Below the pieces are notes generated by a model. It worked only from the letters and a program-made list of their open reading frames with translations. It had not been told where the DNA came from and did no database searches. A program made the position numbers and the translations under genes. This document shows, piece after piece, positions 1 to 64,000 of a stretch of 64,000 nt of DNA. The stretch's first letter is position 1; each line of letters begins with the position of its first letter. The DNA is from Salinibacter grassmerensis (GTDB taxonomy: Bacteria; Bacteroidota; Rhodothermia; Rhodothermales; Salinibacteraceae): positions 124,001 to 188,000 of the forward strand of contig NZ_CAMTTF010000001.1 in assembly GCF_947077765.1 (NCBI RefSeq), written 5' to 3'.

Positions 1-2219
1 AACACCTCCTGCAACACCTCTTGGATGCGGGTCGCGACCGCGTCGGGGGTTTCGGCGCTCCAGAGGTGGCGTGTGGCCGCGTACAGCGATTCCAGTTTCT
101 GCTGCCGGTCCCGGAGCGTCCGGGACTGCTGCTTCTGCTCGGAGATATCGGTGACGGCCCCGTCGTAGTACACCACCTCGCCGTCTTCATCGCGCACCGT
201 GGTGGTGCTGACGAGACCGGTAAGCGTCGACCCGTCTTTGCGTCGGAATTCGATCTCAATCGCGTCGACGTGACCCTGCTCTTTCGTGATGCGCCGGCTT
301 TCCTCTCGGGTCTCCGGACGTGCGTACAACTGCGTCGGGTCAATCTCGAGGACCTCGTCGGCGCTCTCGTACCCGAAGATATCGGCGAAGGCCCGATTAG
401 CATAAACGAGCCCTTGGTCGGGGGTGGACCGGTAGATGCCGTCCGAGACATTCTCGGTAATCGAGCGGAGTCGTTCCTCCCGCTCGCGGAGGGCCTGCTC
501 CATTTCTTTTTGTTCGGTCACGTCCCGGAAGATCGTCTGCCCGGCCCTCTCTCCGTTGAATTCGATGGGCACCGTGTAGCTCTCGATGACGCGGCGCTCT
601 CCATTCACGCCGGTAATCTCCAACTCTTGTGGAGCGGTCGACGTGCGCTCCCGATAGACCTTTCGAAGTCGGTTCTCGAAGAACTCCTGCTGAGACGCCA
701 GGACGACAAAATCCCAGAGGGAGTGGCCGATCACGTCCTCCGGATCGTCTGCGCCCAGTATCTCGGCCCCGGCCGGGTTGATGTAGCGAATGTCGCCGTC
801 GACGGAGATGTGAAGGCCGTCCTGGAGCTTCTCGACGAGGCGCCGCCACCGCTCCCGGCTTTGCCGAAGCTGCCTCTCCTGCCGCTTCCGCTCGGTGATC
901 TCGGTCACGGCTCCGTCGTAGTACTGCACGTCCCCGTCGGAGCCCCGAACGGTCGTGGCGCTCAGCAGGCCCGTGAAGGTCGTCCCGTCCGTGCGCCGAA
1001 ATTCCACTTCGACCCCGTTGATGCCGTCGTTCCGATTGGACTGCCGAAGGACCTGTTCCCGTTGGTCGGGGTCGGCGTAGAACCGGGCCGGGTCGGCTTC
1101 CAGAAGCGCATCAACGCTCCGGTAGCCGAGCATGTCGGCGAGGGACTGATTGGCGTAAACGAGGCCCTCGTCGGGTGTCGACCGGTAGATGCCTCCCGAA
1201 ATGTTTTCGGTGATGGACTCGAGCAGGGCGTCGCGTGCCTGAAGGGCCTCCTCGGTCTTGCGCTTTTCCTTCCGGAGTCGGCGTTCCTGCTGCTTCCGGT
1301 CGGTGATGTCGCGGCCCTCAGGAATCAGCATCGTAACCGATCCGTCCGCGGTGGTGACCGGACGGATTGAGAAATCGACCACCCGGGTCCCGTCGGCCCC
1401 TTGTACCTCCGTCTCGTACCGCACAAATTCGCCCTCGGCCGCCCGTTCGACGGCCCCTCGGACCCTCTGCCGCGCCTCCGGAGTCGTCTGCCACCAGTGC
1501 GTGTCCCAGAGTGGTTTTCCGACGACCTCCTCGCGCTCCAGCCCGCCAAACTCGAGGGCTGCGTCGTTGGCCTCCACGAGGGTCCCGTCCGGCTTCAGCA
1601 GGCCCGTGAACTGGTAGGTGTGGTTGAAGATGGCGTCGTACCGCTGCCGGGCCCGGTCCCACGCGTCGGCCCAACGGTGTAGCTCCAGCTCATTGACGAC
1701 CATCTCGGCGAGGCCTTCGAGCCGGTCGACATCGGCGGGGTCGGGGGAGTTGGGCTCGGTGTCCAGCACGCACAGCGTCCCGATCCGGTGGTCCTGCGGG
1801 CCCACCAGCGGGGTGCCGGCGTAGAAGCGAATCTCGGAATCTCCTGCGACCCACGGGTGGTCGGCAAGCCGGGGGTCGTCCGCAGCGTCCGCGATGACCG
1901 TCGCCCCCGGGGATCGAAGCGTTCGTGTACAAAGACGAGTCTTCACCCCGTCGTCCTCATTCTGGAGGCCTGCTTCACGGAGCCCATCGGCGGCCACCAC
2001 CTGTGGCTGCCCATTCGCGTGAAGGGTCCCCATTGCCATCGGGGTGTCGAAGACGCAGGCGGCAAGGTCTAGGACCCGGTCGAACGAGCGCTCAGGGTCT
2101 GCGTCGGTCTCCGGCCCAGAATGGGCCGCTGCAGGGGAGCTTGTCTCCGAAAACGGGTCGGCAGGCTCCGAGAACGAGGAACGGTAGAATTGAGCGTGTG
2201 GGGGGGCATCTGACTCCAT
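1..2219 (-). CDS. GAF-PAS multi-domain sensor protein, partial (3' end outside window)
   Basis: Open minus-strand frame from ATG at 2219 to the left edge (739 codons seen, no stop). Reading it out gives an N-terminal GAF domain at about residues 45-185 (signature GTPLVGPQDHRIGTLCVLD), then four PAS/PAC units at about 180-305, 330-450, 450-575 and 580-700. Three of the PAC ends read as TDRKQQ, TERKRQ and TEQKEM. The last residues, after LYAATRHLWSAETPDAVA, look like the start of a second GAF domain of the type common in haloarchaeal sensors. No membrane segment is visible, so it is probably a cytoplasmic signal sensor. The output module (histidine kinase or bacterio-opsin-activator-like) lies outside the window, so the biochemical role is not settled. 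PAS units 2 and 4 are near copies. An AT-rich stretch upstream (about 2300-2400) probably holds its promoter. Confidence 0.85.
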   Translation of the reverse strand, partial: MESDAPPHAQFYRSSFSEPADPFSETSSPAAAHSGPETDADPERSFDRVLDLAACVFDTPMAMGTLHANGQPQVVAADGLREAGLQNEDDGVKTRLCTRTLRSPGATVIADAADDPRLADHPWVAGDSEIRFYAGTPLVGPQDHRIGTLCVLDTEPNSPDPADVDRLEGLAEMVVNELELHRWADAWDRARQRYDAIFNHTYQFTGLLKPDGTLVEANDAALEFGGLEREEVVGKPLWDTHWWQTTPEARQRVRGAVERAAEGEFVRYETEVQGADGTRVVDFSIRPVTTADGSVTMLIPEGRDITDRKQQERRLRKEKRKTEEALQARDALLESITENISGGIYRSTPDEGLVYANQSLADMLGYRSVDALLEADPARFYADPDQREQVLRQSNRNDGINGVEVEFRRTDGTTFTGLLSATTVRGSDGDVQYYDGAVTEITERKRQERQLRQSRERWRRLVEKLQDGLHISVDGDIRYINPAGAEILGADDPEDVIGHSLWDFVVLASQQEFFENRLRKVYRERTSTAPQELEITGVNGERRVIESYTVPIEFNGERAGQTIFRDVTEQKEMEQALREREERLRSITENVSDGIYRSTPDQGLVYANRAFADIFGYESADEVLEIDPTQLYARPETREESRRITKEQGHVDAIEIEFRRKDGSTLTGLVSTTTVRDEDGEVVYYDGAVTDISEQKQQSRTLRDRQQKLESLYAATRHLWSAETPDAVATRIQEVLQEV

Positions 2220-3060
2220 AGTGGAGCGTGCAGGGGAGAGTATAAAGGAACAGGCTCCGTCGGACGATTCGGGATCCAGCCCGCTAGACCACCGAGGTCA
2301 ATTGGAAGTAGTATAGGTTCTTAAGAAATCCCCTATTCGTTGAAAGAACAAAATTTATTCCTTGAGTTTGGATGTTTCTATCCAATTGAAAGCATATGCC
2401 TGAGAATCTGTTCGCAAATCGTCCGTCCGGAGTGGAGCGCCTAATCATCGTGCGGGTAGAGGCAAGGCAAATCCCCCCGCTGCTTTAAATGGAATGCCTA
2501 CCGTCAACGTTATGGGCGACTGCCGTTGGGAGAGGCGCGATCGCCAACAGAGAGCGCAGAGAACGACATTTTTTCTCGCAGACCAGTTTCGTGTAGAGAC
2601 GGGCTCCTCCATTTGAACACCTTTGGTAGCGAGCCCAGTCAGTAGCGAGCCCAGTCTCATCCGCAATCGCGTTTGGCTCACGGTGGAAAGAGCATTGGAA
2701 GCCCCCTGTCATGGTTTTTAGAAACGGGCCGCGGACAGGAGAAAACGGTCGATTCAACTGCACAGGCGTGCAACCCTCCAGGCTGAGCGAAGAGGAAAAT
2801 AGGCGCTCCGTTTGGGAGTACAGCATCGTCTCCGGCCGTTTTGAAGAGTACACGCGACTGTAGGAGCGTTAGGCGTGCGGGGTCTCTCAAGACCGGATTT
2901 GTCGGTGGCTTTTCTTTCGTAGAGCCATCGACACGACCGGGCCGATTCGGACGTGGGGGCGTGAAGGCCACTGCTTGTTGGTTTGTCTCCGGTCCGGTTA
3001 CCTTAACACTGAAAAACAAAACACGACATCGCCGTATTTGCCAAAAAGCCCCGCGCATCA
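2220..3060. other. Intergenic region between divergent genes
   Basis: No convincing gene. The part next to the sensor gene (about 2300-2400) is AT-rich and probably carries its promoter. A 14-bp word, tagcgagcccagtc, occurs twice in tandem with a 16-bp period at 2627-2656. Open frames here have no recognisable family and poor codon character. Confidence 0.5.
2627..2656. repeat. 16-bp-period tandem duplication
   Basis: The word tagcgagcccagtc at 2627-2640 is repeated exactly at 2643-2656, with ag between the copies. It is one of several 15-16 bp tandem duplications in the noncoding DNA of this window. Confidence 0.85.
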
Positions 3061-3990
3061 ATGTCGCTCGTCCGCCTGTGGAGGTTGGGTCTCGCGGTCA
3101 TTCTGGTGTCCATGGGAGGCTGTACGGAGCCCCCAGATGGGGAAGACTCCGCGGAAGACCCTGCGGCGGACGATTCAATTGCCGCCATGGCGCCAGGGAC
3201 GAATGTGGTTGTGGCGCCGCTCGATGCATCCGACGATTCGCTCCGTATGGGTACGCCGAGGCCCGCTACGACGCGGCCCGGCTATGACAACCAGCCTGCT
3301 TTTTTGCGAACCGAGCCGGGACTCGTCTGGACGGCCATCCGCGACGGGCAGGCGGATCTGTACCGGCAGGCCGGGGACGACGGGGACGTTACGCAGGTAA
3401 CCGAGACGCCCGAGAGTGAGTATTCACCGACTCCCCGGCCCGGCGGAGCACTGACGGTCGTGCGCGTCGAGGCGGATGGCCGGCAGCGTCTCTGGCGGTA
3501 CCGGGCCGATGGCACGCCGGCCGCCCCGGTGCTGCCCGAGGCCGATTCGGTGGGCTACCATGCGTGGCTCGACAGCAGCCGCGTGGCTCTCTTCGTGCTT
3601 GGATCTCCGCCGACGCTCCATGTGACCAACGCGAACACCGGCGCCGACACGGTTGTGGCCCGCCGCATCGGACGGTCGCTTCAGCCGGTGCCCGGACAGG
3701 CCGCCGTCAGTTTTGTCCAGCTCGGTCCTGACTCGTCGGTTGCGATTCATCGGCTCGATGGGAAATCTCTCACCACCCGTCGACTAATAGACGCGCCGAC
3801 GGAAGATCCGACCGGCGACCACGCCTGGACGCCGAGTGGGCACCTCCTCATGGCAACCGAGGACGCGCTCGTGGCCTGGCGCAGGGGGAGGACAGGCTGG
3901 CGCCCGGTGGCTGCGCTGGACACGATGGACGTGTCCCGTCTCGCGGTGTCACGCACTGGCGAACGGCTGGCGATGGTGGTCGCAGAGTAA
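3061..3990 (+). CDS. Lipoprotein with beta-propeller-like repeats
   Basis: 309 aa. It starts with a short lipoprotein signal ending in SMGGC, Cys21 being the likely lipidated residue, then a low-complexity acidic linker (to about residue 50). The rest contains several WxAxRDGQADLY / VRVEADGRQRLWRYRADG-type segments about 45-50 residues apart. These are reminiscent of TolB/PD40 propeller blades, so it probably folds as a small beta-propeller facing the periplasm. No catalytic motif is visible and the function is unknown. The ATG directly precedes the signal peptide and no other start fits better. It stands alone, with long gaps on both sides. Confidence 0.75.
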   Translation: MSLVRLWRLGLAVILVSMGGCTEPPDGEDSAEDPAADDSIAAMAPGTNVVVAPLDASDDSLRMGTPRPATTRPGYDNQPAFLRTEPGLVWTAIRDGQADLYRQAGDDGDVTQVTETPESEYSPTPRPGGALTVVRVEADGRQRLWRYRADGTPAAPVLPEADSVGYHAWLDSSRVALFVLGSPPTLHVTNANTGADTVVARRIGRSLQPVPGQAAVSFVQLGPDSSVAIHRLDGKSLTTRRLIDAPTEDPTGDHAWTPSGHLLMATEDALVAWRRGRTGWRPVAALDTMDVSRLAVSRTGERLAMVVAE

Positions 3991-4546
3991 GGTTGTGAGG
4001 CACAAGGTCGACGAGAGGCTCTACTCGGCCTGGTGTAGCGAGCGACGAACTTGTACAGTCAGGCGAGCCCGTCGGCGCGCTGGGAGAGAGAGGAAGAAGG
4101 GGGCGTGTGTCGAGGATGAGCTACACTGAAGACCGGTCTGGGAAGGTTGGAGCGTGTTGACCGGGAGGGGGCTGCGGAAGTTCTTGCGGGGACCGCTGCC
4201 GAAGCCTCCGCACTACGGGGCACCAGTCGGAGCGGGGAAGGTGCCCGACGCCGCTTGCCCATTCGCGGATGGATGCTCGCTGAGGACTTCCCGTCGTTTA
4301 CGAAGCCAAATGGGGGACAACGTCGTTCGACCCGTGCGATTAAGGCCCGTTTGCAACCGAGCCGGTGCCGGAGCAGCCCGGAAAGAGAACGGATTGGCTG
4401 AGGCGTCGAAAACAGGCACGACGTGTGCACGTCCCGGTAGGCTCGGCCCGAGGGCCCATCAGATTGGGGGCGCAACTCCACACAGAGTCAGCCGTAGGGG
4501 CGACCTGATACTGGGCCCGTTTTCACTACCAAAAAGCTCTGCGCTC
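3991..4546. other. Intergenic region upstream of lemA
   Basis: No supported gene. The lemA reading frame stays open upstream to 4154, but that extension has a basic, non-halophilic composition and precedes the lipoprotein signal, so it is treated as noncoding. The promoter of the lemA cluster should lie here. Confidence 0.45.
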
Positions 4547-5155
4547 ATGCGAAGCAAAGGCGCCATCACCCTTGCCGTCCTCGTGGTCGTTCTCGGCTTC
4601 GTCGGCTGCGGGGCCACGAGCTCGTACAACAGCCTCGTCCAGAGCGACGAGGAGGTGCAGGAGTCGTGGTCCAACCTGCAGGCGACCTACCAGCGGCGGG
4701 CCGACCTCATTCCCAATCTCGTGGAGACGGTGCAGGGCGCCGCCGACTTCGAGCAGGAGACGCTGCAGTCGGTGACGGAGGCCCGGGCGAAGGCCACCTC
4801 CATTCAGGTGGACGCCGGGGACCTCGACAATCCCCAGCGGCTCCGGCAATTTCAGGAGGCCCAGTCGGCCCTCGGCAAGTCGCTCGGGCGGCTGCTGGCC
4901 GTCTCCGAGAACTACCCGAAGCTGCAGGCCACACAGAGCTTCAGCGACCTGCAGGCACAGCTGGAGGGCACGGAGAACCGCATCACGGTGGCGCGGCGCG
5001 ACTACAACAGCACCGTGCGCCAGTACAACACGCAGGTCCGGTCCTTCCCGACGGTGGTATTCGCGAGCCTCATGGGCTTCAAGACGAAAACGCCGTTCGA
5101 GGCGGAGGCGGGGGCCGAGCAGGCGCCGGACGTGGACTTCGGTAGTGATTCGTAA
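4547..5155 (+). CDS. lemA: LemA family lipoprotein
   Basis: 202 aa from ATG 4547. The N-terminus is a lipoprotein signal (LVVVLGFVGCG, Cys near residue 18). The body shows the LemA hallmarks: YNSLVQSDEEVQESWSNLQ, YQRRADLIPNLVETVQG, a central helix with LLAVSENYPKLQA, and the C-terminal TVARRDYNSTVRQYNTQVR-like helix followed by a short tail. LemA proteins are membrane-anchored four-helix proteins often encoded with TPM-domain proteins or HtpX. Both occur here, a TPM gene directly downstream and htpX four genes later. The molecular function of LemA is not established. The longer upstream in-frame extension is rejected because it would bury the signal sequence. Confidence 0.93.
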   Translation: MRSKGAITLAVLVVVLGFVGCGATSSYNSLVQSDEEVQESWSNLQATYQRRADLIPNLVETVQGAADFEQETLQSVTEARAKATSIQVDAGDLDNPQRLRQFQEAQSALGKSLGRLLAVSENYPKLQATQSFSDLQAQLEGTENRITVARRDYNSTVRQYNTQVRSFPTVVFASLMGFKTKTPFEAEAGAEQAPDVDFGSDS

Positions 5156-5267
5156 TGCATGAAGTCTGAGGAGAATCCGTCCGGCAGTTGCGCCCCCGGC
5201 CTCGCGTGCTCGCCGACGCTCACGAAGAGGGCCTGCCTCGATTCCTGTCCGAACACAGCTTCCCACC

Positions 5268-6086
5268 GTGCTTTCGCGTTTTCGCTCCATCTTGCTGCTC
5301 GGCTTCGCGCTGAGCCTCTTTGTGGCGGTCCTCGCGCCGACGGCCGTGGCCCAGCGCTACGACTTTCCGCCGAAGCCGAGTGGTCCGGTGCTGGATCAGG
5401 GCAGTATGCTCTCCGGCGGGGAGGAGCGGGCGCTGGCCCGCAAGCTGGCGGCGTACGAGGACACCTCGTCGACCGCCGTCGTGGTGGTCACCCTCTCTTC
5501 CCTGAACGGGGCGCCCGTGGACGACTACGCCATCTCGTTGGGCCGTGAGTGGAGCGTGGGCCAGGAAGGGAAGGACAACGGCGTGGTGGTGCTCGTCTCG
5601 AAAAACGACCGCAAGATGTTCATTGCCACGGGCTACGGCGTAGAGGGGGCGCTCCCCGACGCCATCGCCAATCGCATTGTGGAGCGCGTCATCACCCCCG
5701 CGTTCCGGAACGGCGACTTCTACGCCGGGCTCGACCGGGGCACCGACGCCATCATCCGGGCCACCGCGGGGGAGTATACCGCCACGGAGGAGGCCGTTGC
5801 GTCGTCCTCCGACGACGGCGGTGTTTCGACGTCCCTCATCTACATCTTCCTGATCTTTGCCTACTTCATCGGCAGCTCGTTCTGGCGAGGGGGCGGCGGC
5901 ACTAAGAAGGGAGCGAAGACGTCGACGCGTCGTCGCAGCGACCTGCCAATCTTCATTTGGGGCGGCGGGGGATCACACGGCGGGGGCGGCTTCGGAGGGG
6001 GCGGTGGATTTGGCGGCGGAGGCGGTGGCTTTGGCGGTTTTGGGGGTGGGAGCTTCGGCGGCGGCGGCGCCGGGGGCTCGTGGTGA
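5268..6086 (+). CDS. TPM-domain membrane protein with glycine-rich tail
   Basis: 272 aa from a GTG start, 112 bp after lemA. It has a signal peptide (to AVAQ, about residue 29), then a TPM (YgcG-type) domain at about 40-165 with LDQGSMLSGGEERALARKL, AVVVVTLSSLNG, the GKDNGVVVLVSKNDRKMFI core and the GYGVEGALPDAIANRIVERV segment. One transmembrane helix follows at about 188-206, a basic stretch (KKGAKTSTRRR), and a tail of about 45 residues that is almost all Gly with Phe and Ser. TPM domains have been linked to phosphatase activity in plants, and to membrane or photosystem maintenance; here the partner is LemA. The Gly/Phe tail is typical of bacterial family members. The biochemical activity in bacteria is unproven. 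Confidence 0.88.
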   Translation: MLSRFRSILLLGFALSLFVAVLAPTAVAQRYDFPPKPSGPVLDQGSMLSGGEERALARKLAAYEDTSSTAVVVVTLSSLNGAPVDDYAISLGREWSVGQEGKDNGVVVLVSKNDRKMFIATGYGVEGALPDAIANRIVERVITPAFRNGDFYAGLDRGTDAIIRATAGEYTATEEAVASSSDDGGVSTSLIYIFLIFAYFIGSSFWRGGGGTKKGAKTSTRRRSDLPIFIWGGGGSHGGGGFGGGGGFGGGGGGFGGFGGGSFGGGGAGGSW

Positions 6087-6164
6087 TGCGTAGAGGGGCG
6101 CCGCCCGCCCCGGATCGAAGAACTCTCACTATTACATGTGGCCTTTTCTCATCGCCGTTTTGCC

Positions 6165-6494
6165 ATGAGCACCGACCGACTGGAACAGCTCAAGACCTTC
6201 CACGAAGAGGACCCCGAGGACCCGTTCACGCGATACGCCCTCGCGCAGGAGCACCTGAAGCACGACAATGCCTCGCGTGCCCTCGACCTGTTTGAGGAGC
6301 TTGTGGAGACGGACCCCGACTACGTGGGCACCTACTACCACCTTGGCAAGCTCTACGAGCGCCTCGACCGCACCGACGACGCGATCGACACGTACGCACA
6401 GGGCATTGAGAGGGCCCGCGAGGAGGGCACCCAGAAAGACCTGTCGGAGCTCCAAGACGCGAAGCTGAAGGCCGAAGGCGTCGGATTCGACTGA
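6165..6494 (+). CDS. Small TPR-repeat protein
   Basis: 109 aa from ATG 6165 (a GTG 27 nt upstream is possible but adds a basic leader). It consists of helical repeats: DPFTRYALAQEHLKHDNASRALDLFEELV followed by DPDYVGTYYHLGKLYERLDRTDDAIDTYAQGIERA, i.e. two to three tetratricopeptide repeats, then a charged helix. No signal peptide or membrane segment, so it is cytoplasmic, probably a protein-protein adaptor. The stop is 15 bp before the next start, so the two genes are probably co-transcribed. The partner is unknown. Confidence 0.85.
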   Translation: MSTDRLEQLKTFHEEDPEDPFTRYALAQEHLKHDNASRALDLFEELVETDPDYVGTYYHLGKLYERLDRTDDAIDTYAQGIERAREEGTQKDLSELQDAKLKAEGVGFD

Positions 6495-6509
6495 CCGTCA
6501 CGACTGCCG

Positions 6510-7538
6510 ATGCGCACTGCTGTTCTTGTGTTGGGCGTTCTGCTGACCCTGACCGGCACGGCGCCGGTCGGCCACGCCCAGGCCCCGTCCGACTCGACCT
6601 ACACGGTGCAGTCCGGAGACACGCTGTACAGCATCGCCCGGCGAGTAGGCGTGTCGGTGGAGGCCCTACAGCGGTGGAATGAGTTGGAGGGCCCGTCGCT
6701 GCAGGTTGGGCAGACGCTCCGCCTCCAGCCGCCTCGCCCGGAGCCGCCCTCCGAGGCGACCGAGGCCCAGCCGGAGTCCACCACCGCGGCCCCGGCCTCT
6801 CCAGACACCGTTGCCTCGGACACAGTGGCCTCAGACACAGTAGCCGTGAGCACTGCCGGCCGAGACACCACCGCCGCAGACTCCGTGACGGGCCCGCCGG
6901 TGTACGGGCGGTACGCGGCGGCGGGGGGCGACTCGTTCGTGAACCTGGCGCTTCGCCTTGGCACCACGGCGGACACGCTGTCTGCCCTGAATGGTCGCAC
7001 GGCGGCGTCTCTTCAGGCGGGGCAGGCGCTCCGGCTTCCCAAACGGTTCGCGCCGCCGGCCCACCTGGTAACGGCCGGGGAGACCCTCTACGGCATCGCG
7101 GGGACGTACGGGGTGAGCGCCCGGGCCCTCCGGACGGCCAACGACCTCGACACGACCGCGCTGGAGGCGGGGCGACGCCTCCGCCTGCCGGGCCGGGAGG
7201 CCCCCGAGGTGCCGTCCCCCGGCGACTGGGCCGCGCCCGACTCGACGGGGGCCGTTGCCGTCTACCCGGACGCGTTCGCCGGGCGCCTCACGGCCAGCGG
7301 CACGCCGTACGATCCCGATGCCCTCGTGGTGAGTCACCCATCGCTCCCGTACGACTCCGTCGTGCTCCTCTCCCGCCCGGACGCGGACCGCCACACCTTT
7401 GCCCGCGTCCTCGACCGAGGGCCGATTGAGGGAGGGACACTGCTCGACGTATCGGCGGCCGTGGCAGACCGGCTCGGCATCGACACCGACGCGACGCCGA
7501 CCGTAGAGCTGCGGACGGTGTGGACGGGGGGCCCGTGA
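6510..7538 (+). CDS. Secreted protein with three LysM repeats and an RlpA-like double-psi barrel
   Basis: 342 aa. Signal peptide to about GHAQ (residue 24). LysM 1 at about 31-75 (YTVQSGDTLYSIARRVGVS), a Thr/Ser/Ala/Asp-rich linker (about 76-130), a divergent LysM 2 at about 133-175 (GGDSFVNLALRLGTTADTL) and LysM 3 at about 180-226 (VTAGETLYGIAGTYGVS). The C-terminal 95 residues resemble the double-psi beta-barrel of RlpA-type proteins (AGRLTASGTPYDPDALVVSH, FARVLDRGP, LDVSAAVADRLGI). LysM binds N-acetylglucosamine polymers, so this is a periplasmic or outer-membrane peptidoglycan-associated protein. RlpA barrels can be lytic transglycosylases, but whether the catalytic residues are kept here cannot be decided by eye. 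Confidence 0.88.
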   Translation: MRTAVLVLGVLLTLTGTAPVGHAQAPSDSTYTVQSGDTLYSIARRVGVSVEALQRWNELEGPSLQVGQTLRLQPPRPEPPSEATEAQPESTTAAPASPDTVASDTVASDTVAVSTAGRDTTAADSVTGPPVYGRYAAAGGDSFVNLALRLGTTADTLSALNGRTAASLQAGQALRLPKRFAPPAHLVTAGETLYGIAGTYGVSARALRTANDLDTTALEAGRRLRLPGREAPEVPSPGDWAAPDSTGAVAVYPDAFAGRLTASGTPYDPDALVVSHPSLPYDSVVLLSRPDADRHTFARVLDRGPIEGGTLLDVSAAVADRLGIDTDATPTVELRTVWTGGP

Positions 7539-7614
7539 GGCCGTAACATTTTTCGTGTCGCACGCGTCCGACGTTCACCCTCACCCTCTCATTTTTCTCT
7601 TCCTCACGTCCCCG

Positions 7615-8337
7615 ATGGCCTCTACCGGCTGGCGGACCTACCACCGGGCCACCCGCTCGGCCACGTACGGGTTCCTCAGCGCCCTGCCGCTCTTTGCACT
7701 CTACGAGACGATGATTGTGCTCGCGAACGTCGACGCCACACGGCCGGTTCGGGTCGAGGCGGGCATGTGGATCAAAGAGCTACTCATGATGACCGGGGCG
7801 TCCGGCGGGCTGGTCCTTGCGATGCTCGTGGTGGGGGGCGGTGGGACCGCGTACCTGTTGGATCGGCACCGCGACGTACCGCTGCGGTCGCGCTACTTTG
7901 CGGGGCTCGTGGGCGAGAGCGCGGCGTACGCGATCGGGGTGGCCCTCGCCGTGTCGTCGGCCGTCGGGGTCCTTTTTGCCGCGGTTCCGCCGCCCGACGG
8001 GGCACTCTGGACACAGCTGGCCCTGTCCGTGGGGGCGGGGCTCTACGAAGAGCTGGTCTTTCGCGTGCTCCTCGTGGGCGGGCTGGCCCACTTCCTTCGA
8101 AGGGCTGTGGAGTCGGATTCCTGGGCCTACGTCCTGGCCGCCCTGGTTGGGGCCGCGCTGTTTAGCCTTGTCCACTACGTTGGCCCCCTGGGCGATCCGT
8201 TTGCACTCCCGTCATTTGCCTTTCGGTTCCTCTTCGGCCTGGCCCTCAATGCCCTCTTCCTCGCCCGCGGCTTCGGCGTCGCCGCCTGGACCCACGCGCT
8301 CTACGACGTGATGGTGGTGACGGGGATGCTGGGGTGA
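7615..8337 (+). CDS. CPBP (CAAX protease/bacteriocin-processing) intramembrane metalloprotease
   Basis: 240 aa from ATG 7615; a GTG 60 nt upstream would add an unlikely leader. About six hydrophobic helices. The family motifs are present in order: EELVFR (Glu145-Glu146 with Arg149), FSLVHY (His187) and a late helix with HALYD. These form the metal and catalytic site of Abi/CPBP membrane proteases (type II CAAX prenyl endopeptidase family). Substrate unknown; members are used in prenyl-protein processing, bacteriocin immunity or regulatory cleavage. It sits just before htpX, another membrane metalloprotease. Confidence 0.88.
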   Translation: MASTGWRTYHRATRSATYGFLSALPLFALYETMIVLANVDATRPVRVEAGMWIKELLMMTGASGGLVLAMLVVGGGGTAYLLDRHRDVPLRSRYFAGLVGESAAYAIGVALAVSSAVGVLFAAVPPPDGALWTQLALSVGAGLYEELVFRVLLVGGLAHFLRRAVESDSWAYVLAALVGAALFSLVHYVGPLGDPFALPSFAFRFLFGLALNALFLARGFGVAAWTHALYDVMVVTGMLG

Positions 8338-8487
8338 GAGCGGCGGCCCGGAGAAGGACCGCGCCTGCCACGCCAGGTATCACGAAAAAGTCTGACATCC
8401 CGGCAGGCCTGAGGACCGCGGCACGGCCCTTGTGCATACGAGATAGTGAGGTGCAATTAGTCATACACGTTCCTACAACGACCCAAT

Positions 8488-9318
8488 ATGAACAGCTTCC
8501 GCACCACCGCGCTCATGGCGGGCATGCTCGTGCTCTTTGCCCTCATCGGGCAGGCGCTTGGGGGCACGGGCGGCATGCTGCTCGCCTTCGTGATTGCCGT
8601 GGGCATGAACGGCGTTAGCTACTGGTACAGCAGCTCCATCGTACTCCGCATGTACGGAGCCGAGGAGGTAAGCCGCGCCGAGGCGCCGGAGCTGCACGAT
8701 CTTGTGGACCGCCTGCGCCGGCGGGCCGATCTGCCGATGCCGAAGGTGTGCATCATTCCGCAGGACCAGCCCAACGCCTTCGCCACCGGCCGCAACCCCG
8801 AAAACGCCGTGGTGGCGGTCACGGAGGGCATCATGGACGTGCTCGAGCGCGACGAGCTGGCCGGCGTGATCGCCCACGAGCTGGCGCACATCAAAAACCG
8901 CGACATGCTGACGTCTACCGTCGCGGCGACGCTGGCCGGGGCCATCACGATGCTGTCCCGGTTCGCCCTCTTCTTCGGCGGGCGGGACAACAACTTCCTC
9001 GTGTCGCTCCTCATGATGATCCTCGCCCCGATGGCGGCCATGCTCATCCAGTCGGCCATTTCCCGCAGCCGCGAGTACGCCGCCGACCGGGAGGGCGCCG
9101 AGATTGCGAAAAACCCCCTCGGCCTCGCTAGCGCCCTGCGCAGCATGGAGCGGGCCGCGGAGCATCGTCCCATGCAGGCCAATCAGACGACCTCACACAT
9201 GTTCATCGTGAACCCGTTCAGCGGGGGGCTGAGCGGCATGAAGCGGCTCTTCTCTACCCACCCCCCCACGGAGGAGCGCATCGCCCGCCTCGAAGAAATG
9301 GCCGGCCGCGCCCAGTGA
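8488..9318 (+). CDS. htpX: HtpX membrane zinc metalloprotease
   Basis: 276 aa, the usual HtpX length. Two N-terminal membrane helices (residues 8-45), a cytosolic segment with PKVCIIPQDQPNAFATGRNP, then the zinc motif HELAH (His130-Glu131, His134) and the third ligand region SREYAADREGAE. Further hydrophobic helices lie between, and the C-terminal STHPPTEERIARLE motif is typical of M48B peptidases. HtpX degrades misfolded inner-membrane proteins. It fits the surrounding group of envelope genes (LemA, TPM, LysM, CPBP). Its stop is 4 bp from the next gene's start, so the two are translationally close. Confidence 0.96.
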   Translation: MNSFRTTALMAGMLVLFALIGQALGGTGGMLLAFVIAVGMNGVSYWYSSSIVLRMYGAEEVSRAEAPELHDLVDRLRRRADLPMPKVCIIPQDQPNAFATGRNPENAVVAVTEGIMDVLERDELAGVIAHELAHIKNRDMLTSTVAATLAGAITMLSRFALFFGGRDNNFLVSLLMMILAPMAAMLIQSAISRSREYAADREGAEIAKNPLGLASALRSMERAAEHRPMQANQTTSHMFIVNPFSGGLSGMKRLFSTHPPTEERIARLEEMAGRAQ

Positions 9319-9322
9319 GCCC

Positions 9323-10216
9323 ATGATTCAGAACCGACTCGCTGTGTTCGGGGGCGGGCTCTTCGCGTTCTTCCTGGCCGCGGGCGCCCTGCTTCTCTAT
9401 CTCTTTGGCACGGACACGTACACCGTTGACGGCCGCGTCGCCGGCATCCAGAATGAGGGGCGTACCCTCGTGGTCGAACACGAGGAGATCCCGGGATACA
9501 TGCCGCCGATGATCATGCCCCTTCCGGTGGCGGACTCCAGCATGACGGCCCCGCTGGAAAAGGGAGATGCGGTCCAGTTTCGGCTCGCCGTGAGCGAGGA
9601 CAGCGCCAGCATCATTGCCGTTCGCCAGCGTGCGGACACGGCGGTGGCCCGGAATCCGGCCCGCACGACCACGCCGATCAAATCGGCGGCCGATGGGGGA
9701 ACGCAGATGCTCCAGCAAGGGGACCGCGTCCCCGCAGACCTCACGCTCACGACTCAGGCTGACGCGTCCCTCCAGATCGGCGACTACCGCGGGCAGACGC
9801 TCGTCCTGACGTTCATCTACACCCGGTGCCCGCTGCCGACCTACTGCCCTCTCATGTCGAAGCAGTTTGCGGCCCTGCAACCGCAGCTTCGCGAGCAGCA
9901 TGGGGAGGAGGCCCAGCTGCTGTCCATCAGCTTCGACCCGGCCTACGACACGCCGCAGGTGCTCCGCGAGTACGCGTCGAAGTACACGGATCGGCTCGAC
10001 ACCTGGACCTTCGCCACCGGCGACTCAAGCCAGGTTGAACGGGCGACTGGTCTCTTTGGCGTCCACGCCCAGAAAACGGGGAGCGAGGAGATCACGCACA
10101 ACCTCACGACGGCCCTCATCGGGCCGGAGGGGCGCGTGCGGCGCCTCTGGCGCGGCAACGACTGGACGCCGTCCGACGTGCGGCAGGCCGTCGCGCAGGT
10201 GGCCGAGGCCTCCTAA
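9323..10216 (+). CDS. CusF-like domain fused to SCO1/SenC copper chaperone
   Basis: 297 aa with one N-terminal membrane anchor (residues 7-28). Residues 32-95 resemble a CusF/copper-binding beta-barrel (YTVDGRVAGI, Met-rich GYMPPMIMPLPVADSS, LEKGDAVQFRL). Residues 130-297 form a thioredoxin-fold SCO1/SenC domain: TFIYTRCPLPTYCPLMSKQF with Cys169 and Cys175, and His259 (ITHNLTT), the third copper ligand. SCO proteins deliver copper to the CuA centre of cytochrome oxidase. Here the cysteines are spaced CX5C rather than the classical CX3C, a variant known in a subset of the family. It probably acts on the periplasmic side of the membrane in oxidase assembly or copper handling. Confidence 0.9.
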   Translation: MIQNRLAVFGGGLFAFFLAAGALLLYLFGTDTYTVDGRVAGIQNEGRTLVVEHEEIPGYMPPMIMPLPVADSSMTAPLEKGDAVQFRLAVSEDSASIIAVRQRADTAVARNPARTTTPIKSAADGGTQMLQQGDRVPADLTLTTQADASLQIGDYRGQTLVLTFIYTRCPLPTYCPLMSKQFAALQPQLREQHGEEAQLLSISFDPAYDTPQVLREYASKYTDRLDTWTFATGDSSQVERATGLFGVHAQKTGSEEITHNLTTALIGPEGRVRRLWRGNDWTPSDVRQAVAQVAEAS

Positions 10217-10299
10217 TCCGTCCTTGGACGCACCGATCCAGCCCGCTACCAGAAGAAACGCACTGGGGCAATCGGCAGGAAACCTCTATTTTTCCTCAT

Positions 10300-10329
10300 C
10301 TTATGAACAGGTGCTCATACATTCATAAG
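10300..10329. promoter_or_regulatory. ArsR/SmtB-type operator upstream of metal operon
   Basis: An inverted repeat, CTTATGAA (10300-10307) and TTCATAAG (10322-10329), is perfect over 8 bp. Nested in it is the imperfect dyad ATGAACA-GG-TGCTCAT at 10303-10318. TGAA/TTCA half-sites of this kind are the hallmark of SmtB/CzrA/ZiaR operators. It lies 18-47 bp in front of the first gene of an operon that ends with an SmtB-like repressor gene (13557), so autoregulation by metal is likely. Binding has not been shown. Confidence 0.65.
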
Positions 10330-10346
10330 TTTACGGGCTGACTGGA

Positions 10347-10955
10347 ATGGTGTCCGCAACGGGAATCGTCTTTTGGACAGCGCTCATCGCCGGGGTCGCA
10401 TTGGACGTGACACTCCTCGCTACCCTCGTAGTTGAGGCCGTTCAGGTCTGGCCGCCGCTGGGGCGCCGAACGTGGACGTATCGGCTCACCTGGACGCTCT
10501 TCGCTGTGGCCTGCGTTGGCTTTCTCGTTGTGGGCGGGATGGACGCCGGGAGCCTGGGGCTTGCCCGATGGATAGGCGAAGCCGTGACGACTATCCTCGG
10601 CAGCACGCTCGTCGTAGGGGGCACCGCGTTGGCCAGCTACGCGATGGGGCGACTGGGGCTGCGCGGGTGCCTCGGTCTAAATGCGGAGCTCGTCACGGAC
10701 GGGCCCTTCGCCGTGAGCCGAAATCCCGGCTACGTAGGGGACCTCATTCTAATCGCCGGGTACGTGCTCCTCACCGACTCGGGCCTGGCAGGCATCGTGG
10801 GAGCTGTCGGGGCCGTCTGGTTTCTGTTGGCGCCGTTGGCCGAAGAGCCCTGGCTGGAGGAGCAATATGGCGCATCTGATCGGCGTTACCGGCAGCGGTG
10901 TCCTCGTTTCCTCGGGCGGTCGTCGATTCGGGCACTCTCCTCGAAAACGGCCTGA
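10347..10955 (+). CDS. Membrane methyltransferase of the ICMT/phospholipid methyltransferase family
   Basis: 202 aa, four to five hydrophobic helices. The C-terminal half has the family core: LVTDGPFAVSRNPGYVGDL (SAM-binding RNPxY motif) and, after another helix, LAEEPWLEEQYGASDRRYRQR (the E-E...Y-x-x-Y-x-x-R motif). This matches isoprenylcysteine carboxyl or phosphatidylethanolamine methyltransferase-like proteins. The substrate in bacteria is mostly unknown. It is the first gene after the operator and lies 44 bp before the metal ATPase, so it is probably expressed with metal efflux. Whether it modifies a lipid or a protein there is open. Confidence 0.82.
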   Translation: MVSATGIVFWTALIAGVALDVTLLATLVVEAVQVWPPLGRRTWTYRLTWTLFAVACVGFLVVGGMDAGSLGLARWIGEAVTTILGSTLVVGGTALASYAMGRLGLRGCLGLNAELVTDGPFAVSRNPGYVGDLILIAGYVLLTDSGLAGIVGAVGAVWFLLAPLAEEPWLEEQYGASDRRYRQRCPRFLGRSSIRALSSKTA

Positions 10956-10999
10956 CAGGGCCTCCTCATCCGTCAATCCGTACACTCCCCACATCCGCC

Positions 11000-13450
11000 G
11001 TGGCGAAACAGGTTCAGCTCGATCTCCCGATCGTTCTCCCTACCGTCCCCGACGCCGAGGACGCATGTGTCGACCGTCTCACGAGCAGCCTCCACGAGCA
11101 GGACGGGGTGAGTACGGCGCACGTGTCAACGGCGACGAACGGCGCGCCGGACCGGCTCTGCATCCACTACGACCCGGACGCGATCTCGCTGCCCCAGATT
11201 CGGCGACGCGCCCGCAGCCTCGGCACCGAGCTGACCGACCAGTATGGACACCTTTCCTGGACCGTCGACGGCATCTCACATCCTCGCCGTGCCCGCACAC
11301 TTGCGCGGCGGCTTCGGCAGATCGAAGGGGTCGTGGAGGCGGGGGCAAGTGCCGCCGAGCAGATCCGCGTGGAGTACGACCGGTCGTCGACGAGTGAGGA
11401 TGAGATTTGCGCCGCGCTCCGGTCGATGAATGTGCGGCCGCGGGGCGACCGACTGGAGGCGCAGGGACTGGCGGAGGAGGCCGGCAATGGACAGCGGGAG
11501 GCGGGACACGACCACGACCATGGCGGGATCTTCGGCGAAAAGACGGAGCTGATCTTTGCCCTCACGGCCGGCGTGTGTGTGGCCCTGGGCGTCGGGCTCT
11601 CCTTCGCGAACGGTGTGCCGGGATGGATTCCCTGGGGACTTTACATCGGTGCCTATGCGTTCAGCGGGTACTACACCGTGCGGGAAGCGGTCGATACGCT
11701 CCGGGCCGGAGAGTTCGAGGTAGATTTTCTCATGATCGTGGCCGCGGGAGGAGCGGCGGTGCTCGGAAAATGGCTGGAGGGGGCGTTTCTGCTGTTTCTC
11801 TTTTCGCTGGGCCACTCGCTGGAGCACTACGCGATGCGCCGGGCCCGCCGGGCCATCGAGTCGCTTGCGGACCTGGCGCCGGATACGGCCCTTGTGCGGC
11901 GAAACGAGACCGAACAAGAGGTTTCGGTGGACGACCTGACGGTCGGCGATGTCGTGATCGTAAAGCCGAACGAGCGCGTGCCGGCCGACGGGGTCGTGCT
12001 GAAGGGCGAGAGCGCGGTGAACCAGGCGCCGGTCACCGGGGAGAGCGTGCCGGTGGACAAGACGCCGGTCGAAGCTCCGCCGGCCGTGCAGGATCTGGCG
12101 ACCCTGGACGCGGCCCATCGCGTCTACGCCGGCACGATCAACGGCAGCGGCGTGCTGGAGGTGCGCGTCACGAAGCGGGCCGACGAAACGACGATCTCGC
12201 GGGTGGTGCAGCTGGTGACGGAGGCGGAAGCGGAGAAATCCCCCACTGAGCGCTTCACCGACCGCTTCGAGCGGGTCTTCGTCCCGGCGGTCCTCGGGCT
12301 TGTGGGGCTGCTTCTCTTCGCCTGGGTGCCCCTGGACGAGCCCTTCGCCGACAGCTTTTACCGCGCCATGGCCGTGCTCGTGGCCGCGAGCCCGTGCGCC
12401 CTCGCCATCGCCACCCCGAGTGCCGTGCTGAGTGCCCTGGCCCGGGCCGGACAGGGAGGGGTTCTCGTAAAAGGGGGCGGCCCGCTTGAGCATCTCGGCC
12501 GGCTCGGGGCCGTCGCGTTCGACAAGACGGGCACCCTCACGACGGGCAAGCCCCGCGTTACGGACGTGCGTCCCTGCCCCGGAGTCCGCGAGGAGACTCT
12601 TCTCCGGACCGCCGTCGCCGCCGAGCAGCTCAGCGACCACCCGCTGGCGGAGGCGGTCGTCCAGTACGGCGAAGACCACCTCGGGGCCCGCCCGCCTGAA
12701 GACGCGACGGAAATGGAAGGCATCACGGGTCGGGGCGTCCGCGCCTTCGTCGGAGGAGTGCCCGTACACGTTGGGAAACAGGCGCTCTTCGACGAGATCG
12801 GCGGGCCGCCGCCCCCCGACACGCTTCGTGAGGAGGCGGAGGCGCTGGAGGCCGACGGACGAACGACGATGATCGTCCGTCGCGGGGGCACCTACCTCGG
12901 CGTGATGGGCCTCGCCGATACGCCCCGTCCGGAGGCGACCAACGTGGTAGGCCGGCTCCGCCGGACAGGTATCCGGCGGATGGTCGTGCTCTCGGGGGAC
13001 AACCAGCGCGTCGTGGACGCGGTGGCCGAACAGCTGGGGCTCGACGAGGCCCGTGGCGACCTGCTGCCCACCGACAAAGTGGACGCTGTTCGGACGCTCC
13101 GCCAAAACGAAGACGTGGCCATGGTGGGTGATGGCGTGAACGACGCGCCCGCCATGGCGAACGCCACTGTGGGTATTGCAATGGGGGCGGCCGGATCGGA
13201 CGCGGCCCTGGAGACCGCCGACGTGGCCCTGATGGCCGATGACCTGTCCCAACTGCCATTTGCGGTGGGGCTCAGCCGACAGACCCGCCGTGTCATCACG
13301 CAGAACCTGTGGATTGCGCTCGGGATGGTGGCGGTCCTGGTGCCCGCCACGATTGCGGGGCTCCCCATTGGCCCGGCCGTGGTGCTGCACGAAGGGTCGA
13401 CGCTGCTCGTCGTGGGCAATGCGTTGCGGCTTCTCCGGTACGACTCGTAA
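11000..13450 (+). CDS. P1B-type heavy-metal ATPase (P1B-4-like signature)
   Basis: 816 aa from GTG 11000; the frame stays open to an ATG at 10898, but that would overlap the methyltransferase gene. Residues 1-150 look like two degenerate HMA (ferredoxin-like) domains lacking CxxC, then a short His/Asp cluster GHDHDHGG (about 169-176). The core has all P-type motifs: VTGESVPVDK (actuator TGES), SPC (Cys466) in the metal-transport helix, DKTGTLT (Asp508), an HP dipeptide (SDHPLAEAV), and GDGVNDAPA. The last helix carries HEGST (His797) followed by NALRLL. SPC plus HEGx(T/S) is the signature of the P1B-4 group, which exports cobalt, iron or zinc. It is followed by an SmtB-like zinc sensor gene, so zinc or cobalt efflux is most likely. 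Confidence 0.93.
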   Translation: MAKQVQLDLPIVLPTVPDAEDACVDRLTSSLHEQDGVSTAHVSTATNGAPDRLCIHYDPDAISLPQIRRRARSLGTELTDQYGHLSWTVDGISHPRRARTLARRLRQIEGVVEAGASAAEQIRVEYDRSSTSEDEICAALRSMNVRPRGDRLEAQGLAEEAGNGQREAGHDHDHGGIFGEKTELIFALTAGVCVALGVGLSFANGVPGWIPWGLYIGAYAFSGYYTVREAVDTLRAGEFEVDFLMIVAAGGAAVLGKWLEGAFLLFLFSLGHSLEHYAMRRARRAIESLADLAPDTALVRRNETEQEVSVDDLTVGDVVIVKPNERVPADGVVLKGESAVNQAPVTGESVPVDKTPVEAPPAVQDLATLDAAHRVYAGTINGSGVLEVRVTKRADETTISRVVQLVTEAEAEKSPTERFTDRFERVFVPAVLGLVGLLLFAWVPLDEPFADSFYRAMAVLVAASPCALAIATPSAVLSALARAGQGGVLVKGGGPLEHLGRLGAVAFDKTGTLTTGKPRVTDVRPCPGVREETLLRTAVAAEQLSDHPLAEAVVQYGEDHLGARPPEDATEMEGITGRGVRAFVGGVPVHVGKQALFDEIGGPPPPDTLREEAEALEADGRTTMIVRRGGTYLGVMGLADTPRPEATNVVGRLRRTGIRRMVVLSGDNQRVVDAVAEQLGLDEARGDLLPTDKVDAVRTLRQNEDVAMVGDGVNDAPAMANATVGIAMGAAGSDAALETADVALMADDLSQLPFAVGLSRQTRRVITQNLWIALGMVAVLVPATIAGLPIGPAVVLHEGSTLLVVGNALRLLRYDS

Positions 13451-13556
13451 TGGCCGCGACGGAACTGGACTCGACCCGTCGTCCTATGAGGCACCGGTTC
13501 GCAAAGGAACCCTTGGTCTTCGCCTCGGCCTTTCTCCTCGCCACAGATCCACGCCC

Positions 13557-13934
13557 ATGTCCGGCAACACCGCCTCCGACGCCCCAGCCGAAGCGCATGA
13601 CGGGACCTGCGGAACGGAGGCAGCACTCTCGGAGTCGCTGCCCACGGCCGCGGTCACCGACGCGACCGTCCGTCTCCTCAAGGGCTTTGCTGACCAGACG
13701 CGACTGCGCATCCTGTGCCTGCTCCGCGACCGGGAGGTCTGCGTGCACGACATCGTGGAGGCGCTCGACATGAGCCAGTCGGCCATCAGCCACCAGCTAC
13801 GCGTGCTCCGCGACGCCCGGCTCGTGTCGTACCGACGGGAGGGACGGCACGTATACTACTGCCTCGCCGACGACCACGTCCGCGAGATGCTGGAGAATGC
13901 CCTGACGCACGGGGCCGAGCCGGCGTCCCAGTGA
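13557..13934 (+). CDS. ArsR/SmtB-family metal-responsive repressor
   Basis: 125 aa from ATG 13557. Winged-helix fold with LLKGFADQTRLRILCLL, the recognition helix MSQSAISHQLRVLRDARLV and the wing YRREGRHVYYCL. The alpha-5 zinc site of SmtB/CzrA (D-x-H-x10-H-x2-E) is complete: Asp105, His107, His118, Glu121, the same spacing as in SmtB. The alpha-3N site is also plausible: Cys62 and Asp65 in VCVHD, with His14 and Cys18 in the N-terminal arm. Such proteins release DNA on binding zinc or cobalt. Its likely operator is at 10300-10329, three genes upstream, so this is probably an autoregulated efflux operon. Confidence 0.93.
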   Translation: MSGNTASDAPAEAHDGTCGTEAALSESLPTAAVTDATVRLLKGFADQTRLRILCLLRDREVCVHDIVEALDMSQSAISHQLRVLRDARLVSYRREGRHVYYCLADDHVREMLENALTHGAEPASQ

Positions 13935-13964
13935 ACGGGTGCCGGGCCGGAACGCCGTGGCGGT

Positions 13965-15548
13965 CTACGAGGGGGCTTCACCCGTCGGGGCCCCGAATCC
14001 CCCGCCCCCCGGCGTCTCAACGCGCAGCCGACTGCCCGCCGGGAGCGTCCGAGACACGTGGGGCGGGAGTTCCTCTTCGTGCCCGTCGGGATGAACGAGC
14101 ACCGTGCGGCCCGGCGCTCCGGGCCCGCCCCCGTCGCGCCCCCATGGTCCTCGTCGGCGCCGCGTACTGAGCATCGTCGCGGTCGTCGGGACGAGCAATT
14201 CATAGACGCGCACGAGCCCGTCGCCGCCGCGGAACCGGCCCGCGCCCCCGCTGCCGGAGCGCAACCGGTAGGCGACGATGCGGAACGGATACGTCTGCTC
14301 CAGCGCCTCGACGGGCGTGTTGAGCGTGTTCGTCATGTGCACGTGCACCCCGCTGAGGCCGTCTGTGTCCGGCCCCGCGCCCATGCCGCCGCCGATGGTT
14401 TCGTAGTAGGCAAAGGCGGACCCGTCCGCACGCGTGCCGCCGAGGGTGAGGTTGTTCATTGTGCCCTGCCCGGCGGCGGGCACACGGTCGGGAAGCGCCT
14501 GCGCGAGGGCCCCGAGCACCGCGTCTACAATGCGCTGGGAGGTCTCCACGTTGCCGCCCGCCACTGCGTGCGGCGGTGCGGCGTGGACGAGCGAGCCCTC
14601 GGGGGCCATCACGGACACCGAGGTAAAGCTGCCGGCGTTCACCGGAATCTCGCCCTCGGTGAGGCCCTGCACCACGTAGTAGCAGGCCGACTGTGTGATG
14701 GGGCGGACGGCGTTTAGGTTGCCGTCCACTGCGTCGTCGGTCCCGGCAAAGTCGAAGGCCACGGTGTCGTCCTCCACCATCGCGGCCACACGGATTGTGG
14801 CCGTCTCCTCCTCGTCGACGTCCAGCTCGTCCGCGAACGTGTAGGTCCCGTTGGGCCAGTCCGCCAGCGCGGCCTGCGTACGGCGTTCGCTGTAGGCCTG
14901 CAGGTGACGAGCATAGGTTGTCACTTCGTCGGGGCCGTGCGCCTCGGTCAGGGCCTGCAGGCGCTCCGTGCCGACCGAATGGGCTGCCCGCTGCGCCGCC
15001 AGGTCGCCCCGCCGCTCTTCGGGGGTGCGCACGTTGCGAAGGAGGGTCTGGAAGAGGGCATCGTTGCGTGTGCCGCCGTCGTACAGCTTGACCGGAGGAA
15101 TAATGGTGCCCTCCTGCACCAGCTCGGTGGCGAGGGGCAGGGAGCCCGGCGTCATGCCGCCGACATCGGCGTGGTGCGCCCGGCTCGCCACGAAGAACGA
15201 TGGGCCCTCCCGAGGGCCGACGAACACCGGCGAGACCATCGTGATGTCCGGCAGATGCGTGCCGCCCGCGTACGGATCGTTGAGCACCACCACGTCGCCC
15301 TCAGCCCAAAGGTCCACGGCGGCGCGCGCGGCCTTGACGCTCGCGGGCATGGCGCCCAGATGGACGGGGATGTGGGCGGCCTGTGCGACGAGGGCCCCCT
15401 CCCCGTCGAACACCGCGCAGGAGAAGTCGAGCCGCTCCTTGATGTTGGGCGAGTAGCCGGTGCGCCGGAGCGTCACGCCCATCTCGTCGGCGATCCCCTC
15501 AAAGCGGTGGCGGTAGAGCTCCAGCAGGATGGGATCGGCGTCGGGCAT
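13965..15548 (-). CDS. Hydantoinase B / 5-oxoprolinase-type subunit (HyuB)
   Basis: 527 aa, the normal length for HyuB. The start shows the family pattern DPILLELYRHRFEGIADEMG, followed by KERLDFSCAVFDGEGALVAQ, the HIPVHLGAMPASVKAA motif and the conserved NDPYAGGTHLPDI. The C-terminal part has RFRGGDGLVRVYELL and a final Gly-rich GGGGFG. HyuB pairs with HyuA in ATP-dependent opening of hydantoin, N-methylhydantoin or 5-oxoproline rings. No hyuA gene flanks it on either side, which is unusual unless the partner is elsewhere. It is convergent with the ArsR gene (30 bp between stops). Confidence 0.92.
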   Translation of the reverse strand: MPDADPILLELYRHRFEGIADEMGVTLRRTGYSPNIKERLDFSCAVFDGEGALVAQAAHIPVHLGAMPASVKAARAAVDLWAEGDVVVLNDPYAGGTHLPDITMVSPVFVGPREGPSFFVASRAHHADVGGMTPGSLPLATELVQEGTIIPPVKLYDGGTRNDALFQTLLRNVRTPEERRGDLAAQRAAHSVGTERLQALTEAHGPDEVTTYARHLQAYSERRTQAALADWPNGTYTFADELDVDEEETATIRVAAMVEDDTVAFDFAGTDDAVDGNLNAVRPITQSACYYVVQGLTEGEIPVNAGSFTSVSVMAPEGSLVHAAPPHAVAGGNVETSQRIVDAVLGALAQALPDRVPAAGQGTMNNLTLGGTRADGSAFAYYETIGGGMGAGPDTDGLSGVHVHMTNTLNTPVEALEQTYPFRIVAYRLRSGSGGAGRFRGGDGLVRVYELLVPTTATMLSTRRRRGPWGRDGGGPGAPGRTVLVHPDGHEEELPPHVSRTLPAGSRLRVETPGGGGFGAPTGEAPS

Positions 15549-16518
15549 GCGAACGGACCTGAAAGCGGGGAAAACACCGTTGCGGGACTGAGGCGCAAAG
15601 ACGGGGCGTGCTCCTGCTCGTTCCGTCTGCCTGTGCTGCCTGCCGCGGGCCTCTACCCGGATGGACCGACAATTATACCCACGGATCGTTTCGGGATTAT
15701 ACCTGAGGAGTCGGGAGAGCCGGCTTCAAGAGACGCTAGGAAGACTTACGGCCGACAGGTTCATCGTTTCCACACGTCCGCCCCCCGGCACGTAATCGCT
15801 CCTCGGCCTTGGATCAGCGCCCTGAACGCGTCTTGAGGTTCATTGGCGGACGTGGGAGGGACGCACCACACGCCGAGCGAGGTGACTCTCTGCCTGGAGT
15901 AGGTGCCGCGATAAGCCCCCAGCGATGATTGGGTCACAGGCGTGGTGTCCAGATCCAATGGCGAACGACTGTAAACCCGTACGGCCCAACGGCAGGAAGG
16001 ATGTCCGACGTCTCACGAGAGCTACGGCAACGGGTGGGCCTTCCCCCACTGGTCGGCGACCGTGTCCAAGTTCGTGCAGGATGCCTTTGCGCCTGACGGG
16101 CTAGCCGGCCCCCGCGGGCGTCTCGGCTGAGAGAGGGCGGCAGCGTGCAGGGAGCAAGCTGTCGAATAATGCCCCGTCGAGGTGGGCTGATCCGCCGCTA
16201 CACCCGTCCTGAGCGCCTTGTTGTACAGAATAGCACATGGACGTTCGGAGCAGACACTGTAGCCCTGGCACAGTTGTTGGCTGATTGGCACGTCCCCCGG
16301 TTGTACGAGGCAGGCGGCGGTTGGGGCGCGTATCAGGGCAGCCTGTATTTAAGGCAGCCTGTATGCGTTGATCGCGTGTGCCCCTTCGCCTCCATCTAGC
16401 TTGATGCCGGGCTGCGGCCGTCTCTAGAGGCCTCGAGACGAGGCCCACAGAGGCAAACGCGAAACGGGCCGCCGATGTCCTGACTTTCGTTCTCCCACCT
16501 GTTCCCAACACGACCCCG
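15549..16518. other. Intergenic region, 970 bp
   Basis: No supported gene. It holds the upstream regions of the divergent hyuB and adhesin-like genes. A 12-bp word, ggcagcctgtat, is tandemly repeated with a 16-bp period at 16337-16364. A short open stretch at about 16017-16129 reads FPHWSATVSKF, faintly like the end of a tyrosine recombinase, but too short to call. Confidence 0.4.
16337..16364. repeat. 16-bp-period tandem duplication
   Basis: ggcagcctgtat at 16337-16348 is repeated exactly at 16353-16364. It lies about 155 bp upstream of the secreted protein gene at 16519 and belongs to the same class as the other 15-16 bp duplications listed here. Confidence 0.85.
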
Positions 16519-19194
16519 ATGCATTCCTCCCCACTTTCGTCTCGCCTGCACGTCTTGCCCTATCTGCAAGTCGCTTCCGTGCTCCTGGTGAGTACGCTTC
16601 TGTGCCTTCCGGGGATCGGCTACGGCCAAACGACTCCAGAAATCGAAGGCACAATCACTGTGAGCACGGACGCCGGCGGGTCCGAGACGCTTCCCCTCGG
16701 CATCGACCCCGGCGCGACGGCTGGTGTGGACTCGTCCTTCGGCGAATCGGAACTGCCGCCGGCACCTCCCTCGGGCGTGTTTGATGCCCGCTGGATCGAC
16801 GACGACATCAGTCCCTCAGGCTTCGGGGAGGGGCTGCCCGTCGACATCCGGCAGGGAAGCGTGAGCTCCAACGGGACCCGGCAGCATGAAATTCGGTTCC
16901 AGGTCGAGGACGCCGCCACCGCGGTTACCATCGAATGGGACCTGCTGGCGGAAGTGAGTGGAACGATCGTAGACAAGTTTGACGGGTCGGTGTACGGGCC
17001 CGTCGAGATGACGGGAAACGACTCCCTGACGGTGAGCCCGGGCGACCCGGCCGCCCTCCTCACGATCGATTACAACACCGCGCCGACGCTCGACACAAAT
17101 GCAGGCACGACGCTGGACGAGGGCGGGCAGGTGGCCATTTCGACCGATTCCCTCAGCGCCTCGGACCCGGACCACGATCCCTCGGGACTCACATTTACCG
17201 TGACGAACGGGCCCACGGAGGGAACCCTTCTGGTTGGGGGAACGGCGGATACGGCGTTTACGCAGCAAGACCTGATTGATGGGGCCGTCACGTACGACCA
17301 CACTGCCAACGTTGCGCCTGGAGATGTCCCGCCTGACGACGCCTTTACGTTCGACCTACAAGACAGCAAGGGCGAAGGGCCGACCGGAATCGTCTTCCCG
17401 GTGTCGGTGCTCGGGACGAATGATCCCCCGACGGCCGCGAGCGACGCCGACACGACGCAGCAGGGCGGATCGATTTCCATTTCCGCGCCGGGGGTCCTCG
17501 AAAACGACAGCGATCCCAACGGGGATTTGCTTTCGGTGTCGGCGGTCAACGGAAATGCGTCTAGCGTCGGCCAGCAGGTCACCCTGGCGTCCGGCGCGCT
17601 CCTGACGGTCGAGGCGACCGGAGCCTACAGCTACGATCCGAACGGCGCGTTCGACAGCTTGAACGACGGGGACATCGGTTCGGACAGTTTCACCTACACG
17701 GCCAGCGACGGGAATGGGGGGAGTGCCCAGGCCACCGTGTCCCTTGCCATCGAGGGCCTCAATGGCGCGCCCGTGGCTACAGACGACAGTTTTGCCACGT
17801 ATGAGGACAGCACACTGACCATCGGTGCGCCCGGGGTTTTGGGGAACGACAACGACCCGGATGCCGACCTGTTGACACCTTCAGTGGTGTCTGCGCCGAG
17901 CAACGGGACGCTCACGCTAAGCAACGATGGATCTTTCGAGTACGTCCCGGCGTCTGGATTCGCCAACACCGACAGCTTCACGTACGAGGTCGCCGATGAT
18001 AGCGGCGCCACCGATCAGGCCACCGTAACGCTCACGGTCAGTGGCGTGCGCACCGTGAACCTGGACGACGGGTGGAATTTGGTGTCGCTCCCCTACCAGT
18101 CGGGGGACCAGACGTTTGGAACGTTTCTGCCGTCGTGCACGAGCGGGTTCCTCTACGACCCCAGTTCGGGCAATCAGTCCCTCTCGGACGGAGACACGCT
18201 CACCGTCGGAGAGGCCTTTTGGGCGAACTGTCCGTCCGGGACAGAGGAAGTCACCGGCGTGAAGGCGGACTCGCAGACCGTCAGCGTCGCCGCCGGGTGG
18301 AACCTCGTCGGGCCGTTCGGCGACTCCACAGACACCGGAGCGATTTCGTCAGATCCGCAGGGCATCGTGGAGTCGTCCCTCTACGGCTTCGATCCGTCGG
18401 ACGGCTACACCCCGGTTTCCACGCTCGTGCCGGGCGAGGGATACTGGATCAGCGTCAGCGCGTCGGGAACGTTAACGCTTGGGGGCGGGGGGGGAGGAAC
18501 CAGCCTTGCAGCCAGCACGCGTCTCCATAATGCGGGGGGGGATGGAAAGACGGCCTCCCTCCAGGTGACCGATGCTGAGGGGCGCGAGGCCACGCTTTTG
18601 CTCCGGCGCGACCGGCCCGCCTCGAAGCAGACGGGACACATGCTGCCCCCAATTCCTCCCGGGGGCACATTCGACGTCCGGTTCGCCAACGGCAGGGCCC
18701 TGGCCACCGTGGAGCCCGACGCCAGCACTCCCTCCTTGCACGACGTGAACCTGCAGGGGGTGGCGTATCCCCTAACGCTCCGGCGCCAGGGGAGCCCGCG
18801 CGCAGGAGGAGTCCTCGTACGGGAAACCCGTGACTCCGATGCAGACGTCCGGACCTTGACCTCAGATGCCCCGTCGGTGACCCTGCAGAATGGAAATGGG
18901 CAACTGCAGGTGGGGCTCCAATCCGTCCCCGAACAGTTTGCCCTGCGGAACAGCGCGCCAAACCCCGCCAGGGGAGCGGCCACGATCGCGTTTAGCGTGC
19001 CCGAACAGACGCACGTGACGATCGACGTCTTCGACGTGCTGGGGAGGAAGGTCGCAACGCTCACGGATGGGCAGAAGGAGCCGGGACAGCACGACGTTCG
19101 CCTAAATGCCCGGTCGCTGTCGAGTGGCACGTACTTCTACCGCATGTCCGCCGAGGGCTTTTCAAAAACGCGGCGCCTGAGCGTCGTCCGGTAG
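16519..19194 (+). CDS. Large secreted protein with cadherin-like repeats and T9SS sorting domain
   Basis: 891 aa. Signal peptide to about GYGQ (residue 36). A beta-rich N-terminal domain runs to about 190. Three cadherin/VCBS-like Ig repeats follow at about 190-300 (SASDPDHDPSGLTFTV), 305-410 (GVLENDSDPNGDLLSV) and 412-510 (GVLGNDNDPDADLLTP), each ending in a segment like DSFTYTASDGNGGSAQATV. Next come two repeats of the form DDGWNLVSLPYQSGDQ and AAGWNLVGPFGDS (about 515-650), a Gly-rich linker and another beta domain. The last 90 residues are a type A T9SS sorting domain (ALRNSAPNPARGAATIAFSV, VFDVLGRKVATL, SSGTYFYRMSAEGF...R). Probably a Ca-binding, cell-surface or released adhesin exported by T9SS. 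Ligand unknown. Confidence 0.9.
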   Translation: MHSSPLSSRLHVLPYLQVASVLLVSTLLCLPGIGYGQTTPEIEGTITVSTDAGGSETLPLGIDPGATAGVDSSFGESELPPAPPSGVFDARWIDDDISPSGFGEGLPVDIRQGSVSSNGTRQHEIRFQVEDAATAVTIEWDLLAEVSGTIVDKFDGSVYGPVEMTGNDSLTVSPGDPAALLTIDYNTAPTLDTNAGTTLDEGGQVAISTDSLSASDPDHDPSGLTFTVTNGPTEGTLLVGGTADTAFTQQDLIDGAVTYDHTANVAPGDVPPDDAFTFDLQDSKGEGPTGIVFPVSVLGTNDPPTAASDADTTQQGGSISISAPGVLENDSDPNGDLLSVSAVNGNASSVGQQVTLASGALLTVEATGAYSYDPNGAFDSLNDGDIGSDSFTYTASDGNGGSAQATVSLAIEGLNGAPVATDDSFATYEDSTLTIGAPGVLGNDNDPDADLLTPSVVSAPSNGTLTLSNDGSFEYVPASGFANTDSFTYEVADDSGATDQATVTLTVSGVRTVNLDDGWNLVSLPYQSGDQTFGTFLPSCTSGFLYDPSSGNQSLSDGDTLTVGEAFWANCPSGTEEVTGVKADSQTVSVAAGWNLVGPFGDSTDTGAISSDPQGIVESSLYGFDPSDGYTPVSTLVPGEGYWISVSASGTLTLGGGGGGTSLAASTRLHNAGGDGKTASLQVTDAEGREATLLLRRDRPASKQTGHMLPPIPPGGTFDVRFANGRALATVEPDASTPSLHDVNLQGVAYPLTLRRQGSPRAGGVLVRETRDSDADVRTLTSDAPSVTLQNGNGQLQVGLQSVPEQFALRNSAPNPARGAATIAFSVPEQTHVTIDVFDVLGRKVATLTDGQKEPGQHDVRLNARSLSSGTYFYRMSAEGFSKTRRLSVVR

Positions 19195-19658
19195 TGGGGC
19201 AGACGTCCTGGGCATGTCGATAATGCAGGCGTGCACCCGTTCACCGCCGGGGCGGCCGGGTCGAGCAGGGCGGGAAGAACCGCCGTGTGCACGTGACCAG
19301 GTAAAATCGACAACGACGACAAAGAAAAGCCCCGTCGACCTGGTCGCGTGGAAGGGACGGCCGACGGGGGGCTCACAGCTACCACTGCAAGCATGACAGA
19401 TAATCTTTAGGCCGGTCCGTTTCGTTCCGATATGGAAGACATTTGCTGTTACCAAAAGACTAATATATAGTGAATGGGTTTGCCTTCGCTCGGGTGAGAA
19501 AGCTGACCGCCACCTGGCAGACGCATGTACGCCGGTGCTGCCTTGATCGCCGCAGTCACTGGTGCCTATGCCGTTGGTCTGCGCTCCCCTAAGACAATCT
19601 GCCACTCGGGCGCGCCCCCAACGCCGACCCCCGAAGCCGATCTGCCGACTGGACATCC

Positions 19659-19687
19659 AACATCTGGATTGAAAACATCTGGATTGA
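19659..19687. repeat. 15-bp-period tandem duplication
   Basis: aacatctggattga at 19659-19672 is repeated exactly at 19674-19687. Noncoding context. Confidence 0.85.
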
Positions 19688-19836
19688 GAGATCAAGCAGG
19701 GGACTGTGTGGATCCACCCCATCCAAACGATTTGATCCTCTAGACTCTCCGGTGTCCCTGCTCGGCTTAGAGGCCTCCGTCCCCCTGCCGATAACAACAA
19801 CAGAGCGCGGTTATCAACCAAGAAGCAATAGTCGTC

Positions 19837-20061
19837 ATGCCCCGCAGCGGTTCTTCCTCGCTTACTCAGTCTGAGTCCAGCCGTCGTGATCTGTCCTGGA
19901 CGGGGTGCGAACGGGCGGTCAGAACGCTCCACAGCGACGCCTCAGACGACCTCGACAGGGCACAGTCCCGGCGGCTCTACTCACTCGAACTTTCCGCGTC
20001 CCGGCACGCCGGCGAGTCGCCGCGACGTCTGCTGGAGCAGGCGAAACGGATCCTTCAGTAG
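19837..20061 (+). CDS. Possible small hypothetical protein
   Basis: 74 aa from ATG 19837. The sequence is Ser/Arg-rich at the start, then helical with SRRLYSLELSASRHAGES and a C-terminal LLEQAKRIL. Many codons end in G or C, as in real genes here, but no homologous family is recognised and no neighbour supports it. It could be a short regulatory protein or noncoding. Confidence 0.3.
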   Translation: MPRSGSSSLTQSESSRRDLSWTGCERAVRTLHSDASDDLDRAQSRRLYSLELSASRHAGESPRRLLEQAKRILQ

Positions 20062-20958
20062 GCGCGATTGGGGCCGCACTCACATCCCACCGGTCTTCGG
20101 CTCGTGGCATTGCCCAAGGACCCGCAGAGTAGGAACGAAGAGCTTCGCCGACATAGTTCTTCACCCTTGAACGCCTCGGAGATGGCACTCCGCCGGGCCA
20201 TGAGAGCGGGAGACATGGTGCTCGGTTGCACAATGCGGAAGCTTTTAGCCTTCGGAGCGCTTCTGGATGCCCCATGGAGGCACGTGCAGTTCCGCAGGGG
20301 ACATCCGTTCCGTAGATGACATTCTTCGGTGAGCGGGGCGATACGGTTTGTATTCACATAGAAAGTCCCCGTATCTGCACGAACGGACTATTGAACCCCA
20401 TCCGACTGCCGAGAATGCTGTTCAAGGGCGGACGCCTCTCGCCCGAGCAGTCGTTTGCAATCCCGGGTCCGGTCGTTGCCCTTGGGGGCTGGTCCGCCCA
20501 GCTTGGACAACCCTGGCCGCAACCTGCCGGCTAGAGCCACTCCACTGGGGTCTCGTGGGGCTCTTCGTCACGTCTCCGCCCATGCCAGCCTTGATGGGAC
20601 GCACCGGGCGCCTGCTCTGGTTGTTGAGGAGACCCGTTCATGGCCTCGTAGAACGTGGCGATCTGTGGCACGCGACCACGTTTAGTTGTGCAGGCGTCGA
20701 GAAACGCCTGGGCACGCAGAGACCGGACGTGAACGCTCCTTGCGTCGACGTCGAAATTGGAGAGAACAGATTGCCTCTCGGAAGCTGTCGTGCTACTTTT
20801 CTGCTCTCAAGTTTTGTCGACGAGCGGGCAATTCACCCCTCTCTAGGTCGTCCTGCTCACCGTGGCTCGGGCTCGCGTACAGTGCGGATGTCCAAACGGT
20901 GATGCGCCGAATGATCCAGTGTCCGCCGCCTACCTCTCGGTAGCCCCAAGTAATAGCC

Positions 20959-23466
20959 TTGACGCACGTGCCACTAGTCTCTCGTTTCCGTCTCAGCCTC
21001 TTCCTGTTTTCTCTTCTCGTGGGTGCGGTGGGGGCCAATCTTGCCCACGCACAGTCCAGTTCGTCGCAGCTGGATACCACCACAGTCCAGACGGGACTGG
21101 CCGTTCAGGGACCCATGGAGTACGATCGGTCGGCGATCTACAAAGACACTCTCCTACACCAGTGGGTGCAGGGAGCACTGAAGGCGCCCACTCCCGGCAG
21201 TGCGATCAGCGCGTCAGCCAGTGCTCAATGGAAGCGGGTGACAGCAAACGAGGAGGGCTATTTCGAGGGAGAGCGGCTGGAAGGAGGCTATCTGTATGTC
21301 TCGGTTGAGGCCGACGCCCCCGAAACCGTGCTTCTGCGAGCGTCGGGCCACGTCCAAGTGCTCGTGAATGGCGTGCAACATGCGGGCGATCCGTACGACT
21401 ACGGATGGCTCCGCCAGCCCATCCGGCTCCGGGAGGGAACCAATCATCTGTACTTTCGCAGCGAGTGGGGACGGGTGCGTGTCCAACTCCTACGCTCCCC
21501 GGCGTCCTTCTCGATTGCCCGACAGGACCGAACGCTGCCGGACCTGCGCGTCGACGCGGAGAACTCGCCGTGGGGCGCCCTGCGGGTCACCAACGCGACG
21601 GACGCGGCCAGTCGCTCCCTGGCTCTACGGGTGCAGCTCGGAGAGGGCGCCCCCGTGACCACCTCTCTTCCCCGCCTTCCGGCCCGAATGACCCGCAAGG
21701 TCAACGTGCGCCTCCCGACCACCCGCCCGGACACGACCGGCACGGTCCCACTGAGATGTGAACTCATCCGTGAGGGAGCCCCCACCACGGTGCTTGACAC
21801 GCTGCGTACGACGATCGATGTGGTGGAGGCGTCCGAAACCCACAAGCGCACCTTCCGGAGTGATATCGACGGCAGTGTGCAGTACTACAGCGTCGTTCCC
21901 CCCGCCAGCCCAGATCAGACTGAGGGTCGTCCCTCGATGGTGCTCTCGCTGCACGGGGCGTCGGTTGAAGCCCCAAGTCAGGCCGGTACGTACGCCCCAA
22001 AGCCCAATACCTACATCGTCGCCCCCACCAACCGCCGTCCCTACGGATTTAACTGGGAGGACTGGGGACGCCAGAACGCCCTCCAGACCCTTCGCGTGGC
22101 GGAGCAGCGGTACGACACGGCTCCGCAACGCACCTACCTGACCGGCCACTCAATGGGGGGGCACGGCACCTGGCACGTCGGGGCCACCCACCCGCACCGG
22201 TTCGCGGCCATCGCCCCGTTCGCAGGCTACCCGAACCTCCGCGCCTACGGCCGGCCGGGGGAGCAGACCACCGGCACGACCACTGTCGAGAAGCAGGTTG
22301 AGCGGGCCACCAATCCAAGCGACACCTACGCCCTGGCCCGAAACTTCCAACAGCACGGGGTCCACATCGTCCACGGCTCCGAAGACGAGGTCGTGCCGAC
22401 GGCCCACGGACGCGCCATGCGCAACGCCCTAGGCGGTTTCCACAAGGACTTCGCGTACTACGAGGTGCCCGGTGCGGGCCACTGGTGGGGAAGCGAGAGC
22501 CTCGACTTCCCGCCGGTGTTTGATTACTTCGCGTGGCACGAGATTGCTCCTCCTACCGAGCAAGACACGCTCCGCTTCACGACGGCCAATCCGGGCGTGA
22601 GCGCCCGGTCGCACTGGGCTGGAATCGAAGCCCAGCACCATCCGCTCAACTACAGCACAATTACCCTCACCCAGGACACCGCCGCGGGGACGATTACGGG
22701 AACGACCGACAACGTAAAGCGGCTTTCCCTGCGGCTCGGTGCCCTCAACATGCCGGACACGGTTGGCCTGAGCATCGACGAGGACAGTTTAACGGTTCAG
22801 AACCCGGACACGGCAGACCGGCTCTTCCTCGGGCATTCGGACGCCGGCTGGACCCGGACGGAGGCGCCAACCCCCGACCAGAAAGGGCCTCACCGGTACG
22901 GGCCATTCAAGTCTGCCTTTCAGCACGACGTGCTGTTCGTATACGGCACGCAGGGCACCCCGGAAGAAAGTGCGTGGGCACGCCGGAAGGCACGCTTCGA
23001 TGCCGAGACGTTCTGGTATCGGGGCAACGCCTCGATTGATCTGGTCCCGGACACCTCCTTCGCCCCTAGTGCCCACCCCGATCGTGGCGTCATTCTCTAC
23101 GGCCACGCCGACATGAATTCTGCCTGGTCCCTTCTCCTCGAAGACAGCCCCGTCCAGGTAGGGCGAGGACGGGTCACGATGGGAGAGCGCACGGTGCAGG
23201 GCGATGGGCTCGGGACGTATTTCGTGCGCCCACGCCCAGGCAGCGATCAAGCCCTGGTCGGGGTCGTGGCGGGCACCGGCCTTCCGGGGCTTCGGGCGGC
23301 CACTGCCAATCGATACTTCCGGGCCGCGGCTGGCTTCCCCGACCTCTTTGTCTTCGACGCCGACATGCTGCTCGGCGGTCAGAGCGGGGTTCAGTACTGG
23401 GGCTACTTTGGGCCCGACTGGGGGCTCGAAACCGGAGACCTCCTCGGGCCGTCTGCGCTTCGTTAA
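20959..23466 (+). CDS. Secreted alpha/beta hydrolase (prolyl-oligopeptidase/esterase-like)
   Basis: 835 aa from a TTG start directly before the signal peptide (LFLFSLLVGAVGANLAHAQ); a GTG three codons downstream is an alternative. The N-terminal 290 residues are beta-rich, possibly a carbohydrate-binding or jelly-roll domain. The middle has an alpha/beta hydrolase with nucleophile motif GHSMGGHG (Ser398), then HGSEDEVVP (Asp476) and GAGHWWG (His508), a full catalytic triad. The C-terminal 300 residues are another beta-rich part. The hydrolase resembles S9-type peptidases and polyhydroxybutyrate/feruloyl-type esterases, so substrate class is uncertain. It is exported, either to the periplasm or outside. 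Confidence 0.85.
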   Translation: MTHVPLVSRFRLSLFLFSLLVGAVGANLAHAQSSSSQLDTTTVQTGLAVQGPMEYDRSAIYKDTLLHQWVQGALKAPTPGSAISASASAQWKRVTANEEGYFEGERLEGGYLYVSVEADAPETVLLRASGHVQVLVNGVQHAGDPYDYGWLRQPIRLREGTNHLYFRSEWGRVRVQLLRSPASFSIARQDRTLPDLRVDAENSPWGALRVTNATDAASRSLALRVQLGEGAPVTTSLPRLPARMTRKVNVRLPTTRPDTTGTVPLRCELIREGAPTTVLDTLRTTIDVVEASETHKRTFRSDIDGSVQYYSVVPPASPDQTEGRPSMVLSLHGASVEAPSQAGTYAPKPNTYIVAPTNRRPYGFNWEDWGRQNALQTLRVAEQRYDTAPQRTYLTGHSMGGHGTWHVGATHPHRFAAIAPFAGYPNLRAYGRPGEQTTGTTTVEKQVERATNPSDTYALARNFQQHGVHIVHGSEDEVVPTAHGRAMRNALGGFHKDFAYYEVPGAGHWWGSESLDFPPVFDYFAWHEIAPPTEQDTLRFTTANPGVSARSHWAGIEAQHHPLNYSTITLTQDTAAGTITGTTDNVKRLSLRLGALNMPDTVGLSIDEDSLTVQNPDTADRLFLGHSDAGWTRTEAPTPDQKGPHRYGPFKSAFQHDVLFVYGTQGTPEESAWARRKARFDAETFWYRGNASIDLVPDTSFAPSAHPDRGVILYGHADMNSAWSLLLEDSPVQVGRGRVTMGERTVQGDGLGTYFVRPRPGSDQALVGVVAGTGLPGLRAATANRYFRAAAGFPDLFVFDADMLLGGQSGVQYWGYFGPDWGLETGDLLGPSALR

Positions 23467-23611
23467 CGGGCGGGTTGCCGGCCCAGCGTGGAAGCCCCGG
23501 TTCCCGCGCAGCCTGGAGACGAGAGCATGGCACGGTCCGAGAACGGGCCTCCAGGCCCCGCACCTCGTCGCGAGGCGAGAAGAGAGGTCAGGTGCCCTCT
23601 TCGCCCCTCCC

Positions 23612-24955
23612 TTATACGAACGCGCTCTGGCCTGTGATGGCACGGCCCACAATGAGCGCGTTCATCTCGCGGGAGCCCTCGTAGGAGTAGACTCCTTCCG
23701 CGTCGGCGAAGAGGCGAGCCACGTCGTGGTCCAGCAGGATGCCGTTGCCTCCCATGATGCCCCGAGCGATGGAGACGACCTCGCGCATCGTGTCGCAGGC
23801 CCAGACCTTGGCCAGGCTGGACCGCTCGTTGCTGATCGCGCCCTCGCCGGCCTCCAGGCGGCCGAGCTGCATGACGAACGTCTGCAGTGCCGTCACCTTG
23901 CCGAGCATCGTGACGAGCTTGTCCTGCACCATCTGAAACGAGGAGGTCGGCTTGCCAAACTGCGTGCGCTCGTTGCAGTAGGTCAGGGCCTTCTCGTAGG
24001 CACCGGTGGCGAGCCCCGCGGCCTCCCAGGCCACGCTGGCGCGGCAGGTCGCAAGCTGGGCGCTCACGTCCCCGAAGTGGGACACGCCGGGCAGGCGGTT
24101 GGCCTCCGGAACCTCGACGCCGTCCAGCTCGATGAGCCCGTTCTCCACGCCCCGCTTGGCGATCTTGCCGCCGATCTGCTCGACGTGGTAGTCGGGCCGC
24201 TCCTGCTCGACGAGAAACCCCTTGATGCGGCCGTCCGCCTCGTCGCGTGCCCACACGACGGTCACGTCGGCAAACGTGGCGTTGCCGGCCCACTTCTTCG
24301 CGCCGTTGAGCACCCAGGTGTCGCCCTCGCGGCGGGCCATGGTGGCCAGGCCCTGCGACACGTCGGAGCCGTGGTCCGGCTCGGTGAGTGCCCAGGAGCC
24401 AATCATGTTGAACGCCGCCAGCGGCTCGAGAAACCGCTCCTTCTGCTCCTCAGAGCCGAAGAGCGCCACCGAGCCCATCGATAGAAGCGTATGCACGCCC
24501 CAGAACGTGCAGAACGACGGCTCGACCCGCGACATCTCGAAGCTGATGAGGTTGGTCTGTATCGGATCGTCGGACGGGAAGGTGTACGCGTCCCGGCCAA
24601 CGACCTCGTCGAAGAGCGCGCTGGCCTTGGGAAGGAGGTCCTTCGGAAACGTCCCGTCCTCCCACATCTCGTTGGCGACCGGCTCGACCTCCTCCTGCAT
24701 GAACGACCGGACCGTCTCCCGGGTCTCCTCCTGCGCGTCGGTCAGGCCCTCAAAGACCTCGTACACGTTCGCGTTCACGGGGGGCGTGGGCGACGGACGC
24801 TGGGGCGTCTGGGGACGGGCCCCGTCGGTCAGGCGATGCAGGTCTTCTTCGTCGAGGTCGCTTAGCGCACCGAGAAGTTGGTTGACGTCTGTTTTTTCGG
24901 CGAGACGGGCGAGCGCATTCCCGTCGACGTCGGCAGTGAGGGGACCATCAGGCAT
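23612..24955 (-). CDS. Acyl-CoA dehydrogenase, glutaryl-CoA-dehydrogenase-like
   Basis: 447 aa. After an unusual N-terminal extension of about 60 residues with a proline-rich linker comes a standard acyl-CoA dehydrogenase: N-terminal helices, the FAD/acyl site GSWALTEPDHGSDVSQG, the beta domain (VLNGAKKWAGNATFADVTVV) and the C-terminal helical domain. The catalytic base is in YEGSREMNALIVGRAITG (Glu426), which matches the YEGTHDINALILGR pattern of glutaryl-CoA dehydrogenases. The reaction is oxidation of an acyl-CoA with FAD, passing electrons to ETF. The true substrate (glutaryl-CoA or a short or branched chain) is not certain. It stands alone. Confidence 0.9.
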   Translation of the reverse strand: MPDGPLTADVDGNALARLAEKTDVNQLLGALSDLDEEDLHRLTDGARPQTPQRPSPTPPVNANVYEVFEGLTDAQEETRETVRSFMQEEVEPVANEMWEDGTFPKDLLPKASALFDEVVGRDAYTFPSDDPIQTNLISFEMSRVEPSFCTFWGVHTLLSMGSVALFGSEEQKERFLEPLAAFNMIGSWALTEPDHGSDVSQGLATMARREGDTWVLNGAKKWAGNATFADVTVVWARDEADGRIKGFLVEQERPDYHVEQIGGKIAKRGVENGLIELDGVEVPEANRLPGVSHFGDVSAQLATCRASVAWEAAGLATGAYEKALTYCNERTQFGKPTSSFQMVQDKLVTMLGKVTALQTFVMQLGRLEAGEGAISNERSSLAKVWACDTMREVVSIARGIMGGNGILLDHDVARLFADAEGVYSYEGSREMNALIVGRAITGQSAFV

Positions 24956-25895
24956 GGGAGGAGGAGGGGTTGGACGTAGATCGTGCTATGCTGGCGGCCG
25001 GAAAGGATGCTTCGAGCCGCCGGTCGGCGCTGGTGAAAGCGCTTCGATGTACAAATGAGATTATCTGATACGGGGGTTTGTAATCAGCTTCTTCTAGGGC
25101 CTTTGGTACAAGAATGTTCAGTTGCGCCCCTGGGGGCGGGTTGGGGGCCTGGGCGTTACCGACCGGTGGGCCGCAGAGTGAAGACTGGGGGCAGCCATCG
25201 CGACCGAACGCAGCGTGGTCTGCGATCTTGGGTGCGGAGACGGACGCATTCTGGTCACGCCCCCTGCCGGACAGGGAGGCCCGTGGTAGAATTTCTACAG
25301 CACGTCCCCCTAACCTCCTCGCAGGGTTAAAGGGCGTATGGGAGGCGTCCTCCAATCTCTACTGAGAAGCGGGCAAGACCTGCCTCGTCCAAAAGGTCTT
25401 CGGCCGTTCGGGCCAGTCGGCGACGATGAGGTACACCCATACCGTAAACGAAAAGCCGGGCGTCACGATGAGGAGATTGTAACCTTTCGTTGACGCCTTA
25501 CGCTCAGACACCGCATTTGGGGGGCGCACCATGCACTTTTCACCTGCAATCCAGTGTTTTAAAATGCTCAGACATCTGACCTCACCTTTTACGCCCGAAA
25601 GCAAGACCGCTCCAAAGACGAAAACGTCTAGCGCAGCGCATCCGACTAGGGTTCACCGACCTGTCGGAAGTGCACCAGGTGCCATAGTTATCAGTATCCC
25701 ATTCGGGGTTTCAGCGCTGGAAGGGAGTAGAGAAGGAAGCCGGCACACCCACCCCGCCGGCGGGGCACGACGGCCTTAGACGGGGGATGGCTTGTTGGGG
25801 CGCCCAGAACCGACAGGGGGAGTGCGGCGACGATATTCCGGAGTCCGTGTTCGACAAATTGCGCCGGGCAACGCCAAAACTGACAGAACAGACCG
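24956..25895. other. Intergenic region, 940 bp
   Basis: No gene is supported. An 81-codon minus-strand frame at 25359-25604 contains a hydrophobic stretch but has neither a known family nor convincing codon use. Promoters for the flanking divergent genes should lie at the two ends. Confidence 0.4.
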
Positions 25896-26552
25896 ATGAC
25901 AAAGCGGGAAGTCGACATTGAGCTGGCCGACATGGCCAATCAGCTCGGCGTCACCCTCCGTCGGCTAATGGTGGGACTCCAAACGGGCCGGTTCTCCGAG
26001 TACGTCACCGAGGACGATCTCGTGTACAGCGACAAGGGGGACCCTCTTTTCTTCCGTGTTGAGCGATCCCGTGGATATGCAATCTGCGGACAGGATCTGC
26101 CCGACGTGGAGAAAGACATGAGCACGGTGGAGAGGATGAGCACCTCCAGGGAGGCGAAGGAGGGCACGAAGGCGGGACGCGGCGCGTCCGTAGAGCAGAG
26201 CGGATGGCCCGTGGACTTCGGGAAGGTCGCAGGGGCGGTCGCGCTCATCAAGACCGCCTTCTTCGGTGGGGTTGACCTGCTTCGCCGGCTCCTTGGTGGC
26301 CTCGAGAGGCTCTTCGAGGGCCGGCCGCCCAGTGAGCAGCAGTCCAGACGTGAACTTCCGGGCCGGCGGTTGGACGCGATCTACCAGGAGGGCTGGAACG
26401 CCCGGTTGGAGGGAAACCGGTCCAATCCGTACCTCGACGATCTGCAAGCGAGCAACGCTTACCGTCAGGGATGGTGGGACGCGGACGAGGAAATGAAGCG
26501 CCTGCTGGTGTCTCACTTCGAAGTGGAGTGCCAGACGTCCGCTCGCGGGTAA
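25896..26552 (+). CDS. Hypothetical protein with C-terminal Rmf-like domain
   Basis: 218 aa. The N-terminal 65 residues (LADMANQLGVTLRRLMVGLQ) look like a small helical, HTH-like or dimerisation domain, followed by a charged linker. At about 113-145 there is an amphipathic or membrane-associating helix pair (VAGAVALIKTAFFGGVDLLRRLLGGLERLF). The last 50 residues, with AIYQEGWNARLEGNRSNPY and AYRQGWWDADEEM, match the pattern of ribosome modulation factor and related Rmf/CrpP-fold proteins (GxxAxxxGxxxNPY...R.GWxDA). Rmf dimerises ribosomes in stationary phase. A fusion of this kind is not one I recognise, so ribosome binding is only a suggestion. Confidence 0.75.
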   Translation: MTKREVDIELADMANQLGVTLRRLMVGLQTGRFSEYVTEDDLVYSDKGDPLFFRVERSRGYAICGQDLPDVEKDMSTVERMSTSREAKEGTKAGRGASVEQSGWPVDFGKVAGAVALIKTAFFGGVDLLRRLLGGLERLFEGRPPSEQQSRRELPGRRLDAIYQEGWNARLEGNRSNPYLDDLQASNAYRQGWWDADEEMKRLLVSHFEVECQTSARG

Positions 26553-27310
26553 GAGAGGGGCTATTGATCGCCCGGACTCCCAGCGCATGGTATCTGAACC
26601 CTGAGAGGCGGCAGTTTCACTCAAGGGATGAGTGTGCCGATCGAACCGGCCTGCCGCGGCAGAAAAGAGCCCACGACCCAGACCTTGGGGCCTGGATGAC
26701 GAGGAGTGCCCTCACTTTTCGATGCCTTCCTTCCCTGCGCGATGGCAAACGCCGAGATGTCCCGGAGAAACCAACGGTTCAATCACTCATCGTCTCTCTT
26801 TCCACCTGTCCTCACAGATTTCATTCTCCCTTTGTTGATACCCTGGGGGGCTGTTTTGTTATACTGGGAGTAGACACATATAGGAAAATTTGAGAGGTCG
26901 CTGAATAGCCTAGTCAGCTCAAGCTTCTTCTTTACGCTCTAACGAGTTTTGGCCCGTCTCGGAGTTTCCTCCCCCGCCCACACTCCGAGCCGGGCCATTT
27001 CTACGTCTAGGGCTCACGTCGAGTCGAAAATCCCCCGCCATCGCCCCCCGCTTGGGCCGACGAGTCCGTTGTGATCGAATCTATGCCCCACGGCACAGGC
27101 GGTAGGGCGTGCGAGCCACACTGCGCAGGCCATACCGGCCGGTCCCTCGCTTCAGGCCAGCCCCTTTTCGGCCAAGAGATGCCAGCCGGGCGCAAGTGCA
27201 CACCACCCGGAAGCCGCCTGGGCGACGTGGAGAACGGAGCTGTACGTCCCTAGCTGCGCCCCAACCAGTGTAGAGCCGTCCCTACTCCTGGCGGCCTTTG
27301 GCGTGACTCC
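26553..27310. other. Intergenic region, about 760 bp
   Basis: No gene is supported. The stretch at about 26810-26945 is relatively AT-rich. Nothing else recognisable was found. Confidence 0.45.
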
Positions 27311-28168
27311 TCACCCGAGTTTCCCTTCCGCCCTCGCTCGACGGATGTCTCTCCGACGCTTCCGTGGAATTTGCTCCTCGATCGCTACGTCTACGAAAAA
27401 CACTTTCGGAAGCGCGTGCAGCAGGCCGGGGGCATCGTCCGGCGTCCGTCTCAGTTCTGAATCGAGGATCTGCCGGTCCGCAGTGCGGCCGGTGCCGTGC
27501 TTCCGGAAGCGGCTCGCCAGATCAGACCGGCTACTTACCGCCTCGGGATGAATCAGGCCCTCCTTCAGACGACAATGGTCACGAAGCCCGCGTGGCATCT
27601 TGTCTCTGGGAACGTAATCGGTGCCCCTCCCCACAGAGTTGACACCCTCTAAAGGATGGCCCCCCTCCGGAGAACGTGCCCGGTCTGGGCGGCGGCGGGC
27701 GTAGTGAACGAGAACGCCCTCCTTCTTCTCCTGACACAAAAGACGCCACCCGTAACGAGCCGTTTCCGGAACGGAAAACTCTCCGACTGGATCGCGGCCG
27801 GTCTCAGCGACCCACTCCCAGTACCTTGTCCATCGCTCCTGTCTTTTCTTCGGGGAAAACTTCTCACGGACGCTCCTGTGGCGGTCGCTCCCCCACTTGG
27901 GCGCGCGCCTCAAGGCCTGTGACCCGTGCTCGTCTACCGAGTAGAACCGTTCGACGAGCGCCCCTTCCGTCACGGTGACGCGGCTTTCGATGACCCGGCG
28001 CTCCCAGGTGCCCGCGGCTTCGCGGCGCAGCGGCGCCGTGACGTCCTCGATCCGAGAGCCCGCCTCGGGCCATTCTTGTTCCCAGGTGTCTCCGTTTTCC
28101 AGGGCCCTGACCGCCTCCTCCGGAAGCCGTGCAAGCACTGTCTCTCGGCTTTCAATATCCACAGGCAT
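27311..28168 (-). CDS. Hypothetical protein
   Basis: 285 aa from ATG 28168. The N-terminal half is acidic and halophile-like (LPEEAVRALENGDTWEQEWPEAG, RYWEWVAETGRDPVGEFSVP). The second half is more basic and ends in a strongly basic tail (EEQIPRKRRRDIRRARAEGK). No signal peptide, membrane helix or known motif is seen. The change of composition near residue 155 could mean a frameshifted fusion of two fragments. Function unknown. Confidence 0.5.
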   Translation of the reverse strand: MPVDIESRETVLARLPEEAVRALENGDTWEQEWPEAGSRIEDVTAPLRREAAGTWERRVIESRVTVTEGALVERFYSVDEHGSQALRRAPKWGSDRHRSVREKFSPKKRQERWTRYWEWVAETGRDPVGEFSVPETARYGWRLLCQEKKEGVLVHYARRRPDRARSPEGGHPLEGVNSVGRGTDYVPRDKMPRGLRDHCRLKEGLIHPEAVSSRSDLASRFRKHGTGRTADRQILDSELRRTPDDAPGLLHALPKVFFVDVAIEEQIPRKRRRDIRRARAEGKLG

Positions 28169-28942
28169 ACCGGTCGCGTTCGTGGCTCGAGGCGGCTGCA
28201 GCTTCGGGTGTTCGCAGTTACAAGACGCATTCCAAGGGACACGACACAGGTTCCACGTGACCCGCGGGTGGAGACTTGTTCAGGCCCAGCCGGTTCCAAG
28301 AGAGGCGGATTGTTGGCGAGAATGCGTAGGGACGCCTGGGCTTCTTTTTGCGTCTCGGTGGGGCGCAGGAGGACGTTGGGGGCCGATTGGGGCTTGGAGA
28401 GCGTAGAGATCGGCGATCGATTCTCACTCGACCCCCCAGCGCCATGGAGTACTTGAGTGGGAGACGCTACGCGAAGGACTCGCCGTACATGTGGCGGTGC
28501 TCGCCAAGAAAGACCGGCGCTGGTCCCGTTGCAAAGGCGTAGCTGTACAGTCCGCTATAATTTATTTAGTAGTAAAAAATTTGATTATAAAATAAAACAA
28601 GTCATAAGTTAAATAACACAAAAGTAGAGCCGAACAGTTGATTGCCAAGTGTGCTAGTACGATACAGTAAAAAGCTTAAGGTGCAAATAAATTTAAGTGC
28701 TCACTTTTTATGGGTCGGGCGAGTCGCGCCGTACCTCCCTGCCCACGGCACGCCTGGGCCCTGTCCCAAAGGCCTCCCGCTCTCTCCCCTCATTGAGTCC
28801 ATCTCTTCCTCCGCCCGCCCGAGTTTTTCTGCAGCGTGAAGCAGGCGCCCGGCGGTTGCAGGGCTCCGGGCACTGGCACGACCGAGTCGGGGGAATCACC
28901 AACACAATTGCTCCTTTGCTCCTCCCGACACAAACAGAAACC
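28169..28942. other. Intergenic region containing an AT-rich island
   Basis: No gene is supported. The part at about 28553-28715 is strikingly AT-rich, with runs such as tagtagtaaaaaatttg and ataaaataaaac, in an otherwise GC-rich window. It includes a TATAAT-like hexamer at its left edge (28554-28559). It could be a strong promoter or curved DNA, or the trace of an insertion. Confidence 0.55.
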
Positions 28943-29500
28943 ATGCGACTGCAAACAGGGCCCGTTCCCCCCATCTCGGCTTCGCTGCTCTGCATGTTGG
29001 CCCTTCTGGTTGCGTCGGTCTTGGCCACCGCTCCAGCCCGCGCGCAGAAGCCCGACGGCTGTAGTACGGCCTCGGAGACAGAATCGAGGAGCCAGACGAC
29101 GGTCGATTCCTCGACGGTAGAACTCGACATTGAGAAGCGTGGTGGTACGTCTCTGACGCAAGCGAAGGCGAGCCTCGTCGTCGTGCCCGGCACTGCAGAA
29201 AGTGGGGGCGCCAAACTCTCTCTGCTGACGGTTTCGGAGTCTCCGCGAAGTGCCTTCGACGCCGATAGACTGTCTCTTGTCTTCGCCGACGGGAAGCGTG
29301 AAACCCAGGACCTGAAGCAGGTTGTAGACGAGAATGAAGAGGGCGCGGCGGTAAGGCTGCACTGGGTTGACCTCTCGGCCGAGAGGCTCCGCCGGATTGC
29401 CGGCTCCAAAGCGCTTCGTCTGGAGGGCGGGGGAGCCGTGTTTGACCTCTCGGGGAGCTCAATCCCGGCACAGGCACAGGCCGTGTTGGATACGCGCTGA
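28943..29500 (+). CDS. Exported hypothetical protein
   Basis: 185 aa from ATG 28943; the frame extends 82 codons upstream but only this ATG precedes a signal peptide (LLVASVLATAPARAQ). The mature protein has a short Cys-containing start (KPDGCSTASETESRSQ) and a beta-rich body with VELDIEKRGGTSLTQAKASLVVVP, RLSLVFADGKRETQDLKQVV and LRLEGGGAVFDLSG. It is probably periplasmic. No family recognised. Confidence 0.72.
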   Translation: MRLQTGPVPPISASLLCMLALLVASVLATAPARAQKPDGCSTASETESRSQTTVDSSTVELDIEKRGGTSLTQAKASLVVVPGTAESGGAKLSLLTVSESPRSAFDADRLSLVFADGKRETQDLKQVVDENEEGAAVRLHWVDLSAERLRRIAGSKALRLEGGGAVFDLSGSSIPAQAQAVLDTR

Positions 29501-29873
29501 GAAGACCACTGCTCCTTCCGTCACAGGTCACTTCGGGCCGGTGGCGTCTGCCTACGACTGAGTGGTCGGCTCGCGCCGGTCCCCATGCTGCCATACCGCT
29601 CAATCAACGTCTCAGTGGCGAGCTCCCCTCTCTGCCTTCCTGACCTGAAGGCGTATGAGCTTCTCGGTGTCCCCAAAGTACTTAGAGATGCTTCCTAGCG
29701 GGCCGCCGCATAACCGGGTACCGAGGTCTCGGTGGAGAGGCACTGCGGACCAGAAACGGAGGGCATATTGGGAGTCTGCTCCTGCAGCGCATGCGGGCGG
29801 ACATCTTGGATCGGAATTGAGTACCTAAGTTCACAGGAATGTCTCCCAATGTCTTCACAGCCTCACACAGCCG
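29501..29873. other. Intergenic region, 373 bp
   Basis: Nothing recognisable found. Presumably holds the promoter of the small zinc-ribbon gene at 29874. Confidence 0.4.
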
Positions 29874-30089
29874 ATGTTTGACGAAGAGCACTTCCCCCAA
29901 GAGTACGAGTGTGAAGGGTGCTCCACGACCGCCACGGTCACGCACGAGGACATTCAGAACGTGCCGTCCTTTCTTGCGGCAACGACCGTAGCAGAAGCGG
30001 TCGAGTACGTGATGACTGAACGTCGCCGATGGTCGCTTCAGTCATTCGAGGGGGCGTTTTGCCCTACCTGTGCGGAGGAAAACGACTGA
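29874..30089 (+). CDS. Small zinc-ribbon-like protein
   Basis: 71 aa. Two Cys pairs, CEGC (residues 13-16) and CPTC (63-66), frame an acidic helical middle (HEDIQNVPSFLAATTVAEAVEYV). This is typical of a small zinc-binding protein, perhaps a nucleic-acid or protein-binding factor. Cytoplasmic; function unknown. Composition and codon use agree with a real gene. Confidence 0.7.
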   Translation: MFDEEHFPQEYECEGCSTTATVTHEDIQNVPSFLAATTVAEAVEYVMTERRRWSLQSFEGAFCPTCAEEND

Positions 30090-30323
30090 GGGCAAACAGA
30101 TCCGCCGGTCCAGGTCGATCTAGTGAGGGACTCAGGTCTCGCGACCCCGAACAGACAGGTTCGGGTCGTGCACCTGCCCCCCCCCCCTCGTCGCACCTCA
30201 ATTCGTCGCATAAAGCGGCCAGTTCGTCGACGCCCTCTGAACGCTTGAGGGGACCCAGCGTGTGTCTTCCCGCAGCGATGCACAGCTGGTAATGACGCGA
30301 AACGGACAATCACTCTCCGCCCA

Positions 30324-31158
30324 ATGTCCCGGCGTAGATCCTCCCCATCCCGCGGCTCACGAATCCGCCTCCTGCTTGCCTCCCTTCTCCTGCTCGGGGC
30401 AGGGGCGATGCTTGTCACTACGCCCGCAGCAGGGCAGGACGGATTGGCCCCTTCGCCCGCGCCCGACTCGGCGCCAGTCGTCTCTGGGCAGGTGAATCTG
30501 CGGGGTACGGTCGGCATCCCTCAGGGAGGCCTCCGTAACAACATCAGCGGCGTGGGCGGGGGCCTCCACGGCTACATCGGCGGTTGGATCGGCTCACGCC
30601 CCCCTTCTTGTCGGGCTGGACCTTGGCATTCTCAACTATGGCCGCACCACTGATCAGGTGCCGTTCAGCAGCACGGTCGGTCCGCGTGTGCCGGTGGAGG
30701 TGAGCACAAACAACAACGTCGTGGAGACGCACCTCTCCGTGCGGCTTCAGTCTCGGACGGGACGCTTCCGGCCCTACGTGGAAGGACTGGCGGGCTTCAA
30801 ATACCTGTTTACCCGAACCACCGTCGGAGATGATGACTTCGGGGAGGATGATCTCGGGGACGACATTGCCGGGTCTACAAACTACGACGACTTCGCCCTC
30901 AGCGGCGGGGCCGGGGCCGGAGTCGATGTCCGCGTCTACCAGCAGCCGGAGCCGGGGAAGACCGTGAGGGCCGTGAGCGTACATCTCGGCGTGCAGTACC
31001 TGCTGGGCTAAGAGGCAGAGTACCTTGCAGAGGGAGAATTGACCGACGAGAACGGAAATGGCCAACTCGACCGCAGCGAGTTGGGCGTCCGCCGCTCACG
31101 GACGACCTTCCTACAGCCACAGTTCGGCGTGACCCTCCGACTGGCAGACACCGACTGA
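30324..31158 (+). pseudogene. Outer-membrane beta-barrel protein, broken by a frameshift and a stop
   Basis: It starts with a good signal peptide (ATG 30324, LLLASLLLLGAGAMLVTTPAAGQ). The barrel reads SGQVNLRGTVGIPQGG, then the frame is lost at a run of six C (30599-30604). It resumes one frame over as APLLVGLDLGILNYGRTTD and continues to VHLGVQYLLG, where an in-frame TAA (31009-31011) interrupts it. After the stop the same frame continues with EAEYLAEGELTDENGNGQL and ends FGVTLRLADTD before TGA at 31158. Amphipathic strands indicate a porin or OmpW-like barrel. DENGNGQLDRSE is an EF-hand-type calcium loop. Two independent lesions make it a pseudogene, unless the C6 tract is a phase-variable switch. 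Confidence 0.8.
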
Positions 31159-31409
31159 GAGTCTCGTCCGGACTGCCTAAGCGGGGTTGCAACCGAGGCA
31201 CGTGCGTGGGTGCCCCCCGTCTTCCGTTTTTGAGAGGCCTTTTGTGCTGGGGACCTCGTTGCGCGTCGGTCTAAGCCCGCCGACTTGGTAGAGTTGGCCC
31301 CGGTGGACGTTGCAGAGCACGGGCCGAGCGGCGGCTCGGCGGGATCTTATGACCTAGCAGGACTGCAAAAGATAACTCGGCAGCACCTTCGAAGGCAATC
31401 CACGGAGCC

Positions 31410-31913
31410 ATGGGTGACGACGAAACGCCGGCAACGTACCGCACCTCAGCGTTCCAGCGAGGCCTTTCCCTTCTGTCCGTCGGGTCTCTTCTCCTGCTCG
31501 GGGTGTTGGAGGTGACCGACGAGGGCCCGCTTCTGGAGCTCTCCCTTGTCAATGTGATGCTCACAGGGGCGATGCTTGTCACGGCGGCCGCCTATGGGCT
31601 TCGAGCAACCGTCCGGGTATCGGAGACGACGGTTCAGAAAAGGCGGCCTCTCTGGACGGACCATGTTCTTCGCTTCGAGGACATCCAACGGGTTCATCTG
31701 CCCGTAACCACCGAGGCGCTCTGGCTCTACACTGAGCCGGACGGAAGCCCGGACCTGAGCATCGAGGCCCAGTCGTTCGAGCGGTTCGAGTCCCTGGCCC
31801 GTCAGGTGCTCCGGCGGCTGCCCCAGCACGCAGAGATCCGAGACCCTGCCGGTCGAGCCGAGGGATATCGGCGAGGAGGAGCCGCGGGGGACTCCCAGTC
31901 GGATAGTGGATAG
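31410..31913 (+). CDS. Membrane protein with PH-like domain
   Basis: 167 aa. Two membrane helices (about 20-36 and 47-62) are followed by a beta-rich domain of about 65 residues with VRVSETTVQKRRPLWTDHVL and FEDIQRVHLP. This is the arrangement of small bacterial PH-domain membrane proteins (bPH2/YdbT-like). A charged C-terminal tail follows. Function unknown. Start chosen as the first ATG before the hydrophobic segment. Confidence 0.72.
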   Translation: MGDDETPATYRTSAFQRGLSLLSVGSLLLLGVLEVTDEGPLLELSLVNVMLTGAMLVTAAAYGLRATVRVSETTVQKRRPLWTDHVLRFEDIQRVHLPVTTEALWLYTEPDGSPDLSIEAQSFERFESLARQVLRRLPQHAEIRDPAGRAEGYRRGGAAGDSQSDSG

Positions 31914-32114
31914 GCGGAGCGACAGCTGGACGGGCGAGAGCCAGACCTAATTCATAGTCCGTAGCGCACATTTGCTTCATAGACCGCACCGACGCCCCCG
32001 TCCGCCAGTCCCACATGCCGGAGAGGAGGGGCGGAAAGGCGACACGTCCTCTCACCCGTCGGCTGATCGTCCTGGACTGCAGATATATTTTGGCGCGCAA
32101 GCAGCATACGTCCC

Positions 32115-33281
32115 ATGCGCACCTGGTCCGTCTTCCTCATCGGAGTCGCCTTCCTCGTGTCCACCGGCCTGGGGTGTCGTACCGTCAGCGGGCCCACCCC
32201 TGTGCAGGAACTGGTCCCCGCCGATACGGCCCTCAACCTCCAGGCCTACGACGGATCGATGCCCCCAGAAGCGGGCACAACGTCGGTCCTGATTCTCGGC
32301 ACCCCCCACATCGGCCTAAACGAACGCGACTATACCCAGCATGAGATCGGCCGGGTTACGGAATCGCTCTCCGCCTACGACCCGGACATGCTCATCGTCG
32401 AGCAGCTTCCCCCCGAGCATCCGCGGGGAAAGGGCGCTGACTACCGGCCTGCGCTGAACCTAGATTCCCTCTCTCAGAGCTGGGACTATTCCTTTGCGGA
32501 GGCCGACTCGGTTCGGCGGACCTTCCGGCGCGTTGGCGGAGAGCCGGAGCGGCCCTGCCGGCTCGCAAAGGCGTATTTGCTCAACTACGACCTGGCGAAT
32601 GCGCACTACTACGCCTACCCTGGTGGACATACAGACTCTGACGGGGACGGGGCCCCCAGTGGGTGCACAGACCTGCGCCGGATAGATTCGCTGCGCCGGT
32701 ATTTCGAGGCTCTGAGTCAGGGAGAGACGGGCCGCGTCGGCTACCCGGTGGCCCGGGCAAATGGCATTCGCCAGCTCGTCCCCTTCGACTATCGCGGCGC
32801 CGATACGGAATGGTTCATCCAGCATTCGCTGCTGGACGCCGTGAAAAGCGGGAAGGTGTGGGCCCTCTGGAACTTCTGGCCCGTCGTTCCCCGCGTGGGG
32901 AGCACGTATCAGAAAGATCGAGCCCACCGTGACGGCTCCGAAGACTGCTACGCCGAGGAGCTTCGCTTCGATAATTCGCCCGAACGGATCGGCCTGGAGT
33001 ACTGGGCATACGAGGAGAAAATCCGGGGTATTGACTGGGAAGGCCGGGCGGTTGGCGAGGGGCAGGTCGAAAACTACTGGCGCCGCAACCGGAAGATGTT
33101 CGAACGGATGCAGGAGGCGATCGAGGCGCAGGGTCCAGGGCGCGTGCTGGTGATCGTAGGCAGCGGGCACAAATACTTTCTGGACGAGCTGACCCGGGAG
33201 GCGGGCTACCGTTGGATCGACCCGCGAGAGCACCTACCCCGGTCGTGCGCTGCGTCTGGGGCAAAAGAATTGGACGAGTAG
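32115..33281 (+). CDS. Lipoprotein of the DUF5694 family (TraB-like fold)
   Basis: 388 aa. Lipoprotein signal ending in GLGC (Cys21). The first core motif, SVLILGTPHIGL, is followed by MLIVEQLPPEHPRGKG; the C-terminal motif is VLVIVGSGHKYFLDELTREAGY. This GTPH...GSGH pattern is shared with TraB/GumN-type proteins, proposed to be metal-dependent hydrolases, and is typical of DUF5694 proteins. The middle is helical, with several conserved aromatic residues. It is anchored in an envelope membrane. Activity unproven. A second protein of the wider fold is encoded at 40811-41737. Confidence 0.8.
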   Translation: MRTWSVFLIGVAFLVSTGLGCRTVSGPTPVQELVPADTALNLQAYDGSMPPEAGTTSVLILGTPHIGLNERDYTQHEIGRVTESLSAYDPDMLIVEQLPPEHPRGKGADYRPALNLDSLSQSWDYSFAEADSVRRTFRRVGGEPERPCRLAKAYLLNYDLANAHYYAYPGGHTDSDGDGAPSGCTDLRRIDSLRRYFEALSQGETGRVGYPVARANGIRQLVPFDYRGADTEWFIQHSLLDAVKSGKVWALWNFWPVVPRVGSTYQKDRAHRDGSEDCYAEELRFDNSPERIGLEYWAYEEKIRGIDWEGRAVGEGQVENYWRRNRKMFERMQEAIEAQGPGRVLVIVGSGHKYFLDELTREAGYRWIDPREHLPRSCAASGAKELDE

Positions 33282-33598
33282 ACGTTGCCATGTCTCTTCT
33301 CCGGCAAGAACCCTCGGTTTCAGGGACAATCGAGCGGTCGTCAACAGCCACATCTCGTGGTGCCTCCACAGCATTGTGCGAGATAAAGAGGTCTTCATCA
33401 TTCTGAGTCAACTTCAGTCGTCAGGGAAGCGGTCGCTTGCATTTCTTTCCCGGTAGCCTTCCTGGTCCTGCACCTAACCTGTGCTGGCCCCTTCAGGCAC
33501 GACTGTCATGCAGGAGAGAGCGATCTTACCCCTGAATCAAAGGTTCAGATGCCATTTCCCGAATCCCCGGGTCCCCCAGAAGAATAGGTGAGTGTAGA
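33282..33598. other. Intergenic region, 317 bp
   Basis: Nothing recognisable. It would have held the 5' part of the M24 peptidase gene whose 3' half survives downstream, but no similarity to that family can be read here. Confidence 0.4.
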
Positions 33599-34208
33599 AT
33601 GGGCGAAGCTGTCCCTCTCACCGTTTCCATCCAGCGCCCCGACGCGACCAAGGATGGAGACTTCTCGTCTACGTCGGACACGCGGATCATCCGCCGCGGG
33701 GACCTGCTGCACGTGGATCTGAGGATTTCCTATCTTCGCCTCCACACCGATACCCAACAGCACGCGTACGTGCTCCGTGCCGGCGAGATAGAGGCCCCCC
33801 AGTGTCCTCAAGCGGGGCCTGCGGACGGCCAATCGCGTCCAAGACCTGTTGACCGATCGATTCGAGACGGGGCGTACGGGCAACGAGGTGCTCCGTGCAA
33901 CGCTCGAGGCGGCCGATTCCTCGGGCATCGACGCCACGATCTATGCCCACCCGATTGGGCTCCACGGGCATGCTACCGGGCCGCTCATCGGACTTTGGGA
34001 CCAGCAAGGCGGGGTGCCCGGCAAGGGAGAGGTCCCTCTTCGCCCGAATACTGCGCACTCCATCGAGCTGAATGCGGCGGCCAGTGTCCCCGAGTGGAAC
34101 GGACAGGACGTGCTCTTCCGGGTAGAGGAAAACGCGCTTTTTACTGGAGACACGGTTCGGTACCTCGACGGGCGCCAGACCCAGCTGTATCTAATTCCTC
34201 GGCGGTAG
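33599..34208 (+). pseudogene. C-terminal remnant of an M24 (Xaa-Pro aminopeptidase-like) peptidase
   Basis: The first frame reads TVSIQRPDAT, DTRIIRRGDLLHVDLRISYL and TQQHAYVLRAGEIEAP, the metal-binding core of M24 pita-bread peptidases. At a run of six C (33795-33800) the frame shifts by +1 and continues as SVLKRGLRTANRVQDLL, then IYAHPIGLHGHATGPLIGLWD (His ligands), NTAHSIELNA and VRYLDGRQTQLYLIP before TAG at 34208. The N-terminal half and part of the catalytic domain are missing. So the gene is both truncated and frameshifted. The intact enzyme would remove N-terminal residues before proline. Confidence 0.82.
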
Positions 34209-34225
34209 GGTCTTCGGCGGTGGGG
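34196..34225. repeat. 15-bp tandem duplication at the end of the M24 remnant
   Basis: tcctcggcggtaggg (34196-34210, including the TAG stop) is followed directly by tcttcggcggtgggg (34211-34225), 13 of 15 bases identical. It has the same period as the other short duplications. Confidence 0.7.
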
Positions 34226-35065
34226 GCGACGCGCATCGCGAAACCTGCTTTCAACGATCCCGCCGTCAAGGGCCCTGCGAAAGCCGAGAAACAAGCTCTT
34301 GAAGTTGAACGGTCGCGGGCGGCCTTCGGGGCTGGGCGGGCGTCCTCGCTCTGCCAACTGGCCGGATACGTCTCGGCGGCAAGAAGAACGACCAAGCCTC
34401 CACAAGGGGATCAGGCGCCGGACGTGTTGAGGGCCGAGGGATCGTTTCCCAAAGATTGGTCAGATACAACGCCTTCCTGAAGGGGCCCTTCGGAGAGCGG
34501 GATCGCCTGCGTTCAGGTCCGCTGCGCCGATCAGTCTGGTCCTGGTTGGCGCTACCTCCCCTCATGGTCCTCTGCCGTCAGGTATCCTTCGAGCCAGGCT
34601 TCAATCTCCTCCGGGCCGTCGAATTGGTGCTTGTCCGGTGGCGGCTTTTCTTCCTGGAACGCGCACCACCCGTTGTTGAAGGCCTCGCGTAGGCTCGGTC
34701 TGTCGTACGGGTTCAGCTCTTCGTGGAGGTTTGGCTTTTCGATGCTACTGCCTGTGGGCTTGGCGCAGAACGGGGCTAAAAGCGGTCCTCACTAGGCAAT
34801 GGGGCAACCGGAGAGCAGAGTGGACCGGAAGGCCGCACCGCCGATCCTTCCGCGCGGCCTTACTGGCCGGCAGATCCGCCGAACGGTTCTGCTAGCTTAG
34901 GAAGCCCCAACTCAAGAGGCCATCGCATAGACGCATGCGAGCCAGTAGTCTAACGTCCTTCGAATCTCTTTTCGGGCTCCTCCACGGAGTCTTCACTAAT
35001 GAGGCCCCGTCCCTCGAAATGGTGCTGCCCAATCCCCACGCCTCGCGCAACCGGTCCGGCGTGCC
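34209..35065. other. Gene-poor interval with one remnant
   Basis: Contains only the start-less Rmf-like frame at 34552-34788 (minus). The remainder shows nothing recognisable. Confidence 0.4.
34552..34788 (-). pseudogene. Small Rmf-like protein without a start codon
   Basis: The minus strand is open for 78 codons up to TAG at 34552. It reads EKPNLHEELNPYDRPSLREA, then FNNGWCAFQEEKPPPDK and EEIEAWLEGYLTAEDHEGR. The pattern R-EAF-x2-GW...A-W-x2-GY is that of small Rmf/CrpP-fold proteins, distantly like the C-terminus of the protein at 25896. No ATG, GTG or TTG exists in the open part; an ATC triplet (34741-34743, reverse) stands where a Met would be expected, just before EKPNLH. It is therefore either a gene killed by a start-codon mutation or one using a rare start. 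Confidence 0.5.
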
Positions 35066-36259
35066 TCACAGCTTGCACTCGCTCTCGCCAGACGGGGCGG
35101 GACCCTCGCCGGGCTGAAGGTAGCGTTCGGCTGCCTTCAGCATCAGGGGAACGTCGAAGTAGAAAGTGCTGAACATCTCGTCCCTTCGATCTTGCAGGTC
35201 GGGCACGATCTCCCGTTCCACGAAGTCCCGAAGGAACGCTTCCCCAAACGAATCGGAGAGTCTCGTCGCAAGCAGAAGAACGAGTGCCTTTTCGCTCAGC
35301 CCGTACGCCTGCTCGGAGGTCTTGGCCAGCGGGGCGATTTCCTCGGAACGGGGGTTGTAGTAGTAGGAGGGGGATACGTCCGGGTACCGCTCGCCAATAA
35401 ACTCAACCACCTCTCGTGCGGGTGCCGGGTCGAAAGGCAGTAGGGCCCTGGCAATCTCCAGTGAGGACTGCAGCTTGACGAGGCCGTTCGGGGAGTAGTA
35501 CCCACTGGTCCCGTCGAAGACCGTCTCGATTCCCTTGTCGTACATCTCACGGGAGAAACCCTTCTTCAGGTACGCTTCTTCCGTAAACTGGGCCATGGCG
35601 CTGGCGTGACGGAAGAGCGAGGAATCCTGAGTGCCGCAGGCAATCTTGCGAACGGTATGCGGCATCTGGTTCAGAACCCACGTGCTTTCGGAGAGCGTCT
35701 GGGTGCCGTAATTGTAGTAGTTCTTGATGACAAATCGGCGGTCGGCTTCCCAGTACCCGTGCCTGAGGTACGCGTCGAGCACCTTTACGGCCATCCTGCG
35801 GTACTCATCGCTGCCCCACCGCTCGTACGCGTCCCAGAGCGCGTCGGCGAGAATGCCGGTCTCCTTTGAGCCGCTGGCATCCGGGGTCGTGCCTGGCTTG
35901 TAGCGCCAGAGGACCGTATGCCGGGCCCGAGGGTCTTTTGCGCCGGCGCGAAGGAAGTGCGCCCGGACCATGCCGTAGGCGCGGTCAAACAACGAGCGGT
36001 TGCCGAGGGCCACGGCCGCGCTCATCGTGTTTCCCAGGTCCACGGCGTACGCGTAGCCGTCGTCACGGAAGGGCAACCCTTCTTCGAGGTCGCCGGCGAG
36101 GCGGGCCTCGTAGCTGCTGACAAGCGCCGACAGCGTTTCAGGGGGCGCCTCCGCGTCAGAAGCGGTGGACGTGCAGCCGCCCAGGAGAACCGCCGCCAGC
36201 AACAGGACCGCCGCGCAGCGTATCGAGACCTGCGGCGGCACGATAGAGGCGCGTGACAT
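35066..36259 (-). CDS. Lipoprotein with predicted alpha/alpha-barrel
   Basis: 397 aa. Lipoprotein signal (LLLAAVLLGGC, Cys29). The body is almost entirely helical with repeated aromatic-rich pairs such as ALWDAYERWGSDEYRRMAVKVLDAYLRHGYW and FVIKNYYNYGTQTLSESTWVLNQM. The pattern resembles (alpha/alpha)6 toroids of glycoside hydrolases and related proteins, but no catalytic pair can be assigned. It faces the periplasm or cell surface. Function unknown. Confidence 0.72.
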   Translation of the reverse strand: MSRASIVPPQVSIRCAAVLLLAAVLLGGCTSTASDAEAPPETLSALVSSYEARLAGDLEEGLPFRDDGYAYAVDLGNTMSAAVALGNRSLFDRAYGMVRAHFLRAGAKDPRARHTVLWRYKPGTTPDASGSKETGILADALWDAYERWGSDEYRRMAVKVLDAYLRHGYWEADRRFVIKNYYNYGTQTLSESTWVLNQMPHTVRKIACGTQDSSLFRHASAMAQFTEEAYLKKGFSREMYDKGIETVFDGTSGYYSPNGLVKLQSSLEIARALLPFDPAPAREVVEFIGERYPDVSPSYYYNPRSEEIAPLAKTSEQAYGLSEKALVLLLATRLSDSFGEAFLRDFVEREIVPDLQDRRDEMFSTFYFDVPLMLKAAERYLQPGEGPAPSGESECKL

Positions 36260-36696
36260 CGGGGAGAAGGACGTCAGGAAATGAAGCCGGAAGACAGGTC
36301 AGTGCACGGAGTTTCCCTTTCGGCCGTTGGCCTGCTAGCGGACCCCGCGCCACTTGCAGGTTGAGTTTGACGGCTGGGTCCGGCCGCGGCAGGGTCAATG
36401 GCGGTGGGGGAGGAGAGTCCCTGATGACCCAAGGCAGTGTGGATCTGAGTAGGACCGCTACTCGGAAGCGAGACCCCCGCAACGGCGCGGCCACTGGTAT
36501 TGTCCGACAAGGGGCAGTCCTGCTCTGAAGGCACCTTGCGTGGGTTTTTTTCTCGGTAAACTGGTCTCCGGAACTCTCATCGTAAGGAGGCGAGGGGAGT
36601 GCCCATCCCGCACAGCATACGTTCTGAGGCCCATCCTATTTCCGAGTCCACACGGGCCCGACCGGTGGGGATTCCGAGCCTGAATAGGCGAGTGGA

Positions 36697-36861
36697 CTAT
36701 TTCTCCGCCGTGGAACTGCCCTCTTTCTTGTGCCCTTCTGTAGAGGGCTCGCACACAGTGCGCACGGGCTGCCTCCGTGCTGGCTTCCACATGTGCCACT
36801 GGCTTTTGATGCTGCGCATCTTCCGCAGTGTCGGGGTAAATCTGCTCAGGAATTTGTCCAT
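36697..36861 (-). CDS. Possible tiny protein, paralogue of the next one
   Basis: 54 aa from ATG 36861. It begins MDKFLSRFTPTLRKMRSIKS, continues QWHMWKPARRQPV and ends in a charged tail. The second tiny frame, about 160 bp upstream in the same direction, begins MSEFLNGLSLSLR and also contains RSIKNRW. The shared M-x-x-FL...LR...RSIK-x-x-W pattern and tandem order suggest a duplicated small gene. Strongly basic; no family recognised. Confidence 0.35.
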   Translation of the reverse strand: MDKFLSRFTPTLRKMRSIKSQWHMWKPARRQPVRTVCEPSTEGHKKEGSSTAEK

Positions 36862-37018
36862 GGGGGACTCAATTTGTGAAAGGCGAAATGAATAAGGGCC
36901 CGAAACCGTGGGGATTGTCCCAAAAGACGACGTCCGGCACGGCAGCGTCGGGTCCGGGGCAACGTGGGCCTGCAAACCGGAGAAGTCCCTACCGGCAGGC
37001 CTCCGATGAGGAGCCGTG

Positions 37019-37198
37019 TTACCTCCGATCGTCCGCGTGGGGCTTGGGCCCGCCGATCGTCTGGCCGCCCACCGCTCCCGACTGCCATCGGTTTTTAATG
37101 CTGCGGACTGTTCCCGGCGCGGGAGCGCTTAGCGAGAGGACTCGTCGTGGCGAAAGGGCTCGCAACGACAGGGAGAGTCCGTTCAGGAACTCGCTCAT
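37019..37198 (-). CDS. Possible tiny protein, paralogue of the previous one
   Basis: 59 aa from ATG 37198: MSEFLNGLSLSLRALSPRR, then VRSIKNRWQSGAVGGQTIG and a basic end. It shares the M-x-x-FL...LR...RSIK-x-x-W pattern with the frame at 36697-36861. Without homologues it cannot be separated firmly from noncoding DNA. Confidence 0.33.
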   Translation of the reverse strand: MSEFLNGLSLSLRALSPRRVLSLSAPAPGTVRSIKNRWQSGAVGGQTIGGPKPHADDRR

Positions 37199-37821
37199 GT
37201 AAGTGGGCAGAGGTCGAGAGAGTGAAGACCCAGAAAGCGGAGGCTGAGAAGGAGAGGGCTGAGGACGTAGGGACTGGGAAATAGGCACGCGGGGAGCGGG
37301 TAAGAAAAAGTGCGGGGGAAGAAGTTCTTGCTGAGGACTGTCGTCCGACTTCTTTTGTATGACGGTAGACTCCCCTCTGCCGTTGTCACTACCTTGTGAG
37401 AAAAGGGCTTTTGCCGCCGGAGTTACCGCGGGATACATGCTCTCTTGTTGCTCTCTCCGTCTGCTACGCCTCTTCTACGGGCCATTTTGTCTCCGGTAGC
37501 GACTGCATTCTTCCAGATCTTCCACCGCCGCAGAGCCGCGCCGCATCGTGGAGCAGACGCCCGATGAGGCAAATGCCTGCTGAGGCAGCCGACCGTGGTG
37601 GCGCCCGCTCTCTCAGGCCGGAGGGCTTGGGGGCTTCGCCTGCTCCGTGGGAGGGGCTTCGTTTTGTTGGACGTGCGGGCCCCAACGCGAGAACCGGTCC
37701 GCCTGAGGACCCCGTGCCGGGTCGGCGGCCCGGCGCCGGACGGCCTCCGTGAACCCGGCAGGGGGGCTGCCGCTTTGAGATACCCCGTGTTTGCGTCCGC
37801 GCTTATCCCGTCGTCCCCCCA

Positions 37822-39222
37822 ATGCCTGACTACCGTCGTGGCTTCGAGAGCCTCCGCCAAGAACTCCACGAGCCGTCCCTGCCGGTGGACGGGGAGTGGC
37901 CGGAGTGGCTGGAAGGCACCCTCATCCGCAACGGCCCGGCACAATTTGAAGTGGGGGACGAGGACTACAACCACTGGTTCGACGGCCACGCGATGCTGCA
38001 CGCGTTCCGGATGCGGGACGGGGCCGTGGCGTACCGCAACCGGTTCGTGGAGTCAAAAAGCCGCACGGAGGCGCTGGAGGAGGGGCAAATCGCGCGATCT
38101 GAGTTTGCGACAGACCCCTGCATGTCGCTCTTCGGGCGGGTGATGAGCCTGTTCAACCCTGCGCCCACGGACAACGCGAGCATCAACGTCGCCCGCCTGG
38201 ACGACCAGTACGTCGCGCTGACGGCCACGCCCCTGCCGGTGGCCTTCGACCCGGAGACGTTGGAGACGGCGGGGGTGGTGGAGTACGACGACGACGTGGA
38301 CGTGGACATGTCGACTCCGCATCCGCACATTGAGCCCGGCACGGGGCGCACGCTCGTCCACACCCTGTCCTTCGGGCGCCAGTGCCGGTACGGGATCTAC
38401 GGCGTGGAGGCGGGGGATAAGACGCGCCGCCGGGTCGCCACGCTGGACGTGGACCGCCCGAGCTACATGCACAGCTTTGGCATGTCGGAGCGCTACGTCA
38501 TCCTTTCGGAGTGGCCGCTCGTGGTGAACCCGACGGACCTGCTGCTTCGGGGACGGCCGTTCATCGAGAACTTTGAGTGGGAGCCGGAGCGGGGGACCCG
38601 GTTCCGCGTGCTGCGGAAGGCGGATGGCGCCGAGGTGGCGACCTGTGAGGCAGAGGCGGCGTTTGGGTTCCACCACGTCAATGCCTTCGAGCGGGACGGA
38701 GAGGTGGTCTGCGACATCGTCACGTATCCGGACGCGTCCGTCGTTGAGGACCTTGCCCTCGACCGGCTGCGGAGCGACGCCCCGTCGCGCGGCAGCGGGT
38801 ACCTGCGCCGCTACCGCCTGCCCCTCGACGGCGGGGCGGCCTCCTCCACGGTCCGGGGCGAGGACCGCATAGAGCTGCCGCGCATCCACGACGGCCCGGC
38901 GACGGGCCGCTCCTACCAGTACGTCTACGGCGTGGGGACGCGGGTGGAGGGGCAGTTTACGGACCAGCTCGTGAAGACCGACGTACCGGCGGGCACCACG
39001 CAGACCTGGCACGAGGAGGGAACGTACCCGAGCGAGCCGGTCTTCGTGGGCGCGCCAGACGGGGAGCGCGAAGACGACGGGGTCGTCCTGTCCGTAGTGC
39101 TGGACCCGGCCGCCCAGCAGTCGTTCCTGCTCGTCCTCGATGCGTCCTCCTTCACGGAGCGGGCACGGGCCGCCGTGCCTCACCCGATCCCGTTCGGGTT
39201 CCACGGGCAGTTCTTCGACTGA
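37822..39222 (+). CDS. Carotenoid cleavage oxygenase family protein
   Basis: 466 aa, the usual length. Starts with the family motif WLEGTLIRNGPAQFEVG and YNHWFDGHAMLHAFRM. The four iron-binding histidines can be placed: in TPHPHIE (167/169), SYMHSFGMS (217), FGFHHVNAF (284/285) and the C-terminal IPFGFHGQFF (461). These enzymes split carotenoids or related polyenes with O2 using a non-haem Fe(II) centre. In Salinibacter, retinal is needed for rhodopsins such as xanthorhodopsin, so retinal formation is an attractive role. The substrate cannot be read from the sequence. It stands alone and no signal peptide is present. Confidence 0.93.
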   Translation: MPDYRRGFESLRQELHEPSLPVDGEWPEWLEGTLIRNGPAQFEVGDEDYNHWFDGHAMLHAFRMRDGAVAYRNRFVESKSRTEALEEGQIARSEFATDPCMSLFGRVMSLFNPAPTDNASINVARLDDQYVALTATPLPVAFDPETLETAGVVEYDDDVDVDMSTPHPHIEPGTGRTLVHTLSFGRQCRYGIYGVEAGDKTRRRVATLDVDRPSYMHSFGMSERYVILSEWPLVVNPTDLLLRGRPFIENFEWEPERGTRFRVLRKADGAEVATCEAEAAFGFHHVNAFERDGEVVCDIVTYPDASVVEDLALDRLRSDAPSRGSGYLRRYRLPLDGGAASSTVRGEDRIELPRIHDGPATGRSYQYVYGVGTRVEGQFTDQLVKTDVPAGTTQTWHEEGTYPSEPVFVGAPDGEREDDGVVLSVVLDPAAQQSFLLVLDASSFTERARAAVPHPIPFGFHGQFFD

Positions 39223-39407
39223 GGTCGCCGGGGGCCGAGGCCCTTAGGGAAGACTCTTCGCCTGAAGCCCTCCAGGCAGAGCGTGCGGCGGAGGGCAGCG
39301 CGACGGGAAATGTCCTTGGGGGTACAGTCTGAGGGAATCCTTCCCAGCCCCGCATTAGTTTCTAGTAGTCTCCGTCCCTATTGCGACCACCCCGCTTCCC
39401 GGTTCTC

Positions 39408-40124
39408 ATGGCCGATCCGCCCGACACCCTAAAGTATTTCCACAAAGAGCCGGCGGTCCTAGAGCCGGTCGTGTCGGGCCGCAACCCCGACGCCCGGCGC
39501 CGGCGGGAGCGGTCCGATGTGCCGTCCGACGAGGCCATCCTGCACGGCGATCCCTTTGAGACGGAGAGAACCGAGGACGCGACCGTCTACCGCGGGTACC
39601 TCGCAGGTACGAACCATGCGCAGGGCCGGGTGGGCCTCACTGCGCTTCGCCGCCCGTCCGAGGCGTTCGTGGCGCCCATCTTGGACGCCATCGGAGGGGC
39701 CTGGTGGGCGCGCAGCGGCACAGACGGGCAGGTGGAGGCCCTCGGCTCCGACGCGGCTCGGCGCGTCCTCCAGGATCCCGGCTCCACGCGGGTGCTCGTG
39801 ACAGCAGACGCCCCGGTGCCTGACGACCTCATCGCCGAGGCGGCTGTGCGGGAGCCGGACCGTGCCCGCCCCGCGCTGTCGGCCCTGCTCGACGCGGCCC
39901 AGGTTGCCTTTTTCCCGGCGTCGGCCCACGACGGGCACGACTGGCGCCTCTGGTCGGTGGCGCCGATGCAGCGGCGGCTCACGGACGCGTTTCGGGACCG
40001 CCCCGTTTCGGGAACGCGGCGGTTTGCGATTCCCGCCGCGAAGGCGCGGTCCGAGTCCAAATTCTACTTCGACATGTGGCGCCCTGACGACGCCGAACTC
40101 CCGGCGTACGTCGACGAGGTGTGA
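39408..40124 (+). CDS. Conserved-looking hypothetical protein
   Basis: 238 aa from ATG 39408 (a TTG nine codons upstream is possible). Soluble and acidic, with an alternating alpha/beta character: RVGLTALRRPSEAFVAPILDAIGG, STRVLVTADAPVPDDLIAEAAV, SALLDAAQVAFFP and a C-terminal KARSESKFYFDMWRP. No signal peptide or membrane helix. No family recognised. Codon use fits a genuine gene. Confidence 0.72.
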   Translation: MADPPDTLKYFHKEPAVLEPVVSGRNPDARRRRERSDVPSDEAILHGDPFETERTEDATVYRGYLAGTNHAQGRVGLTALRRPSEAFVAPILDAIGGAWWARSGTDGQVEALGSDAARRVLQDPGSTRVLVTADAPVPDDLIAEAAVREPDRARPALSALLDAAQVAFFPASAHDGHDWRLWSVAPMQRRLTDAFRDRPVSGTRRFAIPAAKARSESKFYFDMWRPDDAELPAYVDEV

Positions 40125-40436
40125 GGGCTCAGAGGCCGGTCTCTTGGGGAGGGAAGTCGCCCCTTGGCGCTGGCCCCGGCACAACTGTCCCACGTCGGTC
40201 CTGGGCTTCCGGCGTGGGAGACCACAGCGTGGACGAGCAGGCAGGTTCTTAGAGGCCGGCTCGGCAGGGAGGCTTCCCGGAGCAAGAATGGCCCTCACAA
40301 GAAGAGCCAAGAGGGATAAGGTTCAGACGCGGGCATGGACGCGGGCACAAGCAGAGCGTGAAGAAGGCCCCGTTTCTCAGAGTAGCAGGCCACAGCACAG
40401 CCCCAACTATACTGCCTCACTCGTGCCGCTCCGCCC

Positions 40437-40655
40437 ATGGAAGACGCAACGCCGGACGCGAGCCCGACCGAGTTTGCCCTGACGCTCTTCTTCGCGATCG
40501 TGACGGCCGTAGCGATCGGGGTTCAGGCCCGTCCTCTGCTCGGGGGGACTATGGCCCAGGACCTTACGCGCATGCTTCTGTCCGGGGCGGCGGGGGCACT
40601 GATCGCGTGGTTCCTGTGGCGGTACCGGAAAGGGGACTACACGTCGGACCGTTGA
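40437..40655 (+). CDS. Small two-helix membrane protein
   Basis: 72 aa. Two hydrophobic helices (about 13-29 and 45-62) joined by a short loop, with a charged tail (WRYRKGDYTSDR) that should be cytoplasmic. No family recognised. Confidence 0.65.
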   Translation: MEDATPDASPTEFALTLFFAIVTAVAIGVQARPLLGGTMAQDLTRMLLSGAAGALIAWFLWRYRKGDYTSDR

Positions 40656-40810
40656 CGTGCGTCTCGACTTGCGGACTGGCGCACACGACGAACAGAAGGG
40701 CAATCGCGAAGCGATTCTCTTTCTCAAGTCCCCCGTGAGAACGCGAGAGAGGCCTCATCTCCTTCCCGGTGGTTTGTCTCTCGGAGGCGGCGCCCGATCC
40801 GTTCCGGCTG

Positions 40811-41737
40811 TCAGAGCTGCTCCACCTGGTAGCCGTTTTCCCGCAGTAACTCCACCAGGCCGTTCCCGCCGACGACGTGCCCCGCCCCGACCACGATCAT
40901 TGGAAGCCCCTCCGCCCCCAGCATTTCTGTGAGACGGGACATCCAGGTCTCGTTGCGCTCGGTAATCAGCCGTTCGTAGAGCGCCGGGGCGTCGTTTTGC
41001 ATCTGTTCGACCATCATTTCTTCGATGCCGCCGGCGTTGCCGGTTTTCCAGTAGCGCACGATCTTGTCGAAGTTCTCGACGGTCCGGTCGGCCTTCTCCA
41101 GGCTCTGGCGTAGGTAATCTTCCTGCCTCTCCGGCGGCAGGTCGTCAAAAAACCGCATCTGCTCTTCGGCCGTTTCCAGGGCCCGGACCGGCGTACCTGC
41201 CTTCTTGGCCTTGTCAAAGAAGTGCCGATCAAGGCCCTGATTTTGCGAATAGCCAGCCTTCTGCATTTGCCTCGTCGGCACCATGATCGAAACCATCCAC
41301 GGCTCCATGCGCTGCATCTGCGCAAGGTTCAGACCGATCTTTTCGGCGCGCTTCTCCAGCATCGCGTAGGTCTCGGCGGGGAGCTCCTTTTCGAGCGTTG
41401 TGCCGGGTGGGTAGAGCGCGAGCTCGCGGACGAGGGTTTGCGCCTTCACCTGCATCGAGTCAAGGTTGGCCTCCAGGACGAGCATGTCGGCCTCCGAAAA
41501 CGCCTCCCCGAAGACCGGGTCCAAGGGGTAGGCGTCTTTCTTCATCACGTGCACCGAGCCGACGAGGTATCCCTCGGTTTCGTTTGCCTCGGAAGCGACG
41601 CGCCAGAGCATGTGAGGCGTCGCGCTTTCCTCCTGGGCACAGGCAGGCTGAGTGAGAGCAGGGCCCACCAGGACCGCGGCGATCAACAGACAGAGAGCCC
41701 GGCCTAGGCCGTATCGAGAAGGTGTAGAGGTGCTCAT
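40811..41737 (-). CDS. TraB/GumN family protein
   Basis: 308 aa. Signal peptide to about ACAQ (residue 35). The motif YLVGSVHVMKKDAYPL (GxxH) near residue 60 and the C-terminal PMIVVGAGHVVGGNGLVELL (GxGH) frame a helical middle with conserved MQRMEPWMVSIM. This is the pattern of TraB/PrgY/GumN proteins, proposed to be metal-dependent peptidases or hydrolases. Periplasmic. An AT-rich palindrome lies about 45-60 bp upstream. Confidence 0.9.
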   Translation of the reverse strand: MSTSTPSRYGLGRALCLLIAAVLVGPALTQPACAQEESATPHMLWRVASEANETEGYLVGSVHVMKKDAYPLDPVFGEAFSEADMLVLEANLDSMQVKAQTLVRELALYPPGTTLEKELPAETYAMLEKRAEKIGLNLAQMQRMEPWMVSIMVPTRQMQKAGYSQNQGLDRHFFDKAKKAGTPVRALETAEEQMRFFDDLPPERQEDYLRQSLEKADRTVENFDKIVRYWKTGNAGGIEEMMVEQMQNDAPALYERLITERNETWMSRLTEMLGAEGLPMIVVGAGHVVGGNGLVELLRENGYQVEQL

Positions 41738-41779
41738 GTGGAAGAGTGGAGGACTGTCAGAATGGGAGCCGCGAACGAT

Positions 41780-41796
41780 TTTTGTATTCTACAAAA
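41780..41796. promoter_or_regulatory. AT-rich palindrome upstream of the TraB-like gene
   Basis: TTTTGTA-ttc-TACAAAA, 7-bp arms, perfect. It lies 43-59 bp upstream of the TraB-like start on the minus strand. It overlaps an element (TATTTTG on the minus strand) that resembles the Bacteroidota -7 box (TAnnTTTG). It could be an operator or part of the promoter. Confidence 0.4.
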
Positions 41797-42212
41797 TAAA
41801 AACGGAAACGCAAAGTCGTCTCTTCAGATGGGCAACTCTCGGGGCGGCTGCCCCAAAGCCCCCCACCGCGAGAACATGAGGGAGGCGGGGGTGCGTGCTC
41901 CGTACGGGCGGGCTGTCTTGCAGGTGCAGTCAATCTGTCTTGTCCACCAAGCGGTGCTCCAGAATGCCTGGCCTGCCCCACGCGCGAACGCAGGCCGTTT
42001 TCTCAGACGCCAACGGGGACTCAAAAAACGGAAGAGTCCCGAAAGGCTTTGACGGGGCGGGTTCGCAGACGCGTCACGGGAATGCAAAAATGGCCGCGAC
42101 GACCCCAAACCCGATGGCCAATTTCCGAGGGCCATTGCCCGTGGCGACCGTGCTGGACGAGAGGGAGATGGTCGGGCCGGAGCCTCATACGCAACGCGCC
42201 CCAATCTCAGAA

Positions 42213-44069
42213 TTACTCGTTGGCGTCGCCGGAGAGGGAAAAGTCCGGTGCTCGATAGTTCACATCGAGGGCGTCAAGGCGTCGGAGGTGGGTCGTCAGA
42301 CGCGCCCGAAAGTGATCCCACCGACGGGCCGATTCTGGGCTCCACACGATTTCCGACAGGGCCAGTGCCCGCGGGTAGGCCATGTATTCGACCTTCTCGG
42401 GCGTGTTGATGTATTCGGTCCATACGTTTGCCTGTGCGCCGATGATGTGCCGCGTGGCCTCGGTCCCGAGCGAGTCAGGAACGGGGTCGTAGGCGTACAC
42501 GTCGCGGAGCGTCGTCAAGCCTCCAATGGCCAGGGGCTCGCTGCCCGGGTCAGCCTGGTAGTAATCAAAATAAAGCGCACGGGTGGGCGTCATGATCGCG
42601 TTCTGTCCCTGACGGGCCGCCTCAATGCCTCCCTCGGTGCCCCGCCACGACATAACGGTCGCGCCGGGCGGAAGGCCCCCTTCCAAAATCTCGTCCCAAC
42701 CGACCAGCGTCCGTCCGCGCTCGTTCAAAAAATTCCCGAAGCGACGGATAAAGTAGCTCTGGAGCTCGTTTTCCCCGGCGAGCCCCTCACGATCAATCAC
42801 TGCCTGTGCAACGGCGCTCTCCGTCCAGTGCTCTTTGGGCGCCTCGTCTCCCCCGATGTGGATGCGTTCGCTCGGAAACAGCTCCATGACCTCCACGAGC
42901 ACGTTCTCGAGGAACGTGAAGGTCTTTTCTTTGGGGCAGTAGATCTGCTCGTGGACGCCCCACGTGGTCGCCACGGTGTAGGATGAGTCGGCGACGCTCG
43001 TGCACCCCATCTCGGGGTACGCCGCCAGGGCTGCCCGGGCATGCCCCGGCATCTCAATTTCGGGAACCACCGTCACGTGCCGCTCCCGGGCGTACTGCAC
43101 GATTTCCCGCACCTCCTCCTGCGTGTAGTACCCACAATATTCAGAGCCGTCGTAGGTCCCTGCCTCGTAATGGCCAACCATCGACGAGTCGCGGCACGCC
43201 CCAACGCTGGTGAGCCGGGGATACTGCTCGATTTCGATGCGCCAGCCCTGGTCCTCGGTCAGATGCCAGTGAAAGGTGTCAAGCTTGTGGAGCGCCAGCA
43301 GGTCGATGTACCTCTTGATGAACGACACGGGGAAGAGATGGCGCCCCACGTCCAGGTGCATTCCGCGATAGGAAAAGCGCGGGGCGTCCTCGATCTGGAC
43401 GGCGGGCATCGCCCATTCGATGCGCTCGTCGTCGTGCCCAAGTCCCCGTTCTATTTGCGGCGGCAGGAGTTGTCGCAGCGTCTGCATGCCGTAGAAGAGC
43501 CCTTTGGCCGTCGGGGCGCGCACGACAACTGTGCGGGGCGTGACCGTCAGTTCGTAGCGGCCGTCCTCCTCCCCGCCGCCGGGCGTGTTGGTCGGACGAG
43601 TGTGACCCGGGCGGGGCGCGTCGTTTTCACTGGAGGCGTCCCCCTCGGTCAGGACAAAGGCAATCGTGTTGTCCGGCTGCGTGGAAGCGGGGCCCTCTGA
43701 CTCCGTCAGCGGGGCAACCCGCATCGGAAACACCGTGGCGTTGCGCACCCGCGTCGCGAATTTTTCGGCGGGCGCCCGTGCGTCCTGATTGTCCGGATCG
43801 GACACGAGAACGCGGGTGTCGCTGTCCAACGCGAAGGCGCCGTCTCGGGGCTCCAGCTGGCGCGGCCAGGGGACGATCGGATACCGCTCGCCCTCCTCAG
43901 CGGCCACAGAGTGCTGTGGCGTTGCCGGGGCGACGTCCTCCGCTGGTGGCTGTGTGTCCGTGCTCTGTTCGGCGGCGGTGCACCCCGCTCCCAGCAACAT
44001 TCCGGCACAGACGATGAACAAGACGAAGGGGGCATCCCTTCCGACGCGTGCGCACTCCGTGACTCGCAT
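42213..44069 (-). CDS. GH20 beta-N-acetylhexosaminidase, lipoprotein
   Basis: 618 aa from ATG 44069; a more upstream ATG would overlap the neighbouring gene and spoil the signal. Lipoprotein signal ending in LLGAGC. N-terminal GH20b domain (about 60-200, YPIVPWPRQLEPRDGAFAL), then the TIM barrel starting at FSYRGMHLDVGRHLFPVSFI. The catalytic pair is in HIGGDEAPKEHW (Asp408-Glu409; substrate-assisted catalysis using the N-acetyl group). Other barrel motifs are HWHLTEDQGWRIEI and VVPEIEMPGHARAAL. It removes terminal GlcNAc or GalNAc residues from glycans outside the inner membrane. It lies 77 bp downstream of the GH109-like gene on the same strand, so the two probably form an operon for amino-sugar glycans. 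Confidence 0.94.
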   Translation of the reverse strand: MRVTECARVGRDAPFVLFIVCAGMLLGAGCTAAEQSTDTQPPAEDVAPATPQHSVAAEEGERYPIVPWPRQLEPRDGAFALDSDTRVLVSDPDNQDARAPAEKFATRVRNATVFPMRVAPLTESEGPASTQPDNTIAFVLTEGDASSENDAPRPGHTRPTNTPGGGEEDGRYELTVTPRTVVVRAPTAKGLFYGMQTLRQLLPPQIERGLGHDDERIEWAMPAVQIEDAPRFSYRGMHLDVGRHLFPVSFIKRYIDLLALHKLDTFHWHLTEDQGWRIEIEQYPRLTSVGACRDSSMVGHYEAGTYDGSEYCGYYTQEEVREIVQYARERHVTVVPEIEMPGHARAALAAYPEMGCTSVADSSYTVATTWGVHEQIYCPKEKTFTFLENVLVEVMELFPSERIHIGGDEAPKEHWTESAVAQAVIDREGLAGENELQSYFIRRFGNFLNERGRTLVGWDEILEGGLPPGATVMSWRGTEGGIEAARQGQNAIMTPTRALYFDYYQADPGSEPLAIGGLTTLRDVYAYDPVPDSLGTEATRHIIGAQANVWTEYINTPEKVEYMAYPRALALSEIVWSPESARRWDHFRARLTTHLRRLDALDVNYRAPDFSLSGDANE

Positions 44070-44146
44070 GGGGGTGTTCAAAATTGTGACCGTATACGTT
44101 CGAATTGAAAAGCAGAGGCATTCAGCGAGGCGCTTCCACGCCCCCA

Positions 44147-45472
44147 TCAAAATTCACCGTCCGGGTCGAAGGAGCGCCCCTCGGTCATCCAGCGGCCGTC
44201 GGTAAAGTCCGGGATGGCCACCGGCGCCCCGCCCTGTTCGATCGACCGCTCGGACAGGGGACTCAGCACGCTCCACGTCGCGGCGTCGTACACGTCGATT
44301 GGCGGCGCTACGTCCCGCTTGACCGACTCCACGAGGGCGTTCCGGACAAAGTAGTCCATGCCTCCGTGCCCGGAGTCCTCCGCCTCCGCCTCGTACCGCG
44401 ACCACAGTTCGGCGTCGAACTCGCTTTGGTACTGCTCCCAGTCCTCCCACCGGTGGGCCGGGCTCCGTCCTTCGACGTGCACGCTCTGGTTGTCAACCGT
44501 CCAGAGCCCATCGGTGCCCTGCATCCGAAACCCCAGGGAGTAGGGCCGGGGCAGGCTGGTGTCGTGCGTCATGACGATGGACTCCCCGTTGGCCGTCGTG
44601 ATTGTGCTGGTCACGATGTCGCCCTGCGCGAAGTTGACGTCGGCCTTCGGATGATCCGCTCCGCCCTCCTCGACGATGTGGTCGCGCATGCCTCGGGCCT
44701 TCGTGGCGGTTGAGGTGAGCCGCTCGAACCGGTTTCCGCTATTGATGTCGAGCCAATGGGCCACCGGCCCAATGCCGTGCGTGGTGTACAGGTCTCCGTT
44801 CCGCTTCGTGTAGTGCTCGGTGCGCCAACTGGACACGCTTCCAGTGCCCGGCCCGAACGAGGCGCTGTCGTCAAACAGGTACGGAAGGAGGCTGTGCTGA
44901 TAGCCACAGCGACAATGGATGGGCTCCCCAAACAGCCCGTTGCGGACCATTTTGAGGACGGCCATCACGTCGCGGCGGTAGCAGACGTTCTCCAGCATCA
45001 TGCAGCGCGACCCGGTCCGCTCGGCGGTGTGGACCAGGTCCCAGCATCCCTCCACGGTCGTCGCGGCCGGCACTTCAAGCCCTACAAACAAGCCGGACTC
45101 CATCGCCTCGACGGCCATGGGGACGTGCCAGAGCCACGGCGTGGAGATCAAGACCCCGTTGAGGTCGCCGCGGGAGAGGAGGGCCCGGTAAGCGCGATCG
45201 CCCTCCCCGTATCCCTCTGGGCGGGACCGACCGGACTGCTGAACGAGATTGAGCGCCCGGGCGAGGTTCTCCGAGTTGACGTCGCACACCGCCGGCACCT
45301 CGACGTCGTCCCGCTGAATGAGCCCTCGGAGGTGAGACGTCCCGCGGGCCCCCACCCCAATGAGACCGAGGCGCACAGACTCTTCCCGGGTCTGTTGGAC
45401 TCCACTGAAGGGCGCGAGCGACACGCCCAGCCCCGCCGCGGCGGTCGTCTGCAAAAATGATCGTCGATCCAT
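44147..45472 (-). CDS. Gfo/Idh/MocA oxidoreductase, GH109 (alpha-N-acetylgalactosaminidase)-like, Tat-exported
   Basis: 441 aa from ATG 45472, giving a Tat signal (MDRRSFLQTTAAAGLG). Rossmann NAD(P) motif GLIGVGARGTSHL, the EVPAA motif (where EKP is usual in the superfamily), then the C-terminal domain with WRTEHYTKRNGDLYTTHG and GIGPVAHWLDINSGNRFE. These resemble GH109 enzymes, which use tightly bound NAD+ to cleave alpha-GalNAc by a redox mechanism. The pairing with a GH20 gene supports a role in amino-sugar glycan use. Other Gfo/Idh/MocA dehydrogenase functions cannot be excluded. Confidence 0.87.
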   Translation of the reverse strand: MDRRSFLQTTAAAGLGVSLAPFSGVQQTREESVRLGLIGVGARGTSHLRGLIQRDDVEVPAVCDVNSENLARALNLVQQSGRSRPEGYGEGDRAYRALLSRGDLNGVLISTPWLWHVPMAVEAMESGLFVGLEVPAATTVEGCWDLVHTAERTGSRCMMLENVCYRRDVMAVLKMVRNGLFGEPIHCRCGYQHSLLPYLFDDSASFGPGTGSVSSWRTEHYTKRNGDLYTTHGIGPVAHWLDINSGNRFERLTSTATKARGMRDHIVEEGGADHPKADVNFAQGDIVTSTITTANGESIVMTHDTSLPRPYSLGFRMQGTDGLWTVDNQSVHVEGRSPAHRWEDWEQYQSEFDAELWSRYEAEAEDSGHGGMDYFVRNALVESVKRDVAPPIDVYDAATWSVLSPLSERSIEQGGAPVAIPDFTDGRWMTEGRSFDPDGEF

Positions 45473-46565
45473 GGAGCCGGGCATTGCGAACACAGTCGTG
45501 AGAGTGAGAAATGGGAAGGGGCACGGGCGCCCCCGAGCTACTTGGACGCTGGCGTCCTTGCCGTAAAGCACAGCCCCTGTAGGATATTTCTGCGGGCCGT
45601 GGTCGTCAACCGTCCGTCGTGATCGAGCCGACCCGCGCCTATTACTATCCCATCGCGGGGACTCGACAAATCGGCTCTAGAGGTTGGTGATGACAGTAGG
45701 TCCCCTCGTTGACCCGCGATGACACTGCCGGACCCCCACGTCTGGTCCGGCCGGTAGGAAGGCAGGGACTCGGGGACTTTAAACGGTCATTGAGACGATT
45801 CTACAGGCAAAGAGCCGTTCAGTAGTCTTTTTTACCAGGGTGAATAACAGAGTTATCGGCGCCTGGTCCTTGAATTTCTTCGCCTCAGAAACTACCGTGG
45901 ACGTACATATTGTGAACACCCCGTCCTCCTGAAGGCCGCGCTGTCGTGGCGTGGCGGCAGGTGCGGTGCCCATGCGCACCGCCCTGCGTCTCGGGGGAAG
46001 CCCGGCGAAATTCCGGCACTGTCGCGCAACGGTCAAAGTCCGAATGCCCGCTTGAGGAGCGACCCGACACTCAGTCCAGCCGAGATCGCTGGGCTGACCA
46101 CAGTGTCCGCCCTACGCGTCATAGGGTTGCGGTCCGCGACGTGGAGTGTGCTTTACTGGGTCAAGTGTCCCACCCCGACCGTAGCGCAGGTGCGCTCGCG
46201 GCTTCGGCAGGCGGCCCCTTGATCCAATACACTTCCCTTGCGCTCTGCCGCCTTCGTGACGCGTCCCGACGTCCGAAGGCTTTTTCTTTGTCTCAGAGCG
46301 CGCCGTGTGTCTACCCGTTCCTCCCCGCTTTACGGTTGTCCCGTATGACGCCGTCCCCGGAGGCACGACTGTGTCCGGGCGGCCCGGCTCTGAACGTCCG
46401 GTCCTCTGCGGACGAGCCTGCCCGCCGTCTCGCCTCGTGCGTGCACAGGTGCAGGATTGTGCCGGCGCCCTTCCGTAGCGCCCCCTATATCCCACGGCCA
46501 AGCTTTCGGCTTCGAGGCGGAGATCCGAACTCGCAGCCATCCTCCTTATTCAGACTGGTCTTCCC
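45473..46565. other. Intergenic region upstream of nrdB, 1.09 kb
   Basis: No gene is supported. It separates the minus-strand GH109-GH20 operon from nrdB, so it must hold both promoters. No convincing NrdR box pair was found by eye. Confidence 0.4.
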
Positions 46566-47540
46566 ATGAGCATCTTCGACGAGCGTGTCAACCTGAAGCC
46601 CTACGAGTACCCGCATTTACTGGAGTTCAAGACGGCCATCCGGCAGTCCTACTGGGTCCACGACGAGTTCAACTTCGAAGGGGACGTGCAGGACTTCCGT
46701 GTCAACTGCACCGACGCCGAGCGCAGTGTCATCAAGAAAACGATGCTCGCCATTGCGCAGGTCGAGGTGGCGGTCAAAACCTTCTGGTCCGACGTCTACG
46801 AGCGCCTGCCGGTGCCGGAGGTGGGCGCCGTAGGGATGACCTTTGCCGAAAGTGAAGTGCGCCACCTGGATGCTTACTCGCACCTCCTGGAGCTGCTGGG
46901 CCTGAACGACGCATTTGAGCGGATTGAGGAGATCCCGGCCCTCATCGACCGCGTCGAGTACTTGAACAGTGCCCTGGAGGGGGCGGACAGCCGCGACGAG
47001 CGAGACTTCGCCCATTCCATCCTGCTCTTCTCGATCTTCATCGAGCATGTGAGCCTCTTCAGCCAGTTTCTCATCATGCTCTCCTTCGACAAGCACGAGA
47101 AGCGGTTCAAGGGAGTGGCCAATGCCGTGGAGGCCACCTCGAAAGAGGAGCAGATCCACGGGCTCTTCGGCGTGGAGCTGATGGACATCATTCGCGAGGA
47201 GCATCCGGAGTGGTTCGGTCCGGCGTTCGAGCGGGAAGTGCAGGCGGCCTGTGAGAAGGCATTCAACGCCGAGCAGAAGGTGCTCGACTGGATTTTCGCG
47301 GATGGGGAGCTCGACTTTCTGCCGCGGCCGGTCGTGGACGCGTTCCTGCGCGACAAGTTTAACGAGTCGCTGAAGAACGTGGACGTCGATCCGATCTTCG
47401 AGGTCGACCCCGAGCACCTTGACAAGACCCGCTGGTTCTACGAGGAGATCCTGCTCACGAAGGGCAACGATTTCTTCTCGAAGCGCTCGACCAGCTACTC
47501 GAAGATGACACAGAGCGTGAGCGAGGACGACCTCTTCTAG
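46566..47540 (+). CDS. nrdB: Ribonucleotide reductase, class I beta (radical) subunit
   Basis: 324 aa. Ferritin-like helices with di-iron ligands: Glu67 (IAQVEVAV), Glu97 and His100 in ESEVRHLDAYSHL, then later Glu residues in FIEHVSLFSQF and EATSKEEQIHG. The radical tyrosine is present as Tyr104 (E-x2-H-x3-Y), so this is a tyrosyl-radical type and not the Phe-containing class Ic. The first metal ligand is Glu rather than the Asp of E. coli NrdB. The C-terminus (YSKMTQSVSEDDLF) should dock into NrdA. It makes the radical needed for NDP-to-dNDP reduction. nrdA follows 103 bp downstream. Confidence 0.96.
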   Translation: MSIFDERVNLKPYEYPHLLEFKTAIRQSYWVHDEFNFEGDVQDFRVNCTDAERSVIKKTMLAIAQVEVAVKTFWSDVYERLPVPEVGAVGMTFAESEVRHLDAYSHLLELLGLNDAFERIEEIPALIDRVEYLNSALEGADSRDERDFAHSILLFSIFIEHVSLFSQFLIMLSFDKHEKRFKGVANAVEATSKEEQIHGLFGVELMDIIREEHPEWFGPAFEREVQAACEKAFNAEQKVLDWIFADGELDFLPRPVVDAFLRDKFNESLKNVDVDPIFEVDPEHLDKTRWFYEEILLTKGNDFFSKRSTSYSKMTQSVSEDDLF

Positions 47541-47577
47541 GGCTCCGCTCGATCCCGCCCGTCTCGCACGTGAACTG

Positions 47578-47605
47578 ACCCACGGGTTCTCCCTGCGGGT
47601 TTTTT
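47578..47605 (+). terminator. Terminator-like hairpin between nrdB and nrdA
   Basis: ACCCACGGG (47578-47586), a short loop and CCCTGCGGGT (47591-47600) form a stem with one mismatch and one G-U pair. Six T follow (47600-47605). It lies 38 bp after the nrdB stop and before nrdA (47644). It may end nrdB transcripts or lower nrdA expression relative to nrdB. Confidence 0.6.
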
Positions 47606-47643
47606 CGAAGGCACTTCCTTCTTCTCACAACCCGAACGACTCC

Positions 47644-50445
47644 ATGTCCACAACGACCCGTTCTCCTTCTTCCACCTCCGCAGACTTCGGCTGGCTCAAC
47701 GACGAGGCTCGCACCTTTCTCCGCCGGGGGTATCTTCTGGAGGGCACCGGCCCAGAGGAGCGCGTGCGAGAGATTGCCGAGCACGCCGAGGGCCTCCTCG
47801 AGATTGAGGGCTTTGCCGATCGGTTCTACGAATATATGGCGCGTGGCTACTACTCGCTCGCATCGCCCGTCTGGTCAAACTTTGGGCTCGACCGGGGCCT
47901 GCCAATTTCCTGCTTCGGCTCCTACATCGGCGACTCGATGGAGGCGATCCTCGACACCCACGCCGAGGTCGGCATGATGACCAAGGTAGGCGGGGGCACG
48001 AGCGGGTACTTCGGCGACGTCCGCCCGCGTGGGGCCTCCATCACGAACAATGGCACGTCGAACGGCACCTACCCCTTCGGCCAGCTCTTCGACAAAATTA
48101 TCAACGTAGTGAGCCAGGGGGAAACGCGACGCGGCCACTTCGCCGGGTACATCGACATCGAGCACCCCGACGTGGAGGAGTGGCTCAACATTCAGACCGA
48201 GGGCGACGCCATCCAGACGATGATGTACGGTGTCGTCGTGGGGGACGACTGGATGGAGGCCATGATTGATGGCGACTCGGAGAAGCGGGCCCTCTGGGCA
48301 AAGGTGGTGGAGAGCCGAATGAACCTCGGCATCCCCTACATCCTCTTCCGCGGCAACGTGCAGGACGGGCGCCCGCAGGTCTACAAGGACAAGGGCTACG
48401 ACATCCACGCCAGCAACTTGTGCCTGACCGGCGACCAGCGCGTGGTCACAGACCGTGGCTACAAACGGGCCGAAGATCTCTGGGAAGAGGGCGGCGAGCT
48501 TACTCTCTTTGACGGAGAGGAAGCGATTGGCTCAAGCCGCATGAAGCTACGGAAGACCAGCGCCGAGGTGTACAAAATCACGCTCGGAAACGGCGTAGAG
48601 CAAAAAGTAAGCGCTCGCCATGGCATGCCTGTGTATCAGGGCAAAAGCGAGTACAAGCGGACTGAAGCCCAGAACGTTGAGGTCGGTGACCGGATTGTGA
48701 TTCAGAAGCAGAAGGGTCTCTTCGGCGACCGGCACTGCCCAGACGAGGCATTTATCCTCGGGATGTGGCAGTCCGATGGTACCCAGCATGGCGACCGGAA
48801 GATGATCGACATCTGGGAAAAAGACTTTGACCTTGCCGACGAGATCCAGGAAAAGATAGACCGGATTTACAACCGGCATGGGTTCAATGAATACGAAGTC
48901 ACGAACCAGTATGGCGAGGCGGTAGGGACGCGCGGCCGAGAAACGCCGCAGCTCCGAGACGTGACTGTAAGCCACTCGAACGACCGTAAGAAGCGGTTAG
49001 GGACTACAGCCCTCACGAAGCTTGGCTTCGAGAAGGGCACGGTACCAGAGTGGATTTACGAAGCCGACGAAGAGACCGTGTGGGAGTATGTCCGCGGCCT
49101 TCTCATTGCCGACGGGACGGTTCACGTTTCCGATAGCAAGGGGAATCCATTGCAGATTGCCTACGCGGACGTCAACCAGGACTTCCTGCGAAAGCTGCAG
49201 CTTCTTTTCAACAATCTGGGTTTGAGCTCTCAGATCCGTTTTCTTCGAGAAGGTGGCAAGCGACCAATGCCAGATGGAAACGGCGGAGAGAAGCTCTACG
49301 AGACGCAGGATTGCTATCGGTTGATTGTCGGCAACAAAGCCGCAGGGCTAGAAATCGAGCGTAACACCGGTTTCCTCAGCCGAAAGGGTATTGAGCTTGA
49401 AGACCGCTCCTACCGAGACAACACCAAGAAGGCATACGAGGTCGTGGAGATCGAGCACGTAGGTCAGGAGACGGTCTACTGCCCGACGACCCACACCGAA
49501 GAGTCTGTGTTTGTCTCTCAAGGCGCTCTGACGTTCAACTGTTCAGAGATTGCGCTTCCCAGCGGCCCGGACGAGAGCTTCGTCTGTTGCCTCTCGTCCA
49601 TGAACGCGCTGCACTACGACGACTGGAAAGACACCGATGCGGTCGAGACGCTCACCTACTTCCTCGACGCGGTGATGCAGGAGTTCATTGACGGGGCCGA
49701 CGGAATGGCGCACATGGATCGGGCCGTACGCTTTGCGAAGCGCCACCGGGCAATCGGCATCGGCATCCTGGGCTGGCACTCCTACCTGCAGTCGAACAGG
49801 ATCCCGTTCGAGTCGGCGGAGGCCAGTCTGACCGGGTCCGAAATCGCAAAAACGATCAAGGAGCGCTCCTACGCGGCGTCCGCCGAGCTCGCCGACCGCT
49901 TCGGGGAGCCCCCGGTCCTGGAGGGCTACGGGCGACGCAACGCCACCACGATGGCCGTGGCGCCGACCAAGTCTAGCAGCTTCATCCTCGGGCAAGTGAG
50001 CCCCTCCATCGAGCCGATCAAGAGCAACTACTTCGTGCAGGACCGGGCGAAGATGAAGGTCACGTACAAGAACCCGCACCTGAAGGCGCTTCTACAGGAG
50101 AAGGGCCGCGACACCGACGAGGTATGGGACGAGATCGCGCTGCGCGATGGATCGGTCCAGCACCTCGACTTCCTGTCCGACGAGGAGAAGGACGTCTTCA
50201 AAACCTTCAGCGAGATCAGCCAGATGGCGATCATCGATCAGGCGGCCGGCCGGCAGAAGCATATCGACCAGTCGCAGTCTCTGAATCTGGCGATCGATCC
50301 GGGCTCGACGCCGGTCAAGGACATCAACCGGCTCTACGTCGAGGCCTGGAAGAAGGGCGTCAAGTCCCTCTACTACCAGCATGGGGTCAACGCCGCACAG
50401 AGCTTCTCGCGCGACCTGCTGGCTTGCAAGGCATGTGAGGCCTAA
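47644..50445 (+). CDS. nrdA: Ribonucleotide reductase, class I alpha subunit, interrupted by an intein
   Basis: 933 aa precursor, of which residues 260-632 are an intein; the spliced enzyme would have 560 aa. The extein starts without an ATP-cone (DFGWLNDEARTFLRRGYLLE), so it lacks the classical activity-control domain. Active-site residues: Cys90 in LPISCFGS (equivalent of E. coli Cys225), Asn258 and the first residue after the intein, Cys633 (NL-intein-CSEIALPS; E. coli Asn437, Cys439), Glu635 (Glu441), and Cys648 or Cys649 in ESFVCC (Cys462). The C-terminal redox pair is CKAC. It reduces ribonucleotides with the radical from NrdB. Splicing is obligatory because the intein directly precedes the thiyl-radical cysteine. 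Confidence 0.97.
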   Translation: MSTTTRSPSSTSADFGWLNDEARTFLRRGYLLEGTGPEERVREIAEHAEGLLEIEGFADRFYEYMARGYYSLASPVWSNFGLDRGLPISCFGSYIGDSMEAILDTHAEVGMMTKVGGGTSGYFGDVRPRGASITNNGTSNGTYPFGQLFDKIINVVSQGETRRGHFAGYIDIEHPDVEEWLNIQTEGDAIQTMMYGVVVGDDWMEAMIDGDSEKRALWAKVVESRMNLGIPYILFRGNVQDGRPQVYKDKGYDIHASNLCLTGDQRVVTDRGYKRAEDLWEEGGELTLFDGEEAIGSSRMKLRKTSAEVYKITLGNGVEQKVSARHGMPVYQGKSEYKRTEAQNVEVGDRIVIQKQKGLFGDRHCPDEAFILGMWQSDGTQHGDRKMIDIWEKDFDLADEIQEKIDRIYNRHGFNEYEVTNQYGEAVGTRGRETPQLRDVTVSHSNDRKKRLGTTALTKLGFEKGTVPEWIYEADEETVWEYVRGLLIADGTVHVSDSKGNPLQIAYADVNQDFLRKLQLLFNNLGLSSQIRFLREGGKRPMPDGNGGEKLYETQDCYRLIVGNKAAGLEIERNTGFLSRKGIELEDRSYRDNTKKAYEVVEIEHVGQETVYCPTTHTEESVFVSQGALTFNCSEIALPSGPDESFVCCLSSMNALHYDDWKDTDAVETLTYFLDAVMQEFIDGADGMAHMDRAVRFAKRHRAIGIGILGWHSYLQSNRIPFESAEASLTGSEIAKTIKERSYAASAELADRFGEPPVLEGYGRRNATTMAVAPTKSSSFILGQVSPSIEPIKSNYFVQDRAKMKVTYKNPHLKALLQEKGRDTDEVWDEIALRDGSVQHLDFLSDEEKDVFKTFSEISQMAIIDQAAGRQKHIDQSQSLNLAIDPGSTPVKDINRLYVEAWKKGVKSLYYQHGVNAAQSFSRDLLACKACEA
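48421..49539 (+). mobile_element. Intein with LAGLIDADG homing endonuclease in nrdA
   Basis: Encodes residues 260-632 of the precursor (373 aa). N-terminal splicing block starts with Cys260 (CLTGDQRVVTDRGYKRAEDL); block B has SARHGMPVY (His326). Two dodecapeptide motifs of a LAGLIDADG endonuclease are present: FILGMWQSDG (370-379) and VRGLLIADG (483-491). The C-terminal block is TVYCPTTHTEESVF...LTFN, ending in Asn632, with Phe instead of the usual His at the penultimate position; Cys633 is the +1 nucleophile. Its codons are visibly more AT-rich than the exteins, a sign of separate origin. The full-length endonuclease suggests it may still be mobile. Confidence 0.95.
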
Positions 50446-50491
50446 GTCAGGCAGGGACCGCATATTTCTATCAGCACACACCCCTTCGATC

Positions 50492-50938
50492 ATGGCTCCT
50501 CCTCCTTCGCCGGAGTCGCGTCCCGCTGCCGTCCTCGACGAGAGAGCGGAGACGCGCATTGTGCACGCCGTTTTTCCCGGCGATACGAACCACTACCACA
50601 CGCTCTTCGGCGGCACGGCCCTGGAATGGATGGACCAGGCCGCGTTCATCTGCGCGACGCGCTGGTGCCGGGAAAAGGTCGTGACGGTCCGCACGAGTGA
50701 GATTGAGTACAAGCATCCCGTTTCTGAGGGCACGATCGTTGAGCTCATCGCCCGGGTCGCGGGCACGGGCACAACGTCCCTCACCGTCCGCGTCGACATG
50801 TTCATCGAGCCGATGGACGAGCACGACCGGACGCTCGCCTGCGACGGCCAGTTTACCCTCGTCGCCCTGGACGATCAGGACGACCCGACGCCCGTTCCGA
50901 CAATCCCATCCGCGAAGCAGGACGAACCGTCGTCGTAG
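50492..50938 (+). CDS. Acyl-CoA thioesterase, hotdog fold
   Basis: 148 aa from ATG 50492. Contains the YciA/BFIT-type signature FPGDTNHYHTLFGGTALEWM followed by DQAAFICATRWCREKVVTV and EIEYKHPVSEGTIVELIARV. These are a single hotdog domain, active as a multimer, hydrolysing acyl-CoA esters. The gene starts 47 bp after nrdA and may be co-transcribed with it, although a functional link is not obvious. Confidence 0.9.
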   Translation: MAPPPSPESRPAAVLDERAETRIVHAVFPGDTNHYHTLFGGTALEWMDQAAFICATRWCREKVVTVRTSEIEYKHPVSEGTIVELIARVAGTGTTSLTVRVDMFIEPMDEHDRTLACDGQFTLVALDDQDDPTPVPTIPSAKQDEPSS

Positions 50939-51193
50939 CCACGCGACCGCCTCGGCCACGGTCGGCTAGGCGTGCTCCGGGCCCCGGCCTCGCGTCTATC
51001 CGCAAAACAGACCCTGATGGAGTCAGGAAACGGTGGACACTGCTCAACCGGAGGAAACCTCCAGAAGGCGAACAAGCCGGCGACAGGAGGCTCTTTGTTT
51101 GACTGGCCGTTTTCTTCGCCGATGCCGAGGGAGGTCCGATGAGCGTGCAGGCCCCGATCGGGCCCATGCTGTGCGTGCGGCACGCATCCTTGC

Positions 51194-52423
51194 TCATCTG
51201 CCCGCATGAATCTGGCCGGGCTGTCCCGCACGCAGGCCCACGGCCGTCTTCGCCACGAGGGCGGACGCCAGCAGCACCAGGGGCGCCGCCCATCCACCTG
51301 TGAGGTCGTGCAGAAGGCCAAAGACTGCCGGCCCGCCCGCCGCGACGAGATAGCCCACCGACTGCGCCATGCCTGAGAGCTCGGTCGCCGTCTCGGCGTC
51401 GGCGGCACGCAGGACGAGCAGAAGCAGCGCCAGCCCGAACGCACCGCCCAGCACAAAGCCGAGGACCGAGACCCACAGGGCCGCCATCGGCGCCCCCGGC
51501 CACGCCAGCCCGGCCAGCGCGATGCCCTCCACGAGCCCGAGCAGGCAGATGATGCGCCGCTGGTCCGCCTGTCGTGCGGCCCATGTGGGCACGACCGCGG
51601 TGCCGGCTACACCCATCATCTGGGAGAGCGCGAGCAGCCCGCCCGCAGCCGCTGGGTCAAAGCCACGCGTCTGCAGAAAGGCCGGCAGCCAGGCGAGAGC
51701 GATGTAAAACGTGAGCGACTGAAGCCCCATGAAGAGCGCCACCTGCCACGCCAGCGACGAGCGTCCAAGCGCCCGAAGCGACGCGCCCACATCGTACGCC
51801 GCACGGGCTGGCACACGTCTCCGCAGTTGGGGCAGCCACACCAGGAGGGCCGCGATCGCAGGCACGGCCCACGCCCCCAAGGCGCCCCGCCAGCCGAGCG
51901 CACCGGCCATCGGCACGGTCGTCCCCGCCCCAAGTGCCGCGCCTGCCCCGATCCCGCTTGAATAGAGGCTGGTCATCACGCCGGAGTGCTCCGGGAAGTC
52001 CCGTTTCACGAGCGAGGGCAGGAGCACATTGCCCAGCGCGATGCCCACTCCAAAGAGCACCGTGCCCCCGAAGAGGAGCGCCGTTGACGGAGCTGCTCGC
52101 GCAAGCGTCCCGACCGCGACGAGCGAGAGGGTAGCGGCCAGCGCCCCCTCGGTGCCCAGGCGCCGCGCTACCAGTGGCGTGAACGCCGAGACAACCCCGA
52201 AGGCCAGAAGTGGCAGCGTCGTGAGCAGGCCGAGTGCCGTGTTGGAGAGGCCCGTGGCCACGCGAATGCTTTCTACGAGCGGCCCTACGCTTGCAAGCGC
52301 CGGGCGCAGGTTGAGCGAAATCACCAGGATGCCGAGAATCAAGAGGCCGCGCTGCAACCGAGACTCCGATGCGCGGCGGGGACGGATGATGTGGCGAATG
52401 ATACGAAGCGCCTGTTGGTGCAA
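51194..52423 (-). CDS. MFS transporter, CynX/NimT-like
   Basis: About 409 aa, taking a TTG start at 52423; no ATG lies near the first helix and the frame remains open further upstream to 52696, so the start is uncertain. Twelve hydrophobic helices. The first loop region SLNLRPALASVGPLVESIR is typical of the cyanate/2-nitroimidazole (CynX/NimT) branch. Other features are the repeats LGLLTTLPLLAFGVVSAFTP and LFGVGIALGNVLLPSLVKRDFP. It exports or imports a small organic solute across the inner membrane; the substrate is unknown. Confidence 0.85.
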   Translation of the reverse strand: MHQQALRIIRHIIRPRRASESRLQRGLLILGILVISLNLRPALASVGPLVESIRVATGLSNTALGLLTTLPLLAFGVVSAFTPLVARRLGTEGALAATLSLVAVGTLARAAPSTALLFGGTVLFGVGIALGNVLLPSLVKRDFPEHSGVMTSLYSSGIGAGAALGAGTTVPMAGALGWRGALGAWAVPAIAALLVWLPQLRRRVPARAAYDVGASLRALGRSSLAWQVALFMGLQSLTFYIALAWLPAFLQTRGFDPAAAGGLLALSQMMGVAGTAVVPTWAARQADQRRIICLLGLVEGIALAGLAWPGAPMAALWVSVLGFVLGGAFGLALLLLVLRAADAETATELSGMAQSVGYLVAAGGPAVFGLLHDLTGGWAAPLVLLASALVAKTAVGLRAGQPGQIHAGR

Positions 52424-53241
52424 AGGGTGGACGTGACGAAGAGCTGGAGGGCGGGTGAGAGGCCCCAGCACGTGAGGGAGCTGAAGGCGCACGATCGGCG
52501 TCTGCCAGAACCCCTCCTGCGGCTCAGTCCCAAAAATAACGTTCGCTGGTGGGGAAAGAGTCCTCCGACCCCGTGCGCTTCGGCTGCACGGACACGCCCG
52601 CTGGTGCTTTCCCTCCCCGACTGGTGGCGGAACGTGCGTCGAGGACCGATGCAGGGCGTCGGGTGCGGCGTCGAGTCTGCCCTGGTGGCTGCCCAATACT
52701 CACTCCCTGGGCCCGGCTTGGAAAAGCCAACACCGGCTGCCCTACTCCGGCGTTCAGTCCTCCATGGGCTTGTCTTTCAGCCAGTGGCTCGAAGTATCTA
52801 GATAAGCAACCGACCAGGAGTAGAAAAGTGTCCCTCAGCACGATGAACGTAACACCAAAGCGGTTCATCTGGGGCGCCGTGGGCCGCGCGCAGAGTCGGC
52901 AGATGGCGGGCAGGACCAGCAGGGCGGTCAGCGTCGATGCCACGGTCCCCCTGATCACCACGGCCGTGAGGGGGCACTGCCCGCTCGATCTCACGTCGCT
53001 GGCTAAAAGAAGTGGCAAAAGAACAACGGCGCGGTGGGCGTTGTCGTCAAGACGAGCGGGGGGACCGGCGCGCTGCACCGTGGCCTCCTTGTCCGAAAGC
53101 CCTCCTTCCCGCAGGTCGCTGACGCAGCTGGCCGGTCCCATCCTCCTCCGAGGAGGCCGGCAACTGCCGAGGGCCGCTCGCGATTCTCCAATTAGTGCGT
53201 GATCCTCCGATCAGCGCATGCCTCTGCACTCACTTCTTCAC
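52424..53241. other. Gene-poor interval with RND-pump remnant
   Basis: Besides the CzcA/CusA-like fragment at 52880-53141 (minus) no gene is supported. The area at 53179-53216 has an imperfect 19-bp-period duplication. Confidence 0.45.
52880..53141 (-). pseudogene. Decayed fragment of a heavy-metal RND efflux pump (CzcA/CusA-like)
   Basis: Reads DLREGGLSDKEATVQRAG, then after a damaged stretch GQCPLTAVVIRGTVASTL and TALLVLPAICRLCARP. This follows the end of HME-RND pumps (LRE-G-REA-G, PL-TVVIGG-STLL-LFVLPALYR). In another frame the missing middle reads APVPPLVLTTTPTAPLFF, like the RLRPVLMTALVA helix, so at least one frameshift is present. Only about 90 residues of a protein of about 1000 remain. 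Confidence 0.7.
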
Positions 53242-54459
53242 TCAGCGCACGATCGCGAGGCGGCGCGTGTCGGTCACCCTCTCGCCGTTGATGCGCAAGA
53301 AGTAGGTCCCGCTGGGCAGCCCCTGGCGGCCTGCGTTCAACCGGAACGTCCTCGTCTCGTGTGCGGGAAGGGGGCCGTCGTACAGCGTCGCCACCCGTCG
53401 GCCCAGCACGTCGTAGAGCGCGAGGCGAACGGTCTGCCGCTCCTGCACCGCCACCTTCACGGTGGCCTGCCGGGTGGCCGGGTTCGGCTGCGTGCTCAGC
53501 CGGTAGGTCTCCTGCATCTCCACCAGCGCCTCGATGACCTTCGAAAGGTCGGTGCTCCCGTCCAAGTCGACCTGCTCGAGGCGGAACTGGTTGGTGCCCA
53601 CGCCCAGATCCTTGGCCTGGTATCGGTACCGCTGAGGCTCCGTGGCGGTGCCGCCCTCGGCCTTCGACTCGACGAAGCCGAGCTCCTCCCACGCCCCGGT
53701 CGAGTCGCGGCGGTGCTGAACCCCGAAGCCAGCGTTGCCCGTCTCCGAGGCGGTCGCCCACCGGAGCGTGACGCCGCCTCCATCGTTGACGCTCTCGAAG
53801 AAGGCCAGCTCCACCGGCAATGGGGTCTGGGTGCTCCCGAGGGTCCATCGGCTAAACGACGCGATGCCGCTTAGCGTCACGGTGTTGGCGGCTGCGTCCC
53901 GGCTGCCGGCCCCTTCCTCCGACCATGAGGAGCCCCCGTCGGTCGACTTAAACAGCTCGAGGTTGCTCTCCGAGAGGCCGTTCAGCTCCTCGGGGTCGGC
54001 GTAGTGGTGGGTGAGGGTCGCGTTGAGACCGCTGTTGTTCTGCGACGGGGAGATGTCGTAGTAGCGCGCGATGCCCTGGTTGCCGTTGGCACTCTGGATC
54101 TGATGGCCGCGGGTGACGGCCACATTGCCCAGGTCCACAGAGGCGCTGATCACCGCCCCGAGCCCGGCCACGTCGCGGGCCGAGGGAGCGCTCAGGGCCC
54201 GTGTCGCGGTCAGCTTTCCGTTGTAGGCCCGGCCGCCGGTCTGTTCGCTGAGCGTGGCGGTGGCGCCGGCGGAGCCGAGGTCCATCGTTCCGCTTTTGAG
54301 GTTCCAGGCCGCGTCGTTTTGGATCCGAACGGTCGCGCCGTTCTGGACAGAGACGGTTTGCGCCGCCGAAGGGACGGTGGGGGCGACGGCAGCGATGACC
54401 AAAAAGGAGAGGATGCAGAAAGAGGGGGCGCGGCTGGGCAGCATGGTGCGGCAGGGCAT
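53242..54459 (-). CDS. Secreted protein with T9SS sorting domain
   Basis: 405 aa. Signal peptide to SAAQ (about residue 34). The N-terminal domain (35-190) is beta-rich with VRIQNDAAWNLKSGTMDLG; the middle contains TPLPVELAFFESVNDGGGVTLRWATASETGNAGFGVQ, a fibronectin-like strand pattern common in Bacteroidota surface proteins. The last 85 residues are a type A T9SS sorting domain (YRLSTQPNPATRQATVKVAV, LYDVLGRRVATLYDG, LPSGTYFLRINGE...R). It is probably exported to the surface. Ligand unknown. Confidence 0.88.
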   Translation of the reverse strand: MPCRTMLPSRAPSFCILSFLVIAAVAPTVPSAAQTVSVQNGATVRIQNDAAWNLKSGTMDLGSAGATATLSEQTGGRAYNGKLTATRALSAPSARDVAGLGAVISASVDLGNVAVTRGHQIQSANGNQGIARYYDISPSQNNSGLNATLTHHYADPEELNGLSESNLELFKSTDGGSSWSEEGAGSRDAAANTVTLSGIASFSRWTLGSTQTPLPVELAFFESVNDGGGVTLRWATASETGNAGFGVQHRRDSTGAWEELGFVESKAEGGTATEPQRYRYQAKDLGVGTNQFRLEQVDLDGSTDLSKVIEALVEMQETYRLSTQPNPATRQATVKVAVQERQTVRLALYDVLGRRVATLYDGPLPAHETRTFRLNAGRQGLPSGTYFLRINGERVTDTRRLAIVR

Positions 54460-54507
54460 TGTGGTTGGGAGGCAACGGGCAGACAGGAGCGCTTCTCATC
54501 CCCCTGA

Positions 54508-56379
54508 TCAAAGAGCCTCCGCCTCCCGAATGGCAATGCGGCCCCGCCAGAGAAGCCCCCCGCCGAGCCCGATTCCCAGCGCAAGGAGGAGGGCGAGAAT
54601 GCCGGACCCGGACCCGCCGGCCAGAATCGATCCCTTCTCCGTCTGCGCCTCCAGCGTGGCCAGACGCCGTGTCAACTCGTCGTGCTGGTCGTTGAGGGCC
54701 TCAATCTCCGCGTTCAGGTCCGCAATCGTCTCTGTCTTCTCGTCAAGCTCTGCCTGCTGCTCCTGAACCCCTTTCAGCAGAACCGCTGTCATCTTCGAGT
54801 AGGAGAGCGAGAGGGTGCCCCCGCTTCCCTCACTGACGAGCGCCGGGAACTGCTTCTGCACCTTCTGCGCGATCAGGCCGATCTGCTCGCCGGACGGGTG
54901 GGTCGCCGGGTCCTTGAACCGATAGCGCACCGGGCGAAGTGCCCCGATCTTCTGGAGGATGCCCCCGCTGAGCGGCTCAATGTCGGTCTTCAGGCGGCGG
55001 TCAGAGTTTTGGGTGAGGCCCCCGCTAATCGTAAGATTGCCTCCCCCGTCCAGCACCAGTGCGTCGTTGCGGCTGTTGGTCCCTGAGCCGTTGCCGACCA
55101 CGAAGAGGGTATTGTCCGCTGACGTGTTGGTGTCGTTGTATTTGCCCACCGTGAAGGAAGAAGGGGTGGCCGCTCTCGTGGTCGTTCCGAATGCAGCTGC
55201 GTCGGTCCCTATGGCTTTCGTCAACGATCCCATTGCCGTCGCGCCGTCGGACGTCGCGTCCGTATCGTTTCCCAACGCGACGGCCCCCTTGCCCTCGGCG
55301 TAGGTCTGGTGGCCGATCGCGGTGGGACCGGGCTCAGAGTCTCCGTCCCCCGCGACACCCAGTGCTTGAGCAGAGTTGCCGATTGCCGTTGCCCCTTTCG
55401 TGGACGCCAGTGTGGCGTCGCCAAAGGTGAACGAGTAGTTGCCCGCGTCGGACGCTGCTCCCGGCTGGCCCCCTCGAAAGGCAGCCGTTTCCGGATGGTA
55501 CTGCATGAACGACCCCCCAATTGAGGGAGGCGATGTCGCAATGTTGGAAAAGGTCCCGGTGACGGCAAACCCATCCGAATCGGCGATCTCGCGGACTCCG
55601 TCCTGATTCTCGGAGACTCCTTTGAGATCGCTTGCTTCGTCTAGGGTAGTCCCGTCAGGCAGAACGAAGCCGCCACTCACCTCAAGGTTGCCGCTCTGGT
55701 CCAGCACGAGGGCGTCGGAGGGGGTGCTGAGCGTCCCGTTTCCGACGACGAACAGCGGGCCCGTGGACGAATCGTTGTCGTCGTTCCCGTTATTCTTGTT
55801 GTTGTAGGTACCGATTGTGAGAGAGCGGTTTGTCGCAGCGGTGGTGTTGCTGCCGAGCGCCACGGCGTGGTTGCCACTCGCAGCCGTCCCCACGCCTATG
55901 GCTAGGGCGTTCGTGTTGGTGGCCGTCGTCTGCGTCCCCATCGCCACGGCGGCCGTGCCACTGGCCTTCGTGTTCTGACCGAATGCCACCGAGTGGGAAC
56001 CGACGTTCGAAGCGTTCCAGAACTGGCGCCCATCGACCCCAGATAAGGCGCTGCTATTGTCGAACACTCGCCCGGCCCGAAAGGCAGCCTCTGCCGGGTA
56101 CCACATCAGCCGGGTGCCCGGTCCTTCGGTAGGAATTGAGTCGGCGGGGCTTGTGGGGCCGTAGCTGCCGGGGACGTAGAGGCCGCCGTCGTAGTTGAGT
56201 TGGAGGCGCGTGTCGGTGTTTCCGTTTTCAATCGTGGTCGTGGGTGTCTGCCCGTGGGCCGCGCCCGCCAAGAGCACCGAAAAGATCAGAAGAAGGGGGA
56301 CGCGGACTTCCGTCGATAGTGTACTCGCAGACATCGCATTCGCAGACATCGTACTCGTGCGTATCGTGTTTGCAGACAT
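54508..56379 (-). CDS. YadA-head / S74 self-cleaving protein with membrane anchor (larger paralogue)
   Basis: 623 aa. Five 15-bp repeats at the start encode MSANT-IRTST-MSANA-MSAST-LSTEV, then a signal peptide (to about AHGQ, 44). Residues 120-235 and 310-445 have YadA-type head repeats (AVAMGTQTTATNTNALAIG, AVALGNDTDATSDGATAMG). The peptidase S74 intramolecular chaperone follows, with self-cleavage motif SDRRLK (Ser459-Lys464) and IGLIAQKVQKQFPALVSE. Then a coiled coil with TETIADLNAEIEALNDQ, and a C-terminal membrane helix at 592-611 with a basic end (WRGRIAI). S74 domains trimerise tail-spike-like proteins and cut themselves at the Ser. Cleavage here would release the trimeric head from its anchor. 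Confidence 0.88.
   Translation of the reverse strand: MSANTIRTSTMSANAMSASTLSTEVRVPLLLIFSVLLAGAAHGQTPTTTIENGNTDTRLQLNYDGGLYVPGSYGPTSPADSIPTEGPGTRLMWYPAEAAFRAGRVFDNSSALSGVDGRQFWNASNVGSHSVAFGQNTKASGTAAVAMGTQTTATNTNALAIGVGTAASGNHAVALGSNTTAATNRSLTIGTYNNKNNGNDDNDSSTGPLFVVGNGTLSTPSDALVLDQSGNLEVSGGFVLPDGTTLDEASDLKGVSENQDGVREIADSDGFAVTGTFSNIATSPPSIGGSFMQYHPETAAFRGGQPGAASDAGNYSFTFGDATLASTKGATAIGNSAQALGVAGDGDSEPGPTAIGHQTYAEGKGAVALGNDTDATSDGATAMGSLTKAIGTDAAAFGTTTRAATPSSFTVGKYNDTNTSADNTLFVVGNGSGTNSRNDALVLDGGGNLTISGGLTQNSDRRLKTDIEPLSGGILQKIGALRPVRYRFKDPATHPSGEQIGLIAQKVQKQFPALVSEGSGGTLSLSYSKMTAVLLKGVQEQQAELDEKTETIADLNAEIEALNDQHDELTRRLATLEAQTEKGSILAGGSGSGILALLLALGIGLGGGLLWRGRIAIREAEAL
56305..56379 (-). repeat. 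15-bp repeat array encoding alternative start codons
   Basis: Five consecutive 15-mers: ATGTCTGCAAACACG, ATACGCACGAGTACG, ATGTCTGCGAATGCG, ATGTCTGCGAGTACA and a weak fifth. Three of the five begin with ATG in the same frame (56379, 56349, 56334), so unit gain or loss would not shift the frame but could change start choice. Confidence 0.8.
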
Positions 56380-56429
56380 CGAAGTAGAAAGTCGAACCCA
56401 GAAGACGAGAAAAGGAGGGCAGAACCCAG

Positions 56430-57689
56430 CTATGTGCGCCGACGCCAGATGAGTCCCCCGGCGAAGCTGCCCGCACCGACCACCAGCATCAAGAGGGCCG
56501 TTGGGCCCCAGCCCGCTGGCAGTACCGAAGATTTCTTGCTTTCTAGGGCCGCGAGGCGCGTCTTCATGTCCTCGATCTGCTCAACCCGGCTTTCGATCTC
56601 CACATTCTGTGCCCGGAAGCGGTCGTTCTCGCTCTGCAGGGCGCGAACCTGAGCCTGCTGCTCTTGAACCCCTTTCAGCAGAACGGCTGTCATTTTCGAG
56701 TAGGAGAGCGAGAGGGTGCCCCCGCTTCCCTCACTGACGAGCGCCGGAAACTGCTTCTGCACCCCCTGCGCAATGAGGCCGACCTGCTCGCCGGACGGGT
56801 GGGTCGCCGGGTCCTTGAACCGGTAGCGCACCGGGCGAAGCGCCCCGAGCTTCTGGAGGATGCCCCCGCTGAGCGGCTCAATACCGGTCTTGAGGCGGCG
56901 GTCGGAGCTTTCGGTGAGGCTCCCGCTGATCGTGAGGTCGCCGGTCTTCGTGAGCACCAGTGCATCGGAGGGGGTGCTGAGCGAGCCGTTGCCGACCACG
57001 AAAAAGGTGCCATCCGCCGATGTGTTGGCACTGTTGTGCCTGCCAATCGAGAGAGACTGGTCCGTGGCGGCGGTCGTGTTCGAGCCCATCGCTGTCGCGT
57101 AGCTACCGCTGGCGGTGGTCCCGTTGCCCATTGCCGTGGTCCGCAAGCCACTGGCGGTGGTCCCGTTGCCCATCGCCGTAGCGTCGGAGTTGCTGGCGGT
57201 CGTGTTGAAGCCCATTGACGTGGCGTTGCTGCCGCTGGCGGTCGTCCCGAACCCCGTTGCCGTCGCGTAGTCGCCGCTGGCGGTCGTTCCGCCGCCCATT
57301 GCCGTGGCGCCGAGGCCGCTAGCTTTCGTGTCGAAGCCAAGCGCGGCCGATTGCTTTCCCACGTTCACCGCGTCCCATTCCGTGCCGCCCACCCGCCCAG
57401 CGCGGACAGCGGCCTTCGCCGGGTACCACATCATCCGGGTGCCGGCTCCTTCGGCGGGGATCGAGTCGTTCTCCGTCCCGTCTGTGACGTAGCTGCCGGG
57501 GACGTAGAGGCCGCCGTCGTAGTTGAGTTGGAGGCGCGTGTCGGTGTTTCCGTTTTCAATCGTGGTCGTGGGCGTCTGCCCGTGCACTGGGACTGTCCCC
57601 AGCCCGAGGGCCAATAGCCCAAGTCCTCCCAGGGCGGCCGCGACGAGATGAATCGAAAAAAGACGAGAGGTGTGGAGGGAGGCTTGCAT
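56430..57689 (-). CDS. YadA-head / S74 self-cleaving protein with membrane anchor (smaller paralogue)
   Basis: 419 aa from ATG 57689 (an ATG at 57737 gives a less natural leader). Signal peptide to about VHGQ (38). After IENGNTDTRLQLNYDGGL come about seven tandem 14-residue YadA head repeats (ATAMGNGTTASGSY-type, 115-215). The S74 domain has SDRRLK (Ser262-Lys267), GLIAQGVQKQFPALVSE, then a coiled coil with QAQVRALQSENDRFRAQNVE and a C-terminal helix ending WRRRT. It is a tandem paralogue of the gene downstream (50 bp apart); the signal region and S74 domain are almost the same in sequence. Role and trimer topology are as for that gene. Confidence 0.88.
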   Translation of the reverse strand: MQASLHTSRLFSIHLVAAALGGLGLLALGLGTVPVHGQTPTTTIENGNTDTRLQLNYDGGLYVPGSYVTDGTENDSIPAEGAGTRMMWYPAKAAVRAGRVGGTEWDAVNVGKQSAALGFDTKASGLGATAMGGGTTASGDYATATGFGTTASGSNATSMGFNTTASNSDATAMGNGTTASGLRTTAMGNGTTASGSYATAMGSNTTAATDQSLSIGRHNSANTSADGTFFVVGNGSLSTPSDALVLTKTGDLTISGSLTESSDRRLKTGIEPLSGGILQKLGALRPVRYRFKDPATHPSGEQVGLIAQGVQKQFPALVSEGSGGTLSLSYSKMTAVLLKGVQEQQAQVRALQSENDRFRAQNVEIESRVEQIEDMKTRLAALESKKSSVLPAGWGPTALLMLVVGAGSFAGGLIWRRRT

Positions 57690-58122
57690 GGGATGAAGGC
57701 GCCTGACTGGAAGAGAGCCGATCGGCCCTCGATGCAAGGGAGTGTCTCCCGGTAAGCGCCGAAGACCTTCTAAGTGTATTTTGCGTAAGACCTACTGGGG
57801 GCAAGAACCTTGCCACTATCGGTGGAAGAGCCTCCCCTGAACGGGTGCAACGCGTCCTATGAGAAAGAAAGACCCCCGGTATGAGACACTGGTCTTGACT
57901 CCAGGGCCCGTTTCCCGGCTGGATTTTTCCGCCGCCGCTGTTCTCCTCGGCGGGGCTTTTCCCTGAAGCTGAAGGGCATGGTGGATGGAGGCGCCCCTTC
58001 AGAATATCAACAGACCAGAGGCTTCCGTGGAAGAAGTTCGTTTAGGAGGAAAGGGCTTCTCTCGTAAAGAATAGCTTCTCCCGAGACGTCCCTCACACGG
58101 AGGTCTTTCACGTAGACACCTC
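57690..58122. other. Intergenic region, 433 bp
   Basis: Contains a GC-rich stem (CCGCCG...CGGCGG at about 57929-57953) and, at its right end, a 15-bp repeat array that overlaps the 3' end of the chemoreceptor gene. No gene is supported. Confidence 0.45.
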
Positions 58123-58135
58123 TCACGCAGACACC
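58076..58135 (-). repeat. 15-bp repeat array at the end of the chemoreceptor gene
   Basis: Four consecutive 15-mers on the plus strand: ttctcccgagacgtc, cctcacacggaggtc, tttcacgtagacacc and tctcacgcagacacc. The last two differ at 2 positions; the others are degraded. The receptor stop codon lies inside the array (58123-58125). Confidence 0.75.
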
Positions 58136-59715
58136 TGTCCGGACGGATGCCCATCGCCCCCCCCGTAGTCCTGGGGCGCGGTCTTGCTGCCGCTCGTTCG
58201 GGACGACCCAGACTCCTCGTCAAGGTCGAACCGCTGGACTGCGCTACGGAGCCGTTCGGTGAGGACGTCGAGCTCGTCCGCCGTATCGGAAACCTCCGTC
58301 ACGCCGGCCGCCGCCTCCTGGACCGCTGTGGAGATCGACTGGATACTTTGTGCGATCTGCTCGCTAGTGGCGCTCTGCTCCTCCGAGGCGGTCGCAATCT
58401 CTTCCGCTCGCCCTTCCACCGTGCCGATGGAGGTAATGACTTCCTCAATGGCCCTACCGGTCCGATCGGCAAGCTCCATTCCCTCCTCCGCCCTCTGGCT
58501 GCTCCGGCGTGCTGCCTCGACCGCGTCTTCGGTCTCGTCCTGAACCTGCTCGATCATGCTGGCGATTTCGTCGGTCGCCGCGTCGGCCTCCTCCGCAAGC
58601 TCGCGCACCTCCTCGGCGACGACGGCGAACCCCTGGCCAGTGTTGGACCCGTCTTCTCCGGCCCGAGCGGCCTCGATTGCCGCGTTCAGCGCGAGCAGGT
58701 TCGTCTGCCCGGCTATTTCATCGATCCGCTCGACGACCTGGCCAATCTCTTCACTCGAGGCGGCGAGCCCTTCGATGACCGACGCGGTGTCCTGGGCCGC
58801 GTCCACAATCTCTTCCATCTTTCCGGTCGTCTCTTCGACGACCTCTCCGCCCTGCCGGGCCTGCTGGCCCCCGGCCTCGGCGGCCTCGGCGACCGACTGG
58901 ACACTGCGGGCGTTCTCGTCGATCGTCTGGTTGAGCTGTTCGACGGCCGCGGCCACTTCCTCGGCCTGTGCGGACTGCTCCTCGGTCGACGCGGCCATCT
59001 GGTCCGACGACGCGCTGATTTGACTGGCCGACGCCGTGGTCGACTGGGCTACCTCTTGGATCTGCTCGACCATCTGCTGGAGGTTTTCGACCGACCGGTT
59101 GAAGCCGTCGTAGAGGCGCCCCATGTCTCCATCTGCCTCGGTGTCCACCCGCGCGGTCAGATTCCCGTCCGCAAACCGACTCATTGCCCCCAAAAGAACC
59201 TCTACCTGCTCGGTGAGGGTATCCCGCTTGTTTTCGGCCCGGACCCGGTCGGTTATGTCGTTTGCGATTTTGACGACCTTCTGGACCTCTTCTCCGTCTC
59301 CAAACACCGGGACGTACGTTCCCTGCAGCCAGAGCACGCGGCCGCTCTTGGCAATTCGCTTGAGGCGGCCCTCGTGCGGCTCCCCGCGCCCGAGCTTCTC
59401 CCAAAAGGCGCGGTACTCCTCTGACCGTGCATACTCGTCCTCGACGAAGATGCGGTGGTGCTCGCCTTCAACCTCTCCGGGCTCGTACCCGACGAGATCG
59501 AGAAAATTCTCGTTGGCCGCCACAATGGTCCCATCGGGACGAAATTCGATGACTCCCATCGACCGGTGTACGCCCTCAACGAGCGCAGCCTCGGTAATTT
59601 CTGAACCGCCCCTGCCATTTCTGGCGGAGCCGTTGCCCGCGTCGTGTCCAGTAGCGCCTTCGACTGTTGCGTCGTTCTGCGCGGCCTCTTCGGGGCCGAA
59701 AAGTTGAGTAAACAT
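58123..59715 (-). CDS. Soluble PAS-domain methyl-accepting chemotaxis protein
   Basis: 530 aa, no membrane helix. A PAS domain at about 45-160 (GVIEFRPDGTIVAANENFLD, LVGYEPGEVEGEHHRIF, with the PAC end VVKIANDITDRV), a HAMP-like helix at 165-220 (FADGNLTARVDTEADGDMGR), then a methyl-accepting signalling domain at 220-480. The hairpin IDEIAGQTNLLALNAAIEAA is followed by RAGEDGSNTGQGFAVVAEEV, with an extra SNTG (residues 357-360) compared with the usual GEQGRGF. It should signal to CheA via CheW from the cytoplasm, as Aer-like redox or ligand sensors do. No other chemotaxis gene is in the window. Confidence 0.93.
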   Translation of the reverse strand: MFTQLFGPEEAAQNDATVEGATGHDAGNGSARNGRGGSEITEAALVEGVHRSMGVIEFRPDGTIVAANENFLDLVGYEPGEVEGEHHRIFVEDEYARSEEYRAFWEKLGRGEPHEGRLKRIAKSGRVLWLQGTYVPVFGDGEEVQKVVKIANDITDRVRAENKRDTLTEQVEVLLGAMSRFADGNLTARVDTEADGDMGRLYDGFNRSVENLQQMVEQIQEVAQSTTASASQISASSDQMAASTEEQSAQAEEVAAAVEQLNQTIDENARSVQSVAEAAEAGGQQARQGGEVVEETTGKMEEIVDAAQDTASVIEGLAASSEEIGQVVERIDEIAGQTNLLALNAAIEAARAGEDGSNTGQGFAVVAEEVRELAEEADAATDEIASMIEQVQDETEDAVEAARRSSQRAEEGMELADRTGRAIEEVITSIGTVEGRAEEIATASEEQSATSEQIAQSIQSISTAVQEAAAGVTEVSDTADELDVLTERLRSAVQRFDLDEESGSSRTSGSKTAPQDYGGGDGHPSGQVSA

Positions 59716-60283
59716 GGCGCCTGTCTCTAAATTGTGTACGGAGACTAAACTCGGAGCGCGTTTTAGGTTATCGGTGCATGTTATGGGAACTTAAATTTTG
59801 CGGCGTAGCGTGGCCGACGTGCGGGAAGACGTGTCCCGGGCACAAGGGGAGTGTCTTGAGACGTCCGGTCCGTCCGCATTGGGCGCTGTTGGTTTCAGAC
59901 GGGACGAGGTGGGGTTCTCACCTTGCCCTCCTCAGGTCGCCTGGGGAGCGGCTCAAAACGGGTGTCAGATGCGGTTTTCCAGAACCGGTCGCGATACACA
60001 AAACCGGTGATTTGCCCGGTAGCAGACTGCCGGACGGCAGCTTGCCCGGCAACAGCTTGAGAGACGAGAGGTCGACACGGTCGCCGAGGGGCTCCGATTA
60101 GACGAACAGTAGCCCTACCCATGCTGGATGGACCCAGGCGAGTGAATTCCCGAGAGTACTAGGCCGGGTCCGAGTCGAGACCGGCGGTGATCCAGCCAAG
60201 GACGGCGAGGGGCCCACATCGGCCCATGGCTCAGGCTGACTCGCCGCTTCAACGGGCCTCACCGCGGCCTGGACAGGCGCGTG
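59716..60283. other. Intergenic region, 568 bp
   Basis: No gene is supported. A 15-bp repeat array lies at 60012-60071. Confidence 0.45.
60012..60071. repeat. 15-bp repeat array
   Basis: Units ttgcccggtagcaga, ctgccggacggcagc, ttgcccggcaacagc and a poorly matching fourth unit ttgagagacgagagg. Units 1 and 3 match at 12 of 15 positions. Confidence 0.65.
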
Positions 60284-60850
60284 CTACAGCTCCACCTCCA
60301 CGGTAAGTCCAATTTGGTTGCCGCGGGGACCACCAGCGGTCGGAGTGATTCGGATATCGGAGATGTCGACGCCGTGGGCTCGGTTGTACCGGCGGGCCGC
60401 ATTGTCGGCAATGACGATGTCGTAGATGGCGCTGATGAGAACCACGGCCCCTCCGATGGGGGCCGCCACGAGAAAAATTCCCAGCCCCTCGTATCCGGAG
60501 CGCCCCACTGTAGCAAGTACCGGCAGGAGCGCCCCGCCAGTTCGGACGCCGATGCCGACCCAGGCCCTCCTGTTGTTTTCGGCGTAGAAGTGCCCGGCAG
60601 CCGGGCCCAGTAGGAGCCCCGCGCCAAAGATTGGGGCTCCCAGAACCGTTCCGCCGACCGAGTACCACATGGCCCGTTGTGGGTCTTTTCTCTGGAACTC
60701 GTCCCCAGATGTAGTCGAAGCGTGAGATGTATCTGGAGCAGCGGGGCTCTGCGAGTAGGCCGGGGCCGTCAGGAAAACGGCGAGGGCGAAAATGACCAGA
60801 TCGGCCTTTCGGCAACTCTCAGCTTCCACGGGGCCGTTCGGGCAGCGCAT
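60284..60850 (-). CDS. Membrane or exported hypothetical protein
   Basis: 188 aa from ATG 60850; ATG 60868 is an alternative. A first hydrophobic segment with LVIFALAVFLTAPAYSQ looks like a signal peptide, followed by a Ser/Thr linker and three further hydrophobic Gly-rich segments (VGGTVLGAPIFGAGLLLGPAAG; VGIGVRTGGALLPVLATVG; IFLVAAPIGGAVVLISAIYD). Next comes NAARRYNRAHG and a beta-type C-terminus ending VEVEL. The C-terminal segment resembles DUF-type outer-envelope proteins, but no family is assigned. Confidence 0.65.
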   Translation of the reverse strand: MRCPNGPVEAESCRKADLVIFALAVFLTAPAYSQSPAAPDTSHASTTSGDEFQRKDPQRAMWYSVGGTVLGAPIFGAGLLLGPAAGHFYAENNRRAWVGIGVRTGGALLPVLATVGRSGYEGLGIFLVAAPIGGAVVLISAIYDIVIADNAARRYNRAHGVDISDIRITPTAGGPRGNQIGLTVEVEL

Positions 60851-61201
60851 GGACACAGGATAGGGCATGGACACGGTGGGGTCTGCTAGCTTTGAGGAGG
60901 CGATGTCAAGCGTGCGCCCCCGTAGGTAAGCATTGTGGAGCCGGACGACCGGATATTTTTCCGTGCTGTGTGGACAGGCCCGTTTCTCGAGGGGAGTTCC
61001 ACGAGATGGAGGACCTCGCCAGACGCAAGAAAGCATGGGATCGACCGGTCGGGATTGAACCAGTCAGCTCGGCCTCGGTCTCATTCTACCTGAAGGAGAT
61101 GGTGCCGCAGACTCCCGGCGAAAATTGCTCTACCGGTAAATATGTCTGCCGAAAATCTATTTTCCACCGCTACCGTTCCGTCCTCATGCTACGTATTTCA
61201 C
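60851..61201. other. Intergenic region, 351 bp
   Basis: Nothing recognisable. It separates divergent genes and should hold the promoter of the toxin-antitoxin pair. Confidence 0.4.
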
Positions 61202-61517
61202 ATGCAGCGTCACTTTCGTCTCCGCGCCCATGCGATTGAGCGCTCGTTCGAGCGTGAGATTCCTCGGGGCCGACATCCGGGATGTATTGGAAACCGGAGA
61301 GGTCTTCGATCGAGAGCCCAGCGCAAAGCCGTTTCCGAAGTACTACGTGTTGGGATGGGTCGACAGCCCTGCACGACGAGGAGATCATGACCGTGGTCGG
61401 CCTATTCACGTGGTAGCGGCTGACGATGAGGAAGCCAGCATCACGTGTGTGCTCACTGTTTACGAACCTGACCCAGATCTCTGGACCGATGAGTTCCGAA
61501 AAAAACAGGACGACTGA
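61202..61517 (+). pseudogene. DUF4258-type toxin-like gene with a +1 frameshift
   Basis: From ATG 61202 the sequence reads MQRHFRLRAHAIERSFEREI and then loses frame at about 61258-61263. One frame over it continues LGADIRDVLETGEVFDRE, YYVLGWVD, RPIHVVAADDEEASITCV and LTVYEPDPDLWTDEF to TGA at 61517. The whole pattern is that of DUF4258 proteins (RelE-like fold), usually the toxin next to a YgiT-type zinc-finger antitoxin, and such a gene overlaps its end. One extra base explains the shift. A separate start (ATG 61230) in the second frame would give a protein without the first helix. An 11-residue insert with SPARRGDHDRG also looks unusual. Confidence 0.75.
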
Positions 61518-61773
61518 GCCGGTAGCCGAAGAAGAGTGCCCGATGTGTCTTGCGGGCACACTCCGTGAGGGCAGTACGACCATTACGCTGGAGCGGGGCG
61601 AGGCCACGGTCGTGCTCAAAGAAGTGCCTGCTAACGTGTGCGATGTCTGCGGGGAAGCATACGTGGATGAGGAGGTGTCCGCGGCCGTTTACGAGAAGGC
61701 TGAGGAAGCTGTGGAGGCCGACGTACAGTTTGACGTGCGCCGGTGGAAGGGTGTCCGGAAAGCCACCACGTAG
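61489..61773 (+). CDS. YgiT-type zinc-finger antitoxin-like protein
   Basis: 94 aa from ATG 61489, overlapping the toxin gene's end by 29 bp. Two Cys pairs, CPMC and CDVC (in VPANVCDVCGEAYVDEEV), form the MqsA/YgiT N-terminal zinc finger; a helical C-terminus follows (VSAAVYEKAEEAVEADVQF). There is no full C-terminal HTH as in MqsA, as is usual for the short YgiT antitoxins paired with DUF4258 toxins. If the toxin is dead, this is an orphan antitoxin. Confidence 0.85.
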   Translation: MSSEKNRTTEPVAEEECPMCLAGTLREGSTTITLERGEATVVLKEVPANVCDVCGEAYVDEEVSAAVYEKAEEAVEADVQFDVRRWKGVRKATT

Positions 61774-62292
61774 TGTCCGAAAACGTGCCGTGGGAACGGT
61801 TCTACGATCGGAAGGGAGAGTCCCTGGTCAAGCCGAGATTGAGCTGGTCCGAGGCCATTCCCATGCTTCTGCTCCTGATTCCCTAGGGTTGGCGGGCAAC
61901 CCAGACTTTGCCGGAGCCGAGCTAGGTTAGCCAACTTGACGCCTCGACCCGGCACCACAGGATCTAGTCGGCACCGTAGGCCCGGTCCATCGGCGACCGC
62001 TTCTCGACGTCCCGCGAAGCTGCCCTTGGGGCCGAGTCGCCGAAATCCTGTCCATCAGTTCGGTGAAGACAATCGCCCCGTGGCACCGCCCCGTCGTCGG
62101 CACTATCCAGAGCGGCAGCCCCCGCCAGCCGCGTGCGAGGCGGGTCTTCATTGAGCTCCCTTCTCACCGAACGGAAGTGCTGGAGGCACTGGAAAGAGGG
62201 CAGACCCTGGTGAAAAAGAGAATAGAGTGTCTCCCAAGCAGATCAGCCCGGGGGGGGGACATCCCTACCCTCAAACGCAGCATTCGCTGCAG
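61774..62292. other. Intergenic region with transposase-like remnant
   Basis: Only the degenerate minus-strand fragment at 61930-62160 is of note. Nothing else is recognisable. Confidence 0.4.
61930..62160 (-). mobile_element. Possible degenerate transposase remnant (IS5-like)
   Basis: In two frames the minus strand reads KTRLARGWRGLPLWIVPTTG, AIVFTELMDRI and, one frame over, SAPRAASRDVEKRSPMDRAYGAD. GLPL-IV-T-G followed by a short helix and -DRAYGAD is the pattern of the DDE-transposase core of IS5-type elements (GLPL...VLTGGQ...DKAYD-D). Frameshifts and loss of both ends make it a relic at best. Confidence 0.4.
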
Positions 62293-64000
62293 TCAGTATC
62301 GGATTCGAATGGAGACCATGGCCCGTCGGCCGGGCAGGGATCGGGTCCACCGCGAGACCGATCCGTCCGGGTTTGGCTCCAGCCCCCAGTCGGCCACGTT
62401 CCGGCGGCCCAGCACGTTGGCGAGTCCGATCCGGCCCTCGACGCTTACCCCGGCCCAGGAACGGGAGACGCTTACGCCGGCATCGAGCGTATACCGAGGC
62501 GGCAGCCGGTGGGTCGAGGGCCGATCTAATTGGAGTTCGTCCCAGGCCCCCTCGAGGTCGGCGGGCGTCAGATAGGCGTAGTACGCCCGCCGGTAGCCCC
62601 AGCGGCGGCCCCACGTCCCTTCGCCGGTTGCCTCCAGAGCAAGCCCGGCGCCGAGGGGCACCTCCGCGGTGAGGGCAAGGCGGTGCGGATCGGTCCACGG
62701 CACCGGCGTCTGCCGCCCGCCGAAGCGCCCGGGGAAGGTGCGCTCGGCCCGGCTGTAGGCGTAGCGCAGCGACCCGGTGAGGCCCGGGCCTTCGTAGGCA
62801 ACCTCCAGCCCGCCGCCATGCGCAAATCCCTGGCTGGGGGCGATGAACCGCGACGGGTCGGTCGGGGCGGCCATCGTCTCCGGGGCGCCGCGCAGGGCCG
62901 GATAGTCGATGGCAAGCAGGTGGGGCTGCCACTTCCGATACCCCTCTACGTCAACCTGCCAGCGAGGGGCAGGCGCCCACGTCAGGTCGGCCGCGAGGTG
63001 ATAGGTGCGGGGCGGCGTGAGCGGGTCGGTGAGAGGGAGCCACATCCGCGTCGTGGGCACGACCGCCGTGGCGCCGTCGCGGGCCAGGTCAAACTGTGCG
63101 GTGAACTGCCGGTAGAGGCCGCCTCGCACGCTCAGGGCTACCGTGCCGAGCCCGCCGACAGGCCGGTCGTACCGGAGGGCGCCCCGCGGCTCGGCGAACA
63201 CGGTCCCCTGGCCGGGGCGGCTCGTCAGCCGGAGGCCCCCGTCGAGCTGCGTATGGGCCCCGAGGCCAATCGTCATCTCGGCCGCGGTCCTGAGCCGGCT
63301 CGTATGCGCCCGGTGTTGGAGCCGGGGGGCAAACGCGTTTCCGATGCGGACGTGGCTCCGCTGGTGCGTGAGGCCACCGGACCACACGAGGCCCCAACGG
63401 GGACCGAGGGCCACGTCGACCTCTCCCTCGAGGAGGGCCTCCGTCACCTCGCCCGACCCCTCCTGCCCGTGGGCGGCCCGTTGCGCCGCGGCCACCCCCG
63501 ATCCCGAGCGAAGCGATGAGGAGGACGTGAACTGGACCTCGCCCACCTCCGAGGCGGTCGTGCCCTGGTAGTGGCTCACGCCGGCCTGCAGTGTGGCGGT
63601 CGTGCGGCCGGAGACCGGCGCTCGGTAGCGGGCCTGCGCGGTCGTGTTCGACCAGTCCTGCTCGTCGCGGGTCGGCAGTTTGAAGGGAGAGGAGTCGAGG
63701 GACGGCTCCTCGTTTCCGTCGCCGCCACTCAGGCCTGGGCCGACAGGCTGGCCCAGCACCAGGTCGGCCCCAATGGCGCTGCGGCCGTGGTAGGCAGAGA
63801 GGTCGAGCCGTTCGGCGGGGCCGAGGTCGAAGCGGAGCGCGCCGTGTAGGTCGTAGAAGCCGGCGCTCGGCTCGGCCCGGGCGCCCAGCGACCCGCGGGC
63901 GAGCGACGAGTCGGGCGGGCCTTGCGCGGCTGCGAGCATCGGGTCGAGCGTCGACCACCGGTCGATGAGGTCGTGGAGCCCGGCGTCCTGGTATACGTCC
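62293..64000 (-). CDS. TonB-dependent outer-membrane receptor, partial (5' end outside window)
   Basis: The frame is open to the right edge (569 codons inside the window; the ATG at 63939 is internal). Long chain of amphipathic beta-strands with typical receptor turns: RFDLGPAERLDLSAYHGRSA, LYRQFTAQFDLARDG, YHLAADLTWAPAPRWQVDVE, LEVAYEGPGLTGSLRYAYSR. The last strands read RYTLDAGVSVSRSWAG, GRIGLANVLGRRNV and MVSIRIRY, ending with an aromatic residue as barrels do. It is the C-terminal part of a TonB-dependent transporter barrel. Plug domain and substrate are outside the window. Confidence 0.88.
   Translation of the reverse strand, partial: DVYQDAGLHDLIDRWSTLDPMLAAAQGPPDSSLARGSLGARAEPSAGFYDLHGALRFDLGPAERLDLSAYHGRSAIGADLVLGQPVGPGLSGGDGNEEPSLDSSPFKLPTRDEQDWSNTTAQARYRAPVSGRTTATLQAGVSHYQGTTASEVGEVQFTSSSSLRSGSGVAAAQRAAHGQEGSGEVTEALLEGEVDVALGPRWGLVWSGGLTHQRSHVRIGNAFAPRLQHRAHTSRLRTAAEMTIGLGAHTQLDGGLRLTSRPGQGTVFAEPRGALRYDRPVGGLGTVALSVRGGLYRQFTAQFDLARDGATAVVPTTRMWLPLTDPLTPPRTYHLAADLTWAPAPRWQVDVEGYRKWQPHLLAIDYPALRGAPETMAAPTDPSRFIAPSQGFAHGGGLEVAYEGPGLTGSLRYAYSRAERTFPGRFGGRQTPVPWTDPHRLALTAEVPLGAGLALEATGEGTWGRRWGYRRAYYAYLTPADLEGAWDELQLDRPSTHRLPPRYTLDAGVSVSRSWAGVSVEGRIGLANVLGRRNVADWGLEPNPDGSVSRWTRSLPGRRAMVSIRIRY

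Follow-up and report, generated by a model that had tools for sequence, protein, structure and literature searches.

Published accounts present ribosome modulation factor (RMF) as a free 55-residue protein that occurs mainly in gammaproteobacteria (PMC8778775; PMC8126665). In the mutational account given in PMC8126665, the E. coli RMF alanine mutants G16A, C29A, W40A and W44A did not bind, while R3A, K5A, R11A, G23A, P30A, G43A and R45A bound and dimerised poorly or not at all; according to the Discussion of that report the binding of R3A, K5A and R11A was weak, and R45 is presented as the residue contacting the anti-Shine-Dalgarno sequence. Two further systems provide precedents: HibA, a larger protein that carries a hibernation domain, as outlined in PMC13324472, and YqjD, which tethers stationary-phase ribosomes to the membrane, as summarized in PMC8778775. 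In the literature that we searched we found no description of a fusion involving an Rmf-type hairpin, which does not prove that none exists, and none joining ribosome modulation factor with CrpP or with Salinibacter.

Here we analysed a window of 64,000 nucleotides of the Salinibacter grassmerensis genome (contig NZ_CAMTTF010000001.1, positions 124,001 to 188,000), which contains a gene for a protein with an Rmf-like C-terminal part. Like RMF (PF04957), this part has a two-helix hairpin, the pattern G..A...G...[NC]PY...GW..A and a basic arm before the first helix. Unlike RMF, the protein has 218 residues instead of about 55, in a single frame selected at both ends; it scores under the family cut-off, the residues corresponding to C29 and R45 are replaced, the loop is two residues shorter in the register used, and the second helix is predicted to be longer. 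Because the score lies below the PF04957 cut-off and residues needed by RMF are lost, the C-terminal part is a domain of the Rmf/CrpP fold and not an RMF orthologue.

The remaining described families resemble the window protein in parts. With CrpP and CrpP-related proteins (NF041856, NF041886, NF033696) it shares the Rmf/CrpP pattern with an NPY loop. CrpP-type proteins are small, and models of this type match some free-standing relatives in the order, whereas the window domain gave no match to them at E ≤5; unlike for CrpP, no mobile-element family was recognized among the nine scanned neighbours of the gene, five of which matched nothing. The same hairpin is present in phage Rmf-like proteins (NF041887; phrog_26995 and phrog_10492). 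In the 178-position profile of phrog_26995 it lies at positions 103-154 (E 0.036 with the domain alone and 0.41 with the whole protein), so a longer phage protein with an Rmf-like hairpin may already exist; unlike these phage families, the window protein showed no similarity to them in its N-terminal half, and its scores are weak. HibA, as far as PMC13324472 describes it, differs in its ribosome-binding domain, and the window protein has no HPF or CBS match. The comparison with YqjD, ElaB and YgaM holds only if the window helix anchors ribosomes to the membrane; in the account of PMC8778775 their membrane helix is C-terminal, so that the order of parts differs, and the window protein has no clear transmembrane helix.

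Results

Reading frame, selection and neighbourhood

The gene occupies positions 25896-26552 of the window on the plus strand and is an open reading frame of 218 codons starting with ATG, with no in-frame ATG, GTG or TTG between this codon and the preceding stop. Of 12 further genomes examined in the genus, two (G003 and G010) contain orthologues with the same layout and 80% identity, and the gene was present in three of 41 genomes searched, the window's own counted. Differences between the window genome and G003 were distributed 28/26/68 over the three codon positions (chi-square p = 1e-6), and dN/dS for the 218-residue protein in this comparison was 0.16 overall, with values of 0.11 for residues 1-75, 0.34 for residues 76-155 and 0.04 for residues 156-205. 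Purifying selection was strongest in the hairpin, clear in residues 1-75 and weaker in the stretch between. Together, the regional dN/dS values and the codon-position pattern indicate that both ends are constrained in one frame, with a looser middle; the hairpin and the N-terminal half belong to one continuous conserved reading frame. The initial annotation had reported a 218-residue protein with an Rmf-like pattern, and the frame proved real, with its ATG start, and conserved in two other species. The pattern is present as well; its placement in the last 50 residues was slightly inexact, since the domain spans about residues 157-201 and is followed by 17 residues.

An antisense reading frame at 25965-26624 was discarded as a gene since the distribution of differences over codon positions agrees with the plus frame, and most of the gene in G010 is not covered by any minus frame of at least 120 codons. 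Chance alone would give 0.5 promoter-like and 2.5 terminator-like sites; one of each was found, at 25537-25565 on the plus strand and on the minus strand, respectively, and the locus had no Rfam match. In the three genomes an acyl-CoA dehydrogenase gene (92% DNA identity) lies upstream and an uncharacterised gene downstream, and the gap between the dehydrogenase gene and the conserved block, about 0.8 kb in the window, widens to 1.6 kb for G010 and 4 kb for G003. In another genome, G006, the downstream gene (65% identity) is found in another setting, without the fusion gene alongside. A Pfam scan of nine neighbouring proteins left five without any family.

Searches for relatives of the full protein pointed to a narrow distribution. 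Peptide patterns retrieved 146 and 45 stretches from the genome collection, none of which passed tblastn, and 77 stretches from viral contigs, of which none passed either; no relative was confirmed in plasmids, and two weak matches (E 3) were both records of one Caulobacter phage. The genome scans do not cover everything: they rest on short peptides, may have excluded near-genome records and did not return the two orthologues. A full-alignment search of the phylum gave matches in six of 247 genomes at E ≤0.05, namely the three orthologues and the weak L035, L036 and L037; L035 was judged by eye to be an unrelated, reductase-like frame. The profile search for the same fusion that had been suggested as a check recovered it in three species of the genus, the other three matches among the 247 genomes of the phylum being weak.

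The C-terminal hairpin

The motif EGWNARLEGNRSNPY...GWWDADEE corresponds to residues 165-199 and lies in a helical hairpin of the Rmf/CrpP fold at residues 157-201 (26364-26498, plus strand), a region identified by profiles, by its structural model and by the low dN/dS of residues 156-205. The Pfam RMF model PF04957 aligned over nearly its whole length to residues 157-198 with 9.8 bits (E 1.1), below its curated cut-off of 27.9 bits; it matched only one of the three orthologues and gave no match to the domain cut out alone. Used as a genome probe, the same model gave matches in 56 of 60 genomes at E ≤10, only two of them above the cut-off, and the window's own domain was absent among the matches listed. 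Fifteen of 30 probe loci were inspected and eight kept as plausible motif-bearing small proteins, which with one further row made up a profile of nine free-standing relatives from which the fused proteins were excluded. This profile gave the window protein 22.7 bits, against 10.5 bits for the best of 20,000 shuffled versions of it. All nine rows had first been found through the RMF model and picked by eye, which favours the motif, and for this reason the comparison of the profile without fused members with the window protein and its shuffles is the decisive one. It places the proposed resemblance of the C-terminal part to Rmf above chance: the hairpin is homologous to the Rmf-like proteins that occur free-standing in this order. 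In agreement with this, a profile-profile comparison of residues 161-200 reached a probability of 91% (E 1e-6), and a PDB search with a profile of fused and free-standing members retrieved RMF chains (E 6e-4, 0.0088 and 0.011).

In the first set of seven members (A2; two fused and five free-standing), five matched Pfam RMF (best 6.6e-7) and four each matched the NCBIfam families CrpP_rel_fam (best 1.6e-9) and the broad Rmf_CrpP_fam; matches to NF041856, NF041886 and NF041887 numbered four, four and three of the seven, respectively, and the window domain matched none of these three models at E ≤5. Eleven aligned members have invariant G, A, P and G, with E, N and Y nearly so, and thus show the helix, NPY loop and helix with fixed G, A, P and G that define the broad Rmf/CrpP group. 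The only NCBIfam match of the whole protein, of residues 67-117 to class D beta-lactamase (E 0.04; 13.1 bits for a cut-off of 525), was taken as chance.

Modelling of the C-terminal 65 residues with 11 aligned sequences gave a pLDDT of 89.5 and helices at residues 156-172 and 183-217 (positions 3-19 and 30-64 of the model). The two best Foldseek matches in the PDB were RMF structures, 2jrm (Vibrio parahaemolyticus RMF; probability 0.94) and the RMF chain of the E. coli hibernating ribosome 9iot (0.85), with weak E values of 0.68 and 1.7, and RMF entries were the only members of the fold encountered in this search; the structural comparison with Rmf that had been called for thus turned out in favour of the resemblance. 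VIA-align gave Z scores of 6.6 and 6.8 to the RMF entries, while no unrelated chain exceeded 4.9; as Z below 8, or below about 13 for helical folds, may reflect a common arrangement only, the fold match supports the sequence evidence and is not proof alone. A viral structure library contained no match at E ≤0.001 (best 0.069). Its first 13 rows were proteins of 48 to 119 residues, one of them annotated as ribosome modulation factor, and lower rows included proteins of 152 and 261 residues; since these longer viral proteins match the modelled fold, a hairpin placed inside a longer protein is perhaps not unique to the genus.

Residues important in RMF

In the register of the profile alignments to RMF, five of the 11 mutagenised residues are kept, namely G16 (G166), G23 (G173), P30 (P178), G43 (G192) and W44 (W193). 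W40 is replaced by Tyr189, C29 by Asn177 and R45 by Trp194, and the positions aligned with R3, K5 and R11 have no basic residue in the window protein. Directly N-terminal of the hairpin there is an RR....RR arm, SRRELPGRRL (residues 150-159; 26343-26372, plus strand), which is identical in the three species, has a net charge of +3 and includes an in-frame TTG at codon 159. The residues retained are mostly those that shape the hairpin, and the one that reaches the anti-Shine-Dalgarno sequence is gone. This pattern, as read from the alignment, supports a shared fold and possibly binding, and speaks against a plain RMF function.

The N-terminal half and the connecting region

The full-length model, for which only three sequences were available, had a mean pLDDT of 42, with residues 1-155 below 50, and at this low confidence it shows a helix at residues 3-30 and one long helix at residues 111-137. 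The N-terminal region (residues 1-75; 25896-26120, plus strand) combines the dN/dS of 0.11 mentioned above with the absence of any convincing relative outside the three species: for residues 1-80, Pfam, the PDB and the 114 genomes searched in the order yielded none besides the orthologues, and the N-terminal half as a whole had no Pfam match. One PDB match at E 1.5 was taken as chance; a search of the order gave matches in nine of the 114 genomes at E ≤0.1, of which the six non-orthologues were judged on inspection to be chance or antisense frames. Residues 6-31 had a weak PHROG match (E 0.071) to an uncharacterised family of 57 positions. The spacing of LGV...GRF recalls a helix-turn-helix, which we do not claim since no library search supported it.

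Residues 76-110 (26121-26225, plus strand) form a variable linker, with alignment gaps and low pLDDT, within the stretch under weaker selection (residues 76-155). A possible amphipathic helix follows at residues 111-137 (26226-26306, plus strand), as suggested by the low-confidence helix, its hydrophobic moment and its hydropathy. The moment of residues 105-145, a stretch picked after the fact, was 0.67, a value reached by nine of 1000 shuffles of the stretch and, unremarkably, by 87 of 1000 shuffles of the whole protein; for the stretch in one orthologue the moment was 0.66 (seven of 1000 and 112 of 1000, respectively). Hydropathy over the best 19 residues reached 1.68 in the window protein and 1.58 in each of the two orthologues, values that are borderline for a transmembrane helix. 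Judged by these sequence properties, the putative amphipathic helix might possibly contact a membrane surface or a partner. The N-terminal helical domain of the initial annotation is therefore backed by the helix at residues 3-30 with weak support, given the pLDDT below 50 over residues 1-155, and its amphipathic helix pair is reduced to one long, weakly supported helix, not a pair.

Hibernation context and other Rmf-like reading frames

The window genome has one HPF-domain gene, a 106-residue open reading frame (short HPF), and no long-HPF C-terminal domain (PF16321), which was detected in eight of 14 control genomes. E. coli, which uses RMF, likewise has a short HPF without a long HPF. An Rmf-type partner would therefore fit this genome as far as co-occurrence goes, and two weaker Rmf-like candidates elsewhere in it, each picked up by a different one of the two profiles, might fill the RMF role instead of the fusion. 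One of them lies at 34552-34743 on the minus strand (domain at 34567-34704; E 0.0076), about 8 kb from the fusion gene. It is found at the same place in G003 and G010 and is divergent (dN/dS 0.30 against G003). Neither in the window genome nor in G003 does an in-frame ATG, GTG or TTG precede the domain; conservation starts near an in-frame ATC present in all three genomes, which implies either a non-standard start or a decayed gene. The other (L085, G000:C10:80930-81082; E 0.0019) encodes about 60 residues from an ATG, and two further species of the genus carry closely related frames (L084 in G009 and L080 in G008).

In the order, 15 of 114 genomes had an Rmf-like match at E ≤0.01: ten of these had supplied profile rows, the match in G010 is near-identical to a row, those in G008 and G016 are new, and those in G012 and G059 appear to be chance frames or broken ones. 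A wider draw from the phylum, with up to 15 candidates per genome scored, gave matches at E ≤0.001 in at least six of 395 genomes, all six in the order. In contrast to RMF, eight of the nine free-standing relatives are net negative in charge. A tblastn search of phages with one free-standing relative found no match at E ≤0.1.

It is worth recording that one genus carries several distinct free-standing Rmf-like types (L008 and L051 in G007, L048 in G009, L007 in G004 and L049 in G005), all five of them net negative, whereas E. coli RMF is basic. Besides their main HPF match, G009, G004 and G005, and more weakly G007, showed another, weaker one in open frames of 200-372 codons.

Discussion

We tentatively read the 218-residue protein, with a confidence that falls somewhat short of even, as a genus-restricted fusion: its putative ribosome-binding end, a hairpin of the Rmf/CrpP fold, is connected by a probable amphipathic helix and a variable linker to an N-terminal region peculiar to this protein. 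That the hairpin binds the ribosome is putative, though it can reasonably be inferred. The hairpin, aided by the arginine-rich arm, would bind the platform of the 30S subunit in the manner of RMF, close to the 16S rRNA 3' end, probably at times of slowing growth and alongside the short HPF of the genome. Where or when this happens would be set by the front half and the amphipathic helix, which might hold the bound ribosome at a membrane or at a partner, or mask the hairpin until a signal arrives. With neither the anti-Shine-Dalgarno arginine nor the conserved cysteine present, the protein would more likely bind without dimerising as RMF does than form true 100S particles.

A more specific version of this proposal is a hibernation factor with built-in control, in which a hairpin joined to a private sensor or anchor would make silencing depend on place or signal, rather than on the expression and turnover of a free RMF, in a lineage with short and without long HPF; we consider this rather unlikely. 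The hibernation reading is weakened by the loss of residues that serve binding or dimerisation in the account of PMC8126665, and also by the spread of the fold over phage proteins and families of the CrpP type, in which this analysis met no ribosome function.

These same observations bear on the main rival explanation, that the hairpin is used off the ribosome, with another RNA, DNA or a protein as partner, as may be the case for many phage and CrpP-like members of the fold; we take this to be a serious possibility while remaining doubtful of it. The matches of A2 members to CrpP_rel_fam and Rmf_CrpP_fam (four of seven in each case), the uncharacterised viral proteins with the same fold and the loss of RMF-specific contact residues all agree with such a use; however, both the core of the hairpin and the basic arm have been kept, the PDB search met the fold only as RMF entries, and the nine scanned neighbours, five without a Pfam family, suggest no other partner.

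A ribosome tether, in which the amphipathic helix would sit on the membrane and the hairpin would hold idle ribosomes, as in YqjD though built from unrelated parts, seems improbable to us: the hydrophobic moment of 0.66-0.67 is kept despite sequence drift and YqjD itself is a precedent (PMC8778775, in its summary of that protein), yet the hydropathy peak of 1.58-1.68 is borderline for a transmembrane helix, the moment is ordinary when judged against whole-protein shuffles (87 and 112 of 1000) and the helix is predicted at low confidence. We give very little credence to the idea that the long protein is a precursor of a free Rmf-like peptide of about 60 residues, produced by cleavage or by initiation at the internal TTG of codon 159. 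This TTG (26370-26372) stands just before the first hairpin helix in all three genomes and the linker is variable; nevertheless, purifying selection clearly acts on the first 75 codons (dN/dS 0.11), no Shine-Dalgarno-like sequence was seen by eye before the TTG, and its conservation weighs little because two of the three genomes carry nearly identical copies.

The fusion with a putative ribosome-binding end has an unfamiliar front half; hibernation domains within larger proteins have been described, as in the HibA account of PMC13324472. The conserved Rmf-fold fusion, together with the free Rmf-like proteins of the order and the short HPF, would allow the Rmf/CrpP fold to be tested as a general 30S-binding module, and the fusion itself would offer a direct test of whether an attached domain can tether or gate ribosome hibernation. 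It would furthermore help to place those phage and CrpP-like members of the fold that lack an assigned function.
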